From: Dichotomocladium elegans
Lineage: Eukaryota; Mucoromycota; Mucoromycetes; Mucorales; Lichtheimiaceae
Length of the DNA: 64,000 nt
NCBI GenBank assembly: GCA_025716815.1
Contig: JAIXMN010000038.1
Coordinates: 62,001 to 126,000, forward strand
Direction of reading: 5' to 3'
The notes beneath the pieces are model-generated. The model had not been told where the DNA came from. It saw only the letters and a list, made by a program, of their open reading frames with translations, and searched no databases. Shown one piece after another: positions 1 to 64,000 of this stretch (the first letter of the stretch is position 1; every line of letters begins with the position of its first letter). The translations under genes and the position numbers were made by a program.

Positions 1-180
1 GAATGCCTACCAGCGAGTATCTGGTTATCGGGAAAATAATAAAAATGAGAATGTAATGCCTTTGCCGTGCCTTAGAATCAAACGATCCTCTAATTAGAGA
101 TTGTTATATTTACATTCCATGAAATAATACCATTGCACTTTCCCAATGCATCAATTAACGCTTGCGATTAGCGTTTCTCA

Positions 181-335
181 TTGACGGATCTGGATCGGAT
201 TGGATCCAATCCGGATCCACACCGCGGATCGAATTGCTCACACTGAATCCGATCCGTTTGCTAAACGGATTGCAAATTGCAATCCGGATCCACACCGCTT
301 CGATCCGTCCCAATCCGTCCCAATCCGTGATCCGT
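181..335. repeat. Left subterminal ATCCG-rich repeat cluster of the hAT element
   Basis: Short variants of GGATCC, ATCCGG and AATCCG recur about every 8-15 bases in both orientations, starting just inside the left terminal repeat. The matching cluster lies inside the right end at 2056-2262. No reading frame here is credible. The likely role, inferred from hAT elements such as Ac, is multiple low-affinity transposase binding. Confidence 0.65.
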
Positions 336-992
336 AATGCTGAAATGAGGAGATTTATTAAAACACATCAATAGAGCGAAATTGGAAAGAATATGGCCAT
401 TCGGCAATACTGTCAGAACGGAGAAAGGTGAAAACCGAAGTTGATTTTAAGATGACATTAGCAGTTGTAGCAAAAAATTAAGCGTCAAAGAACAGAAAAT
501 CCGAATAGGAATTAAAAAAGTTGGAGGGTTTGATCCATAGAAGGCAAAGTGGTATAATTGCTGACGCGGGAGCCATTTGGAACGCTTCTGATGTCTGGCA
601 GAATGGCTTCAGACTAGCTAGTTATGCCTATGGTTGTGGCTGGGTGACGGTCACAAGCTGAACAATTTAATTTTGCACCCATGCCCACCACATTTCAAAG
701 CTGGTCTGCCTTCAGAGAAACCGCGTACATAATTGTACTGCGAAACCATCAACAAAGTATTATTAATCGATGTTAATTGCTGCAATTACAGCGACGCGAA
801 AGCTTTTTTTATTTATTTACGAGACTCACGCTTAAGGTGACATCTTTCTAGCATAAACAATCTTCTTTTAGTTTGCCGCCTGCTAACGCCCATCTACTCG
901 CCGAAATATGTACACCACGAGTTGACAAGTACACTCTCGCGAAGCTTTGCAGGATTGAGCCGATTTCTTGATGCTGGAATGTAATGCTTTGC

Positions 993-1610
993 TCATGAAA
1001 ATGTGCGCTCCGAACCGACTGACGATGCTGGTATTGCCAGGTATCTGCGCGCCATTGTCTTCAGCTCTTTCCATTCGTTCACCTCGCCGCGCCAGTAGCT
1101 GAGAACAAGCTCCTGATTGACACCGTTTGTCTCATCAAATATACAATTTGCGGAGACGTATGCCTGCAGCTGGTCAGCAATCCTTTGCGGCCTCCTGATT
1201 AAGGCATCTGGATTGCAAATGGACGACTCATGACCAGCAATCGGCTTGTACGCTTCCCAGGTCGCTTGCACTTGCTCTTTCGCAACATCACCGAAGTGTC
1301 CCCAGTTCTCGTCCTCGCACCATTGGAATTTCAGCCGTGGATCCATAGCAGTCGCGACAGCAAAGGCATGTCCTTCGGCCTTGCAGTGGTAGCCTTTTAA
1401 TTTTGCCCATCCACAGCGTGCTGCTTCTGATAGCGCGGGCCATTCCTACGAATCAACATATAAGTTTGGTGTCTGGAATCGCTTCACTGTAAACTCGCTT
1501 ACATTTTTCCAGTCCTCCTCAAAGTTTTCCAGATGGTCAAGCAACCAGTTATATGAGAGAATTACAAGGTTCAAGGTGGGTGGGAATATGTATACTAAAT
1601 CGAGGCGCAG
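993..1610 (-). pseudogene. hAT transposase, C-terminal half, with in-frame stop
   Basis: Reading minus-strand, the frame carries the hAT core segment (SYNWLLDHLENF), an in-frame TAG at 1446-1448, then GWAKLKGYH, a (V)ATAMDPRLKF motif and the hAT dimerisation block ending ARRYLAIPASSVGSERTFS. These are family hallmarks of hAT C-terminal regions. A TGA follows at once, where intact proteins continue for about 30-40 residues. The remaining similarity is in the following bases but has decayed. The N-terminal BED finger and first catalytic part are absent. With the stop and the truncation the protein cannot be functional. Family assignment is firm; the exact left limit is not. Confidence 0.8.
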
Positions 1611-2055
1611 GTTGCGTTTGTGATTATTGCTTGGTGAAAACCAAGAAATACTGATCGCTGGAAAATGAGAAAAGGAAATACGGAAATATGGGGAAAAGCG
1701 CATGGCCGTGGAATGATTGATATGGAAGGAATATTTACTTTCGAGGAGTTTGCGTGATTTTTTTACCTTTCACGTTCTGCAAATATAAAACCTGAGATAT
1801 CCTAAAAGAGATGTGTATTGAGCCAGCTTCACATCGAAATACTACTAGCTATTATCTAAAGAGTCGGTCATTTCGCCAAAGTCAACTATGTATGAGCTAT
1901 AACGAAGCTACATTTCTTGCTGGTTTTGTTTATTCCGCAACTTTGCACTAACTGTATTCCTCATTCTCAAACTCCCACATCCCATTTCTTGCACATCCGC
2001 AATTGCTATTGTTATACATTAACAGGATTATAATGGCAGGAACCCAATGTCTAGG

Positions 2056-2262
2056 TTGATTTGGACAGATCTAACGAATCGGAACAGATCCGCGAAGTGC
2101 AATCTGTATGCGATCTGGATCGGTTCAGATCCGTGAAGTGCAATCCGTATGAGATCCGGATTGCAAATGTCCTACACCGGATCTGCAAAATCCGAGATGA
2201 GGTCAATCCGAATCCGCACCATTGCCTTTTGATCCGGATCGGATCATAAGATCCGGATTCGA
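2056..2262. repeat. Right subterminal ATCCG-rich repeat cluster of the hAT element
   Basis: Repeated CAGATCCG, ATCCGGAT and GATCCGGATC variants lead up to the right terminal repeat. They mirror the left cluster in composition but not base for base. Open frames over this stretch are produced by the repeats. Confidence 0.65.
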
Positions 2263-2282
2263 TGAGAAACCCTACTTGCGAT

Positions 2283-2774
2283 CTGCAGGTATTTACCATT
2301 GTCCTTCTATGGAGTTACAATGCAAGGAACTGTGATGACGAACTTGAAGTATATGCGCAAAAGGTCCAGATCGTTCATATAATGCGTGCTCCATGTGACG
2401 CTCAGAGAAATCGCACATCTGACCCAATGGAGTCGCAGCAATCCACTGTTCTTTTATTGTTGTATATAAGGAGGTATTTTCTTTCCGCGTAAAGAAATTG
2501 CTTAATGGCCTATGTACAAATTATGTTCCCTGAAAAAATAATGATAATTAAAGGCTGTACACGTTTGTTTTGCTGAAACCTCTCCAAATCGTGTTCCCTT
2601 TTGTCAGATTGATTGAAGGTAACAGATTGTTAAAAACTGGCTAGATGCAGATGAACGAGTAACGAGAATTTGTGGAAGAATAAGCCTGGTCATTGCCTGA
2701 AAAACTTTTGGGAACTTTTCAGGCTGGCAACGCATCTGACTTCCAAAAAAAAATTGGAATTGGGGGGGGGAGTG
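2283..2774. other. Spacer with no recognisable gene
   Basis: AT-rich sequence between the hAT element and the Plavaka remnant. I see no conserved motif, repeat or coding pattern. A G9 run at 2762-2770 marks the point where Plavaka protein similarity fades. Confidence 0.5.
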
Positions 2775-4830
2775 CCGAACTTTTGAGGCAATATAAGTAG
2801 GTTGGGAAATTGTGGGCTTCATCGATGTCAGAGTATGCGATAACGGTCTTGGCGAGCAGCCGGCAGGCGGAGACAAACAGCATCCAGTGCTGGAAATAGC
2901 AAGCAGCAAGGACACCTTTTAAAACAAAGGGAGAGTAGACCAGACACCATGCCTTCCAATCGTCTGCAGTCATAAACCCGAATTTTCGCTCTATTTTGCG
3001 GTTCAGGGACGGAATTCCAGGCAGCAGCACAACTCCATCTGCAAGCTTCTGCATTTCGACACCGTCTGCGGCAGTGAGTAGCCCATGATTTCGCCATAGT
3101 CGCACCATTCGTTCAGCAGTTCCGAGAAAGAGGTTGTGCATTGGGTCAATAATGGAATCTCGAACAGGATCGAAATAATGGAGCCGATGAATCTGTGACC
3201 AGCGCGTGCCAGTAGCACGCTCAACGCGAATGCAACCTGCTGGCGTTGTCTGGGCTAACCACTCCTCCGCATTACGTGCATTAGCCGCCTTTGTTCTTAA
3301 ATCGCCATTAGTATGTCCAGAGTAGTCAAGATCCGAAGTGCCCGTGAAAATGACAAACTCGCGAGTGCACTTGTTGCATGCTCTGGTACTGTTGTGCGAT
3401 GTGAATCCCCCGACTTTGCGACTAGCTGGAATGTCGCACGCAATGTTAAACAATGCTGCGCATATGGTTGTTCCGCTTGGAATTTCAAAGGTAGGAATTC
3501 GGATTCCATTGTAGAGTTCAAGTAAGTCATCGACAAGTGGCTGCAAATAATGGTTCATTTCGTAGGTACTTGGCTCTTTTGGCCCAGGCATGACACCAGC
3601 AAGGATCACATTCTCAGTTTTATATCGCTCTGCGCGAGGCAAGTTGTTGACGATAAGGTAGATTGCACCGCATGAATACCCACTATCAAAAGGGGCAAAC
3701 CAGTCGACGTTCAATGTAAGCATCAACGAGCGAGGAGTTTCGACAAAAGGAAGTCCATTGTCTGGATTGTGAAGAGAACGCCATCGTACGCCGTCATAAA
3801 CATCGCTGAACACTCCTGGCCGGTATTGACGATGCTCCCACTCTGTTATCTTCTGCTCAAAGCCTTCTCGTTTGAAAAGCCGTGCCAAGCTTTGACGAAG
3901 TGGATAGTAGGCATACTGCTTGATCGGTATCCGATATATGGATTGCTCAACGTCGACTTCAATAGTGTGGTGCCGCAAAGATCGCCATTCATGCGCCGAC
4001 TTTCATTTATGCATGTTTGGGGGCCAGGCAACGGGTAAATGGCATGGCGTTTGGAGCATGCACTGTACATTTGGAGATCATTTGTGAGACGATCAAAGCC
4101 AATCCATTTTCGCAAGCTTGTGATTGTTTCTGGAACCAAGAGGAAGGGATTATCGGTAAAGGCTTGAACCAGTGCGACAGCAAAGGTGATAAGGATGGCT
4201 GCTACTCTCAGACGTGTGATGTAACTGGAACAGCACGAGGAAGACAAACGCGAACAACAGAGGGTGAGGAATATGATCAAGGATACTGGCATGGGTGGTC
4301 GGGCGCTGGTCTAATGATAATATCGTTAATCTAACCCCTTTTTTTCCTTCTTTTCTTTTACAAACCCTCTTCATCGTCAACAATGCGGTCAAACTCAATG
4401 TCAACGGCTTCATTTAAATCGTCATCTTCAGCAATGTCATGTTCAATGTCGAAACTTTCAACCGGCAGTTCTCCTGTTGTAAAAAAATCAGTATTTGTTT
4501 CTGCTTGTGACCACTGGCGTTAACATACCGTTGTCCAAGTTCTGACAGATATTGCCTGGCGTCAGTCTCACTATTGACATCGCCGTCAAGTTGCATGGAT
4601 GTATCACCATCTATTTTCGGCATATCAGTTTGGCTGCTTTTAGTACCACACGCACCATTCATTATCTTACCGCCACCGTGGCTTGAAGCAACAATAGCAG
4701 CTGTAGCCGCTCGCGCACTAGCCTGAATATGTTCATTATATGTTCGCTCCGTCACATACGCATATCCCATCTCAGGATTTCGGTGCACGCATAGTGAGCA
4801 AACACAAATATGGGTTCTGTTGTTGGTCAT
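2775..4830 (-). pseudogene. Plavaka/tnp2-type (CACTA-like) transposase, frameshifted and 3'-truncated
   Basis: The N-terminal piece (4830-4414) has the zinc-binding start seen in this family (ICVCSLCVHRN, then a His after a G-Y-V-T stretch) and an acidic linker. A middle piece (4292-3960) has the hydrophobic segment and the Cys cluster ending LCGTTLLK. The core (3978-2775) carries VYDGVRWRS, LTLNVDWFAPFDSG, a PRAERYKTENVILAGV block, and DPMHNLFLGTAERM, all typical of Plavaka/tnp2. The middle and core pieces are in different frames and join by a one-base slip near 3955. The exon junction near 4480-4530 also does not keep frame. The C-terminus, including the last conserved region, is missing beyond about 2775. 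An inactive relic. Confidence 0.75.
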
Positions 4831-4868
4831 GGTCGGCTGTACTCAGAAAGGTAAGAGGTAAATAATGA

Positions 4869-5235
4869 TACAGGATTTTCAAGAAGAAGTTTGCCACAAA
4901 ATTTGGTTATTGGTATAGACCATCTAGGTTTTTCGTTTTTTTTGCTTCAAATTCGAATACAAATTTTAGTATTTCGTTGCTATCTTTTTGTCAAAATTTA
5001 AAGGCAATAGCAGCAAGAAGTTTCAGTTAATGCTACCTAATTCTTCCTTAGTTTCTTTTTACACCAGAATAGTTTTGGGAGGCTAAACCTTCATGTTTCA
5101 TTCAAATTTCAAAGAAAGAAGAGAAGCGAAATACTAAAATTTTTATTCGAATTTGAAGCAAAAAAAAACGAAAAACCTAGATGGTCTATACGAACAACTA
5201 AAATTTGTGGCAAACTTCTTCTTGAAAATCCTGTA
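4869..5235. mobile_element. Fold-back MITE, family A, copy 1 (TA duplication)
   Basis: A 363-bp near-perfect palindrome whose ends read CAGGATTTTCAAGAAGAAG and its reverse complement, bounded on both sides by TA. The inverted arms are about 110 bp or longer. The middle contains GGCAATAGCAGCAAGAA. A TA duplication suggests mobilisation by a Tc1/mariner-type transposase. No transposase is encoded. Related copies lie at 9705, 22781, 26989 and (half) 60180. Confidence 0.85.
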
Positions 5236-6114
5236 CAGCGTTCTTCTGGTTACAGTGCTACCATTATATACCTTTTGTCCAAGCTATAAATAAAAACCAA
5301 ATACTTCAACCTGAATATCATATTGTATCTTTTCTGCCTTGGCAGACGCAATCATTCGTCTTGGCAAATGCAATCATTCGTCTTGGCAGAATATATTGGT
5401 TTCAATCGGTCATCATGGTCAAAGCTGTTGGTATTACACGTATATGACACAAACGAGCTTTTTTGGCACTTGTGCCCATATTGGCTTGGCAGCTCTATCT
5501 ATTAATAGGAAGTTTTCATCAAGCACCTTAAAACCCAACATGATCATTCCTCAGAAAGGCAAAGCGTTTATTTCTTCTCCTGTTTGTGGCTGTATCCCCA
5601 TCACACAAACGTCCCTTGGCAATTTTTCTTAAAAAAAAATGGGAAGTCGCTTATGAAAGCGGCATCCACTTCCATTTTTATTCGTTGCACGTTTCACACA
5701 CGCAAAATTGGCAGCCAAAAACTGACTATGGTCCCCCCGCTGAATATTCTCAAGAATAACACCCTTTTCCTAGTGGGTTATTCCTCACTCTGGGCGCAGT
5801 GTTCTACTACAGATGGTAGGCACTTTGCAATTAGACAAGATGTAAAACCGAAATTACTGAATTGCGGACAGACGAGCTCAATTATGCGGAAATGAAACAC
5901 TAATTCCGAAGCTTAGTAGTCATTGTGCCAGCCATTACTTGAGTTGCCCTTTCAGAGAACAATGTCGTGCATCAGCAGTTGGAAAGGAATGCGATAGATC
6001 TTGCTTGGTGAGCAACAAGTAAAAAAAAAAAGAAAATACAGGCAATATGGTCACAAATATGGATGGAAATTTTTGGGGGACACACCCAATTTTTTCGAAC
6101 TCAACCCTTTATGG
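5236..6114. other. Non-coding stretch before the G1 LTR; short tandem repeat
   Basis: No convincing gene. At about 5338-5390 a 21-bp unit containing GCAATCATTCGTCTTGGCA is repeated in tandem (two full units plus a part). Small open frames here have no motifs. Confidence 0.4.
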
Positions 6115-6427
6115 TGTCGTGGCCACCGACTAGCTCCACTCAGTTCTCATTCCGTCTCGCCTCAGCCACTGTTCAGCAATGGCTTATCTCATAGTTACTC
6201 CGCCACTGCCAAGCAATTGCTAAGCATCTCTACCATCAGATGTATTATTCAGAATCTCTCAACTAGTATAAATAACCATCGAAATAAACGATAAAACGAC
6301 ATCTTGTTCCTAGCATACAGATCCCCCTCTCTTCTCTTACTCTGACTGACTCTCCCTCGTAGTCGTCACCTCACGGTATCCTTCCATCCAGGTTCCGTTC
6401 GTACTCCGATCCTCCTCGCCTCTTACA
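6115..6427 (+). repeat. Probable 5' LTR of gypsy element G1
   Basis: Begins TGTCGTGG and ends CTTACA (TG...CA). It contains a TATA-like AGTATAAATAA and an AATAAA-like AAATAAACG in the order expected of U3 and R. It is followed at once by TGGTGGAGAAGCTG, a plausible primer-binding site starting TGG. The gag start codon is 54 bases downstream. The matching 3' LTR is missing because the element is truncated, so the call rests on signals and position only. Confidence 0.45.
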
Positions 6428-6481
6428 TGGTGGAGAAGCTGATCTCGTTCCCCATACTCTCTCAACTCTCAAGTATCTATC

Positions 6482-9400
6482 ATGAGTGATCCACTCAATG
6501 CATCCATCTCTTCCGGTTCTGCTGCCTCCAGGTATGCCTCACATATTCTGACTCCTGCTTCCGCACCTGCCGCGCCTACCACTGCCGCCTCTACCGAGTC
6601 TGCCGCACGAGCACCCGCCACCTCGGAAGAAGCCCTCCTGCATCTGTATTTCTCTGCCGAAGCAAAGAATCTTCCAGTTCCAAAGTTTCAACCTGGCCCC
6701 ATGAGCATCAACCAATGGCTCAATAAGTATGAAACTGCTTGCAATGACATTGGTATGAACAGCGCTGGCAAAGGCTGTTACCTCACTTATTATCTTCTGC
6801 AAAACATTGCGGATTGGCTCTTCTACACATCTACTGCGCACGACTTCGACTCCTTGGCCGCCATTCTTAAGGCTACCTATGGTGTCGACCCCGCTGCCGA
6901 AGCCTCGCAGGTCCGCGCCGAACTCCAGGCTCTTCATCAAGATAACATGCCCATTCGACTCTTCTGTGTCAAGTTCGAAACCTTGGTACACTCGTTCCCT
7001 CCTGGTCATGTTCCCTCTGCTTCTCGCCTGCTCGACATGTTTGTTGCTAACCTCAATCCAGCCTTGCGCCAACTTGTCGTTCCACTTCTTTTTGGTCTCA
7101 CTTCGTGGGAAGGCGTTTACAACTGCACTGTCTTCCACGAAGATCGTCTGTCTCGCCGGCCTGAGCAGCCACTAGCAGCTACTACATTTCAATATCAGGT
7201 AACTGCCCCAGCCGCTGCCAGATACGACCCAATGGAAATCGATGCGATCTCGCACCGCCACACTCCCCGCAACAATAACAATCGCAACCGCAACAACAAC
7301 AACAGCTGCAACAACAGCTGCAACAACAGCCGCAACAACAACAGCTGCACTCGGAACAACAACAACAGCCGCAGCAACGAACACTGCAACAACAATCACA
7401 ACAGCCACCAGGGCCAACCGACTGGCCCAAACGCGAAGACCTCCAGACCATTCGACCCTATGCGCCAATGGTCCGCGCATGGCGAGCCAATCTGTGGCCA
7501 TTGTAACAAGACCAGTCATCTCTCGAAACGTTGCCCAACGCAACATCAGGTCACTGCCATCACCACCGAGTCTCCAGCTGCACCACCTCCCTCCGTGCCG
7601 CCTTCCTCACCATATCCGTCTGCACCTTCTCACCTGCTCTGTGCTCTCACGAAGCTCACGGCTCCTGGCATCTCCTACACTGGTCCACGTGTCTCTTGTG
7701 TGATCAACCACCAAACGATCCAGGCACTTGTCGACACTGGTGCTAGCATCTCGGCCATGTCGCATAGCCTCGCCAAGACTCTTGGCCTCACTTTTGACGA
7801 AACTGCTTCTGTCTCATTCACCACTGCGGATGGTAAGGCCACATTTTCCTTAGGTACCACATCCGTTCTCGTTCTCGTCGCCAACATCCCGATTATGGTG
7901 ACCTTCCACATTATTGATCTCCTCTCACACGATCTCATTCTTGGCTACCCGACTCTCCGCGCCCTCTGTGCTGTCATTGATACTGCTGCCAACACTATTT
8001 CCTTCTTGCCAGAACCAAACGACCGTGTCGTCTCTGACCCCGCCGTCATCTGCGCTCTGCAGCCCCTCAAGCTCCCGGCATACTCTCACGCGTATATCGA
8101 CATCACTGGCCTGCCAAATACAACTGCATTCATCCGTACCACTCCTGAACAACTGGCACACCGCCTTTGCACAGTCGCCGCCGGCATTGTCCAATTTTCT
8201 GCTGAAGGTAACGCCATAGTCAAACTGGCTAACCTCCATCGCAAGCCTGTCCAAGTTCAGAAGTCTCAATCGATCGCCGTTGTTGAATGCCTGGATCCAA
8301 ACGACATCGCCGCCATTGACAATCAGGTTATCTCACAAACAAACCAGCCTGGTATGACTCCGTCGCCAGCCGAGCTCGATCACTCGATCGACCCATCCGT
8401 CACCGGCAAGGATCGCGATGATCTTCGCTCCATGCTCGCCGACTACGCCGACTGTTTCCAGCCAAACGCCGCGACAACCACACACGCTGTGCAGCACCAC
8501 ATCAACACTGGAGATGCGCGCCCCATCTCTTCAGCACCCCATCGTGCCTCTGCACCCGAGAACGAAACCATCAACAACCTCATCGATGACATGCTGCAAC
8601 AAGGTATCATTCGACCCAGCCATTCTCCTTGGTCATCTCCTGTGGTTCTCGTTACCAAGAAAGATGGCACTCCACGGTTCTGCGTCGACTACCATCGACT
8701 CAATGCTGTCACGGTCTGTGACGTGTAGCCGCTGCTCCGCATCGATGACACTCTTCATAGTTTGGGTTTATCTCAGGTATTTTCCACACTCGACCTTACC
8801 GCAAGTTATTGGCAGGTAGAACTCGACGAAGAAAGCAAGCCCAAATCTGCATTCGTTTGCCGACGAGGTCTCTTCGAATTCGTCCGCATGAGCTTTGGAC
8901 TTTGCAATGCTCCCTCGACCATGCAACGCCTTGTCGACTCTGTTCTTGCTGGCCTCAAATGGCAGATTTGTCTCGTCTACCTCGACGACATTATTGTGTT
9001 CTCTCCGTCATTCACACAACACCTCGCCGATCTCCGCCGCATCTTTGACCGCCTCCGACAGGCAAACCTCTCGGCTAACCTCAAGAAATGCCGTTTCGCA
9101 AGCCACGAGATCTCCTACCTCAGGTATCTCATTACACCTGACGGTCTCAAAACAGGTCCTGCTAAAATCAAGGCCATATCCGCGTTTCCTTGACTGACTA
9201 ATCAAGAATCACTTCGCTCCTTCGTTGGTCTCGCTGGATACTACCACTCCTTCATACGTGGGTTCTCCGTCACAGCTGCACCGCTAAACTCCCTGCTCAA
9301 GAAGGATGCTCCCTTTCTCTGGACCACAACACACGAATCCGCCTTCAAGCAACTGAAGTCTGCCCTGCTCTCCGCTCTGGTGCTCTGCTTCCCTGACTTC

Positions 9401-9730
9401 TCGATTCCGTTCAAACTGCACACTGATGGTGCTTGCACTGCTGGCCTCGGTGTAATGCTTTGCCAATGCGACTTCGATTCTCGTCGTGTATACGCCGTCG
9501 CATATGCTTCTTGCTCCCTGACGTCTACTGAAAAGAATTACGGCGTCACCGAACTCGAAGCACTTGCCGTCATCTGGGGTATTCGCAAGTTCGCCCATTA
9601 CCTCACTGGCACCCATTTTATGATCGTCACCGACCACCAAGCCCTCCAGTTTCTGCCTCGCTCCGCCGATCTCCATGGCCGCTTAGCCAGGTGGGCTCTC
9701 TTCTTACAGGATTTTCAAGAAGAAGTTTGC
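6482..9730 (+). pseudogene. Ty3/gypsy gag-pol (G1), two stops, 3'-truncated by a MITE
   Basis: A single frame runs from ATG 6482 through a retrotransposon Gag domain, an Asn/Ser-rich linker, a CCHC knuckle (CGHCNKTSHLSKRC), an aspartic protease (ALVDTGASIS, later LILGYPTL) and the start of reverse transcriptase (SPVVLVTKKDGTPRFCVDYH). TAG at 8726-8728 interrupts RT. RT then continues in the same frame (STLDLTASYWQ, the catalytic VYLDDIIVFS) to TGA at 9191-9193, and RNase H follows (HTDGACTAGLG, TSTEKNYGVTELEALAVI, VTDHQALQFL). The frame then runs into MITE A at 9705. No integrase or 3' LTR is found after the MITE. Inactive, at least two nonsense changes. Confidence 0.88.
7262..7410 (+). repeat. 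AAC/AGC-rich low-complexity tract in G1 gag
   Basis: Imperfect trinucleotide repeats (AAC, CGC, AGC) encode an Asn-rich linker with scattered Ser, Cys and Arg between Gag and the zinc knuckle. The antisense Cys- or Leu-rich frames over it are artefacts of the repeat. Confidence 0.8.
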
Positions 9731-10080
9731 CACAGAATTTAGTTGTTCATATAGACCATCTAGGTTTTTCGTTTTTTTTTTTTTTGCTTCAAATTCGAAT
9801 ACAAATTTTAGTATTTCGTTGCTACCCTTTTGTCAAATTTAAAGGCAATAGCAGCAAGAACATTTCAATCAAGGCTATAGATGAGTCTTCCTTCTCCTCT
9901 TTTTACACCAGCATAGTTTTGGGAGGCCAACCATTTATATTTCATTCTAATTTCAAAGGAAGAAGAGAAACGAAATACTAAAATTTGTATTCGAATTTGA
10001 AGCAAAAAAAAAACGAAAAACCTAGATGGTCTATACGAACAACTAAATTCTGTGGCAAACTTCTTCTTGAAAATCCTGTA
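9705..10080. mobile_element. Fold-back MITE, family A, copy 2, inside G1 RNase H
   Basis: Same ends and long inverted arms as the copy at 4869, with TA at 9705-9706 and 10079-10080. It interrupts G1 just after the RNase H codons for ARWALFL. Its first codons happen to continue the expected protein pattern (see findings). What follows the right end is not gypsy sequence. Confidence 0.88.
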
Positions 10081-10208
10081 CTTCAGCAATGCAGTTTGTA
10101 TGCCATCTACATTTCGGCGACATTGAAGGTTAATTAGAAACGGAATGCGAGGCAGGGAGAAGAAAAGGTATACAGAAGTATGTGCACTAGGCCTAAGGGA
10201 AACTCTGT

Positions 10209-11195
10209 GGATCTCTGGGAGTATAATATGCCACACTCTAAATATATATATCTATATTACTATAATAATCTATATGCTTGTGTTACACAACGGTGCCTAT
10301 ATATGTAAAATGGGTCGGGGAGTCCAAAAATGATTATTTCAACCCCCGATAACTATCGCACTTCCCTAGAAAACTTGTTTTTTCTTTGTTTTATCTATAA
10401 ACACACCATGCCATACTCCCTGAATGGTTATGATCTATTTCTGGAAAACTTTGGTAACTTGTCATTCATTTTTAGTAACTGAAGCTACTATTTTTCAGCA
10501 ATTAATGACCATTTTTTTCTTATGCCAATTTTACAATATTTTAGCAGCATAACTATAGCAATAAATACAGCAATCTTTATGTGAAAGTTGTCCCTACTAT
10601 ATTACGGTGATACAAAGCCTGTGAAACCTCAAAATCAAGGTGAATGACTGCCTCATCTAATATATGTTTTTGAAGGCTCCCAAATCGTTCAGTCTGTGGA
10701 AGTGGTTAGGGTGTTAGGTATGGAATGGAAAGGTTCTGGGTTCAACCCCCCGCTTTTTGCAATTTATACTTTACATGCATTTTTTAATTCCTGGGCCTCG
10801 GGTTCAGACTGGAAAGGTCCTGGGTTCAATCCCCAGCCCTTGCAGCTTGCACTTTTTTATTTTTCTAGAAAGTCTTGAGGAAATGTACTGTACGATCTCA
10901 GATTTGATTACTAATCGAATAAAAATATCACCCAATCGGAAATAATCATATGATAATCATATGATAATCACATGCTTATCTTGTGATAATGTGTAGAACC
11001 TAGAAAAATGTATAAAATGCTATAGTTTTCCTGCTTCACATATATCCCCCATTCTACTTGTATGTCTACTTCTACCACACTTACTATCGAAAGCTCCCTT
11101 ACCTTCAAGGATATAGCACCTATTCTTTTAGACTGTGTTCGGGCATCAAAGTAAGTCATTAGAAGGAGTAATAGTTTATTATAGCTAAAGCATCT
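10209..11195 (+). repeat. 783-bp-type dispersed repeat with tRNA-like T-arms, single copy plus shared 3' extension
   Basis: Starts GGATCTCTGGGAGTATAA and matches, almost base for base over about 780 bp, each of the two tandem units at 58521-60086. The match continues to 11195, corresponding to 60087-60471. The unit contains AGTCTGTGGAAGTGGTTAG, an A-box-like start, followed by GGTTCTGGGTTCAACCC. A second perfect T-arm, CTGGG-TTCAATC-CCCAG, lies about 80 bases on. These look like pol III internal promoter boxes, as in tRNA-derived SINEs. The first bases (GGGAGTATAAYAYGCCACAC) resemble the Merlin-type end at 31028 and 60951. No protein is encoded. Confidence 0.75.
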
Positions 11196-11538
11196 GTCAT
11201 GAACCCAAAATGGGATTATTTGAGAGCATTTGCCCCTTACCCTGGGTACCCCTTTCATGAATGCATTTATTGTCCAGGTTGCATTAATTTTGGTTGATTG
11301 CATTTATTACTCCATCTACATTTATTAATTCTTCAAGTCATTGCAACGAACCTCAATATATCCCATACACCTCTCCCATAAGGTCTAGTATAAATACCCT
11401 TGTATTTGTTATAATAAAATATCATCAGATTATCCTTCGTCATATATCATCCCTGGTCATCAGTTCTCTGTCTATCCGGTCTATCAATCCATACCTATCC
11501 TTTGACCTGCCTCTTGGACTCTGCCTGGTTGAAGGGTA
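11196..11538. other. AT-rich spacer, no gene seen
   Basis: Short open frames without motifs. Nothing in it recurs elsewhere in the window. Confidence 0.4.
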
Positions 11539-11673
11539 GTTTATCCCTACACATTTCAAATTCAGTCGGAGTTGCCTTTCTGGGGTGCTTGACTTTAAAA
11601 ATAAAAATAATTTGAAATACAGTCAGCTTTAAAACTCAATTAAAGCCACCAAAAAAATTTTCAGTAAACAATA
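11539..11673. mobile_element. Half of a fold-back element, family B
   Basis: Starts GTTTATCCCTACACATTTC after TA and runs 135 bp to CAGTAAACAATA. It is the reverse complement of 23099-23232, the right arm of the complete family B element. The other arm is not found here, so this is a solo end. Confidence 0.7.
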
Positions 11674-11761
11674 AGCCACTTTTACTGTAATAATTTACTC
11701 TAGATAAAAAATTTTCCTCTTCCTTCCCCTCCTACTCTTGTCAGAAGTTCCATAACCAGCA

Positions 11762-11983
11762 ATGTCGCCACCACCATCATTCGAGGATATGATCCGCATT
11801 CTTGTAACCCCAAGATATACATTCCAGTAAGTCTTAATTTCTTTTAAAAGCCCAAAAGTTATTTTAATACTTAGATATCTTAAAGCGAATGGTGTCTTCT
11901 ATGAGACTATGCAATGCAGAAATAGTAACAACATGACGCTGCAATGGAAGGCCCCCAACTACTATTTTTGGAAATGCCCAAAG
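11762..11983 (+). pseudogene. Merlin transposase, N-terminal fragment (copy C)
   Basis: ATG 11762 opens a short exon (to 11826). A GTAAGT...TTAG intron follows, then exon 2 from 11875 reads YLKANGVFYE through NYYFWKCPKRG, the N-terminal Cys-containing block of Merlin (IS1595/ISXO2-like) transposases. The same two-exon layout occurs at 19867-19961 and 19813 downward. Coding similarity stops at 11983, where the terminus of an oppositely oriented Merlin copy begins. It is therefore a truncated fragment. Confidence 0.65.
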
Positions 11984-12455
11984 AGGGGATCTCTGTAAAG
12001 ATATGTACTCACCTTTTAAATCATGTGTTACTCTATTTCAGGTTGAGCTATTGTGACGCTGAAATATGCGTTTAAAAGCGTGTTTTCTGGGCTTCCTCCA
12101 CATATAGTTTGCGTCACGCGGGGTTTAGATATGGATATGCTATTGCGGTTTGAAAATGATCGGTATCTAATATCTGACTAGGAAATACCTTTTTATGCAT
12201 TTCTGCATGAAAATGACATTTCCGTGACATGATATATAAGTAAAGTCACATCTTTAAATAGCGTAGAGTTGAATGCATGCATGTTAAGCGAAAGAAAATT
12301 TTGATTTTTGCCTAGCTAATAGAACTAGTCATCAGATTCTACAAAGTCACTATCTGAATCACTATCACTACTACTCTGGCTATTTGATTCCTCTCCATCG
12401 TCATCATTAATGCGTCTGCGTGTTAAGCGGCTGCTGTTGAGGTCCCATTCTATAG
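11984..12455 (-). repeat. 3' terminal block of Merlin family A (copy 1)
   Basis: 472 bp nearly identical to 38161-38633. In minus orientation it holds the end of an intron, the last transposase exon (12449-12325), a 3' untranslated stretch and an abrupt end at AGGGGATCTCTG. GGATCTCTG is also how the 783-bp repeats begin, so it is probably a Merlin-type terminal sequence. Both copies abut a different Merlin copy at this end. Confidence 0.7.
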
Positions 12456-13132
12456 TGTTTAACAATCCAGTTCAGTTAGATGCTAAGTAAAAGATTTAGT
12501 AACCTACCAATTGGCACTCTTAAATCAGCAGGCGTCTCTTCCACCTGTGTGTACACTGGTACAGGCATTACTGAGCCTTGCAGATGGTGGAATTCGACCT
12601 TAGCTAAGGCAGTCATAAAGCCACCCCAGAGATCCAAGGAATGCTTGCGCCGCCACATGAACTCAACTAGTTTCCATGGCGTTTTCTGTCTTGTGCGTTG
12701 GCGGGGTGGGATATTGATTTTAATCCCATTCCATGTACCTACTAAATGATGAGTTAATGCTATAAAATGCGCTTTGATTCTTACCTTCAATAGTATTAGT
12801 ATGGGTACCATCAGGTGCAATGAAAGCATGTTCATGATTTACTGTACGGTGGGTTAAAGATAACCCATCCAGTTCGTTTAGATGCATGTATTCCCTCCAG
12901 CAATCAGTGTGAACAATGCTTCCAGGCCGAACAAACTTCTGTATAATTGCCTCCAAAGTAGATGCATCACGCCTTGGAACTGTAGCAAGGAACAGCTTTC
13001 GGGCAGCTGTGCGTTCAACACCACCAACAACCCAGACTCCTTCCACCTGGTGGCCGCGATGGTACTTCCTCTTTCCAAACTTGCTTTCATCGATTTCCAC
13101 AACAATTGGCTCACCATTAGCATCAATTCCTC
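12325..13132 (-). pseudogene. Merlin (ISXO2-like) transposase, copy A, 5'-incomplete
   Basis: Three exons, 13132-12785, 12738-12508 and 12449-12325, join in phase through GT-AG introns to give 234 codons. The first holds the catalytic domain: VEIDESKFGKRKYHRG (first D), VHTDCWREY (second D) and HTNTIEG (E), the DDE set of the IS1595/Merlin group. The second has the WNGIK...PWKLVEFMWRRK region, and the last exon an acidic Ser/Asp tail ending FVESDD. The N-terminal exon expected upstream is unrecognisable beyond 13132, where the best donor would be GC. The catalytic residues are intact, but without the N-terminal Cys domain it is probably inactive. Confidence 0.82.
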
Positions 13133-14133
13133 CTATAATCGTTTAATGGAAGATTAGTAAATAGCATAGTGAATGTGTCTAGGAAAAGAATACTTGCCAA
13201 CCATCATCCTAGCCCCTTTTTAAAACGCCTTGGTACTTAGCTCAATTTGGAAGGCGCTAACTCTATATATGGAAGGTCCTTACCCTTTACTTGCTATCAT
13301 TGAACCGTTTGCTTTTACGTTTTGGATGTTGATTTGCTCATTCTGGGAAATGTGTCTGTGGAGGGGGTTTTTTGGTGGTTGTCAGTTTTAGTTTTATTTG
13401 CAGTGGATTTTTTTTGGATGAGCACAGTTGATGGAGTACATTGATCTTTGTGGGGGTGGCGGGGAGTTTTGGAGGAGTTTGCTTAGAAAAATGGTTGTGT
13501 GGAAACAGTAAAGAGGTTCATGGAATGGGTGACACTACAGAAGTAGAAAGGGAAAAGTTTTCATTCGTTTGTGTGGTCGGGGTGCCCTGCCCTGATTCGC
13601 TCAAGTATGCAAGGTACTTAACTTGATGTTCCGACGTAACTTACAAAAATGGTAACCGCTAAGCTGGGCTGGAAAATTGTTGCGAGGCAACGTCTCCTCA
13701 CCTGACGGTCTGCATATGCCCTTCTTTTTTTTTCATGGGGATAAAGGCGCGGTAAATTCATGTCTTTGTATGTGCATTGTATAGATAAAAGTTGCCAAGG
13801 TAGACGTCTCTCTCTTTTATCCATAGTAAAAGTAAAAACTCTTGGCAGCAGAATCTCTTGGCGCCCCTACGCTGCTGCAAAGTTGACATATATGGGCGAC
13901 GTGCATCTGTTCGCCTATTATAACCCAAGTCTTGGCCCTTTTAGAAGCAAAAAACTGCCTACATTGCGTTTTTCTTATCAAACAAGAAAGTCTTGGAAAA
14001 GTCTTGGAACGAGTATAAATTATCTGCATCCGTAGCAGATTTGTTGAACATTGTCTTTACTGTTTCCTGCTGTCATCTACAGTTTATTCATCATCAACGA
14101 GGGGACACAAGTGTGTTTGACGGATCCAACAAC
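13133..14133. other. Upstream region of the Helitron gene; no separate gene supported
   Basis: G-rich frames at 13441-13626 lack motifs. Pyrimidine-rich and TATA-like sequence before 14134 could hold the Helitron promoter and 5' end, but I cannot locate a clear TC-type Helitron terminus. Confidence 0.35.
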
Positions 14134-17100
14134 ATGGTAAGTTGTTTTGTTTTTGGAATTTTTTATTACCACGAGAAACCTTTTTAAATTAATGATGATT
14201 TTCTACTCAAGGGAGATCAACCTCCAACACGAACTTGCATCTGTGGCTCTTCCACACACCTGCGTACATCGTTTTCCGCCTGTCCATTGAATAGCCGAAG
14301 AATTCGCCAGAGGACTGAAACTTCTAATAATGTATGTATGCCTCTTTTTTTTTTCTGGGAAAGTTATTCAAAAGTTTGCATTTTTGAAAGCGTGCTAAAA
14401 CCAAAATATATTTAGAGTTTGGCGATTATTGTTCCATCGCAATATAGTCCCATACCTTCCTGTCCGGCCTGTGGCTCAACAATTCATCTACACCCAACTG
14501 ACCACGATTGCCCTGTAAACATTTCGCACAGGCGAGGTAATTTTCGTTCTACTCGCATTTTTTTTTTTCACTTTTTATGCTAAAGATATCTTTATGTGAT
14601 CACTCTCAAGGCGATCTTGCATCTACTGCCCCTGCTCATCCTCCTTGCGTTCGATGCGGCTCCCCAACTCATCAGCGTTCGTCTTCTCGCCAATGTCCTT
14701 TCCATAACAACAATAATCCTCAGTATCGCATTGCAAGAAGAGACCCATTCGAGCCAACGAATATTTTCGGGCCAAACATCTGTTATACCGAAGGACCACA
14801 GTACCGACGCCACATCTTTGAACGCATGTCAGCAGAATGTCCATTCTGCCACGCTAAAATGTGGATCCACGAGCGCCTCGCCAATTCGTCTCTCACGAAT
14901 CCACGTTTTGGATTGTGCTGCACAAGCGGAACGGTCCAGCTTACTCTGCCTCGCGCCCCATCGCAAGAGATCATTGCGCTGCTGACGGGAACAGATCCTG
15001 CTGCAGTGGAATTTCGCACGTCAATTCGCGCCTACAACAATGCCTTTTCCTTTGCTTCCATCGAGGATAACCATGACAGAGAACTTGCCAATGGTTCAAA
15101 TGGCGTGTCAACCTACCGCGTTAATGGCACTGTATATCATCGCATGGGAACATTGCGCGCTGGCACGAATTATCCGCCGGCTTTTTCACAGATCTACTTC
15201 ACCGACCCTGACGAACAACTGGCACGACGAACCTCTCTCTTTTCGGATCTCAACAGAGATACAGTCGAGCTTCTCCAGGTCGTCATGATGCGCGACAACC
15301 CCTACGCGCAGACATTCCTCTCTGCTTTTGAGCGCTATCAAAACGAGCCTTTTGGATCGCTGCGTGCAGTCATTCGTCCTGCACACCGGATGGGAAGGCG
15401 GTACGACCCACAGTCTACTCCTGAGGTGGCAGCATTGGTCGTTGAGAGGACAACGGACGGCACCGTCGACACCCACGCTATTGTTCTTGCTGACCGCGCA
15501 ACAGGAGGCCTCCACAGGATAAGTTCTCTCCACCCGGCTTACATTCCTCTTCACTACGTTCTCATGCACCCGTTTGCGGACGAGGGATGGTATGCCGGGA
15601 TGGAAAGCCGGACAACTGAGGGCAGCACTACCAGTGTCACTCTGCGCGAATTTGCTGCATACATGCTAATGATTCGACAAGGCCCAAGGCATACGTACCA
15701 CCACTACTTTGGCAGGTTGTTTCAACAGTTAGTGGTCGATAACTATGTACGGATCGAGGGTAGCCGCCTGCAGTATTTGCGAAGCAACCAGGACGATCTC
15801 CGGCGAGAGTTCTACAGTGGGATGGTGGACGATATAGATCCTCGACAGCTCGGCCAAAGAACCATTTTGCCTTCAAGCTTCACTGGCGGCCCGCGCTACA
15901 TGAAGCAGGCAATGCAAGACAGCTTGGCAATCGTAAGCCAGCTGGGTGACCCAACTCTCTTTATCACTTTTACTTGCAACCCGAAATGGCCCGAGATTGT
16001 CAATGAGCTTCTCCCAGGCCAGAAGGCCCACGACCGACCGGACATTTGCTCCCGAGTTTTCAACATCAAGATGAAGGAGCTCATTGCCCATATTGTCGAC
16101 GGTGAAATTTTTGGCCATGTCGAGGGCTATATTGCGACGGTCGAGTTCCAAAAGCGTGGGTTGCCGCATGTCCATATGCTTTTTATCTTGCAAGAGAACG
16201 ATCGCCCAGAGACGGTAGCCAAGTACGATGAGTTTGTTTGCGCAGAGTTGCCAGACCCAGAGATCAACCCCATGCTTTATCGGACTGTCACAGCGACCAT
16301 GATCCACGGACCTTGCGGACAATTTAACAGGGGGCAGTCTTGCTGTGAACGAACAGGCCAGTGCGAGAAAAAGTTCCCAAAGAGATATTGCGGTCAAACA
16401 CGTGTGACCGGAGATGGAAATCCAGTCTATCGCCGGCGGGAGACTCCCAACCGAGGGCATCTTATTCCAAACCGGGGCATAATTGTCGACAATCAATGGG
16501 TTATCCCATATAACCCATATCTCAGCCACAAGTATGACGCGCATATCAACGTAGAGATCTGCACCAGTACCCGGGCAGTAAAATACATTTGCAAATACAT
16601 TACCAAGGGAACCGACAGGGCTCAGGTCGAGATATCTCGCGGCCAAGTTTCTCAGGCGGTTGCCTCTACAACCATTACAGCTGCCTCTGCCTCCGCCTCT
16701 GCCTCTGATTCTGATTCTGATTCTGATTCTGACTCTGATTCTGCCTCTGCCTCTGCCTCTGATGATCCTGCTACCGCTCCTCCTCCTGTGGACGAGATCC
16801 AAGAGTACCTCGACGCAAGATACATCGGGCCCTGTGAAGCAATCTGGCGGACACTCAGATTCGATGTACACTTCCATAGTCCGCCTGTGATCCGCTTAGA
16901 TATCCATCTACCTGAGCAGCAGTACGTCATATTCCGTCGGTCAATGTCCACAGAAGAACTAAACGCAGCACGTCATGCGGCAAGATCGGGGACCAAACTC
17001 CTCGCCTTTTTCAGCCTCTGCTCCACCGACCCATTCGCCGCAAACCTCCTGTATTCCGCCATCCCCCGCCACTACACTTGGGACAGCAGAAACCGTGAGT

Positions 17101-19169
17101 GGAGAAGAAGAGAACGGCAGGAAATAGCAAACGTAGTATCCCGCATGTACTTTGCATCACCGTCCAATATGCCCCTCTACTGCCTCCGCTTACTTTTGCA
17201 AAAGATACCAGGTCCGACAAGCTTCGATGACCTACTCGCGAATGGGGTCGGTGCTCCACACCCGACCTTCCAGGCTGCTGCTCTTGCAAGAGGTTACTTG
17301 GAATCTGACGACGAGTGGGAACAGTGTATGGCGGAGGCATCGCTTATTGCTTCTGCGGCATCCTTGCGCGCACTTTTTGTCTGCATATTGATCCACAGCT
17401 CTCCTGCTGACCCGTTGCAGCTCTGGAACAACCACCGCGAACGAATGGCGGACAATTACTTTTTCGAGTTCCGACGGATCCGTAATATGCCCAGTGAGCA
17501 GGACTTGCAGCAACAAGACGTGGATATCATCTACCAACGCACGCTTGGCGCCATTGACTCGATCATGCAGGCATCAGGCCGCCGCCTCTCGGATTTTCCG
17601 ACCCTGCCCCAGGAGTCCCGAGACACCCTCGAAGAATCCGTGCCACCGGCTCAAGTCCTAATCAATGCCGAGCGCACGCAATATGATCAGTACGACCAAG
17701 CCTTGCAAAATGCCGAATTGGTTCATACCCTCAATGATGACCAGAGAGCTGCGTACAATGCTATTGTCACATCAATTGCTGAGCAAGCCAGCAACCCTCA
17801 TGTACCGCGCATTTTCTTCATCAATGGTCCCGGCGGTACAGGAAAGTCGCAAGTCTTTAGAGCTCTCTTGACCCATGTACGCGCTCAACAGGAGATTGCG
17901 TTGCCTGTCGCCTCATCCGGCATTGCCGCAATTCTGCTTCCCGGTGGCCGCACAGCTCACAGCCGCTTCAAGATCCCACTCGATCCAGACGAAACAAGCA
18001 CCTGCAGCATTAGCCTGACCAGCGCACACGCGCATCTCATTCAAAGTGCTTCTCTGATCGTGTGGGATGAGGCCGTCATGGGTGGCAAGTACTCCTTTGA
18101 GGCCGTGGACAAGACCCTCAAGGACATTATGGGTGCAATCGACCCTCCCTGCGAACACATTCCCTTTGGTGGCAAGGTGGTTGTCTTTGGCGGCGACTTT
18201 CGCCAATTGCTTCCAGTTCTCAAGAAGGGTACACGCCCAGAGATCGTCGCTGGCACCATCCAACGCACTACGTTCTGGCGCCATGTCCGCATTCTGCATC
18301 TCAACATCAACATGAGAGTGCGAAATGCCGGTCCTCAAGCTGCTGCCTTTGCTGACCTGCTCCTTGCTGTTGGTGATGGAAGGCCACCATACCACGAGAG
18401 CTTCGAGATCCCGCAACAGTGGCGTATCGAGGCCAACGACAGCATGGATCTCATTCATGTCATCTACCCTTCGATCCGCCTCCCAAACCAGCCATCGGTT
18501 CAGTTCCGCGATGGTGCTATTCTTGCCACCAAGAACGCCGACGTTGACGATATCAACAACAAGGCTTTCAGTGTCTTTCCCGGTGAAAGCAGAGAGTACC
18601 ATTCCCACGACCGCATCATTGACGCCGATGACCCAGATGTAGCGGCATCAAGCTACCCTCCAGAGTTCCTCAACAGCCTCAATTCCTCAGGTGTTCCCCC
18701 ACACTGCTTGAGGCTAAAGGTGGGTATGCCTTTGGTGCTGCTCCGAAATCTCGACCCCGCTGCAGGCCTCTGCAATGGCACCAAACTCATCCTCACGCGG
18801 CTTATGGACCATTGCATTGCCGTCAGATCCATTGCCCATGGCCAACAGGGCGTGGAGCATATTATTCCTCGAATCAACCTCTGTACCAAAGAGGGCGAGA
18901 TGCCATTTGTCCTGTGCCGTCGCCAACTGCCTGTTCGTCCCGCGTTTGCAATGACCATCCATAAGGCACAAGGCCAAACACTGTCCCGTGTGGGTATTCA
19001 TCTTCGCGAACCTGTATTTACACACAGGCAGTTATATGTCGCACTGTCACGAGCAACAAACCCTGACAACCTGCACGTGGCAGTCTATGGTGATATGACA
19101 GCTACCCACCCCGCAACAGCGAATGTGGTGTATCCCGAGGTTCTTCTCCGCCAGTCGACCTCTATATAA
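14134..19169 (+). CDS. Helitron Rep/helicase (HUH endonuclease plus PIF1 helicase), apparently intact
   Basis: Four exons: 14134-14136 (only the ATG), 14212-14331, 14416-14536 and 14611-19169. All have GT-AG introns and keep phase, giving 1,600 residues. Exons 2-4 each start with a zinc-knuckle-like motif C-x(1-2)-C-G-S-x2-H-x7-C-P (CICGSSTH, CPACGSTIH, CVRCGSPTH). The Rep domain has GLPHVHML (the HUH histidines) and VKYICKYITKG (the two-tyrosine motif). A Ser/Ala/Asp repeat linker leads to the PIF1 helicase: GPGGTGKS (Walker A), IVWDEA (Walker B), TIHKAQGQTLS, RQLYVALSRAT. Helitrons transpose by rolling-circle-like strand transfer. No stop or frameshift is seen, so this may be an autonomous element. 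Confidence 0.92.
16676..16768 (+). repeat. TCTGAT/TCTGCC microsatellite encoding an S-A/S-D linker
   Basis: Hexanucleotide repeats encode alternating Ser-Ala and Ser-Asp between the Rep and helicase domains of the Helitron. Reading frame is preserved, and length variation would change the linker by two-residue steps. Confidence 0.85.
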
Positions 19170-19467
19170 ACATTAACTATGCCCATACCGTTCCTTTTTA
19201 CTTATGACGCCAACTTTTTTCTCCATTCATTCACCTATGCCCTTCTACCGTTCCTTTCTTTTTCGTCAATAATAATAAAAACCAAGACCTGTCCCGTGTA
19301 ACCAACTTGCGCCACAAAGCAAAAATCTATTCTCCACGACACGTACGGGGGGTCTAGGGGGGTTTACCCCCCAGCGAGCCGAATTCTCTGTAGCCCAGGA
19401 AGCGACTGACACGGAGCGCAGCGCAGGGGCTCAGTCAGCAGACGGGCGAAAGAGGCTGGAGGCTCGT
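19170..19467 (+). other. Helitron 3' region with candidate terminal hairpins
   Basis: After the stop codon lie GGGGGGTTTACCCCCC (a 6-bp perfect stem at about 19352) and GACTGA...TCAGTC (about 19404-19436), either of which could be a Helitron 3' hairpin. A CTAG precedes the first hairpin, but the usual hairpin-then-CTRR order is not clear. The adjoining Merlin coding sequence begins at about 19468, so the element end lies just before it. Confidence 0.4.
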
Positions 19468-19961
19468 GTCATCTAAAGTAAGGTGGCACTCCATTACATA
19501 AAGGACCATATTTAGGATTTCCCTTACTGTTGGTACTGATATCCCTGCCATAGCTGAAATATTGGTAGTTGGGCAACGTTGGAGGAAAAGTAGGATAACC
19601 AAGAGAATCTTGTTTAATGGAGCCTTCAGCTGGTAGAAAAAGGACTGGGTACGAATTGATCGGCGAGACCTATGGCAGCATTCTTTCTTTGGACATTGCC
19701 AGACAAGACCACGCGATCCACCAAAAACCAAGTTTCTTCTAACACCATTTGGGCACATAATTTCTGGGCCTTGGTAGTCTTCATTATAGAAAGTGCCTTG
19801 ACCTACAAGGTACCTATTGTGGTGCATCAGAATATAGGTTAATCACATATGTTAATCTTTAACTACCTGAAAGCTGTGGATTCACATCCTGCAATAGGCC
19901 AGAACTCATACAGAGATGGGAGTGGTGTGCTGAGGGAGGTTAGATTAGGCTCAGTGGACAT
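19468..19961 (-). pseudogene. Merlin transposase, N-terminal fragment (copy D)
   Basis: ATG 19961 opens exon 1 (to 19867). A 53-bp GT-AG intron leads to exon 2 from 19813, reading RYLVGQGTFYNED, GLVWQCPKKECCHRSRRS and SFFYQLKAPLNKILL, the N-terminal Cys and helical region of Merlin transposases. Similarity ends near 19468 at TLDD, just before the catalytic exon, where Helitron 3' sequence begins. Probably cut by the Helitron insertion. Confidence 0.7.
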
Positions 19962-20988
19962 AGGGAAGAGTGATAAGATAGGATGGGTGTATTCTATGGC
20001 CCTCTTTATATATAGTTGGTAACAGTATACTCCGCCTAGCAGGTATACTGGATTAAGGGAAAAAAGCTTACTAATGTGGACCTGAGTCATTCTCCCGAGT
20101 CATTTTTACATAGCTATAATTTTTTGGGGGATAGTTGGTGCCAATATGTGTGATATCTATAGCAATCTAATTCTCTTCAGCCACCTCATTTCACAGTAGA
20201 GGCATCTGTCAGTTAATAGTGACCTGTCAATGTAGCTGATGCTACATGAATCTGGTGAAACATGAGGGATTATATATTTGAACCATAATAACTCATATAC
20301 CATAAAGGGAATACTGACTATCATACCAAAAACCACATGGTATAGTAAGAAGATGTGTGTTATGTTGGTATACTGGCAACTGCGGACTACTGGTATACTG
20401 TAGGTCGCAGGTTCGATTTGGTGGTTTTGCACTTTTATACCATATGCATTTTTGAAATCCAAATTTTAGTTTTGCCTTGTTTTGTTGCTAAAATGGCTAA
20501 TAAAAGTAACTGCCTATTAGTATACTGTAAAGCGACGGATTGGTGATATACTGTATGCTTGTGTTACGATAGTAGGTTAGAGAAAACATATACAAATGCT
20601 TTTTAATAAAAAAAACTCTACTCTGATACTATACTAATTAACAATGGATTTTCCCAGAAAATTTAACATTTTTGAGCTCAGCAAACTGAGTTGCCCGCTG
20701 TATTCTCCGAAAAAAATAAGGAGGATTGGTATTAGTAACTATAACTTAAAAATGTCATTTTGATCCTTAAAATGGCGATTGAAAATTGAAAGCTAGAAAT
20801 TCTTAAAAAAAGTCCCTATTTTCAAAAGGCTATAATATAGTGAGAATCGGAGATATAATTACCAAATTACTCACACAGAATACCAAAAACCCACAGTTTA
20901 TGATACTGTTTTCAGTATTGCGATACCATGAATAATGGAGGAGTAATATCAATTTAAAAAGGTGAGTACATATCTTTTCTTTTAGCCC
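19962..20988. other. AT-rich stretch, no gene recognised
   Basis: Contains a lone B-box-like GCAGGTTCGATTTGG at about 20408 without a matching tRNA body. At 20955-20980 TTTAAAAAGGTGAGTACATA matches, inverted, the Merlin block end at 12000-12030. No other coding signal. Confidence 0.4.
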
Positions 20989-21936
20989 AAAGAGGGTTTG
21001 CTGCAATCACAGTGAAACATCGATACGAAAGGACTCGTTCTTCTACAAGCGCAATGCACCATTAAACAAAGTCCTATATGTGATATGGTGCTGGGCAACT
21101 TCTTCCAGCCTAATCCATATTAGGCAAACTGCTAAGCTCAATGCCAAGACAATTGCCTCAATTATCCAGGATATCTACCAAGTGATTGAGGCAGACCTTG
21201 TCCATAGTGATATGCAAATTGGTAAGTGTTTATGTGGAAGCAGATAAACTATTATAGTGTCTCAAACAAAGAATAGGTGGTGAAGGAGTTATTGTTGAGA
21301 TTGATGAGAGCAAGTTTGGCAAACGCAAGTACCATCATGGCCACCATGTTGAAGGCGTTTGGGTGGTTGGAGGAGTTGAATGCACTCCTGAACGAAAGGT
21401 GTTTTTGACAATTGTTCATAATAGCACAGCACAAACATTAGAAGCAATAATCAAGAAGTTTGTTCTTCCTGGGTCAATTGTTTATACAGATTGCTGGCGT
21501 GGGTACAACAACATCCCCAATTTGGAAGGCTACAATTTCAGCCATGAAACAATTAATCACTCCCAGGAGTTTAGTCGTGGTGAAAATATCCATACAAACA
21601 CAATTGAAGGTATTAAATGTATTAACCTTGGCTTTAACCAGTTATTAAAATTTCTGTATAGGAACTTGGAATGGAATCAAGTTAAATATTGTACCACGCC
21701 ACAGAACAAAGAAAATGGTCCCTTGGAAGCTAGCTGAATACATCTGGCGCAAAAAGAACAAGGGAAACATCTGGGATGCTTTACTTAAAGTATTATCTGA
21801 AGTGTCTCTGTCAGAGATATTAAGCAACCAATATGGAGATATTAGTGAAGATATTTGGACTGCTTTTGGTTATGAATCTGACGAGGAGATTGATGAATCT
21901 GATGAGATAAATAGTACTGCACTATTTGGATCATGA
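20989..21936 (+). pseudogene. Merlin (ISXO2-like) transposase, copy E, lacking the N-terminal exon
   Basis: Three exons in phase, 20989-21221, 21277-21609 and 21662-21936, give 280 codons to TGA. The first covers SPKRVCCNHSE and SFFYKRNAPLNKVLYVI. The second has the catalytic set VEIDESKFGKRKYHHG, VYTDCWRGY and HTNTIEG. The third has WNGIKLNIVPRHR, PWKLAEYIWRKK and an acidic tail. All three DDE residues are present and there is no internal stop. No in-frame start exists, because sequence upstream of CCCAAAGAGG is replaced. Most complete Merlin catalytic domain in the window. Confidence 0.85.
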
Positions 21937-22632
21937 TACATCAAACTCTTCAGATGATTATAATTCAGTGTATGGAAATTAAAAAGTCAAGCTTTTACTT
22001 TAATTCCCTAAAGAACATAAAAGAAATTTATATTACCAGAGTGCACAGTATAAAGTAAGGAACTAGGGTATCAGTAAAAGCTAGGCGATATAGCACAGTG
22101 TCATGTTCATCTGCATCTATGATTTATTATATAGAATACAAGGAAAAGCATTTAATTGGGTGAATAGCTTTATAAAAAAAAATATAAAAATTTTGCCTGG
22201 TTCGATCCATTATCACTATGTCAACTGTGCAGCAGTACAAGTACTGTCGTGCATATATTTTGGCAGTTACACCATAGCCAATAGCAACGACCAAGCGTAA
22301 CAGTAGAAGAAGAAGGGTAACGGATAGATGATGTTTATTGAATGGAACTACTTGGATATTTATACTGTTTTGATACAGGATTTTTGGTTGGTTACTGGGT
22401 AAAAGTAGAAAAGAAATAGTAAGGGGGAGATTTTTTTTAGACAGTGTAAGAAAAGATATGTTTGAAGTAATTATAATTTAGGAAGCAAAGAGAAAAGAAT
22501 GTCTGGAAGAATGTTTTCATGTTAATTGGTTAAGTAAGAACATAGGGTTGGAGAAAGGAATTATCAGTTGAAATATATATTTCGCCTTAAGAAAGCAGCT
22601 CGCATCATTTAGAAGATTTGGGATCAGATCCA
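21937..22632. other. AT-rich spacer, no gene seen
   Basis: Contains a GCCTGGTTCGATCC stretch at about 22197 resembling a B box, without a tRNA fold around it. Otherwise unremarkable. Confidence 0.4.
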
Positions 22633-23232
22633 GTTTATCCCTACACATTTCAAATTCAGTCCGAGTTGCCTTTCTGGGGTGTTTGACTTTAAAAATAAAA
22701 ATAATTTTAAGGTCAGGCCTGTGCCCAAGAGCAATTCATGTTTTCTAAAATAAAACCACATGTCACAAGCATTTGAAAAACAGGATTTTCAAGAAGAGGT
22801 TTGCCACAGAATTTAGTTGTTCATATAGACCATCTAGGTTTTTCTTTTTTTTTTTTGGCTTCAAATTCGAATACCAATTTTAGTATTTCATTGCTACCCT
22901 TTTGTCAAATTTAAAGGCAATAGTAGCAAGAACATTTCAATCAAGGCTATAGGTGAGTCTTCCTTCTCTTCTTTTTACACCAGAACAGTTTTGGGAGACC
23001 AAACATTTGTGTTTCATTCTAATCTCAAAGGAAGAAGAGAAACGAAATACTAAAACTTGTATTTGGATTTGAAGCAAAAAAGTTCTTCTTGAAAATCCTG
23101 TATTGTTTACTGAAAATTTTTTGGGTGGCTTTAACTGAGTTTTAAATCTGACTGTATTTGAAATTATTTTTTTAAAAGTCAAACACCCCAGAAAGGCAAC
23201 TCCGACTGAATTTGAAATGTGTAGGGATAAAC
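22633..23232. mobile_element. Fold-back element, family B, complete, with MITE A inside
   Basis: The ends GTTTATCCCTACACATTTC and GAAATGTGTAGGGATAAAC are inverted repeats about 75 bp long (through the AGTTGCCTTTCTGGGGTG region). The right arm (23099-23232) is the inverse of 11539-11673. MITE A (22781-23100) sits between the arms. It lies 10 bases upstream of an exon of gene Y, in what would be an intron. Confidence 0.7.
22781..23100. mobile_element. Fold-back MITE, family A, copy 3 (nested, diverged)
   Basis: Ends CAGGATTTTCAAGAAGAGG and CTTGAAAATCCTG. Right flank TA, left flank AA, so the duplication is no longer perfect. The right arm is internally deleted compared with the copy at 9705. 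Confidence 0.8.
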
Positions 23233-23511
23233 TACCTTTCAGCTGAACTTGCTGAAGTGGCTTTACTTCCTATTAGAGCAACCCCAGCGGTATTTCTAAA
23301 ACATAGTGACTTCCCTATATTTAGAAATAGAAATAGAAATGTGCATCCCCAGCGGTTTTTCTAAACGATTGCTATTTCCAAAAATTTGCTTCGTGCCAAG
23401 GTCCCCGCTTGCTAAAGATAGCAGGGCTCCCTACCGTTTTTCTATATTTCAGTTTCCCCGATAACCTGTAACTTTGAATACTTCTTTTTACTCGTCCCTT
23501 TTTTTTTAAAC

Positions 23512-24368
23512 ATGTCCAACCCTGCTATCACCACCGCCATTGACAACGCTATCTCCAACGTCTCATCGGGGCCTGTGAGAAAAGGCAATCGAAGCACTGG
23601 CTATAAGCCAGATGAGGACAAGATGCTGGCGCATGCTTGGGTCCGCGTCTCCACGGATGGAATCAGCGGCAACAGCCAAACTGAGAAGGAATTCTGGAGA
23701 CGCGTACTGGACGATTATGAATCCACCAGACTGTCGAAGTGGGGAGGAAGATATTCCCAGCGAGAGGCGGGCGGTCTGGCCAGCCGCTGGCAAAAAATAA
23801 AGAAGGAGCTCCTGAAGTTTGCCGGCTACAAGGCCAGAGCCGAGCGCGAACGGGGCAGTGGACAGAACGATGGCGACGTCGTAAGTACTTGATCCTAGGT
23901 GTAGCGGTATATAATATGATAATGGTGATAACTAAATTATGGTGGAAGTATAATGTCGCCAAAGACTTGTTCCTGGCGGCGGAAGAACGAAGTCTCGACT
24001 TCGAGTATGTGTGGCCGATCGTGTGTGATCAGCCATGCTGGCGAGACTGGTCGGCCAAAGGAAAGGGCAAGGCGTCTAGTGCTGACTCTGGAAATGATGG
24101 GGCCGAAGGTTCTGATGCCCGTCCTGCTGGCCGCAAGCAGCAGAAGCTGCTGGAGGAGCGAAAGCGCAAGTGGGACGAGATCCACGAGAAGAACATCGAG
24201 CAAAACGATGCTTTTCTCGTGGAGATGCGCAGGAAGAACACGCTCCTTCAGGAATTGAAGGAGAACGCGATCATGTCTGTCAACATGTCGACTTTGACAG
24301 ACATCCAACGTGCATATTATGAGCATATGCAAAAGGAAATAATGGAGAAGCGAAACATCGCACAATAA
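23512..24368 (+). CDS. Harbinger-associated SANT/Myb-like DNA-binding protein
   Basis: Two exons, 23512-23880 and 23949-24368 (68-bp GT-AG intron), encode 262 residues. The N-terminal half has the trihelix-like pattern DEDKMLAHAWVRVSTDG, FWRRVLDDY and SRWQKIKKELLKF, close to the NAM-associated/SANT proteins that accompany Harbinger transposases. The second exon gives AKDLFLAAE and FEYVWPIV, then a basic, coiled-coil C-terminus (KQQKLLEERKRKWDEI). In this family the protein is needed with the transposase for nuclear import and end binding. Converges with the transposase gene, only 8 bp between stop codons. Intact. Confidence 0.85.
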
Positions 24369-24376
24369 AAAAATGT

Positions 24377-25725
24377 TTATTCTTGATTCCCCCGCATTTG
24401 CCACAGATGATGCGAAAGGTCTGTTCGTAGTTGCATGTACATATTCCGATCCTTGATCATCCTGTCGCGGCCAGTCAACTCTTCAAGATTATTGTTATCT
24501 TGACGGGAAACCAGGGCAATAGGATCTTCTTCGTGAAGATATTGCGGGTCATCATCGTCGCGCTCATCCTCGACGATCATGTTATGCATGATAATGCATG
24601 CCTTCATGACCTTTTCAAGGTCGGAATGCTTCCACAATCTTGCTGGTCTGGAAATGATCTGGAAGCGGCCTTGAAGAACCCCGAAAGCTCTCTCGATATC
24701 TTTACGTACGCTTTCATGGACGGTAGTAAAATACTATAAAGAAAACAACCCCATATTAGAAACAGATATACAAAAATAGTGTAGCTACATACCTGTTCGC
24801 GCTGTCCTCTTGGTTCAGCGTACGCCTGAACAATAGTCGACCATTTTGGATATATTCCATCCGCCAAATAGTATCCCATCGAATACTTGTTGTTGTTGAT
24901 AGTGAATTCGACAGGAGGGAGACGTCCAGACGCGATGTTATCCATTAAATTGGACCTATTCAAGACATTGATATCATTCAGAGTTCCAGGTTGCCCAAAA
25001 AAGGCATGCCAAATCCATAAATCGCTTGAAGCAACTGCTTCAAGGATTACTGTTGGCGCTTTCTCCTTGCCGGAAAACTGGCCGTGCCATGCCGTTGGGC
25101 AATTTTTCCATACCCAATGCATGCAATCTAGCGAGCCAAGCATTCCTGGAAAGCCACGTTTGGCATTCGCTGCCAGTATCTTCTCCAGGTCGGATGCATT
25201 CGGGGAGCGAAGGTACTGGGCACCAAATACGTTGATAACGCCAGAACAGAACCGCTTCATAGCCTCCAACCCGGTACTTTCCGCCATGTCAAAGTACTCG
25301 TCAAACATATCAGAGCTCGTGCCATAAGCCAGCTGCCTCATGGCCATCGTCGCTTTCTGGAGAGCCGAATGACCGAGCTTTCCTGCTGCATCAGTTTTCT
25401 GACGAAAATATTCGTCATGGTCCTCCAAAGCGTTTACAATTCGGAGGAAAAGGTCTCGGCCCATCCGAAAACGGCGCCGGAAGCGGTTGGCTGGATACCT
25501 TGGGTATTCAGCAAAGTAATCCTGATAAAGCCTTTCACCGCTCTGAACACGATCGCGGTGAATAGTGCGGCGTCCTGGTACAGATCCGCCTCTCTTAGAT
25601 GGATATTCCATTTCTTCGCGTTCTGCTTCAAGCAAACTCCGGATACGCTTTTGGTTATTGCGCCAGTATATTTCCTCATCATCTGCTTCAGCAAAAAGTT
25701 CTGCTAGCTGTCTTGGGGTGGCCAT
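24377..25725 (-). CDS. PIF/Harbinger DDE transposase
   Basis: Two exons, 25725-24793 and 24733-24377, with a 59-bp GT-AG intron, encode 429 residues. Residues around 85-100 (FRRRFRMGRDLFLRIVNAL) and LGHSALQKATMAMRQLAYG form the helix-turn-helix region. GMLGSLDCMHW (first D), GTLNDINVLNRS (second D) and, in exon 2, ESVRKDIERAFGVLQGRF (E) are the DDE_4 catalytic set. KACIIMHNMIVED is the conserved C-terminal block. The frame is full length for the family with no defect. The intron ORF (VCSYTIFVYLF) is not coding. Confidence 0.92.
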
Positions 25726-26718
25726 TTCGAAAAGTAAGAGAAAGAAAACAAAGGTCTCTCTAAATTTAGCAGAGATATACCACTGGGGAATAAAGTTTCT
25801 TAGCTAAAATGGGAAAATAGCGGACCACTAGGGAAAATTGAATTTTTTAAGGTTATTGCTAAAGATGGCAACATGTCTATGTGGCTTTAGAATAGAAATA
25901 CCGCTGGGGTTGCTCTTAGTGGCCAAGTTAAGATGATCAAGGACCTTAGCCAGGCTGCTGGGGAGGTGGTCCTACCTGCCCTCACATACAGGGAATTGAC
26001 TATTAGCGGTTTGTCAAGGGCTTCCACTATTGCATCCCTTGAAGGGAATTTTGCCACAGCAATGCTTAACAAGTCTGTCATGTGGATATACCTCAGGGCA
26101 CTGCATGTGAAGAAAAGGGGAGTTAACCCTACAAGGGCAAGACAGTTTTGCAGTACTTTCCTCTCAGGTGAGTAGATAAAGTTTTCTCTAAAAAATCTAA
26201 CAGTAAAAGTTAGGAATAAGCACTAGGACAACATTGTATGCCCTAAAGGGAGCTGCTAGGCTCATCCACCTTATGAAAGATATTGGGGTTACACGTCTCT
26301 TGTACCCTGACACATTTGGGGTGATGAAACTTGGGAGGGTAAGTGAAGGTCTATTTGTAACTATATAGTATCTAATCCTTCTATAGCTCTCAAATGAACA
26401 GTTTGCCCAGTTTACTGAGGTTGTTAGGGAAACAGAGCATATTTTAGCTCTTAAGGATATTCCTATAGCCCAAATTGGTCCCCACCTCACTCCTTTACTC
26501 AATGCAATCAAGGATCTTATCCAACATTTACCCTAGTATGCTTTATATTTATACCCCATTCCACTCACTACCCACTCTATACTATTCTATGTTTCCCACT
26601 ATGTATATGTATTCCCCTTATGCCTTTTATAGTTATCCTCCCATATTTTCAATATATAACATAAACTATTATCATTCCTATTTCAATCTCTTTCCTTCCT
26701 CTAACCATATTTTCTAAA

Positions 26719-26988
26719 ATGATCAGTTGTCTTGCTCTCACTGGTGCATTAATTCATGATGTTGAATACCCATCAACCCCTTATATGCAGCAAGGGACTA
26801 TTACCCTTGGTGTTTATGCACGATTTAAGATTAATTGGGATGGACATTTCTTTAATGTCTATGTGTTGCAGCCATCGCACATTAGTTGGCTGCTAAACAA
26901 CAATGTGCATGCCAGTTCCTCAGTGATTGTCAATAGGTGGTTCAAAATCCACAACTATACCACTAGTCGCAGTAGCCATAGTGTCTTG
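26719..26988 (+). pseudogene. SSB-like OB-fold protein, copy 2, truncated by MITE A
   Basis: ATG 26719 opens 90 codons similar to the N-terminus of the protein at 54359-55152: both start M-x(4-6)-LTG, then D-x3-YP, F-x-V or F-x-I strands, I-x2-LL/FL, SSVIV against SAVVV and Y-x4-R. It follows gene Y copy 2 by 182 bp in the same orientation. MITE A enters after SHSVLY. LVIS, matching the next strand, can be read after the MITE in another frame. An OB-fold SSB identity is inferred from the other copy. Confidence 0.5.
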
Positions 26989-27356
26989 TACAGGATTTTC
27001 AAGAAGAACTTTGCCACAAATTTTAGTTGTTTGTATAGATGGTCTAGGTTTTTCTTTTTTTTTGCTTCAAAATCGAATACAAATTTTAGTATTTCGTTTC
27101 TCTTCTTCCTTTGAAATTAGAATGAAACATAAATGGTTGGCCTCCCAAAACTATTCTGGTGTAAAAAGAGGAGAAGGAAGACTCATCTATAGCCTTGATT
27201 GAAATGTTCTTGCTGCTATTGCCTTTTAATTTGACAAAAGGGTAGCAACGAAATACTAAAATTTGTATTCGAATTTGAAGCAAAAAAAACGAAAAACCTA
27301 GACCGTCTATATGAACAACTAAAATTTGTGGCAAAGTTCTTCTTGAAAATCCTGTA
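26989..27356. mobile_element. Fold-back MITE, family A, copy 4
   Basis: Same CAGGATTTTCAAGAAGAA ends as the other copies, with TA at 26989-26990 and 27355-27356. It has the inner segment in the opposite orientation to the copy at 9705. It interrupts the SSB-like copy 2. Confidence 0.88.
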
Positions 27357-28256
27357 ATTAGCTTTCTATCTACCCCCCTCAATTAATATGGCTTGGATAA
27401 AGAAACGTTCTGATCTCTGAATTACGCGTTTTACTTGCATAGAAGCAATTGCACAGACATGTGGAGAATCTTTTGTCTAATCCATTGCATTGTTGCTGAT
27501 GCCGTTTCTGCAATTTTCATGACTGTGCAGGAATGTGGTGCATGGTCATGTGAAAGTTGAATGCAATTGGATTTCCAAGAAAAAAAATGCGAAAATGAGG
27601 TGCCCATGCATTGCTGGTTGAGGCAATTATCCAAAAAAATTTTTTTTTGGGGGGGCATTCAAGTTTAAAGTCCCGCAATTTTTGTACAGATAAATTTTTC
27701 TTTTTGGCTGCTGAAATATTTCAAGACCAGCTATTTTTGTATGGTAAATTGTCTTTTTGCGAATGGAGATGGTGAAACTCCAAGCAGCGGCGTTGTACGA
27801 TTGGCCGCTAAAGAGCAATCTGCTAAAGGGCAAATTTCGGCGACAAGCAGTGGGCAAAGTCGTAGGCCATATGAAATTTTGGGAACACATGGGAGCCCCG
27901 ATTGTCAATATCAGGGATGTAGACGACCCATTGATGGGAAGCAACAAAGTCGCCTGCGAAGAGGAGAAAGAGGAGGTAGAAGCTTTTGACATTGAATAAA
28001 TGCAAAGTAGTAAGGATGTAGAATGTCACACGGCAATTGTGTGGAAGACGTTTTTATTTGATAGAGTGTGAAGAGAGTAAAATAATGGATAGTGAGGAAG
28101 TGGGAATACGAATTTTGCAATGGAGACACAGATCAATAGTGGCGTCTTGAACGACTTCCTTTTTTTTTTAAAAAAAAAAACGGGGTGGGGGTGAAGACAG
28201 GGTGTTGCAAATCAGAGCAGCCTTTTCTCTTTTTTTTAAAAAAAAACCAGCGACAG
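27357..28256. other. Spacer with homopolymer runs and one weak reading frame
   Basis: Apart from the weak frame at 27757-27999 there is no gene. Two T(n)A(n) tracts, at about 28159-28180 and 28228-28246, are near-palindromic homopolymers. The left part may hold the decayed rest of the SSB-like gene. Confidence 0.4.
27757..27999 (+). CDS. Hypothetical 80-residue frame
   Basis: ATG 27757 to TAA 27999. The second half (GKVVGHMKFWEHMGAP, then NIRDVDDPLMGSN and an acidic tail) has balanced, protein-like composition, unlike the AT-rich flank. It could be the last exon of a lost gene. No family recognised and no paralogue in the window. Confidence 0.25.
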   Translation: MRMEMVKLQAAALYDWPLKSNLLKGKFRRQAVGKVVGHMKFWEHMGAPIVNIRDVDDPLMGSNKVACEEEKEEVEAFDIE

Positions 28257-28711
28257 TGTCGCATAGGTGATTGCAAGAGCACCAATGAAGTGAATATCTA
28301 TGGCAATGATGTAAAGAACTGGAACAACCGCAATACAGAAACATGACTCAGCCAAGGGAAACATGATCATACATAGCCACTAGATCCATATCCACATTCT
28401 TTTCTCCTCTATTTTTTCCCACTGGGTTTTTTGAGGTTTTACCGACGTGAGGATGGTCTGGGATTCAGCTACAGGAACGAACGAAAAGTTTTTCTATGAC
28501 TTGTCAAGTACCGCACCCCAACAACTCCTCTTATGGAAATTTCCAGGACAATTGACCCATGTCAATCGGGCGGAATCTATTTTACCCATAACAATATATA
28601 AACAACTATGTAGTGTAGGAGTAAACAGACAGAAGAATTTTTCTTTCTATTAAAAACACCTCCAAGAGTCTCATTGTACTTTGACAGTCCCTACAAACCT
28701 TATTTACCACA
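28257..28711 (+). repeat. Solo LTR of gypsy family G3
   Basis: 455 bp from TGTCGCATAGGTGATTGC to TATTTACCACA, matching both G3 LTRs at 39996-40450 and 48520-48975 in inverse orientation. The flanks are GACAG and GACGG, a one-mismatch 5-bp duplication. No internal sequence accompanies it, so it is the product of LTR-LTR recombination. Confidence 0.88.
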
Positions 28712-30432
28712 GACGGTTGGTCGTTCATTACTAGTTCTTCGTAGTTACAGATTCACAACGAAATATTGATCGAAAATGAACTGGCCCTTGCCACTAATAG
28801 CTAGCAAGGTAACAATAAAGTTCGCGGACAGGCGGCTTTTTGAACTCATCCTCTACCGCGTTCCAATGAAAACAAAACAATTCGGTTTCTATAAATACGG
28901 ATGTGCAACAGATGGCGACAAAACGGAAGGGCAATGGCAGAAATGGATGTTTTCAAATAAGCTGGCCGTTGCCGTTATAGCTAGTTTCAAACGCCTATAG
29001 CTCCCTGCCAGCATTGTAGGTTATTCTTTTTGGTGATCGGTATTACAGTCATTTGTGTGTTCTGCGTTGAATGAAGTTTTGCGCTACAATCCCATAGTTC
29101 AATGATTCTTCAAAACTGAACGACGTCGATTGGGAACATATCTTATTTGTATTAAGGCAGTGATTGGGCAATCTGGTTCTGGTGAGAGTTACTTTGTCAT
29201 TTGGATCAAATGTAGGCGGGATTTCAGCATGGCGACGCAAAGTGGGCGATACGGAGGAATTGAAGGTCTGGAGAAGACGTGTTTTCGATGTGCGGATGTT
29301 GCGACAATGTATGAGGGCAGTGGAACGATGAAAGTGATGTTAGTTTTCAAGGTGAATGCGGGCTGTCTATTGTTTTGAAGGGTAACGTAGAGATGAGAAG
29401 CGCGTGGACGAATGGTACTGTGTTGACTGGGGTGAGTTGCGACGAGGAGAAGGTATTGGTGGGGGAAAACAAGGAAGAAAAGAGGAGATGGTTGATGTAG
29501 CAAAGGGGTTATGCATGGTACAAAGGGAGTCGATTTCATATCAATGTTGGGGTATTGGTTGAAGAACTGAGACTGGGGGTTCTGGCGATGTCGATGGAGG
29601 ATATGTGTGGATGGGCGCGGGCTTGTAGTTGGTGTGATATGGAGATGGGGAATAGCAGAAGGGATTCGATTTTGGCGATTATGGTAAATATGTTTATTGA
29701 GTAAATAAATGGCAGTTTGGGAAAGCATCCATAAATGAAAGAGGTTCAATGATAACTAAAGAGTGAATGGATAGCATAGAAGAGTATGTGTCAGGAAACC
29801 AGGTTTGCTGTGGGTGGTGGGGTGGTTTGTCAGGGTCTTGCCCTGTAAGAAAAAGAGTACCGGTTGCATGTATTTTGACAATTGTTGTAGGGGTGTAAGG
29901 AGAATGTTGCCATAGGGATTTGGCATGTTGACGAGTGTGATAAAAAAGTCTGGCACGTTTGAATCTAAGTAGGCGAAGAAAAACATTAGAATGATGTGGA
30001 GAGTAAGTTTTGTAGGGAAAATACCCGGTTAGTGGAGTAAAAGGTGCTGTTCTGGACTTGACATGAGGATCATCCGAAAAGTGGATGCTTGCATATGAGG
30101 TATGGCTGATAATCGCAAAGTTTCTGAAAGAGATGGAGGTGTTGGTCACGATGAGATAGATTGTAGAAAAGTGCAGAAGGATTATGGATGATGGTTTAAA
30201 TAGAATATGGTTGTTGTTGTTGTTGTTGTCGTCGTTGTTGTTGAAAGTCATTGAGGGGTATCATTTGGAGAGATATAACCTAAAGTGCTCATTGTTGACG
30301 TTTCGGTGTGCTACCTTAGGAGCAGAAAAGATGGTAACAACAAGGATGGAGTTGGTTAAAAAAAAATGCTAGTTATCTGTATTATGATCTAGGATGGACA
30401 AATCTGGGAAGAAAGGCTCGGAAATATAAAAG
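28712..30432. other. 1.7-kb stretch without a supported gene
   Basis: Long minus-strand frames at 29189-29749 and 29694-30251 exist, but they are His/Pro/Thr-rich with no motif and overlap. The second begins in a (TTG)n repeat at about 30208-30241. A decayed or unknown gene cannot be excluded. A small plus-strand frame at 28776-29000 is likewise unassigned. Confidence 0.35.
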
Positions 30433-31027
30433 TAAGAGCACCCACAGCAGACTCTCTAAAAAATTTCTTTTTAAAGCATTAAAAGAATTAGGTTTTAGCA
30501 ATTTTTTGGGAGTCCCCACAGTGGACTCTCTGAAAACTGACTCTCCAAAGCTGCCTCCGAAAATTGATTGGCTATTGTGTTCTGTTCCTCTACTGTCCCT
30601 CTTTCTCAAACTAGCAATGAACAATAATAACCCTTCCATGCACATGTACGGCAATCTTAGCAAGCTTTCCGTCATTATTGAAGAGGAGGAGGAGGAAGAA
30701 CAACGACTTCGGGATCTTGTCAATGGGGCCCTGCAAATGGGCGCTACTACTCGCAAGCGTGTCCTCGACTATGGTCGTCTTGAGGGTGCTAAGCGCTTGC
30801 ACCTAGATTACTTCGCCGCGGAATCTGTTTACCCAGCTGACATGTTTCGCCGCCAATTCCGAATGACCCCTGAGCTCTTCCAGCGCATCGTCAGTGGTGT
30901 TGTCAGCGTGGACGAGTATTTTGTTCAGAGGCGCGATGCAGCACACAAGCTTGGTTTCTCACCCAAGCAAAAGGCTGTAGGCACTCTCTGTATGATTGCA
31001 TACGGGGTCGGTGCTGAGGCTGAATAG
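30433..31027 (+). pseudogene. Harbinger element B, 5' end with transposase N-terminus
   Basis: Starts with TAAGAGCACCCACAG, a terminal sequence repeated inverted at 61159-61174. A second PPT-like ACAGTGGACTCTCTGAA copy lies inside. ATG 30617 opens a frame with an acidic stretch (EEEEEEQRL) followed by FRRQFRMTPELFQRIVSGV and LGFSPKQKAVGTLCMIAYG, the N-terminal helix region of Harbinger transposases (compare 25725-24793). The frame ends at TAG 31025-31027, exactly where a Merlin-type terminus starts, so the catalytic part is lost. Confidence 0.75.
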
Positions 31028-31213
31028 GAGTATAGCACGCCACACTTTCAATCTGACCTAGATGGTGCACCTATCATGCTACAAACATAAAAATTATATA
31101 TTCTGATAGCTCTAAATAAGGCGCATCGTGTAACAATATTTTAAACTCCGACACATATATAGTTCGCTTCGTCTTTAGGTTTCAGCTTCTTCTTCTACTA
31201 TAGTATAGGTCTT
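31028..31213 (-). repeat. 3' terminal region of Merlin copy B
   Basis: Begins (plus strand) GGAGTATAGCACGCCACACT and is the near-exact inverse of 60743-60951. It lies just past the transposase stop codon at 31214. The first 20 bases resemble the start of the 783-bp repeats, consistent with a shared Merlin terminal repeat. Confidence 0.65.
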
Positions 31214-31402
31214 TTATTTACTATTTCGAACTCTTTTACTAACAGGAAGGATTTCTTCCTCACTATGCTCACTTTCACTGAGTTCCTGATCATCTACAAC
31301 TGCTGTACCTACTATTATTATGTGTGCCAAGCAACTGGATAGTTATATCAACTTACCATTGTCAACATCAGGCTCCATAGAGAGAACCTCTGTAAGGGTT
31401 GA

Positions 31403-31705
31403 TGTGGTGGTTAGAGAGTTAGTTGCAGGTGTTTAAACTGTAGGGGCTAAAATCGAGTCTTTGAGACGGGATCCTCTTTATTGAATAAAAACAACTCTCT
31501 TTTTATATGATTTCGGACCAGGGTGGTAGTGGTGATACAAGCGGTAGTCATCGAGCATGGTCCTCCAATCATTACCAGTTAGCGGGCTTCGTAACGTTGG
31601 AATGGGAGGACAGTCGAGACGTGCTGTAGAAGAGGTGGATAAGTCGATAACCCTGCTCAGTACTGTCTGTAGAAGCGCAGTGTTATGAACAGTAGGGCTA
31701 TGACA
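31403..31705 (-). repeat. G2 3' LTR
   Basis: 303 bp, TG...CA. Differs from the other LTR by a T/C at GTTTAAACTG and a G/A at GTTAGCGGG. Contains, in minus orientation, a TATA-like TATAAAAAGAG and an AATAAAG signal. Confidence 0.93.
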
Positions 31706-31719
31706 TCACCCCCCACCAG
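31706..31719 (-). promoter_or_regulatory. G2 3' polypurine tract
   Basis: Minus strand CTGGTGGGGGGTGA directly before the TG of the 3' LTR: the expected plus-strand DNA primer of reverse transcription. The same 12 bases recur at 33549-33561. Confidence 0.75.
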
Positions 31720-31830
31720 GCTGGATACAGCCGTGAGCTGTGTGTATGGTCCTGCGCTTGTAAGTTCAGTCTGGAAAAACCCTTTAAAAAACCCAGTGGG
31801 AAAAAATTGTGGAAGGGAAAAGACATCGGC

Positions 31831-33558
31831 TTAAGCGCGTGGTCGTAAGCGTTTGTAGATGGCATTGGTGGCAGTGCTCTCAGTCCGGCGTTTGGCGAGC
31901 GTGGCGTGGTGGCCCGCTGACTGATAGCTCAGACGTGTGGCAGAGGGAACAGGTGCTGTCCATGCCTGAGCATTGCGCGGCTTGTTGACGATGGCCTTCT
32001 TGCTTCTACTGGATGAGTGTTCAGTCGGCGTACTCTGTTTTGAGGCTGAACGAGTCGTAGGAGTGGACGTTGGTGGTGCCGGAGCTGTCTGTCCCCTTAG
32101 TCCCTGTTGTATACGGGTGTTGGCTTTCGGGTTGCGACGCTGCCAGTATTCCGTGATTAGTTCTGTGCCTGTGAAGTTAGCCGCTGGTTCCCATGTGTCA
32201 TCTTTTTCCGTGTATCCCTTCCAGCGTGTATGATAAACATAGTTGCCTGGAGTGCCATCATGATCAATGATTGCCTGCACTTCATAGTGGTCCTGGCTGG
32301 ATGGCACTGGTTCTTGCGAGATCAGTTTGATGTGCGATGGTGGGATATTGAACGGAAGAAGCGCGCCTGTCGAGTCTGTCAGGACGTATGCCCCGCCCTT
32401 GTTGACCCCATTAACAGTGAATGGTCCTTCATACCGCGGTTCCGTCTTGCTACCCCTGGTGACGTTGCGGATCATGACCTTGCTGCCAGCTGGATAAGGG
32501 TCAACTATCCGGTGATTCGAATCGAAGCGGGCTTTTTCAGCATCTCGGGTGGCTTTCATGCGCTGACGGATGGCGGGTATAACCACCGCTTCCATCTCGC
32601 TAAGTCGTTCACGCGCTGCCTCGTAGTCAACTGTAGGTTGTGCGCTATCCCCTGTAGTTGAGTCGGTGTAGTTAGTGAAGGCGTTGGGTGGACGAGCAAA
32701 CATGAGCGAGAAAGGTCGTGAGCCATGTATGGCGGCGTGCTTAATGTTAAGTGCGAATTGCACGCTTGGGACGTGAATGTCCCATTCTGACTTTTTGCCT
32801 TGCAGCTGTTTGACGATTGCGTTCTTGGCAAGACCGACCCATTTCTCTGCTACGCCGTTGGCGCGTGGGTGATAAGGAGTGATAAGGCGGTGGTCGAGGC
32901 CAGAGATATCTGCAAGCTGCGTGATGAGGTCGTTGACAAATTCTGTGCCATTATCACTGGTGAGCATGCGCATGGGTCCATACTCCATCATATGTGCCCA
33001 CAGTTGTCGTGCTATAGTAAGTGCAGACTTATCTGGAATTGCTCTCAGGACGCAGTAGCGTGTGAAAATGTCGACCATGACGAGTAAGTAGTTGTTACCA
33101 CTGTCAGACGTAATGTTGAGCGTGCCAAGATCAATAGCCCAATGATCGCCTGGGTACTTAGCGGTGACATGACACAATGGCTGGAAACCATGTTTGCCGA
33201 CATTGAAGCGTTGACAGTCCATGCATTGCGAGACAAGCTTCTGGGCGTCCTTGCGTAGGTTAGCCCAGTGCAGCCCGTCACTGTGAATGGACTTGGTGAT
33301 TGCGTCGGCACCGAAGTGACCGAGTAAATGCGCTTTCTGCAGTAATTCGGTACGTTCGTGCTCAGGAGGCGTCATGAAGTCGACGGGCTCAAAGTGTTGT
33401 GCGCGTGCGAGAATGGGCGCATGACCGTCGGTGTTGTTCTCCGAGGAATGTGAAGAAGAAGAGGAGGAGGAGGCTTTTCGTGTGGCTGAGCCTGCAGCGT
33501 TGGTGATAAGGTTCCGTGACGTGCTGCCTGAAACGTTGCTCTTTCCTTTACCCCCCAC
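31831..33558 (-). CDS. G2 integrase with chromodomain
   Basis: Zinc-binding HHCC region (KAHLLGHFG, HSDGLHW, CMDCQRFN), then the catalytic core: AIDLGTLN (D), MLTSDNGTEFVND (D) and ANGVAEKWVG (E), followed by the GPF/Y-like region (YEGPFTVNG). The C-terminal chromodomain reads YHTRWKGYTEKDDTWEPA, which in chromoviruses steers integration to modified histones. The frame is -1 relative to the RT frame upstream. It opens as GTG-GGG-GGT inside the G6 tract at 33551-33556. A one-base homopolymer change or -1 frameshifting would join the two. Confidence 0.88.
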   Translation of the reverse strand: MGGKGKSNVSGSTSRNLITNAAGSATRKASSSSSSSHSSENNTDGHAPILARAQHFEPVDFMTPPEHERTELLQKAHLLGHFGADAITKSIHSDGLHWANLRKDAQKLVSQCMDCQRFNVGKHGFQPLCHVTAKYPGDHWAIDLGTLNITSDSGNNYLLVMVDIFTRYCVLRAIPDKSALTIARQLWAHMMEYGPMRMLTSDNGTEFVNDLITQLADISGLDHRLITPYHPRANGVAEKWVGLAKNAIVKQLQGKKSEWDIHVPSVQFALNIKHAAIHGSRPFSLMFARPPNAFTNYTDSTTGDSAQPTVDYEAARERLSEMEAVVIPAIRQRMKATRDAEKARFDSNHRIVDPYPAGSKVMIRNVTRGSKTEPRYEGPFTVNGVNKGGAYVLTDSTGALLPFNIPPSHIKLISQEPVPSSQDHYEVQAIIDHDGTPGNYVYHTRWKGYTEKDDTWEPAANFTGTELITEYWQRRNPKANTRIQQGLRGQTAPAPPTSTPTTRSASKQSTPTEHSSSRSKKAIVNKPRNAQAWTAPVPSATRLSYQSAGHHATLAKRRTESTATNAIYKRLRPRA

Positions 33559-35880
33559 CAGACTTTGTCCGCAGGAAAAAGACGGGAGAAGGCGTCAGGC
33601 AGAACGTTGTCCATACCTGGCAGATGCACTACCTCGAAATCGAAATCGTACAGGTCGTCAAGCCAACGAGCCATCATTGGATTGACTAGCGGTTGCGTGT
33701 GGAGATATGTTAGTGCAGCGTGGTCAGTGTAAAGGGTAAAACGACGTCCCCAGAGCCAGTGTCGGAACTGTCGAAGTCCGTAAACGACTGCAAAGAGCTC
33801 GCGTTTAGTAACCGACCAGCGTTGCTGGCTGGGAGATAATGCCTTGGCCTTGAAACCGATGTAACGAATCTGATTGTTGATGACCTGATAGAGGCATACC
33901 CCCACCCCCACGTCACTTGCATCTGTAGCTAGGCAGAAAGGTTGCTGCAAATTTGGATGACAGAGCACTGGAGCTTGCGTAAGCGCGAGTTTGATGTTAT
34001 TGAATGCACGCGTGTGCTCTTCTGTCCACAACTGCGAGAGATCCCCTGCGTTGCGCAAACTGTCCAGTGGCCACGTTGTCGTTGCAAATCGAGGTACATG
34101 GTCCCGGAGGAAGTTCACGGCACCGAGGAACCGTTGCATATCTTTGCCCGTAGCGGGCTGGGGCCAGGCCGCTATGTTGGCGACCTTTCGAGGATCCAAA
34201 GCAATGCCTGCTGCTGAGATACAGAATCCCAGAAGGTACACCTTGCGCTGTCCAAAGGCACACTTATCACGGTTGAGGATGAGATTGGCTCGCGTGAGAC
34301 GGCGGACAACTTCCTGTACGTGAGGAACGTGTTCTTTGAAGCTGGCGCTATGGACACACAGATCATCAATGAAGAGTGACACATAAGGAAGGTCGGAAAA
34401 CAACCGTTCCATGACAGCTTGATACTTAAATGACAGCGAGCGGATGCCGAAGGGTGCACCCCGGAACACATACTGTATACCATTGACTTTGAATGCCGTT
34501 TTATGTTGGTGCTCTTCTGTGATGGGGAACCGATGAAAAGCATTCGTCAAGTCGAGAGTCGTGAAAATTGTTGATCCACCGGTGCGCTCGAAGATGTCTG
34601 ACAAGTGGGGCAGTGGAAACCGATCTTCGGGTAGGAGTAGATTGAGCTGGCGTACATCGAGACAGGGGCGATACTTGGTATAGTTGCCGTCGCTGTCCTT
34701 CTTCCTTGCGAAAACGATCGGACTGTTCCAATGGCTGATAGTATGCGATTTCTTGATGACACCGTCGGCAAGCCATTTGTCGACATGCTGCTGCAGAAGA
34801 GGCATGAGGGTCGCTGGCAGCTTGTATTGGGCCCGGTAGGCTACAGCGCCCGGCGGTGTTTCGAGACGAACAATTGCTTCTGGAAGTGTGCAGAAAGAGT
34901 TGATAGGGATGGCTGTGTTTGCAGCGAGAAAGGGTTGGATATCCTGCATGAACTTCGCGTGCTCGGCTGGCGATCCTGCAGGGGAATCATTTGGGACTTC
35001 GGAATCGTCATCTCCGGTAGATTCTGGAAGGTGCGCGAGAGCGGAAGTGTCCCAGTCGATGGGTAATCCTACTATGTGAATACCAAGAGCTTTCATCAGG
35101 TCAGTACCAATGCACACATCGACTTCGCCATGCAAATCTAGCACATCAAAAGTATGGGAGATAGTCCGACGGTTACAGCTCACAGCCAACTTTTTATTTA
35201 CAATTCCCACACGAGGAAGAGTAACCCCAGCAGAAGCTAAGTGTATGGTCCCGGCTGCCGGAGACACGGACCAACCAAAGCGTGCGCACAATGAAGGGGA
35301 AACGGTGCTGTCTGTAGCGCCGGTGTCCAGCAGGGCCCAAAGGCGCTGGCCTTCTATTGTGATGGGGAAGTGGTGTGAGCGTGTATGTGCGGAAGGTAAG
35401 TCCTGTTTCTGTGTATGCTTACACTGGTGTGAAGGACCGTACAACGCGTTATACACGTCCGACATCTCTATGTCCTCAGGCTCGCTGTCCAAGGCATCTG
35501 GGGACTTGGGCTGTGGTGGCATGGCCGACCGACGAGCCGTGCGAGGAGCAGAGCGAGGGGAGGAACGAGGCACAGAGCCGGAGCGCGAACGGGAACGGGA
35601 GCGGGCAGAGGAAGACTGGGAAGCGGCCACCAGGGAGCGCTCTCTCTTGACGTGCTGGTGGGCCCGCATCGTCAGGTTCTTGGGAGGGCATTGGTGCCCT
35701 CGAGCGAAGGCGCCACCACACCACCGACACGTCGCAATCTTGTTCCCATCCCTGGGAGCGCGGGCCACAGAAGATGGGACGCTGGCCTTCTGGCGTTCTT
35801 GGGCCAGGATCTTGCGCCGCGCCTGACACTCGTCCGTGGTGTGTCGACCCATCCCATGGACATCGCAGCGCTTTTTTCGA
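33372..35880 (-). CDS. G2 zinc knuckle-protease-RT-RNase H frame
   Basis: From about 35877 the frame gives KKRCDVHGMGRHTTDEC (a C-x2-H-x4-H-x4-C type knuckle), a second motif CRWCGGAFARGHQC usual in chromoviruses, and the protease (LWALLDTGATDSTV). Reverse transcriptase follows (KYRPCLDVRQLN, FTTLDLTNAFHRF, catalytic LFIDDLCVHS) and then RNase H (LATDASDVGVG, SVTKRELFAVVYGL, YTDHAALTYL). It overlaps gag in the -1 frame. The switch point must lie near the A6 run at 35872-35877. It ends at 33372, past the internal polypurine tract. Confidence 0.88.
33549..33561 (-). promoter_or_regulatory. Candidate central polypurine tract of G2
   Basis: Minus strand CTGGTGGGGGGTAA at the RNase H/integrase boundary. 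It repeats the element's 3' polypurine tract (CTGGTGGGGGGTGA) and sits where the coding frame changes. Function is inferred from the duplication and from the parallel in G3. Confidence 0.5.
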
Positions 35881-36979
35881 GAGGGGGCGCCACCCTCCAG
35901 GCCGATCGTTCAGAGCTACCAGAGGTGCTCGCCCGTCGCTTAGGGGCGTGGATAGAGTCCATGAGGGACTGTCCAGCCGGCACTGAAGCAGACGGTGAGT
36001 CCCGTCCAGCAGAGGAACGCGGAGCAGCGCGAGAGGAAGAGGAGACGTCGGAGCCAAAGTTGCGCTCGAGGTTAAGCGCGATTTGTCCCAGTTGCTGGGA
36101 GGTGCGCTTGAGGGCGGCAGGCAGGCTGGCACGAGCAATGTTGACCCGCTCGGCGATGTCAGGACGGAGGCCGTTGAGGTACCGATTGGCAGCAATGCTG
36201 TCATCCGGCATACGCGCGTCCCTACGCAGCTTTTGGAACCGCCCGTTCCACTCGGCGACGGTCTCTCTACGCAGCATCTTTGCTACCATGACTGCCTCGA
36301 CGGCAGCAGCTAACTGCTCCGTCTGGTCAACGGAAAACTCCTGCTCGAGGGCCACTCGAGCGAACGACCAGGGCTCGTTGCTATGCGGGCGGAGGTGTTC
36401 CTCAAACCACGATCGATGCTCTGGCGAGAGCAGGACCGGCAAGTACCGAGCCCAGACAAGGTCGGGGGCTTGGCCCGCTGCGGCGAGGATATCCTCAAAG
36501 GCACGCAAGCAGTCTTGAATGGTCGCGAAGACCATCGACGCCGGACGCCAGACGAATCCTTCCCACTGGAAAACGGGGCAGTTGGTGGGCATCGCCCAGC
36601 AGTCGACACCAGGAAGGGAAGGAGTGCTCGAGGTTTCGGCGAACGAGGATATCGATCCTGGGGCTGGACTCACGAGCAGGCGTGCCGACGACTCCAGTTC
36701 GGCGATCTCCTGCTCAAGCAGGCTCATCTGCTCCCTTAGACGGGCGTGCTCAGCCCGGTCGTTCGCCCGGGCGGCGGCCGTGCGTTGCAGCATTAGCAGG
36801 GCGAGATCACCCCGCAAGGACTCCACGGCTTCCACAGCCTGCTGCACCACTGATGTGGCGCGGGTTGCCTCGACGACCGGGGCGACAGGTGCATCATTTC
36901 GCGGCTGGTTGGTGCCGCTCGTTGCCGCGCGAACGGAAGGAAGGTCGAAGTCGTTGTTGGAGGGAGAGGGAGCTGACAT
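35672..36979 (-). CDS. G2 Gag
   Basis: 435 residues from ATG 36979, 45 bases inside the 5' LTR. A coiled-coil (SLRGDLALLMLQRTAAARA, SLLEQEIAELE) precedes the retrotransposon Gag core (VWARYLPVLLSPEHRSWFEEH, EWNGRFQKLRRDARM, YLNGLRPDIAERV). The C-terminal zinc-knuckle region is in the -1 frame from about 35877, so the last 68 or so codons of this frame are probably not used. Confidence 0.82.
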   Translation of the reverse strand: MSAPSPSNNDFDLPSVRAATSGTNQPRNDAPVAPVVEATRATSVVQQAVEAVESLRGDLALLMLQRTAAARANDRAEHARLREQMSLLEQEIAELESSARLLVSPAPGSISSFAETSSTPSLPGVDCWAMPTNCPVFQWEGFVWRPASMVFATIQDCLRAFEDILAAAGQAPDLVWARYLPVLLSPEHRSWFEEHLRPHSNEPWSFARVALEQEFSVDQTEQLAAAVEAVMVAKMLRRETVAEWNGRFQKLRRDARMPDDSIAANRYLNGLRPDIAERVNIARASLPAALKRTSQQLGQIALNLERNFGSDVSSSSRAAPRSSAGRDSPSASVPAGQSLMDSIHAPKRRASTSGSSERSAWRVAPPLEKSAAMSMGWVDTPRTSVRRGARSWPKNARRPASHLLWPALPGMGTRLRRVGGVVAPSLEGTNALPRT

Positions 36980-37023
36980 CGTACGTGATAAAAAAAGAGG
37001 TAAGCGAATTCAAAGAAAAAAAA

Positions 37024-37326
37024 TGTGGTGGTTAGAGAGTTAGTTGCAGGTGTTTAAACCGTAGGGGCTAAAATCGAGTCTTTGAGACGGGATCCTCTTT
37101 ATTGAATAAAAACAACTCTCTTTTTATATGATTTCGGACCAGGGTGGTAGTGGTGATACAAGCGGTAGTCATCGAGCATGGTCCTCCAATCATTACCAGT
37201 TAGCAGGCTTCGTAACGTTGGAATGGGAGGACAGTCGAGACGTGCTGTAGAAGAGGTGGATAAGTCGATAACCCTGCTCAGTACTGTCTGTAGAAGCGCA
37301 GTGTTATGAACAGTAGGGCTATGACA
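37024..37326 (-). repeat. G2 5' LTR
   Basis: 303 bp. Near-identical partner of 31403-31705. The sequence immediately inside (minus strand) is a T-run followed by CTTTGAATTCGC, not an obvious TGG-type tRNA primer site. Confidence 0.93.
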
Positions 37327-38160
37327 GTTGAGTGATCCTCTCTATCTCCTGTGACTAGGTGGGTCTCTAACTTGGAGAATGACACCTCTCTAAATGCTTT
37401 TAAAAGGCCAGACCAGATAGCACCTTCATATTTTCGTCTCCAGATAAACTCAACAAGTTTCCATGGCATTGCCTTCTTGGTTCTCTGTCTAGCTGGGACA
37501 TTCTGTTTAATGCCATTCCAAGTACCTATATCCATGTTAAGAATAATGAAAACGTTGCTTATATATACTGCTTACCCTCAATTGTGTTTGTGCATGCACT
37601 AGTTTTTGGGTCAACAAAGTGCAAACTATGATTCACCCTGTCAAATTTGATATCCCTTGACTCCTCTGTATCCTTGATCCAGTCATATGCCTTCCAGCAG
37701 TCTGCTATAATATGGCTCCCTAACACTTATATAAGTAAGTCTAATACTACCAATACTAGGAACTTACCATCAAGAATATAGGTGTTTACTACTTCCTTAA
37801 TAGTCTCCATGCTTCTGTCAGGAACAGTGGTCAAAAAGGCCTTTCTTCTCTTGGTCCTTTCAACACCACCAATCACCCATACACCATCCACTCTATGGCC
37901 CTTGGCATATTTTCGTTTCCCAAACTTGGATTCATCAATTTCAACAATAATCCTTTCGCCATTTTCATCACGGCCTCCTATTAATAATGTTTAGATAAGT
38001 AATAGTTACTAGTTTCTATAACTTCCTGTATATACCAATTTGACAATCTCCAATAGTAAGGTCTGCTTCCATAAGCCTCATTAAATCAAGGATTATAGTC
38101 CTTGTTGTCTTGTGATCAATTGCCCATAGAGTAGTTTGTGCCATTAAAGGTAACTTGATC

Positions 38161-38633
38161 AGGGGATCTCTGTAAAGATATGTACTCACCTTTTAAATCA
38201 TGTGTTACTCTATTTCAGGTTGAGCTATTGTGACGCTGAAATATGCGTTTAAAAGCGTGTTTTCTGGGCTTCCTCCACATATAGTTTGCGTCACGCGGGG
38301 TTTAGATATGGATATGCTATTGCAGTTTGAAAATGATCGGTATCTAATATCTGACTAGGAAATACCTTTTTATGCATTTTCTGCATGAAAATGACATTTC
38401 CGTGACATGATATATAAGTAAAGTCACATCTTTAAATAGCGTAGAGTTGAATGCATGCATGTTAAGCGAAAGAAAATTTTGATTTTTGCCTAGCTAATAG
38501 AACTAGTCATCAGATTCTACAAAGTCACTATCTGAATCACTATCACTACTACTCTGGCTATTTGATTCCTCTCCATCATCATCATTAATGCGTCTGCGCG
38601 TTAAGCGGCTGCTGTTGAGGTCCCATTCTATAG
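38161..38633 (-). repeat. 3' terminal block of Merlin family A (copy 2)
   Basis: 473 bp, nearly identical to 11984-12455 (one inserted T and a few substitutions). It starts at AGGGGATCTCTG, directly against Merlin copy B, and ends at CTATAG, where similarity to copy A's intron stops. Confidence 0.75.
38503..38627 (-). pseudogene. Orphan last exon of Merlin A transposase
   Basis: Encodes the acidic Ser/Asp tail (EWDLNSSRLTRRR to FVESDD and stop), identical in pattern to 12449-12325. No catalytic exon lies upstream, so it is a remnant. Confidence 0.75.
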
Positions 38634-39860
38634 CAAAGTCCTTATGTACGCCCCAGGGTCAGTGGTTCCCCCCCCAAAATTTTTTCAAGTACACTCCGAT
38701 TTGAGGTCATGAAATTTTTGCGTTGTTTGACCCAGAATGCTTTTTTATGCTTCTCCCTCCTACAAAAAAATTACTTCTTCTTGACAGGGCCATCTCTACT
38801 ACAGCCATTTGGTGTTTGACATTCCTTCTTCGACATTTCCATTACGCGCATTGCGATTTGTTTCAGCTCAAAAAATAAAACAACAGATTTTGCAAGAAAA
38901 CGCCGCATTTCCACTTCCTTTTGCTGTGCAGCATTGTTGTCCATCTGTCACCTTCATTACAACCATCTGGAGGAACTACCAGCTTCAGCACCTTTGTGCA
39001 AGCACACAGACTGTAAGAGATAGCTTGTGAGTCAACTTATTTGAAGAATTCTTGCGCGCCAGCTCTCTTTGGGTCTGCAGTCAACAAACCGCATTTCACA
39101 AGACAAGATGCTCTTCCTTGATGGCAGTTAACATTATCAACACTAATGTTCTTTCGGTTTCACTTTTTCTTCACAAACACCTTACGATCAACACGCGACA
39201 ATAGGCGATGCAATAGAAAGCTGGCTTGCTTATTTGACGGTGCGCAATCAACTAATTCAACAACTTCCAACCGTTTTTTTTTTTTGCTTTGAAAAAGGTT
39301 AATCTAGAGTCGCAATTACTATTGCACGCGATGCAGTCCTTTTGTGCACGGAACAAACGACGCCGCGAAGGTAAGGAAGAGACCACTTTTCTTTTCTTTG
39401 CATCTGCAATCCCGCAATTGTTATAGCAGGTTTGTCTCTGTAGCGGCGACTTTTCTTGGAATGAAACGCGATTACAATCAAAGGCAAAAGCAAAATGCGA
39501 GGGCAACATTTCAGATGGAAGCATGCGCAAGTTTAAAGCGAGAAGATGAGGACTCTACAACAATGACTGTGTGTGCTGGTATGTTGGACAAGCAAATTGT
39601 GATGAAGGATCTTTGAATTACGCAACTGCATGGGAACGTGAGAAATAAATAAACGGAAGAAGCAATGTGCAAGCACGTTGCAATGGAGCAAGACACAATG
39701 GCACGTATTCAAGAATGGAAAGAAGGTGTATTCACGTTGCATAAAGAATATTTGCCAGCTCATTCTTATTTGGCTCACAAGCTGGGATTGCTTTGTTTGA
39801 ATAAAAAAGAAAAAATATTCTAGTAGATGCACGGCTCTTTCCATCAAATCTGCAAACGAA
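38634..39860. other. Unassigned stretch, possibly decayed coding
   Basis: Moderate GC with several short frames. 39460-39616 (MKRDYNQRQKQNARATFQM onward) has protein-like composition but no recognisable motif. No repeat in the window matches. Confidence 0.3.
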
Positions 39861-39995
39861 ATGTCTACATCTCCTGATGACACATCCACCACCATTCTTG
39901 TTCCTGTGCGTCCCACCACCGAAACTGGTGTTGTTAATATTGACAACTGGGAAAAAGTCCTAGAGGAATATTCCCTGCAGGCTGGCGAGCGCTGG
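39861..39995 (+). pseudogene. N-terminal fragment of an unidentified gene, cut by G3
   Basis: ATG 39861 opens a clean frame (MSTSPDDTSTTILVPV, then NIDNWEKVLEEYSLQAGERW) that runs into the G3 LTR at 39996 and stops within three codons. Composition is protein-like. The NWEKVLEEYSLQAG pattern recalls N-termini of MULE-type transposases, but this is weak. Confidence 0.35.
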
Positions 39996-40450
39996 TGTGG
40001 TAAATAAGGTTTGTAGAGATTGTCAAAGTACAATGAGACTCTTGGAGGTGTTTTTAATAGAAAGAAAAATTCTTCTGTGCGTTTACTCCTACACTACATA
40101 GTTGTTTATATATTGTTATGGATAAAATAGATTCCGCCCGATTGACATGGGTCAATTGTCCTGGAAATTTCCATAAGAGGAGTTGTTGGGGTGCGGTACT
40201 TGACAAGTCATAGAAAAACTTTTCGTTCGTTCCTGTAGCTGAATCCCAGACCATCCTCACGTCGGTAAAACCTCAAAAAACCCAGTGGGAAAAAATAGAG
40301 GAGAAAAGACTGTGGATATGGATCTAGTGGCTATGTATGATCGTGTTTCCCTTGGCTGAGTCGTGTTTCTGTATTGCGGTTGTTCCAGTTCTTTACATCA
40401 TTGCCATGGATATTCACTTCATTGGTGCTCTTGCAATCACCTATGCGACA
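39996..40450 (-). repeat. G3 3' LTR
   Basis: 455 bp; pairs with 48520-48975 and with the solo LTR at 28257. In minus orientation it contains a TATA-like ATATATAAACAAC and starts TGTCGCATAGG. Confidence 0.92.
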
Positions 40451-40464
40451 TTACCCCCCTCCAG
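40451..40464 (-). promoter_or_regulatory. G3 3' polypurine tract
   Basis: Minus strand CTGGAGGGGGGTAA directly before the TGTCGC start of the LTR. The same sequence recurs at 45141-45153 and 62800-62812. Confidence 0.75.
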
Positions 40465-41520
40465 ATTGGGACAATCGTGAAGGAATTGTAGGGAGTATGG
40501 TCGATTGCGGGATATTGAGTAAATTAAGATCGTCGTCTCTGACTTCTTCTCAAATTCTTGTCGGTCTTGTTATAGCCAGATCGTGATCGTTTCTTGCTGG
40601 GTACTTTATCCTTTTTGTGCGATGACTCAATTTCGGGTGGTACATCAGCATTCTTTTCATCTTGTCCCAGTCTATGCCAGTATTCGATGATGAATCCAGG
40701 ATCAGTGAATTTGTCGGGCGTCAACCATTGATCATCTTCAGGTCCATAACCCTTCCATCGTACGCGATATTGACGGTTTCCTGGCTTTCCTTTGTGTGCA
40801 ATGATGGCCTGTACCTCATATAATTCATCTTGAGGGACAACTTCGTCTTGATTGATCAGTTTCATCTCAGAGGGTGAATAGTCGCGAGGCATTAACGCTC
40901 CAGTTTCGTCTTGCAACACATATGATCCTCCTTGTGTTTTGCGTAGCACGGTATAAGGTCCTTCAAAGATCGGAGCTAGCTTGCTTTTCCGGTTCTGTAC
41001 ATGGACCATCACATGACTCCTTTCTGGGAAGTCTGTCAAGTGATGTTTTTCGTCAAATTTTTTCTTCTGTTTATCTCCATGCTCTTCCACTTTTCGTTTC
41101 AAGGCAGGAAAGACGACATCGTGCATATACGCGGCACGCTCCATTAATTCCTCGTGTGTGGACGCGCGTTTTTCAACAGCATTCTTGTCGCGGTAGTCTT
41201 TCAACTCGTTAATTCGTCGCGCGAACATGAGGGAGAATGGGGAGGAACCCAACCTCTCAGAAATGCGGCTGTTGATTTCCAGCTGTGTACTGGGAACGTA
41301 GAAATCCCAGTCTTTACCGGCACCTTGTAGTTTCTTGCGAATAGGTCCTCTCATTACATCAATTAAATCGATCAATTATTTCTTATAAAGGAAGGGCGCC
41401 TTTTATGGAAGTGCTGTAGATTGGAGCTCAGTAACTTTGTAAGAGTCGGAAAGCGAAAGCCTGACCATATTACTTAACCTACCTGCGACATTTACGCACC
41501 CGCTTTAACATACCTTTAAA

Positions 41521-43100
41521 ATGGATACGCACACCAACATTTCCGAACACGAGATCATCTTGACGATCGCAGATAGCATTTTGGCTCTTGAAGATGCACT
41601 CAATGACGAGATGCTTACTGTGCAAGATGCCGAGGACGAAGCCATCTTGGAGTGGCTTGTAGAAGATCTTGAGCGCCTTGATAGCTGCCCATGGCATTTG
41701 TTCTCTTCACTCACCATGGAAGCTGCAATTCGAACTCGAATTGTACAGAGAGATATCTTTTACGATATCTTTTATGCATGCCCAGTCTTCCTGTCAGCTG
41801 CCATAACACCAAGGGAGCGGCGTCCTCGATCGTACGAAGAGATCCGTTGGTGGACTGTTCGACATCCCCAGCTGACTGATAGCGCCAGTGGTCGTAATCG
41901 ATTCAAGGCGCACTATCGGATTACACGTGCTTCATTTGAGAGGCTCGTCAATGAGCTCTCAAATGATCCTGAATACATCGGTAGTGTCGCAAGAGGCGGG
42001 TATCCGGTATGGATACAAGTGGCCGTGGTCCTCTGGCGTTTTGCGAATTCGCACTTCGGCTTTCGCTTGATGAAGGAAACGTTGGGCATCGAAGACGGCT
42101 CGTACAACAACTTTACCGATCGGTTTGTGCGAGCCATGCAACGAGTAGGCCAGCGTACAATTACCTGGCCAAAAGACGACATCCGCCGAGCAATGGCCAT
42201 TGCAGAGGGGTTCAAAAGCGGTGGAACTTCAAGAAGACCCCGCCTCCCCCAGGTGATCGGGGCGATGGATGGAAAGCTGTGTGTCATCCAGAAGCCGAGT
42301 GCAAATGGAAATGCATATGTTGACCGTAAAAACAATGCATCCATTTTGTTGCTCGCTGTCTGTGATGACACTATGCGTTTCACTTATGTGAAAGCAGGAG
42401 AATCTGGTAAGTTGCAGTCAACTGCTAGTATAGACCGGATGTAATGGCGAAGCAAAATCCTATGTGTTTATCGATATGAAGGTCGCGTGCATGATGCGCG
42501 TTCTTTCACATCAAGTGCGCTTTACAAGAACTTGTTGATCATGCCTGAACGCATGTGCATGGGCAACACATACATCGCAGCGGGTAATTTATTGATAAAG
42601 AATTTGGTATGCCAACAATCACCAAGTTATACTTACAAGAGACAATGAATTCTATAGATTCTGCCTTCCCACTGATGTCGACGGTTATCACTCCTTTCCC
42701 TCGTGGAACTATGGTTGATAGCCAAAAACGATTCAACCTGGCTCACTCCAGCACACGTATTGCGATTGAGCATGCTTTCGGTGCCCTCTCCACCCGCTGG
42801 CGTACTTTGTGGAAGCATTTGTACATGCTCAACATAGATCGGATTGCAAATACGATCTATGCTTGCTGTGTCTTACACAATATGTGTATTGACGCTGGTG
42901 ATATCGAAGATGGAGCGGACGATGATATCGTTGAAGAATTCGAAGTGTTTGTTGGCAGTGACGCTCGCGCGGATCCGAATAACGTGGCATTCGCCAATAT
43001 CAGCTCTTTGAGCGAGCAAGAAGCCAGAGAGCTGCAAAGCGTTGAGCGTGAGCGAGGTCGGCAATTACGAAACGAGCTTGTCGAATCATTGCAAACGTAA
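41521..43100 (+). CDS. PIF/Harbinger DDE transposase (element C)
   Basis: Exons 41521-42406, 42482-42583 and 42658-43100 join in phase with GT-AG introns (about 476 residues). The N-terminal region FKAHYRITRASFERLVNEL and VWIQVAVVLWRFANSHFGF is the helical DNA-binding part. PQVIGAMDGKLCVI (first D), VHDARSFTSSALY (second D) and STRIAIEHAFGALSTRW (E) form the DDE_4 active site. YACCVLHNMCIDAGD is the conserved C-terminal block. No defects seen. It is distant from the transposase of element A, so a separate Harbinger lineage. Confidence 0.9.
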
Positions 43101-43275
43101 GAAACATAATGTTACTGTATACGTTTGTCTTCCTATCTCACGCATCATTTCCGCCCATAGACTATAGCTTTTTTAAAAAAAACAAATATACTTAACAATA
43201 TTCATATTGAATATTTTTATTCCTGTTCGTGAATACTTCCAATTAGACTAATTTGCCTGGTGACGTTACCCAGCA

Positions 43276-44289
43276 TTAAGTTCTTACCTGTTCATTATGA
43301 CGGGATGCTTCATCATCTGAGGGGAGGTTCTCAGGAACAATACCACTACTCCTGAGGAGCGCATTGCTATTACGAAGGAGTTGCCGCATCACCTGGAGAT
43401 GCTGCCTGGCCATCTCCCGCCGCTCATTCCGGTCTTCTTCGCGGCGTTGGCGAACCTCCCTGCGGAACTCCTCCAGCTCTGCTCTCCTCTTCACCCACTC
43501 TCTCTCCATCGCTGCTTCAAACATCCCAACCCCTGACTCGAGAGCACGCTGAGTATTACTCAGCATGTGCTCGTCTAGTTCGCGGAAGATGTTGCGCACT
43601 GCGTCGAGGTCAAACACTGTGCGCCGTCCGCGCCCTAAACCAGGTCGAGCAGGGGCTGGGGCGTCTACTGGACCATTTTCGGCCGTCGTCGTCGCCGTCG
43701 CATCCTGGGCTTCATTCCTGGCAATGTGCATAGCACCAGTAACCCCCACATCCATTGATTCCAGGGTGATGTGGGGGTGGATCGACGGGTCGTCGCGCAG
43801 GATCTGGCCTACTTGGTCGTAGTATCGCCACTCGATGTCGGGGTGAGAGCCGCCAACACCCGTGGCTCCAACGCGGCGTCTCTCGTTGTTATATTTGTCT
43901 TTCAAAGACTGCCACTTGTTCTGCGCGCGGCGCGTGTCAATCTTCGAAAGGAAGTCGCCTGCATCAAAAGAGCGGCTCTGTCCAATCTCCCTTTGGACAG
44001 AGCTTTTGATGCCCTCGACCACCGAAGCCCAAATTCGATTCCTGACCATCGTGTCTTCGGAATTCAACAACCGCATGTAGTTGCGGCTCATTTCACCCAA
44101 CAGCAGTTCGATCGTTTCATCGCACCAAGAGATATTGCTGCTTGATTCGCCATTGGTGCTGACAGGCGCGAGATGAGCAGCACCTGTCGCTTGGTCGGAA
44201 ACTGGAGCTGGCATGTTTCTGGCTTGGGACATTCCACGAAGGGAAAATTGGCCCATGCCGGGGAACGAGTTGCGATTGTTGCTGTTCAT
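43276..44289 (-). CDS. SANT/Myb-like partner protein (element C)
   Basis: 337 residues from one exon. The segment WCDETIELLLGEMSRNY, VRNRIWASVVEGI, ARRAQNKWQSLKDKYNNE-like spacing and WRYYDQVGQIL is the trihelix/MADF-like fold typical of Harbinger accessory proteins. The C-terminal part is strongly basic and helical (EWVKRRAELEEFRREVRQRR), likely a coiled coil. Converges with the transposase gene. Confidence 0.82.
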   Translation of the reverse strand: MNSNNRNSFPGMGQFSLRGMSQARNMPAPVSDQATGAAHLAPVSTNGESSSNISWCDETIELLLGEMSRNYMRLLNSEDTMVRNRIWASVVEGIKSSVQREIGQSRSFDAGDFLSKIDTRRAQNKWQSLKDKYNNERRRVGATGVGGSHPDIEWRYYDQVGQILRDDPSIHPHITLESMDVGVTGAMHIARNEAQDATATTTAENGPVDAPAPARPGLGRGRRTVFDLDAVRNIFRELDEHMLSNTQRALESGVGMFEAAMEREWVKRRAELEEFRREVRQRREEDRNERREMARQHLQVMRQLLRNSNALLRSSGIVPENLPSDDEASRHNEQVRT

Positions 44290-45140
44290 GATGGTTGGAT
44301 GTTGGAGTAAGAAGTTATGTGATATTATTCGTGTAGCGCCGTCCCTTTAGCAAAGCCAAAAAAGGAAGTCGTAGTAAGAAAAATTGATCGTTTTGATCAA
44401 TTTTTTCTTGTATTCATCTGTGTCCATAAAAGGCACTCCTTCCTTTATAAGAAATAATTGATCGATTTAATTGATGTAATGAGAGGACCTAATGACACTC
44501 AGCGTGGTTTGCACCCATCGTTCGGCAACACCATTAGCGCGTGGATGATAAGGTGTAGTAAGTCGGTGGTCAATTCCCAGATTCTCAACAAAGGTCTTCA
44601 TCTTGAAGTTCTTGAATTCGCTTCCGTTATCTGACTGAATAATCTTGGGTAGTCCGAAATCGCAGAATACAGACTTGAAAACTTCAATGATGGTATCAGC
44701 CGCCTTGTCTGGTAGTGCGCGCAGTATACAAAAGCGTGTGCACACATCGACAAAGACGATAATGTAATTGTTTCCTTTGCATGAAGTGCGATGAAAGTTA
44801 ATCAAGTCAACTGCCCAGTGATCACCTGGTAAGTATGCGTATATTGGTCGCAAGGGATTGAAACCTCGTTTGCCAATGTTGTAACGTTGACATTGAATGC
44901 ATGATCGTACGTGCTCTACCGTATCTTGGAACAAGTTTGCCCAGTGGACACCATCGGCATGCAGCGATCGCACAATATGCTCTGCTCCTTCATGACCGCC
45001 CGTTAAGTGTGCCTTTTCCAACAATGCTGGACGTTCGGCCTCAGGTGGACACATCGTATCTTGTGGAAATTCGAAAGGCTTGATGACGAATACACGTTTG
45101 TTGGACGGATTTTTCTTTGCTGCCTGTATAATAGGAACAT

Positions 45141-45153
45141 CACCCCCCTCCAG
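45141..45153 (-). promoter_or_regulatory. Candidate central polypurine tract of G3
   Basis: Minus strand CTGGAGGGGGGTGATGT at the RNase H/integrase junction, matching the 3' tract CTGGAGGGGGGTAATGT at 16 of 17 bases. Encodes QLEGGDV in the polyprotein, a different codon phase from the equivalent tract in G2. Confidence 0.5.
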
Positions 45154-48100
45154 CTGGTCGGCAGGGGCGAACAAGCGAGAAAGGTTATCGGGCAGCACAT
45201 TCTCAATACCTGGTAGATGAATCACTTGGAAGGAATAATCGAGAAGAGTATCTAACCAGTTAATCATCATAGGATTAGCAATCTTCTGGGTATGTAGGTA
45301 CGTCAGCGCTTTATGATCGGTGTATAGGGTAAATGGATTTCCCCATAGATACTGATGAAACTTCTGTAGCGCATATACAACTGCTAGCAGCTCTCGTTTG
45401 GTTGTTGAATAGTTGCGTTCGGATTTGCTGAGAGAGCGAGCCATAAACGATACATATTGCTTCACACCATCGTTCATTTGAAAGAGGACGGCGCCAATCC
45501 CGTAGTTGGATGCATCAGTAGCCACGTAAAACGGTAATGAGAGATCTGGGTATCACAAGAGGGTACGCTCAGCTAACAGAGCTTTCAGCTTATTGAAGCA
45601 GGCAGTATGCTCGTCAGTCCAGAGCTGATTCAAAGATCCAGCGGAACGTAACGCATCGAGTGGCGCACTGATCTCAGAAACCTTTGGAATATGGTCGCGG
45701 AAATAATTGATGATCCCCATGAAACGCATTACATCCTTGCCCGTTCGTGGTATAGGCCACTGTAGGACATTGGTAAGTTTTCGTTCATCAGGGGTAATAC
45801 CACTCTGCGAGATACAGAATCCAAGTAGATAAACCGATCGTTGGGCAAAATGGCACTTTGCGGGATTGAGGAGCAAATTGACGTTGGTCAGTGCTTGGAT
45901 AGCCAATTGGACGTGGCGTGTATGTTCAGCCATTGTACGCGAGTGTACTACAATATCATCCACGAAGGTTTGGACAAATGGCATCTCCTTGTAAATCGAC
46001 GACATCACTCTTTGGAACTTGGACGATATGGGTTTCAAACCGAAAGGACATCCGCGGAACATGTATTGGATTCCATCGTGAGTGAATGTGGTCTTGTGCT
46101 GGTCAGCTTCATTAATCTGGAATCGATGGAACGCGCTCTTGAGATCTAGCGTAGTGAATACAGCTGAACCACCTAAGGATGAAAAGATTTCCTTGATCAA
46201 AGGTAATGGATATCGGTCATCAGGAAGATACTTATTAATGTGGCGAGGATCCAGACATGGACGTTTGCCAGTCTTGTTGCCGTATTCATCCTTCTTGTCG
46301 GCCAAAGTGAGAGGACTGTTCCAGCTGGAATTGACGGATGCCTTGACAATAATACCGTCTTCGAGCCAACTTTTGACAGCATCATCAACAATGGGACGTA
46401 CAGCATAAGGTAAAGAGTATTGTCGTTGATATGCGGATACACCTTTGGGAGTGTCGAGATAGATGACTGACTCAGGTACCATACAGAAAGCATCTTTCGG
46501 GATCGTTGCATTGGCCTTGATATATGGTTCGAGTGCCCTATGGAATGCGGTTTGTTCAGACGGTGTACCTGCAGGTGAATTGTTCGGTTCGGCTTCATCT
46601 TCATATGGCACGACACGTTCATCCTTCTTGTTTAATAGTTCGTCGTCATCATCCCACCTTGTCGCAACGCCAGTCAAAGCAACACCAAGTCTTGGCAGTA
46701 AGTCTAGACCTATTATGACATCGGTGTCATCATTAAGATCCATAACTTCAAACGAATGCTTGATAGTTCGATGGTTGTAGCGTATAAGAAGCGGATCGGT
46801 GGTGCCCAAACGGGGTAATTGATCATTTTTTCCAGCGTATAGGATGAGTCCTGAAGCGTCATTGATAACCCAGTTGTTTTTTAAGCAAATATCTTTATTA
46901 AGAACCGACATTTCCGCTCCAGTGTCGAGGAGACCTAAGAGACGCTCACTCTGTATGAGGATAGGAGTTGTCAGCCTTAAAGAATCGCTTCGGGTATTCA
47001 ACGCATTCAAACGCAATCGCTTACCGGACGAATGTTTAGCCAGTTCCAGACAGGCATCGGCATCAAGCTCCATGAGCTCGAGCTCCTCGTCGGCGGGGTG
47101 CTTCTTTTCGGCAACCTGTCGAGCAGGGCACAAATCGGCAGTGGCGGTCTTGTTGAGGGTTAGGCGGTTAAGCCTCTTGCGCTCCCTCTTCTCCTTCATC
47201 GCGATCTTGTATTCCTCGCAGCGATGGCCCTTGCTCCAGTCCTTCTTGCAATAGATGCAGCGGCTTTCCTTGATGGCACGCTGCTCTTCGGTGAGTTCCT
47301 TGGCAGGTTTTGGCTTGGGCTGGGGGGACTTGCTGCGCCGACGGCGCTCTGAACGTTCATGACGTTCGTGACGCCAATCGTGTCCGTCGCGGCGGAAGGA
47401 ACGGTTTCTCGATCGTCGATCGGAATAGCGGTGGTGGTGGTGCTCGGCAGGGTCATCACGTTGGGCACGCGAACTACGATTGCGAGTGCGGATCTCCGTC
47501 GCCTGGATCAGTACGCCAAGTCGGACAACCTCCTCAACGCATTGGGGTCGACGGGAGCCATGCTGGCCATGCCACGCAACTCGAACGTCCTGCTGGAAGT
47601 CGGCTTCCAGGGAAAACAAGAAACGCATCGCCATATTCTCGTCGTCCTTGATGCCAGCCTTCTTCATCGCGTCTTGGTACTCGTCACCATAGTCGAGGAT
47701 ATTTGCCCCACGGGGCATCTCCATCGTGAACACCTTGGTGGCGGCAGACAGCGAACGACTTGTACCATGGAAACGTTCGGCGAACACTCGGCAAACCTGT
47801 GACCAGTCATATCCTTTGTTAGCAACGTAAGAATCAAACCAGTTACTCAGGTTGGCGGGCATAGCAAGCGCGAGCCAGCGCTGCCAGTCGTGGTCCACAT
47901 CCACCTCACCAGCCTCAAGAACGAGCTGGAAGCGGCGGAGGAACTCTTCCACCGAGCTGAACACCTTTTGGCCGGGGTCGGACAGGGTCAATCCCTGTAC
48001 CTGGAACAGAGGGATGTCGCGAATGCTGACGCGGCCGCTCCTGGAAGGAATGGACCTCACACACTCATCGACAGACGACACACCAAAAGAAGTGCAAATG

Positions 48101-48519
48101 GAATCTGTGGCGGGGACAGCTGTCTTGTCAGGTCGTAGACCAGCAATGGGCACAGGCTGCAACGCGGCAATGATCGCCTTCTGGTCATTGACCAAGCGAC
48201 ACGTCAACGCAATACGCCTGGAAATCGCCTCGATCGCCTCTGCGTCCTGGGCCTGGTACGCCTTGTTTTGCTCCACACACAGCTCCTGGAGCTCGGCCTG
48301 CTTCTGCGCCAGAAGCGTGGCGACAGCAGCCAAAGCATCGGCGGGTTGTTGGGGAGTTTGTTGCACTTGCGTGCGCTCACCCATGCTCACATCGTCGTCG
48401 GCAACACCGGGAAAGGAATCGACCTCGGGGTCGCGGACAGGGGGAACCAAAGAACCTTGGACGGTGGTGGCGGCAGTTGGCAACTCGGTAGTGTTGTTGA
48501 GAGTATTCATTGTAAAAAA

Positions 48520-48975
48520 TGTGGTAAATAAGGTTTGGTAGAGACTGTCAAAGTACAATGAGACTCTTGGAGGTGTTTTTAATAGAAAGAAAAATTCTTC
48601 TCCCTGTTTACTCCTACACTACATAGTTGTTTATATATTGTTATGGGTAAAATAGATTCCGCCCGATTGACATGGGTCAATTGTCCTGGAAATTTCCATA
48701 AGAAGAGTTGTTGGGGTGCGGTACTTGACAAGTCATAGAAAAACTTTTCGTTCGTTCCTGTAGCTGAATCCCAGACCATCCTCACGTCGGTAAAACCTCA
48801 AAAAACCCAGTGGGAAAAAATAGAGGAGAAAAGACTGTGGATATGGATCTAGTGGCTATGTATGATCGTGTTTCCCTTGGCTGAGTCGTGTTTCTGTATT
48901 GCGGTTGTTCCAGTTCTTTACATCATTGCCATGGATATTCACTTCATTGGTGCTCTTGCAATCACCTATGCGACA
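48520..48975 (-). repeat. G3 5' LTR
   Basis: 456 bp; differs from the 3' LTR at a handful of sites, including GTTTGGTAGAG against GTTTGTAGAG. The gag ATG lies only nine bases inside it, leaving no room for a conventional tRNA primer site before the coding region. Confidence 0.92.
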
Positions 48976-49294
48976 ACCAGGCATTCGCAATTCTGACGAT
49001 TACTTGCATTCTGTGGCAACTTCTGGTGCAGCGAATCAGCTTGGCATCAAAAGGCCTTCTGTTATAGGAGGTGTTAGTTGTGGCCGCAGTCGTGGCCGTA
49101 GTCGTGGCCGCGGTCGTGGCAGGGGCAGGGTAAGTGGGCAGTTTCCGCCGCAAAGCAGGAGAAGCACAAATACTAGAGATAATGAGCAGCAGACTCCCGA
49201 GCCAACGAGATTGCTGAAGAGAAGCAGGCCGACAGAAGAGGCAGAAGACCTTGGTTCCAGAGGTCGCACTATTCGATGCACGTCGCGCCGTTAA
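48976..49294 (+). pseudogene. C-terminal fragment of an unidentified gene with an RG-repeat
   Basis: Directly after the LTR a frame reads PGIRNSDDYLHSVATSG, IKRPSVIGGVSCGRSRGR, then Arg-Gly repeats and a basic, polar tail to TAA 49292-49294. RG repeats commonly bind RNA or DNA. It may belong to the same gene as 39861-39995, on the other side of G3, but the two do not join in frame directly. Confidence 0.35.
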
Positions 49295-49558
49295 AGGTGT
49301 GTGTTGTTATAAGAGGAGACTCTCATGGATGCAAGCAATGAAGTTAACACTGCCGAGAATACATAAGTGGGAGTAAATGATTGCATTTTCTCTAATAAAT
49401 GCTTAAATTATTGAAGTAAAAAGACATTGGGCAATAAAATCACATCAGTCAGAATACCTGCGTTAGGATTTACAGTATTGCATACGAATCGTATACTTGC
49501 AGCAGTGAATATAAAACTCATCAGAACAGGTTCAAACTCATTTAAACATATAACTGAT
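49295..49558. other. Short AT-rich spacer
   Basis: No coding signal. Leads into the hairpin at 49559. Confidence 0.35.
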
Positions 49559-49589
49559 AACTGATTATGAACTTAGGCCATAATCAGTT
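49559..49589. terminator. Perfect 11-bp hairpin at the end of the Helitron-like gene
   Basis: AACTGATTATG, a 9-base loop, then CATAATCAGTT. It overlaps the last codons and stop of the helicase frame. It could be the 3' hairpin of the Helitron-like element or simply a transcript end structure. No CTRR follows on the minus strand. Confidence 0.4.
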
Positions 49590-52500
49590 TCAACAAGATC
49601 AGTTCTGACTTGGTTTTAACAAGTTCCGATGAGTTCAATTTTCCCACAGTGATATAGTTGACCATGCTGGAAAAAGTCACTAAGGAAAATAGATATAGAT
49701 GAGATTGTAAGGCTTTGCACTTTGTGAACTGTGAGTGCCCATGCAAGCTGGATTGGAAACTGTGTCCTTTCATAGCCAGTATAGGGTACATCTCTGGTGA
49801 TGCGCACTACAGGTAGTGACTCAGTAGGGTTTGAAATTTTGGATATTGTTATAGTAGTCTGAGAAAGACTTGTGATTATGCATAGTGTTCCATTGACCCA
49901 TCCATTTGGTACACTAATATTGTGCAGCAACATCACCTGAGAGCCAACCTTTAGCTCAAGTATCTAGAACAGTATTTAGTATGGTCATATAGCCTGTTAG
50001 AAGTAAAGATATACTTGCTTCAGGAAGGTAGGTGTGGTTTAAAGCAGTCCTTGCTGCAGTCTGGAACCCATCAGTTTTATCTGTTGCAACATATGTAAAG
50101 ACTTGTCCAGGTAGTTTCCCTAGGGCAGTTCTATTAAAGCTTGTAGCGGACTCGCGTGTATGGGTAATGATAAGACTCCCAGGATTGATGTTTGATGAGT
50201 GTATAGTCCTAGTAGAGAGCAAGTTAATATCTTCTTCATTAAGATTATTCAGCCGCAGATGTTGAAGTAAACTATAGAATTGTAAATCAGTTTGGCGACA
50301 TGGATGATAGACATGTTCAACTACTAGATGTTGAAAGAGGTTGGCATGTGTTACTGGTAGCATATCTTGTTCAAAAGGAAGCATCTGTGCAAGGTCACCA
50401 AACATACATACTGGGATACCACCCCAATCATGTGTAGACTTTTTTGCTATTTTACATGCATTATTAAGAAGATCAAGAAGGCTTGCTGAAAGCATACTTA
50501 TCTCATCAATAAGGAATATCACCTTACTGTGCAGCTTAAAGAACTCATCAACTCTTGTATGGTTGATAGTTGATTCCACATAGTTGATACCAAAGAAGTG
50601 GTGGATAGTAACTCCTCCAATATTGTTTGCTGCTACTCCAGTAAAAGCAAGGCGAACTACTTTGAAGTGCATAGACTTGAAATGCATAGCTATTGTATCC
50701 AGAACAAAGCTCTTACCTGTACCTGCACTTCCATTGATTAATACTGGTGTACAGTCATCAAGGTGCTCTAATGCATTACTATAGGCACAGTATTGTGATG
50801 GAGTAAACTGTGAGACTCTTTCACTTGCCATAGCTTGTAAGGTTACTGTGTTTTGTACTGAGGTACTAATATTACTATCTACAAACTGGTAGTTAGTATC
50901 AGCTTCAGCAATTGTACTGTAAGCGGAAAGTGTGGCACTCTCAACTACTGAAGTTTCTAAAGGTTCAAGTAAACCCTGTAGTACAAGTGCATCATGACAT
51001 CTTTGGTAAGTGGAGTATTGCTCCAGATCAAAAACATCTGTTAGGTGTCTAAAGGGTACATTTAGTAGAATACGTTGATAGAAAAATGCCTCACCAGCAG
51101 AAATAGGTAGATGCCTAGTTCTATAAAGGATTGGAGTACCACGTTTGATCCATCTTCTTCCATCTGTACCAATGAATGCATCATCAAATGAGTCTGACAC
51201 TAGACGGTAGTTCATGAAAAACTCTGGATATGTGAGCTGCTCTGCATTAGTTATTCCTCTTGGCCTTTTCATATATTTCTCTGGTAAAAGCATAAGGTGA
51301 GTGAATACTAGGACATATAGTAACTACATATTACCTTGCTGGGTATCATATGTAATCCTTTCTGGGTTATTCTCATCTAAATGTTCTTTACGTCGAATCA
51401 CACGCCATTGGTTAGTAGGCATATTAGTGTCAAGGAAGAGTACTTCAACTGATGCCTGCTGTTTGTGCCAACCAAAGATATCATAGACTGCTTCAATAAT
51501 ACTCAGCTTCCTAGCACGAAAATGTGTTAGGACATGGTTAGTGTTACCATCTGCATCAATAACCACATGGTCCCTTCCAGTATCAAACTTGGTAAGATAT
51601 TTGCAGAGGTATGAAAGAGCATGGTATCCCCTATTAAGCTGGATATCCATATTGCACTTTGTAACTGCAAGGAGCTCAGGATTATAGGGGTTGACAAAAA
51701 GACTTTGAAAATCCCTAGGATAATAATAGCGATGCTCATCATAGTATGTGTGATTAGTGGGAAGGAATGGGAAACCAAATCTACACTGACCATTTGATGT
51801 CTTAGTACAGTAGTCAGTGCATCTATGTATTTGATGCTGCTGTACAAGCTCACGTAGATTTGATCCAGAGCCTGGTGCTGGTAGCTGGGCTGTGACAATG
51901 TTAAGTGCTGCTAGCTCCTCCACAGTTTTGTTTGTCCAAAGGATACAATGTATATGTGGTGATCCACGGGCTTGTACTTCCATTACCCAGAAAAAATGCT
52001 TAATACCACCTATCATATTTGCCCAGGTATGGCGAATAAACTCCTGCCAAAGCTTCTGCCATTTAAACTGGAAGTGTTTAGCAAATAGAACAGGGTCATC
52101 CCATGGCTCTGTACTATTCACTGCATTAGTCATGTCATTTGCAAAGTCATTACAGGTAAACGTCATAAATATTGTAGGTGCATTATACTCCCTGAACATT
52201 GCCATTAGATCAAGGTATGCCTTGCGCTTGTAGGCATATGATGAACGTACTATATAAGGAATAGCTGAGGTGATATCTTCACGAATATATTGCTTATTGG
52301 TTTCAGGGTCAATATGGTAAACCCCATTTTCACTTAACTCTCTAAGATACTTGTGGTGGACAACACGTGGGCTATATCCATGGACTGCTAGTTTTTCAAG
52401 CATGTCAGCTGCAAAAAAAATAAAGGTTGGGGTCCTTGCAAAGCGCCTGTCATGATGTAGAAGCAACTGTTTAAAGTATTTTTTGGCTGTCCCCTTATCT

Positions 52501-53409
52501 TTAAGATTGAAGTGTGCATCACCAAGAGTATAGAGCCAAGGGAACAGCAATGGTAGTAACTCAGGATCACTATACTTGATGTCAGTATGCCCATTAGTAG
52601 CCACTTTCAGCTTATGGAAAGCTACGTCATGATCACCAGCACTCGGAGGTATATTGTCAATATTAGTAGCCATATTAATATTCCAGCCCATATTATTCAT
52701 AGGAGCAGAAACATCTTGCACAAAATATCTTACTAGCTCTTGGCTTACCTCTGGTCTATTATACTGACGAAGTAATGGATTTACTACTGTAAGCTGCTCC
52801 CAAGCCTCTGCAACCTTTGTTTTGTTTATTACTAGTACTTTCTATTAGCACAATGTTTTATCACAGTAAGAGAAATATACCTGAGTGGGTCTCTCGCCCA
52901 TATACTAGACCCAATGTCCCATTGAAAACAAGACCAGCATATTCATAGTTATACCTTGCTGACATACTACCTGTCAACTCAAAATGCCCAAGGATTGCAT
53001 AGGAACGAGACCTCAGTCGAGTAATCTGGGACATAAGCTTTAAAGGAGAAAGGCACCCAAGCTCACGGTAGTTCATTGTTAAAGTTGCAGGTATCGTTGG
53101 GCCAACAAATGGGATAACGCGTTGTGCTCTACTAGTAGGTGAGCCTTTCAAGCATGTCTCACACACAATTACCTGTCCTCCCTTACAAATGGGTGGAAAC
53201 CCCCACTCTGTACATGGGATTGGAACTGGAAGTGAACTTAAAGGAAGTGCCTTTGCTTCCTTTTGATAGAGTACTATGCAGCAGTTTGCACAGTACAGTG
53301 ATGCTACCTGGTTGATATATGCCTGATAGATATCAGGTGACCGATGGGCAGCAGCAGTAAGGTTAATAGTAACAGACATAAGGAAAAGGAGGGCTACTGT
53401 AGTTCCCAT
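49573..53409 (-). CDS. Divergent Helitron-like Rep/helicase, multi-exon, possibly frame-damaged at the 3' end
   Basis: Exons 53409-52881, 52831-51335 and 51280-50015 join in phase (introns 49 and 54 bp). The N-terminus has a zinc-finger-like set (LYCANCC, VIVCETCLKG) and a Helitron-type LSPLKLMSQITRL region. Rep has GSPHIHCILW (HUH) and LSYLCKYLTK (two tyrosines). PIF1 helicase: NGSAGTGKS (Walker A), VIFLIDEISML (Walker B). The last part, from 49964, reads LKVGSQVMLLHNI and LAWALTVHKVQSLTI, but its junction with exon 3 is out of phase by one base. A further shift falls at HGQLY. About 1,200-1,300 residues. Clearly a different lineage from the 14-19 kb Helitron. Confidence 0.82.
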
Positions 53410-53463
53410 TTACACTTTGCTTTATATGAAATTAGTACCAGTCACAATAGATGATCTCATTAG

Positions 53464-54078
53464 CTAAAGTAACATAAGATCATCCAAAGCTGCATTGATA
53501 TCTTCTTCAAGATCAAATGCTACAGGCACTTGGTCAGTAGGTGTAATTGATGCTTCTAGCAATACATCACTAGTAGTAGTGTCAATGCGTTGGCGTTGTG
53601 CCTCTGAGGCAGATGTAATCCCAGCTTCACTTGCACGACGCCTATGTGCCTGTGATAAAAAGATATGGCCACCAGGATGCCGGACAGGGATCGTAGTGGT
53701 TACTACTGCATCTGCATCTACCTCTGGTATAGCAACATTTGCAGCATGCTGGGACATAAGTTTTTGCTGGACTGCAGCTGGTATTGCAATTGCTTGGGTG
53801 ATACTTTCAAAGGTAATAATCTTGATCCAAATAGAGCTAGGATACATCCAGCCTTGCACATCATCAAAGTCAATGGCATCCAATGCTGTAGCAGTGACAT
53901 TGAAAACCCATGCTTGTGGTGCAGTGTTAACTACCCTTAGGAATGCCGCCTGCTGTTCAGCCTCTGGAAAAATAATGACTTTCTTGACGCTAAATAGTAA
54001 CTTTAGGTAATGTCTATACCAAAGAATAATGGCCTTACTTGTTGCTTTGGATTGAATATCCAACCACCTTTGTGACAT
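53464..54078 (-). CDS. Gene P: unknown 204-residue protein upstream of Rep
   Basis: One clean frame, stop only 54 bp before the Rep start codon and in the same orientation, so probably part of the same element. I see no known domain. The N-terminal 100 residues look globular (FPEAEQQAAFLRVV, WIKIITFESITQAIA). The C-terminus has basic QAHRRRASEAG and ends in an acidic patch (FDLEEDINAALDDLM), like tails that contact partner proteins. The start codon choice is uncertain. Confidence 0.55.
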   Translation of the reverse strand: MSQRWLDIQSKATSKAIILWYRHYLKLLFSVKKVIIFPEAEQQAAFLRVVNTAPQAWVFNVTATALDAIDFDDVQGWMYPSSIWIKIITFESITQAIAIPAAVQQKLMSQHAANVAIPEVDADAVVTTTIPVRHPGGHIFLSQAHRRRASEAGITSASEAQRQRIDTTTSDVLLEASITPTDQVPVAFDLEEDINAALDDLMLL

Positions 54079-54358
54079 GAGAGCCTTGACTATTACAACT
54101 AATAGTAGCAGGTGTTAAATAAATAGTGTAGTGGGACATGGAAAAAAGGGAAAGAAGAATACTAATTAGATGCTTAGCATTACACAGCTTATATAGCCCT
54201 AGTGATGGTATGCCACTACCAGCCACAGTAAGGGTGGGCAGCCAAATGATACATGTGATGGCATGCAGTTTTGTTAACCACCTAGTCTTAGGGTATTAGC
54301 AGTCAATAAAGATACATGGTAAAAGATGTAATCATTCTTCATGGTGTTTTATAAAAAA

Positions 54359-55152
54359 CTATTCTTCCATACTAATTCCAGCTAAACTACTAGCAGAACT
54401 AGTTGGCCGTGTGGAGGGAAGTGAAGAAGGGGGAACAAGAATGTCATTAAGTAGGGTAGTTGCTTGGCTAATAGTAAAGCCTTGGGGTAGTTTAGTTAAT
54501 AGTAGTTGGGGGGTAAGTGTCTCATCTCGAGCAACAAGTCGCTCACAAAACTCTTTCCCAATTGCTCTAAGTAACTCCAATGGATGAGCCTCAATGTTTG
54601 CAACAGCAATGGAATCGTTTAGGCATCGAAGTATAGTGGTTTCAGCTGGTGACAGTTCTGATTCTTGAACATTGCTTAGGAGATTTGCAGCGCGGAGTCG
54701 TTGTGCAATATTATCAGATGTTATATTTGGATCACTTAGACGTTCTGCAGCCTGGGCAACCTATAATTTTTGTGAATCATTATAAGCAAACGTTAGTCCA
54801 GCCTTAATGAAAGTCAATAGAGAATACTTACATTGATGGATACACTATGTGCTAATCGAATCCTTGTAGGAGAGATAACTAAAGATTGCGTCCTGACACC
54901 CCTTTGGTTCAGGTAGCTATCTACCCTTAGTCTTCCCTGAACCACAACGGCACTACCATCACTGATGCGATTGTCTTGTAAGAATGCAAGGATTCTTGGG
55001 ATGCTTGATGTTACGCGGAAGTACGCCCATTCAGCCGACACTGAGAATGTTGCAGTGATATTATCCTTAAGAACGCCATCCACCATTCGTGGGTAATTCA
55101 CCCACTTTATATCGCGGGTAACAACACCAGTAAGTCCTATGACAATCGACAT
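54359..55152 (-). CDS. SSB-like OB-fold protein with C-terminal extension
   Basis: Two exons, 55152-54832 and 54760-54359 (71-bp GT-AG intron, phase 0), encode 240 residues. The first exon resembles bacterial/mitochondrial-type single-strand DNA-binding proteins: start IGLTGVVTRD, central AEWAYFRVT, then ILAFLQDN, GSAVVVQGRLRVDSYLNQRG and LVISPTRIRLA, the (K)G-S-x-V-x-V-x-G-R-L pattern of the SSB OB fold. The second exon adds about 130 residues of unknown role (LSPAETTILRCLNDS, FCERLVARDETLTPQL) and ends with a short acidic MEE. Lies between genes Q and P, upstream of the HUH Rep, in the same direction. Identity as SSB is a pattern call; a search should decide. Confidence 0.55.
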
Positions 55153-55394
55153 TATAAATAAGAGTAAAGGAAGGACACCAAACTCCAATTACTTTAAAAA
55201 TTCGAGTTGCTTTATACTGCAATCCTATAGAGATTTTACAACACTTGAACCGTTTAATTGTACATGTAGCACCTTCTGAGTTAAAGTTCTTTTCAATCGC
55301 CATTCATCACTAACTGCTTATGAAATCTTTTTCCATTTTTGTACACCACAAAGCAATGCGGCTTTTCTACAAAATCTCTGTGTTCCCTTTTCCT

Positions 55395-55573
55395 AGGTTC
55401 CACACTAAGTGTCAACTACACTTTCACGTTCTGATGCAATGCTCCTGGATTTGAAATAGTCGCTCAGCTTGTACACACTCGAAAATGACTGCGTTCACTT
55501 TTCTCTACGTTCCAGACTAAGCGTCAACCACACTTTCACGTTCCGATGCAATGTTCCTGGATTTGAAATAGTC
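55395..55573. repeat. Pair of 67-bp direct repeats between genes Q and SSB
   Basis: 55395-55461 and 55507-55573 share TTCCACACTAAG/TTCCAGACTAAG, CACTTTCACGTTC and CTGGATTTGAAATAGTC, about 90% identical, 112 bp apart. They lie in the only long spacer of the cluster, upstream of the SSB-like start codon. Role unknown; possibly regulatory or origin-like. Confidence 0.6.
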
Positions 55574-55742
55574 TTATAGGTTGTGGATCAGTTTCACTTT
55601 GGTACCTGGATCATCTCCCATATTTGAAAAAATTATTTTCGGGGATGGATCTTAAAGGGAGAGTGAATTTTTTTGATATGTATGAAACTTGTATGTGTTT
55701 GTTTTCCCCTGTGCATTATTTGATTAACATTTGGTTGTATTA

Positions 55743-56965
55743 TCAAATGGATTTAGCATGATCTATAAGCTGTTGGAGCTGTGGATGTAGGGGTGGTGTT
55801 GTGACGGTGGGGGCAATATCTCGCCAAAGTTCCAAGCCATCATTGAACCCTTTTTTGTTGGTCTAAAGTTAAGATTAGTTGGTGATTGTGAAATCCTGGT
55901 ATATATGACATACTCTGGCAAGCCTTGTAATGCTAAAGACCTGTGGCAGGAGGAGGGCATATGGTGAGATCTTCATCATTTCAAAGAGGCGAGGAGCACC
56001 TCGCAACACAAAGGTCTCCCAGGTATCTTGTGTTACACATACTACAATAGTACTGTTAGATTTGCTTTTTTTTGTAGCTGGTAGCTTACTATTAATTAAT
56101 TGATTAACAAGAAGCTCTTGTGCTTCTTGTTCTTGACCATTTGTAAGCAGTGCATTGTACAAAATGTATACATTTGTGTACAGCTTTGCCTGCATGTTCA
56201 ATGCCTTAATAGAAGGTGGGTGAGGACCCACCAAGGCTTCAATTGCATTTCTGCCACTAGAAATTGTGGCAGCAGAGAGTAACACCAAAGAGCTTGGGAG
56301 CTGCTGCTGTGTATACTCTGCTACATCAAATGTAGCAGATAGCTCGCTCATGACTCTACACACACGATCAACATCAACTAAAGCACTAGAGAGTGCCCTA
56401 GGAAACACCCCAGTGTAGGTAACAGCTCTGGCCTCAGGTTTAGCAGTCTGGGTGGAAGCCTTGTTTGTTTTAAATATACTGAGTATATAATATTAATATA
56501 AAGATATTGCTTACCACTATGAGGCGACGTTTTCTCTGTGGTGGACCTGCAGGTTCATAGTCCCCATTTTCACTAGCAGAATCCTGTGCAATTGTTTCAG
56601 GGGTAGTGTGTTGCACTACACTCTCTGGACTTTGCACATTATCCTCCTCTACCATATCTGATATGGTAGGAACAGGGGCTTCCTCCACAGATGCAGGGCT
56701 AGGAGGTGCAAATTCATGGACCTTACATAAAGCAATAAGAAAAAGTCCACTACCTATACTGTAAACTTACTAGCACATCCTCTGCAACTTCTATGGGTTC
56801 ATGGGCTACCTTCACTCTAGGCTGCCCATTTACCCCAATTGTGTCCAATTGGAACCCAAGGTAGGCAGTATGCCAGTTTTCCTCAGCAACATGGACTTGA
56901 ACATTACTAGTACGGATAAACTCCGTAATAGTATCAAGTGCCTGAGGGAGTGCTAATATTGTCAT
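55743..56965 (-). CDS. Gene Q: unknown four-exon protein
   Basis: Exons 56965-56771, 56721-56515, 56459-55941 and 55862-55743, each a multiple of three, give 346 residues through canonical GT-AG introns of 49-78 bp. The N-terminus reads MTILALPQALDTITEF, followed by an acidic, Pro-rich linker and PPQRKRRLIV (nuclear-signal-like). The C-terminal half is helical (SSLVLLSAATISSGRNA, YILYNALLTNGQEQEAQEL) and ends DGLELWRDIAP. No family recognised and no second copy in the window. Clean multi-exon coding with no stop argues for a functional gene. Confidence 0.65.
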
Positions 56966-57402
56966 TAGCTTTTAACTTCAAAATAGATATTAGACATACT
57001 TAAACTACAGAGGAAACTGAGTACAGTTTGGTTAACACCACCCTCGTTTTCTCTTCTATGGAGTTCAGAATAATCCATGGCGTTCAAATCGGGAATTCAA
57101 TAAATTTCGTGGGAATGCAGAAGAGCAGAGAAAGAGCAAGAAAAAAGTGAGTAAGGAAGATATACTGCAGTGGTACTAATAGATCGGAGCACCAATTTTA
57201 TAACAATGAAAAGGGTTTTAAGGGAATGGTTTTGATATTTCTTTACATAGTAACAATACACCCAATTTTTACTAAAAGTTAAGATTGAAGAAAAAGGGGA
57301 TAACTTGGTTCTCTACAGTGCCTATTGCACAATTGCCACTTGCTACTTGCATGTCAAAAGTATTTTCAATATTTTAGAATATAAGGGAAGTAGGAGTACT
57401 AT

Positions 57403-58475
57403 TTATAGTGGAAGGCAGGTGGTAAGGTCTTTAAGAGTACCATATAGGGGGCCAAAATAGCTGCCTAGGTGTGCTATAGGAATGTCCCTAAGTGCTATTA
57501 TATGAGGTGTAGTTGTGCACACCTTATAGTACACCTCAAACTGAGCGCCTGTAAGCTACACAATTATTAGTCCATTGTGATATAGGTTTAGATAGTATCC
57601 TTGCCTTTCCAAGCTTTTGAACGCCAAATACATCAGGGTAGAGAAGGAGACATGGGCTAAGCTCCTTCATCAAAAAAAGAAGCCTTGTTGCTCCAGACAT
57701 TCCAACTGTAGTAGCACTTCTACTAATACCTGTATAGAACTAGTAAGTAAGAATATAAGTACACTAAAGCTACCTACCAGAAAGAAATAAACTGCAGAAC
57801 CGCCTAGCACTAGTAGGGTGATGCCTACTTTCCTTCTGATAAAGGGCCCTGAGGTAGACCCACATTATGTTCTTGTTTAACCTTGCAATTGCAAGGTTAC
57901 CTTCTATGGTTGCCAAAGAAGTAGCACTAGACAGGTGTATACTAGTGAGCTCCTTGTAGGTAAGTGGAGGGAGCAACACCCCTTCACTTTGGCTTATAGC
58001 CCTACTAAGAGCAGCAACTTGTCCAGTAATAGGAAGCATGGCTACCTCTGCCATTTCTATAAAGTTATAAGGTTAAGTGATGTATACAGTTTTTTAATCA
58101 ACTTCTTACAAACCTTGTTGCACTTTGGTCCTGTACATAGAACCAGGGAAAAGAAGAGTAGGGCTGTTATGCTCCTCAGAAACAGTTTGGCTGTGCTCTT
58201 CAACCAGATCCATTTGTTCCTCTGGCACAGTAGCAGGCTCAACTTGAGTTGGAGGTTCTTTAACCAGTAGTTCCTATTATATAAGGTTTAATTTAAGCCA
58301 AACATACCTTAGTGAAATACCTTTTGCAAAAGCTTGATACCATGGGTTGTGGCCACTCCATTAGAGTTAGCTACCTCATAGCTACCTTTCTTAGCCCCTT
58401 TTTTTAGGGAAAGGGAGTTCCTGGAACAGAAGTGTAGAAAATACTCTGCAATCTGGATTTGGGCTTCCTCTGGTT
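57403..58475 (-). CDS. Gene Y, copy 1: unknown protein, 5'-truncated
   Basis: Exons 58475-58321, 58273-58114, 58056-57778, 57729-57605 and 57555-57403 join in phase. The last intron uses a GC donor (GCAAGG). The product includes FCSRNSLSLKKGAKKGSYEV, an acidic linker, then the conserved part AEVAMLPITGQ, LPPLTYKEL, MWVYLRALYQ, LLYPDVFGVQKLG and ALRDIPIAHLG, shared with copy 2 at 23243-26536. KGAKKG and the all-helical conserved part might suggest nucleic-acid binding, but no family is recognised. The first exon(s) are lost where the 783-bp repeat begins at 58521. Confidence 0.65.
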
Positions 58476-58520
58476 CTAGTTAGGGCTAGACTTTCAATAA
58501 CATATTCCACTTAGAGCATC

Positions 58521-60086
58521 GGATCTCTGGGAGTATAACACGCCACACTCTAAATATATATATCTATATACTACTATAATAATATATATGCTTGTGTTAC
58601 ACAACGTTGCCTATATATGTAAAATGGGTCGGGGAGTCCAAAAATGATCATTTCAAACCCCGTTAACTATTGCACTTCCCTAGAAAACTTGTTTTTTCTT
58701 TGTTTTATCTATAAACACACCATACCATACTCCCTGAATGGTTATGATCTATTTCTGGAAAACTTTTATAACTTGTCATTCATTTTTAGTACCTGAATCT
58801 ACTATTTTTCAGCAATTAATGACCATTTTCTTTTCAATGCCAATTTTACAATATTTTAGCTGCATAACTATAGCAATAAATACAGCAATCTTTATGTGAA
58901 AGTCGTCCCTACTATATTAAGGTGATACAAAGCCTGTGAAACCTCAAAATCAAGGTGTTTGACTGCCTCATCTACCATTTGTTTTTGAAGGCTCCCAAAT
59001 CGTTTAGTCTGTGGAAGTGGTTAGGGTGTTGGGTGGGTAATGGAAAGGTTCTGGGTTCAACCTCCTGCTTTTTGCAATTTATACTTTACATGTATTTTTT
59101 AATTCCTGGGCCTCGGGTTCAGAATGGAAAGGTCCTGGGTTCAATCCCCAGCCCCTGCAGCTTGCACTTTTATATTTTTCTAGAAAGCCTTGATGAAATG
59201 TACTGTATGATCTCAGATTTCATTACTAATCGAATAAAAATATCACCCAATCGGAAATAATCATATGATAATCATATGATAATCACATGCTTATCTTGTG
59301 ATAGGATCTCTGGGAGTATAACACGCCACACTCTAAATATATATATCTATATACTACTATAATAATATATATGCTTGTGATACACAACGTTGCCTATATA
59401 TGTAAAATGGGTCGGGGAGTCCAAAAATAATCATTTCAAACCCCGCTACCTATTGCACTTCCCTAGAAAACTTGTTTTTTCTTTGTTTTATCTATAAACA
59501 CACCATATCATACTCCCTGAATGGTTATGATCTATTTCTGGAAAACTTTTATAACTTGTCATTCATTTTTAGTACCTGAATCTACTATTTTTCAGCAATT
59601 AATGACCATTTTCTTTTCAATGCCAATTTTACAATATTTTAGCTGCATAACTATAGCAATAAATACAGCAATCTTTATGTGAAAGTCGTCCCTACTATAT
59701 TAAGGTGATACAAAGCCCGTGAAACCTCAAAATCAAGGTGTTTGACTGCCTCATCTACCATATGTTTTTGAAGGCTCCCAAATCGTTTAGTCTGTGGAAG
59801 TGGTTAGGGTGTTGGGTGGGTAATGGAAAGGTTCTGGGTTCAACCCCCTGCTTTTTGCAATTTATACTTTACATGTATTTTTTAATTCCTGGGCCTCGGG
59901 TTCGGAATGGAAAGGTCCTGGGTTCAATCCCCAGCCCCTGCAGCTTGCACTTTTATATTTTTCTAGAAAGCCTTGATGAAATGTACTGTATGATCTCAGA
60001 TTTCATTACTAATCGAATAAAAATATCACCCAATCGGAAATAATCATATGATAATCATATGATAATCACATGCTTATCTTGTGATA
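58521..60086 (+). repeat. Tandem pair of the 783-bp repeat with tRNA-like T-arms
   Basis: 58521-59303 and 59304-60086, each exactly 783 bp and nearly identical, head to tail. Each starts GGATCTCTGGGAGTATAAC and ends CTTATCTTGTGATA. Each holds an A-box-like TGTGGAAGTGGTTAGG, GGTTCTGGGTTCAACC and a second CTGGGTTCAATCCCCAG T-arm. A third copy is at 10209. Confidence 0.85.
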
Positions 60087-60471
60087 ATGTGTAGAACCTA
60101 GAAAAATGTATAAAATGCCATAGTTTTCCTGCTTCACATATATCCCCCATTCTACTTGTATGTCTACTTCTACTACACTTACAGGATTTTCAAGAAGAAG
60201 TTTGCCACAAATTTTAGTTGTTCATATAGTCCGTCTAGGTTTTTCGTTTTTTTTTGCTTCAAATTCGAATACAAATTTTAGTATTTCGTTTCTCTTCTTC
60301 CTTTGAAATTAGAATGAAAGATAAATGGTTGGCCTCCCAAAACTATTCTGGTGTAAAAAGAGGAGAAGGAAAGCTCCCTTACCTTCAAGGCTATAGCACC
60401 TATTCTTTTAGACTGTGTTCAGGCATCAAAGTCATTAGAAGCAGTAATAGTTTATTATAGCTAAAGCATCT
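60087..60471 (+). repeat. 3' extension of the 783-bp repeat, carrying half of MITE A
   Basis: Matches 10989-11195 on both sides of an insertion at 60180-60370. The match ends at AGCTAAAGCATCT in both places. Confidence 0.75.
60180..60370. mobile_element. Fold-back MITE, family A, left half only (copy 5)
   Basis: Begins TACAGGATTTTCAAGAAGAA and follows the family for 190 bp to GTGTAAAAAGAGGAGAAGGA, then changes straight to the host repeat at GCTCCCTTACC. The other arm is missing. The empty site is visible at about 11087. Confidence 0.8.
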
Positions 60472-60488
60472 AAACTAGATGGCTACCT

Positions 60489-60742
60489 GATATTGGGGCC
60501 TTATATCCTGAGAAGTTCCACCCAGAGGGGTCCAAAATAGCTATAGTCTCACCTACTGGGAAAGCACCACCCTTACAGAGGTTCTCTCTATAGCACCAGA
60601 CATTAACAATAGGAAGTCAATATAACTATCTAACTGTTCAGCTCATATAGTAGTAGTAGGTACAGCAGTTGTAGCTGATCAGGAACTCAATGAAAGTGAG
60701 TATAGTGAGGAGGAAATCCTTCCTGTTAGCAAAAGAGTGTGA
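60489..60742 (+). pseudogene. Merlin transposase C-terminal fragment
   Basis: Encodes TLTEVLSIAPDIN and, after an intron whose donor is mutated (GGAAGT), GTAVVADQELNESEYSEEE and ILPVSKRV then TGA. This matches the C-terminus of Merlin copy B across the point where G2 inserted there. An earlier piece (GALYPEKFHPEGSKIAI) is in another frame. Fragment only. Confidence 0.65.
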
Positions 60743-60951
60743 AACAGTAAATAAAAGAGCTATACTAGAAAGGGAGAAGAAGCTGAAATCGAAAGACAAA
60801 GTGAAGTATATATGTGTCGGGGTTTAAAATATTGTTACACGATGCGCGTTATTTAGAGCTATCAGAATATATAATTTTTATGTTTGTAGCATGATTGGTG
60901 CACCATCTAGGTCAGATTGAAAGTGTGGCGTGCTATACTCCCATTCAGCCA
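60743..60951 (+). repeat. Merlin B-type 3' terminal region (inverse of 31028-31213)
   Basis: Ends GTGTGGCGTGCTATACTCCC at 60951. Near-identical inverted counterpart of the Merlin copy B end. Together with GGGAGTATAACACGCCACAC at 58528 it gives an inverted pair bounding 58.5-60.95 kb. Confidence 0.7.
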
Positions 60952-61174
60952 AGAAAGATGCAAGAGTGTTACGAGTGATGTTGTTCATTGCGTAGGTATG
61001 CGAAAAAGGAACGATAGAGTACAGAAACACAATTGGGTATTTTTAAATCCCAGCTTTGGATAGTCTGTTTTTGAAGTGTCCACTGTGAAGAACTCGAGTT
61101 AAATTGCTAAATCTAATTTTTGACTATCTGAAATAGTAAAATTTTTGGAGGGTCCACTGTGGATGCTCTTACTA
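60952..61174 (-). repeat. Harbinger B-like 5' end
   Basis: In minus orientation it starts TAAGAGCATCCACAGTGGA and follows the 5' region at 30433-30640 (second CACAGTGGAC copy, CCAAAGCTG, TGTTTCTGTACTCT/TGTTCTGTTCCTCT) to an ATG at about 60997 with MNNITRNTLASFLAEW. It is cut by the Merlin-type terminus at 60951. Confidence 0.6.
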
Positions 61175-61339
61175 CTCCAATCCTGCATAAACATTCTTTC
61201 AACATGGCCAAGGTTGAGAGGTTCACCATCAATAATCATAGTAGAGACTTGTTCTGTCTGGGGAGACATTTTTATGGGAAAGAAGTGAAAGAGAGAGATC
61301 AACACAAGATTTGAACTTTTTTATATTATATCTATATTT
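61175..61339. other. Short unassigned stretch
   Basis: A minus-strand frame from ATG 61269 (MSPQTEQVSTMIIDGEPLN and on to about 61174) is interrupted by the Harbinger B-like end. It could be the first exon of an unknown gene. Low support. Confidence 0.25.
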
Positions 61340-64000
61340 TTAGCCAATCTGACTTCTTCTCAAATTCTTGTTGGTCTTGTTATAGTCAGATCGTGATCGT
61401 TTCTTGCTGGGTACTTTATCCTTTTTGTGCGATGACTCAATTTCAGGTGGTACATCAGCATTCTTTTCATCTTGTCCCAGTCTATGCCAGTATTCGATGA
61501 TGAATCCAGGGTTGGTGAATTTGTCAGGTGTCAACCATTGATCATCTTCAGGTTCATAACCCTTCCATCGTACGCGATACTGACGGTTTCCTGGCTTTCC
61601 TTTGTGTGCAATGATGGCCTGTACTTCATATAATTCATCTTGAGGGACAACTTCGTCTTGATTAATCAGTTTCATCTCAGAGGGTGAATAGTCGCGAGGC
61701 ATTAATGCTCCAGTTTCGTCTTGCAACACATATGATCCTCCTTGTGTTTTGCGTAGCACGGTATAAGGTCCTTCAAAGATCGGAGCTAGCTTGCTTTTCC
61801 GGTTCTGTACACAGACCATCACATGACTCCTTTCTGGGAAGTCTGTCAAGTGATGTTTTTCGTCAAATTTTTTCTTCTGTTTATCTCCATGCTCTTCCAC
61901 TTTTCGTTTCAAGGCAGGAAAGACGACATCGTGCATATACGCGGCACGCTCCATTAATTCCTCGTGTGTGGACGCGCGTTTTTCAACAGCATTCTTGTCG
62001 CGGTAGTCTTTCAACTCGTTAATTCGTCGCGCGAACATGAGAGAGAATGGGGAGGAACCCAACCTCTCAGAAATGCGGCTGTTGATTTCCAGCTGTGTAC
62101 TGGGAACGTAGAAATCCCAGTCTTTACCAGCACCTTGTAGTTTCTTGCGAATGACACTCAGCGTGGTTTGCACCCATCGTTCGGCAACACCATTAGCGCG
62201 TGGGTGATAAGGCGTAGTAAGTCGGTGGTCAATTCCCAGATTCTCAACAAAGGTCTTCATCTTGAAGTTCTTGAATTCGCTTCCGTTATCTGACTGAATA
62301 ATCTTGGGTAGTCCGAAATCGCAGAACACAGACTTAAAAACTTCAATGATGGTATCGGCCGCCTTGTCTGGTAGTGCGCGCAGTATACAAAAGCGTGTGC
62401 ACACATCGACAAAGACGATAATGTAATTGTTTCCTTTGCATGAAGTGCGATGAAAGTTAATCACGTCGACTGCCCAGTGATCACCTGGTAAGTATGCGTA
62501 TATTGGTCGCAAGGGATTGAAACCTCGTTTGCCAATGTTGTAACGTTGACATTGAATGCATGATCGTACGTGCTCTACCGCATCTTGGAACAAGTTTGCC
62601 CAGTGGACACCATCGGCATGCAGCGATCGCACAATATGCTCTGCTCCTTCATGACCGCCCGTTAAGTGTGCCTTTTCCAACAATGCTGGACGTTCGGCCT
62701 CAGGTGGACACATCGTATCTTGTGGAAATTCGAAAGGCTTGATGACGAATACACGTTTGTTGGACGGATTTTTCTTTGCTGACCATATAATAGGAACATC
62801 ACCCCCCTCCAGCTGGTCGGCAGGGGCGAACAAGCGAGAAAGGTTATCGGGCAGCACATTCTCAATACCTGGTAGATGAATCACTTGGAAGGAATAATCG
62901 AGAAGAGTATCTAACCAGTTAATCATCATAGGATTAGCAATCTTCTGGGTATGTAGGTATGTCAGCGCTTTATGATCGGTGTATAGGGTGAATGGATTTC
63001 CCCATAGATACTGATGAAACTTCTGTAGCGCATATACAACTGCTAGCAGCTCTCGTTTGGTTGTTGAATAGTTGCGTTCGGATTTGCTGAGAGAGCGAGC
63101 CATAAACGATACATATTGCTTCACACCATCGTTCATTTGAAAGAGGACGGCGCCAATCCTGTAGTTGGATGCATCAGTAGCCACGTAAAACGGTAATGAG
63201 AGATCTGGGTATCGCAAGAGGGTACGCTCAGCTAACAGAGCTTTCAGCTTATTGAAGCAGGCAGTATGCTCGTCAGTCCAGAGCTGATTCAAAGATCCAG
63301 TGGAACGTAACGCATCGAGTGGCGCACTGATCTCAGAAACCTTTGGAATATGGTCGTGGAAATAATTGATGATCCCCATGAAACGCATTACATCCTTGCC
63401 CGTTCGTGGTATAGGCCACTGTAGGACATTGGTAAGTTTTCGTTCATCAGGGGTAATACCACTCTGCGAGATACAGAATCCAAGTAGATAAACCGATCGT
63501 TGGGCAAAATGGCACTTTGCGGGATTGAGGAGCAAATTGACGTTGGTCAGTGCTTGGATAGCCAATTGGACGTGGCGTGTATGTTCAGCCATTGTACGCG
63601 AGTGTACTACAATATCATCCACGAAGGTTTGGACAAATGGCATCTCCTTGTAAATCGACGACATCACTCTTTGGAACTTGGACGATATGGGTTTCAAACC
63701 GAAAGGACATCCGCGGAACATGTATTGGATTCCATCGTGAGTGAATGTGGTCTTGTGCTGGTCAGCTTCATTAATCTGGAATCGATGGAACGCGCTCTTG
63801 AGATCTAGCGTAGTGAATACAGCTGAACCACCTAAGGATGAAAAGATTTCCTTGATCAAAGGTAATGGATATCGGTCATCAGGAAGATACTTATTAATGT
63901 GGCGAGGATCCAGACATGGACGTTTGCCAGTCTTGTTGCCATATTCATCCTTCTTGTCGGCCAAAGTGAGAGGACTGTTCCAGCTGGAATTGACGGATGC
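61340..64000 (-). CDS. G3 pol, copy 2 (RT-RNase H-integrase-chromodomain), 5' beyond the window
   Basis: An open frame from the window edge to TAG 61340 covers late RT (FTTLDLKSAFHRFQ, QTFVDDIVVHS), RNase H (VATDASNYRIG, YTDHKALTYL), integrase (HLTGGHEGAEH, CIQCQRYN, AVDVINFHR, IQSDNGSEFKN, ANGVAERWVQ) and chromodomain (YRVRWKGYEPEDDQW). It has the CGA codon where copy 1 has a stop, and no Harbinger insertion. At the 3' end the last codons (RRSQIG) differ from copy 1 and no polypurine tract or LTR follows, so this copy is truncated at about 61352. Probably a fragment despite the clean frame. Confidence 0.9.
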   Translation of the reverse strand, partial: ASVNSSWNSPLTLADKKDEYGNKTGKRPCLDPRHINKYLPDDRYPLPLIKEIFSSLGGSAVFTTLDLKSAFHRFQINEADQHKTTFTHDGIQYMFRGCPFGLKPISSKFQRVMSSIYKEMPFVQTFVDDIVVHSRTMAEHTRHVQLAIQALTNVNLLLNPAKCHFAQRSVYLLGFCISQSGITPDERKLTNVLQWPIPRTGKDVMRFMGIINYFHDHIPKVSEISAPLDALRSTGSLNQLWTDEHTACFNKLKALLAERTLLRYPDLSLPFYVATDASNYRIGAVLFQMNDGVKQYVSFMARSLSKSERNYSTTKRELLAVVYALQKFHQYLWGNPFTLYTDHKALTYLHTQKIANPMMINWLDTLLDYSFQVIHLPGIENVLPDNLSRLFAPADQLEGGDVPIIWSAKKNPSNKRVFVIKPFEFPQDTMCPPEAERPALLEKAHLTGGHEGAEHIVRSLHADGVHWANLFQDAVEHVRSCIQCQRYNIGKRGFNPLRPIYAYLPGDHWAVDVINFHRTSCKGNNYIIVFVDVCTRFCILRALPDKAADTIIEVFKSVFCDFGLPKIIQSDNGSEFKNFKMKTFVENLGIDHRLTTPYHPRANGVAERWVQTTLSVIRKKLQGAGKDWDFYVPSTQLEINSRISERLGSSPFSLMFARRINELKDYRDKNAVEKRASTHEELMERAAYMHDVVFPALKRKVEEHGDKQKKKFDEKHHLTDFPERSHVMVCVQNRKSKLAPIFEGPYTVLRKTQGGSYVLQDETGALMPRDYSPSEMKLINQDEVVPQDELYEVQAIIAHKGKPGNRQYRVRWKGYEPEDDQWLTPDKFTNPGFIIEYWHRLGQDEKNADVPPEIESSHKKDKVPSKKRSRSDYNKTNKNLRRSQIG
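62800..62812 (-). promoter_or_regulatory. Candidate central polypurine tract, G3 copy 2
   Basis: Same CTGGAGGGGGGTGATGT sequence and position as 45141-45153. Confidence 0.5.

Follow-up and report, generated by a model that had tools for sequence, protein, structure and literature searches.

Within a 64,000-nucleotide stretch of the Dichotomocladium elegans genome (hereafter the window), five genes lie co-oriented in the minus-strand order Y–Q–SSB–P–Rep/helicase, which raises the question of whether they form a rolling-circle element of several genes that brings along its own single-strand binding protein (SSB), as an earlier note on this DNA had proposed. Exons were called from reading frame, splice signals and homology, and the gene models therefore rest on sequence only. 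The models of Rep, P, SSB and Q were open after splicing, with no internal stops in the four models checked; Y was spliced by hand only and stands outside this check. The nine introns of Rep, P, SSB and Q measured 47-71 nt, eight of them GT-AG and one GC-AG (this donor reads GT in the C100 copy), and 54 bp (53463-53410) separated P from Rep, in agreement with the five minus-strand genes, small introns and 54-bp spacer described in the earlier note. The same note had extended Rep to 49573; this did not hold, as homology to Rep stops at 49652 because a repeat known elsewhere in the genome begins there. The window copy is thus damaged, with repeats removing both the 3' end of Rep (49652) and the 5' end of Y (~58520). 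The features are as follows.

25900 to 26990, plus strand: a further cluster, degenerate and belonging to the other subfamily, with a Y relative followed by the 5' part of SSB
48976 to 49651, strand not assigned: LTR-like repeat (label tentative) that truncates the Rep 3' end; outside the element; matches C66, C32 and C68
49652 to 53409, minus strand: Rep/helicase, HUH/Y2 Helitron_like_N plus Pif1; four exons (53409-52881, 52831-51335, 51280-50019, 49963-49652), spliced frame open, 1200 codons up to the cut
53464 to 54139, minus strand: P, 208 aa; exons 54139-54039 and 53989-53464, frame open
54359 to 55152, minus strand: SSB, 240 aa; the exon at 55152-54832 covers the OB region and that at 54760-54359 the C-terminal region
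55371 to 55573, minus strand: direct repeat upstream of SSB; two copies, ~111-bp period, 88% identical
55743 to 57078, minus strand: Q, 377 aa; five exons (57078-55743), frame open
57403 to 58520 (5' limit approximate), minus strand: Y, hand-read exons, 5' end lost at the 786-bp repeat
58518 to 60086, strand not assigned: 786-bp repeat in two tandem copies, truncating Y; outside the element

The degenerate cluster at 25900-26990 is truncated by another repeat, and its parts resemble Y of C65 (86%) and SSB of C32 (64%). A stretch related to the direct repeat at 55371-55573 sits upstream of P in C100/C89.

Predicted proteins of the cluster

Pfam searches with Rep returned Helitron_like_N (7.8e-32), PIF1 (1.3e-20) and Pif1_2B (6.4e-10). 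Among solved structures, Helraiser (PDB 7lcc) was the closest to Rep (2.2e-15), with the HUH motif (GSPHIH / GLPHAH) and both tyrosines (YLxKY) aligned. Rep thus carries the HUH motif and the two tyrosines by which Helitrons are recognized (the ordinary Helitron of the window was also compared) as well as a Pif1-type SF1 helicase fused C-terminally in a single open spliced frame, and as judged by these motifs it is a Helitron transposase. In a tree that compared three Reps of the cluster with 20 from ordinary Helitrons in this genome, the former made up a separate clade (100/100). The first Rep intron is 49 nt long and leaves the frame open, and another, also present in the diverged C72 copy, accounts for an in-frame TAG at 51322-51324; a nonsense mutation of the window Rep at this site, where C100 reads CAG, was considered and rejected, since C72 shows the intron. 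CxxC-like pairs, a possible counterpart of the Cys-rich, zinc-finger-like N-terminal region of Helitrons, were seen by eye in the part of Rep encoded at 52881-53409, which had no Pfam match. The Reps of C100 and C65 extend ~50 aa past the window cut to the C-terminus; since the C100 Rep ends there and no endonuclease appeared among the domain and structure matches, the C-terminal endonuclease that marks Helentrons was not found.

The SSB exon of the window matched the Pfam SSB family (PF00436) at 3.3e-4 and 21.1 bits, under the cut-off of 26, as did the relatives P0001 (16.8 bits) and the C32 frame (19.7 bits); the relatives P0005 (29.3 bits) and P0004 (26.9 bits) exceeded this cut-off. In a PDB profile search, bacterial SSBs matched residues 1-97 at 1.2e-4, the best solved match being 5yyu, and RPA families were absent from the Pfam matches of the cluster proteins. 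These profiles uphold the SSB-like identity suggested earlier and indicate that the protein is an SSB of bacterial type, not an RPA. In the predicted model, strands and helices follow one another as in an OB fold, but with a mean pLDDT of 45.5 the model is of low confidence. A separate mitochondrial-type SSB is located on C1.

The note had described P, Q and Y as unrecognized companions, and they remained so in the libraries searched. For P, no match was obtained in Pfam, solved-structure or profile searches, and its predicted model (pLDDT 34.6) was unusable. Relatives of P adjoin Rep or a Rep remnant at all six loci found. A reading of P as the N-terminal part of Rep was rejected, as each is an ORF of its own, with the spacer in between, and each is also present in C72 and C32; P as an SSB relative had no support either (profile comparison probability 0.2%, no family or structure match). 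Q has an acidic middle and a basic KRRR stretch, with relatives on C64, C65 and C32 and no known family found in the libraries searched, and the Y exon at 57770-58072 has relatives at C65 and at 25903-26172 of the window. A C-terminal motif is common to Y and Q (z of 4.9 for the whole and 6.2 for the C-terminal parts, a level that none of 300 shuffles reached in either comparison), and the two may be paralogues; this Y/Q accessory set as a whole likewise had no family match.

Recurrence, selection and ends of the cluster

The genome search found at least seven SSB, six P, three Y and four Q loci (all counts being lower bounds). Each has a further gene of the cluster within 10 kb, and for all seven SSB loci found the distance is within 5 kb. 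Host loci carrying these genes without Rep would have spoken against the proposal of the note; for SSB, P, Y and Q alike, this search found none away from the cluster, and the proposal survived. The order SSB-P-Rep was present in C55, C65 and C32 (in the last as SSB, P and the Rep N-terminal exon; ~35-55% protein identity), and P-Rep in C72, where the visible 3.7 kb ahead of P contained no SSB. The order SSB→P→Rep is therefore kept in a second subfamily, with Rep ~55% and SSB ~35% identical. Because this order recurs in the second subfamily and 7/7 SSB loci lie beside cluster genes, the cluster is, on these comparisons, no chance neighbourhood.

The copies are not uniform. No cluster Rep was found on C64 or beside the SSB at 26.7k of the window, and C32 retains only an N-terminal remnant of Rep, the helicase being gone. 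In the near-identical C100 and C89, SSB lies downstream of Rep among satellites, with repeat arrays parting P-Rep from SSB, and one fixed unit is thus not seen in every copy. No copy was seen with all five genes complete. When the window and C65 were compared per 100 bases, they were 97-100% identical 3' of ~54900 and 43-85% identical 5' of it, so that the Rep side has had a recent history of its own. Homology 3' of Rep stops at L070:790, 18 nt past a 6-bp inverted repeat, and does so at three further sites, on C100, C89 and C65; this limit is a candidate 3' end. The CTRR that follows a 3' hairpin in canonical Helitron1 elements was not found there, and the main copy of C65 diverges before it. 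A 5' end of the element was not found, and the assembly contained no telomere pattern (TTAGGG x4).

For exon 1 of SSB, dN/dS was 0.087 against C65 and 0.043 against C100, and for exon 2 it was 0.073 against C100; these three within-subfamily comparisons (0.04–0.09) indicate that SSB is under purifying selection. Exon 2 against C65 gave 0.34 on few changes, and exon 1 between subfamilies gave 0.32-0.43 with dS saturated. The mid part of Rep gave 0.075, Q 0.23 (against C65), Y 0.28-0.31, RepN 0.45 (against C100), and P 0.24 against C100 and 0.85 against C65.

Proposed working and alternative explanations

Gene content, gene order conserved in two subfamilies, catalytic motifs and purifying selection are observed directly in these copies, and we consider it probable that they represent a D. 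elegans Helitron-like lineage that encodes a HUH/Y2 Rep-Pif1, a bacterial-type SSB of its own and two or three proteins specific to the lineage (P, Y/Q). The multi-gene rolling-circle element with its own SSB is in this respect supported, no cluster gene having been found at host loci. In such an element, Rep would cut a single strand where the element ends, Pif1 would unwind 5' to 3', and the SSB would coat and protect the displaced strand, independently of host RPA, until Rep joins the strand to the target. We infer helper roles for P and Y/Q, which may act as an SSB or Rep partner and as an acidic, KRRR-bearing nuclear factor.

An alternative is that a compact Helitron made up of Rep(-P) inserted repeatedly next to an SSB/Y/Q cluster of host or other mobile origin, or picked it up, the SSB having no role in transposition. 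Helitrons are known to capture genes (accessible text of PMC4289320), and the repeat arrays between P-Rep and SSB in C100/C89, the identity step at ~54900 and the SSB loci on C64 and at 26.7k without a cluster Rep nearby would all fit such a history. We nevertheless hold it unlikely, as order and orientation are the same in both subfamilies, between which Rep identity is only ~55%, no host locus of the four genes was found, and dN/dS of SSB is below 0.1 in three comparisons. That the genes are mere chance neighbours in a repeat-rich island is extremely improbable given the order conserved in diverged copies and the position of all seven SSB loci found, even though these regions are dense in repeats, ordinary Helitrons among them, and ordinary Helitron Reps lie ~5-13 kb from three SSB loci.

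The multi-gene make-up, the permuted order in C100/C89, the 158-bp and 81-bp arrays between genes and the lack of fixed ends could also point to a larger plasmid-like or virus-derived multi-gene replicon with a Helitron-type Rep, residing in satellite-rich regions and not a strict transposon. However, no capsid, polymerase or other viral gene was recognized among the cluster proteins scanned, pattern searches for viral contigs with Rep and SSB yielded no relative (23 stretches matched one pattern, none the other), and the closest solved structure to Rep is that of a Helitron, which makes this origin quite improbable. A search for phage records with SSB found none. We give little credence to an autonomous fungal multi-gene rolling-circle replicon with its own SSB and accessories, replicating as a circle and re-inserting in permuted form among satellites; if true, it would link Helitrons to plasmid-like replicons.

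Comparison with known Helitrons and single-strand binding proteins

It is generally assumed that Helitrons require assistance with the single strand that they peel off. Helraiser is a single-gene transposon. The HUH motif and both catalytic tyrosines of Helraiser (PDB 7lcc) are shared with Rep, at low sequence identity. The cluster SSB resembles the bacterial SSB family (PF00436) in its profile match over residues 1-97 and differs from bacterial SSBs in its C-terminal region, in having an intron and in being encoded by a putative transposon of a fungus. According to the accessible text of PMC4683698, plant Helitrons (Mothra relatives) carry RPA-like genes, Mothra with tandem repeat blocks; they too combine the HUH/Y2 Rep-Pif1 lineage with a gene for an ssDNA-binding protein, which is an RPA homologue in plants and, in D. 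elegans, a bacterial-type SSB with an extra C-terminal region, accompanied by P and Y/Q. Helentrons likewise carry more than Rep/helicase, among the additional genes those for RPA and an OTU protease (PMC4067079), whereas in D. elegans no C-terminal endonuclease of Rep and no OTU or RPA match was found, and the SSB is of bacterial type. FoHeli of Fusarium (PMC5148889) and HELPO1 of Pleurotus (PMC4289320) are also fungal Helitrons with additional genes, described in the accessible text as Helitron-only; there an RPA-like gene is reported absent from FoHeli, and a bacterial-type SSB was met in neither description. No earlier description of a Helitron with a bacterial-type SSB and partner proteins was found in a search mainly of the freely accessible literature, Repbase excluded. 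With P and Y/Q, the element also brings accessory genes that had no family match in the libraries searched, and which single-strand protein serves Helitron transposition could be tested by swapping or removing one gene. Overall, these comparisons support the view that the element is a new Helitron variant whose SSB would parallel the RPA that Helentrons and the Helitrons of plants carry, and a bacterial-type SSB kept by selection in a fungal lineage would answer the same need as RPA by an independent route.

Gene cluster and other elements in the window

In the 39.4-Mb genome of Dichotomocladium elegans, where the window occupies C55:62001-126000 (C55 and similar handles are contigs), five genes were found one after another on the minus strand in the order Y, Q, SSB, P and Rep/helicase. 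They share the window with the following features:

14541-19169, plus strand: Rep/helicase ORF of an ordinary Helitron, 1542 aa, with close relatives elsewhere in the genome
21258-21737, plus strand: ORF of a putative ISXO2/Merlin-type transposase
24604-25803, minus strand: ORF of a putative Harbinger-type nuclease
25900-27000, plus strand: degenerate second cluster copy (Y and the 5' part of SSB; C55:88.7k, window 26.7k), cut by a short repeat

For Rep, P, SSB and Q, all four spliced models read open throughout; the exons of Y were joined by hand only. The nine introns of the four models measure 47-71 nt, eight being GT-AG and one GC-AG, the donor position of which reads GT in the copy on C100. 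The SSB intron is shared by C65 and C100, and a 54-nt Rep intron is also present in the diverged C72 copy. Both ends of the window copy are truncated: a repeat also found on C66, C32 and C68 cuts Rep at 49652, and a 786-bp repeat cuts Y at ~58520. The 786-bp repeat forms a tandem pair (window 58518-60086), the first 180 bases of which have at least 26 further matches.

Identity of the Rep/helicase and the SSB

Comparison of the window Rep with Pfam gave matches to Helitron_like_N (7.8e-32), PIF1 (1.3e-20) and the Pif1 2B domain. When the Rep part was compared with solved structures, Helraiser, a proven active Helitron, was the sole match at E up to 0.001, and the alignment covers the HUH and both tyrosines. 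The cluster Rep is 23% identical to the ordinary Helitron of the same window over 402 columns, and a tree with 23 Rep rows (four read in this analysis plus 19 retrieved loci, out of 38 genome matches, C65 and C89 being omitted) separated the cluster Reps of C55, C100 and C72 from 20 ordinary Helitron Reps with a support of 100/100. Judged by its predicted transposase, the element is a Helitron; the endonuclease that marks Helentrons was not found in the cluster Rep.

The window SSB exon scored 21.1 bits against Pfam SSB, under the cut-off of 26 bits, as did the related protein P0001 (16.8) and the C32 frame (19.7); the cut-off was exceeded by P0005, from the same genome (29.3), and by P0004 (26.9), whose source is an ENA contig of 2276 bp. 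A profile of four sequences retrieved bacterial SSBs from the PDB (5yyu, E 1.2e-4, residues 1-97), and the AlphaFold2 model showed the strand/helix order of an OB-fold, but with low confidence (pLDDT 45.5). A separate mitochondrial-type SSB is encoded on C1. In a database of 5.8 billion proteins, the only occurrences found of the element SSB were four D. elegans proteins and P0004, and those of P, in the same kind of protein database search, two D. elegans proteins; these searches require shared 5-residue words and one SSB search scored no more than its 8000 best candidates, which means that distant relatives may escape.

Recurrence, rearrangement and selection

SSB loci were found at seven sites (the window copy, C65, C89, C100, C32, and degenerate ones on C64 and at C55:88.7k), and at 7/7 another cluster gene lies within 5 kb; stretches no more than 12 kb from a cluster Rep make up about 0.4% of the genome. 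Each of the six P loci found adjoins Rep, the neighbor on C32 being the Rep N-terminal exon, and the three Y and four Q loci have other cluster genes within 10 kb. All five genes stand in identical order on C55 and C65. The C32 copy runs SSB, P, Rep N-terminal exon and is missing the helicase, and C72 carries P and Rep, with no SSB found in the 3.7 kb viewed upstream. Between the two subfamilies (window/C65/C100/C89 and C72/C32), identity is ~55% for Rep, ~35% for SSB, ~30% for P and ~40% for the Rep N-terminal exon. C89 and C100 are 98% alike, compared flanks included, and may be a single locus counted double.

In C100/C89, P-Rep is followed by 158-bp and 81-bp repeat arrays, SSB, inverted arrays and an ORF with similarity to the N-terminal region of Q (1/500 shuffles scores as high). 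When a sequence that includes one stretch of the 158-bp repeat served as query, at least 210 matches came up, three of those listed being the Rep 3' region alone. Arrays of this repeat lie at L070:791-1971 and L070:3255-5297 (L069 and L070 are DNA stretches giving coordinates at the C100 copy) and on C4, C10, C11, C17, C18, C40 and further contigs; among the matches listed, all fall below coordinate 92,000, and the repeat flanks the C100/C89 copies in both orientations. Upstream of the C100 copy lies an inverted Rep C-terminal fragment (L069:5656-6079), the 3' flank of which has relatives at C89 and C65.

Rep 3' homology stops at L070:790 in three more places, on C100, C89 and C65. At this point, 18 nt past a CTGGCA/TGCCAG inverted repeat and with no CTRR found there, the main C100/C89 copies pass into the 158-bp array; the main C65 copy departs earlier. 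This homology limit marks a candidate 3' end.

When the window and C65 are compared, identity per 100 bases is 97-100% from ~54900 to 53973 and 99% onward through Rep; the upstream exon of SSB reaches 83-85%, and the sequence farther upstream 43-81%. The step at window ~54900 is sharp and falls inside the SSB gene, a pattern which indicates that recombination swapped the Rep side, with the breakpoint within that gene.

Every dN/dS ratio was below 1, the lowest being those of SSB and Rep mid.

dN/dS of the cluster genes (in-frame rows; rows with saturated or zero dS stand without ratio unless marked)
SSB exon 1: 0.087, window vs C65; 0.043 vs C100 (dS saturated); vs C32, window 0.32, C100 0.43 (dS saturated)
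SSB exon 2: vs C100, window 0.073, C65 0.078; window vs C65, 0.34 (few changes)
Rep N-terminal exon: 0.45 vs C100; 0.13, C72 vs C32; 0.17 and 0.23 between subfamilies
Rep mid: 0.075 vs C100; 0.26 vs C65 (two changes)
Rep helicase: 0.16-0.29
Rep C-terminal end: 0.32-0.63 where defined
P: 0.24 vs C100; 0.29, C72 vs C32; 0.38-0.57 between subfamilies; 0.85 vs C65
Q: 0.23-0.32; 0.54 vs degenerate C64
Y: 0.13-0.31

Proposed working and comparison with known Helitrons

Going by family membership, Rep would nick DNA and Pif1 would unwind it, and the element SSB, from its family and its conservation, may coat the displaced strand; the roles of P and of Y/Q in the element are guesses. RPA-like genes occur in plant Helitrons and in Helentrons (PMC4683698, PMC4067079, PMC5148889), and Fusarium Helitrons are described as being without them (PMC5148889). 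In the portions of the literature covered, no Helitron with a bacterial-type SSB was found. The D. elegans element carries a predicted SSB of bacterial type instead of RPA.
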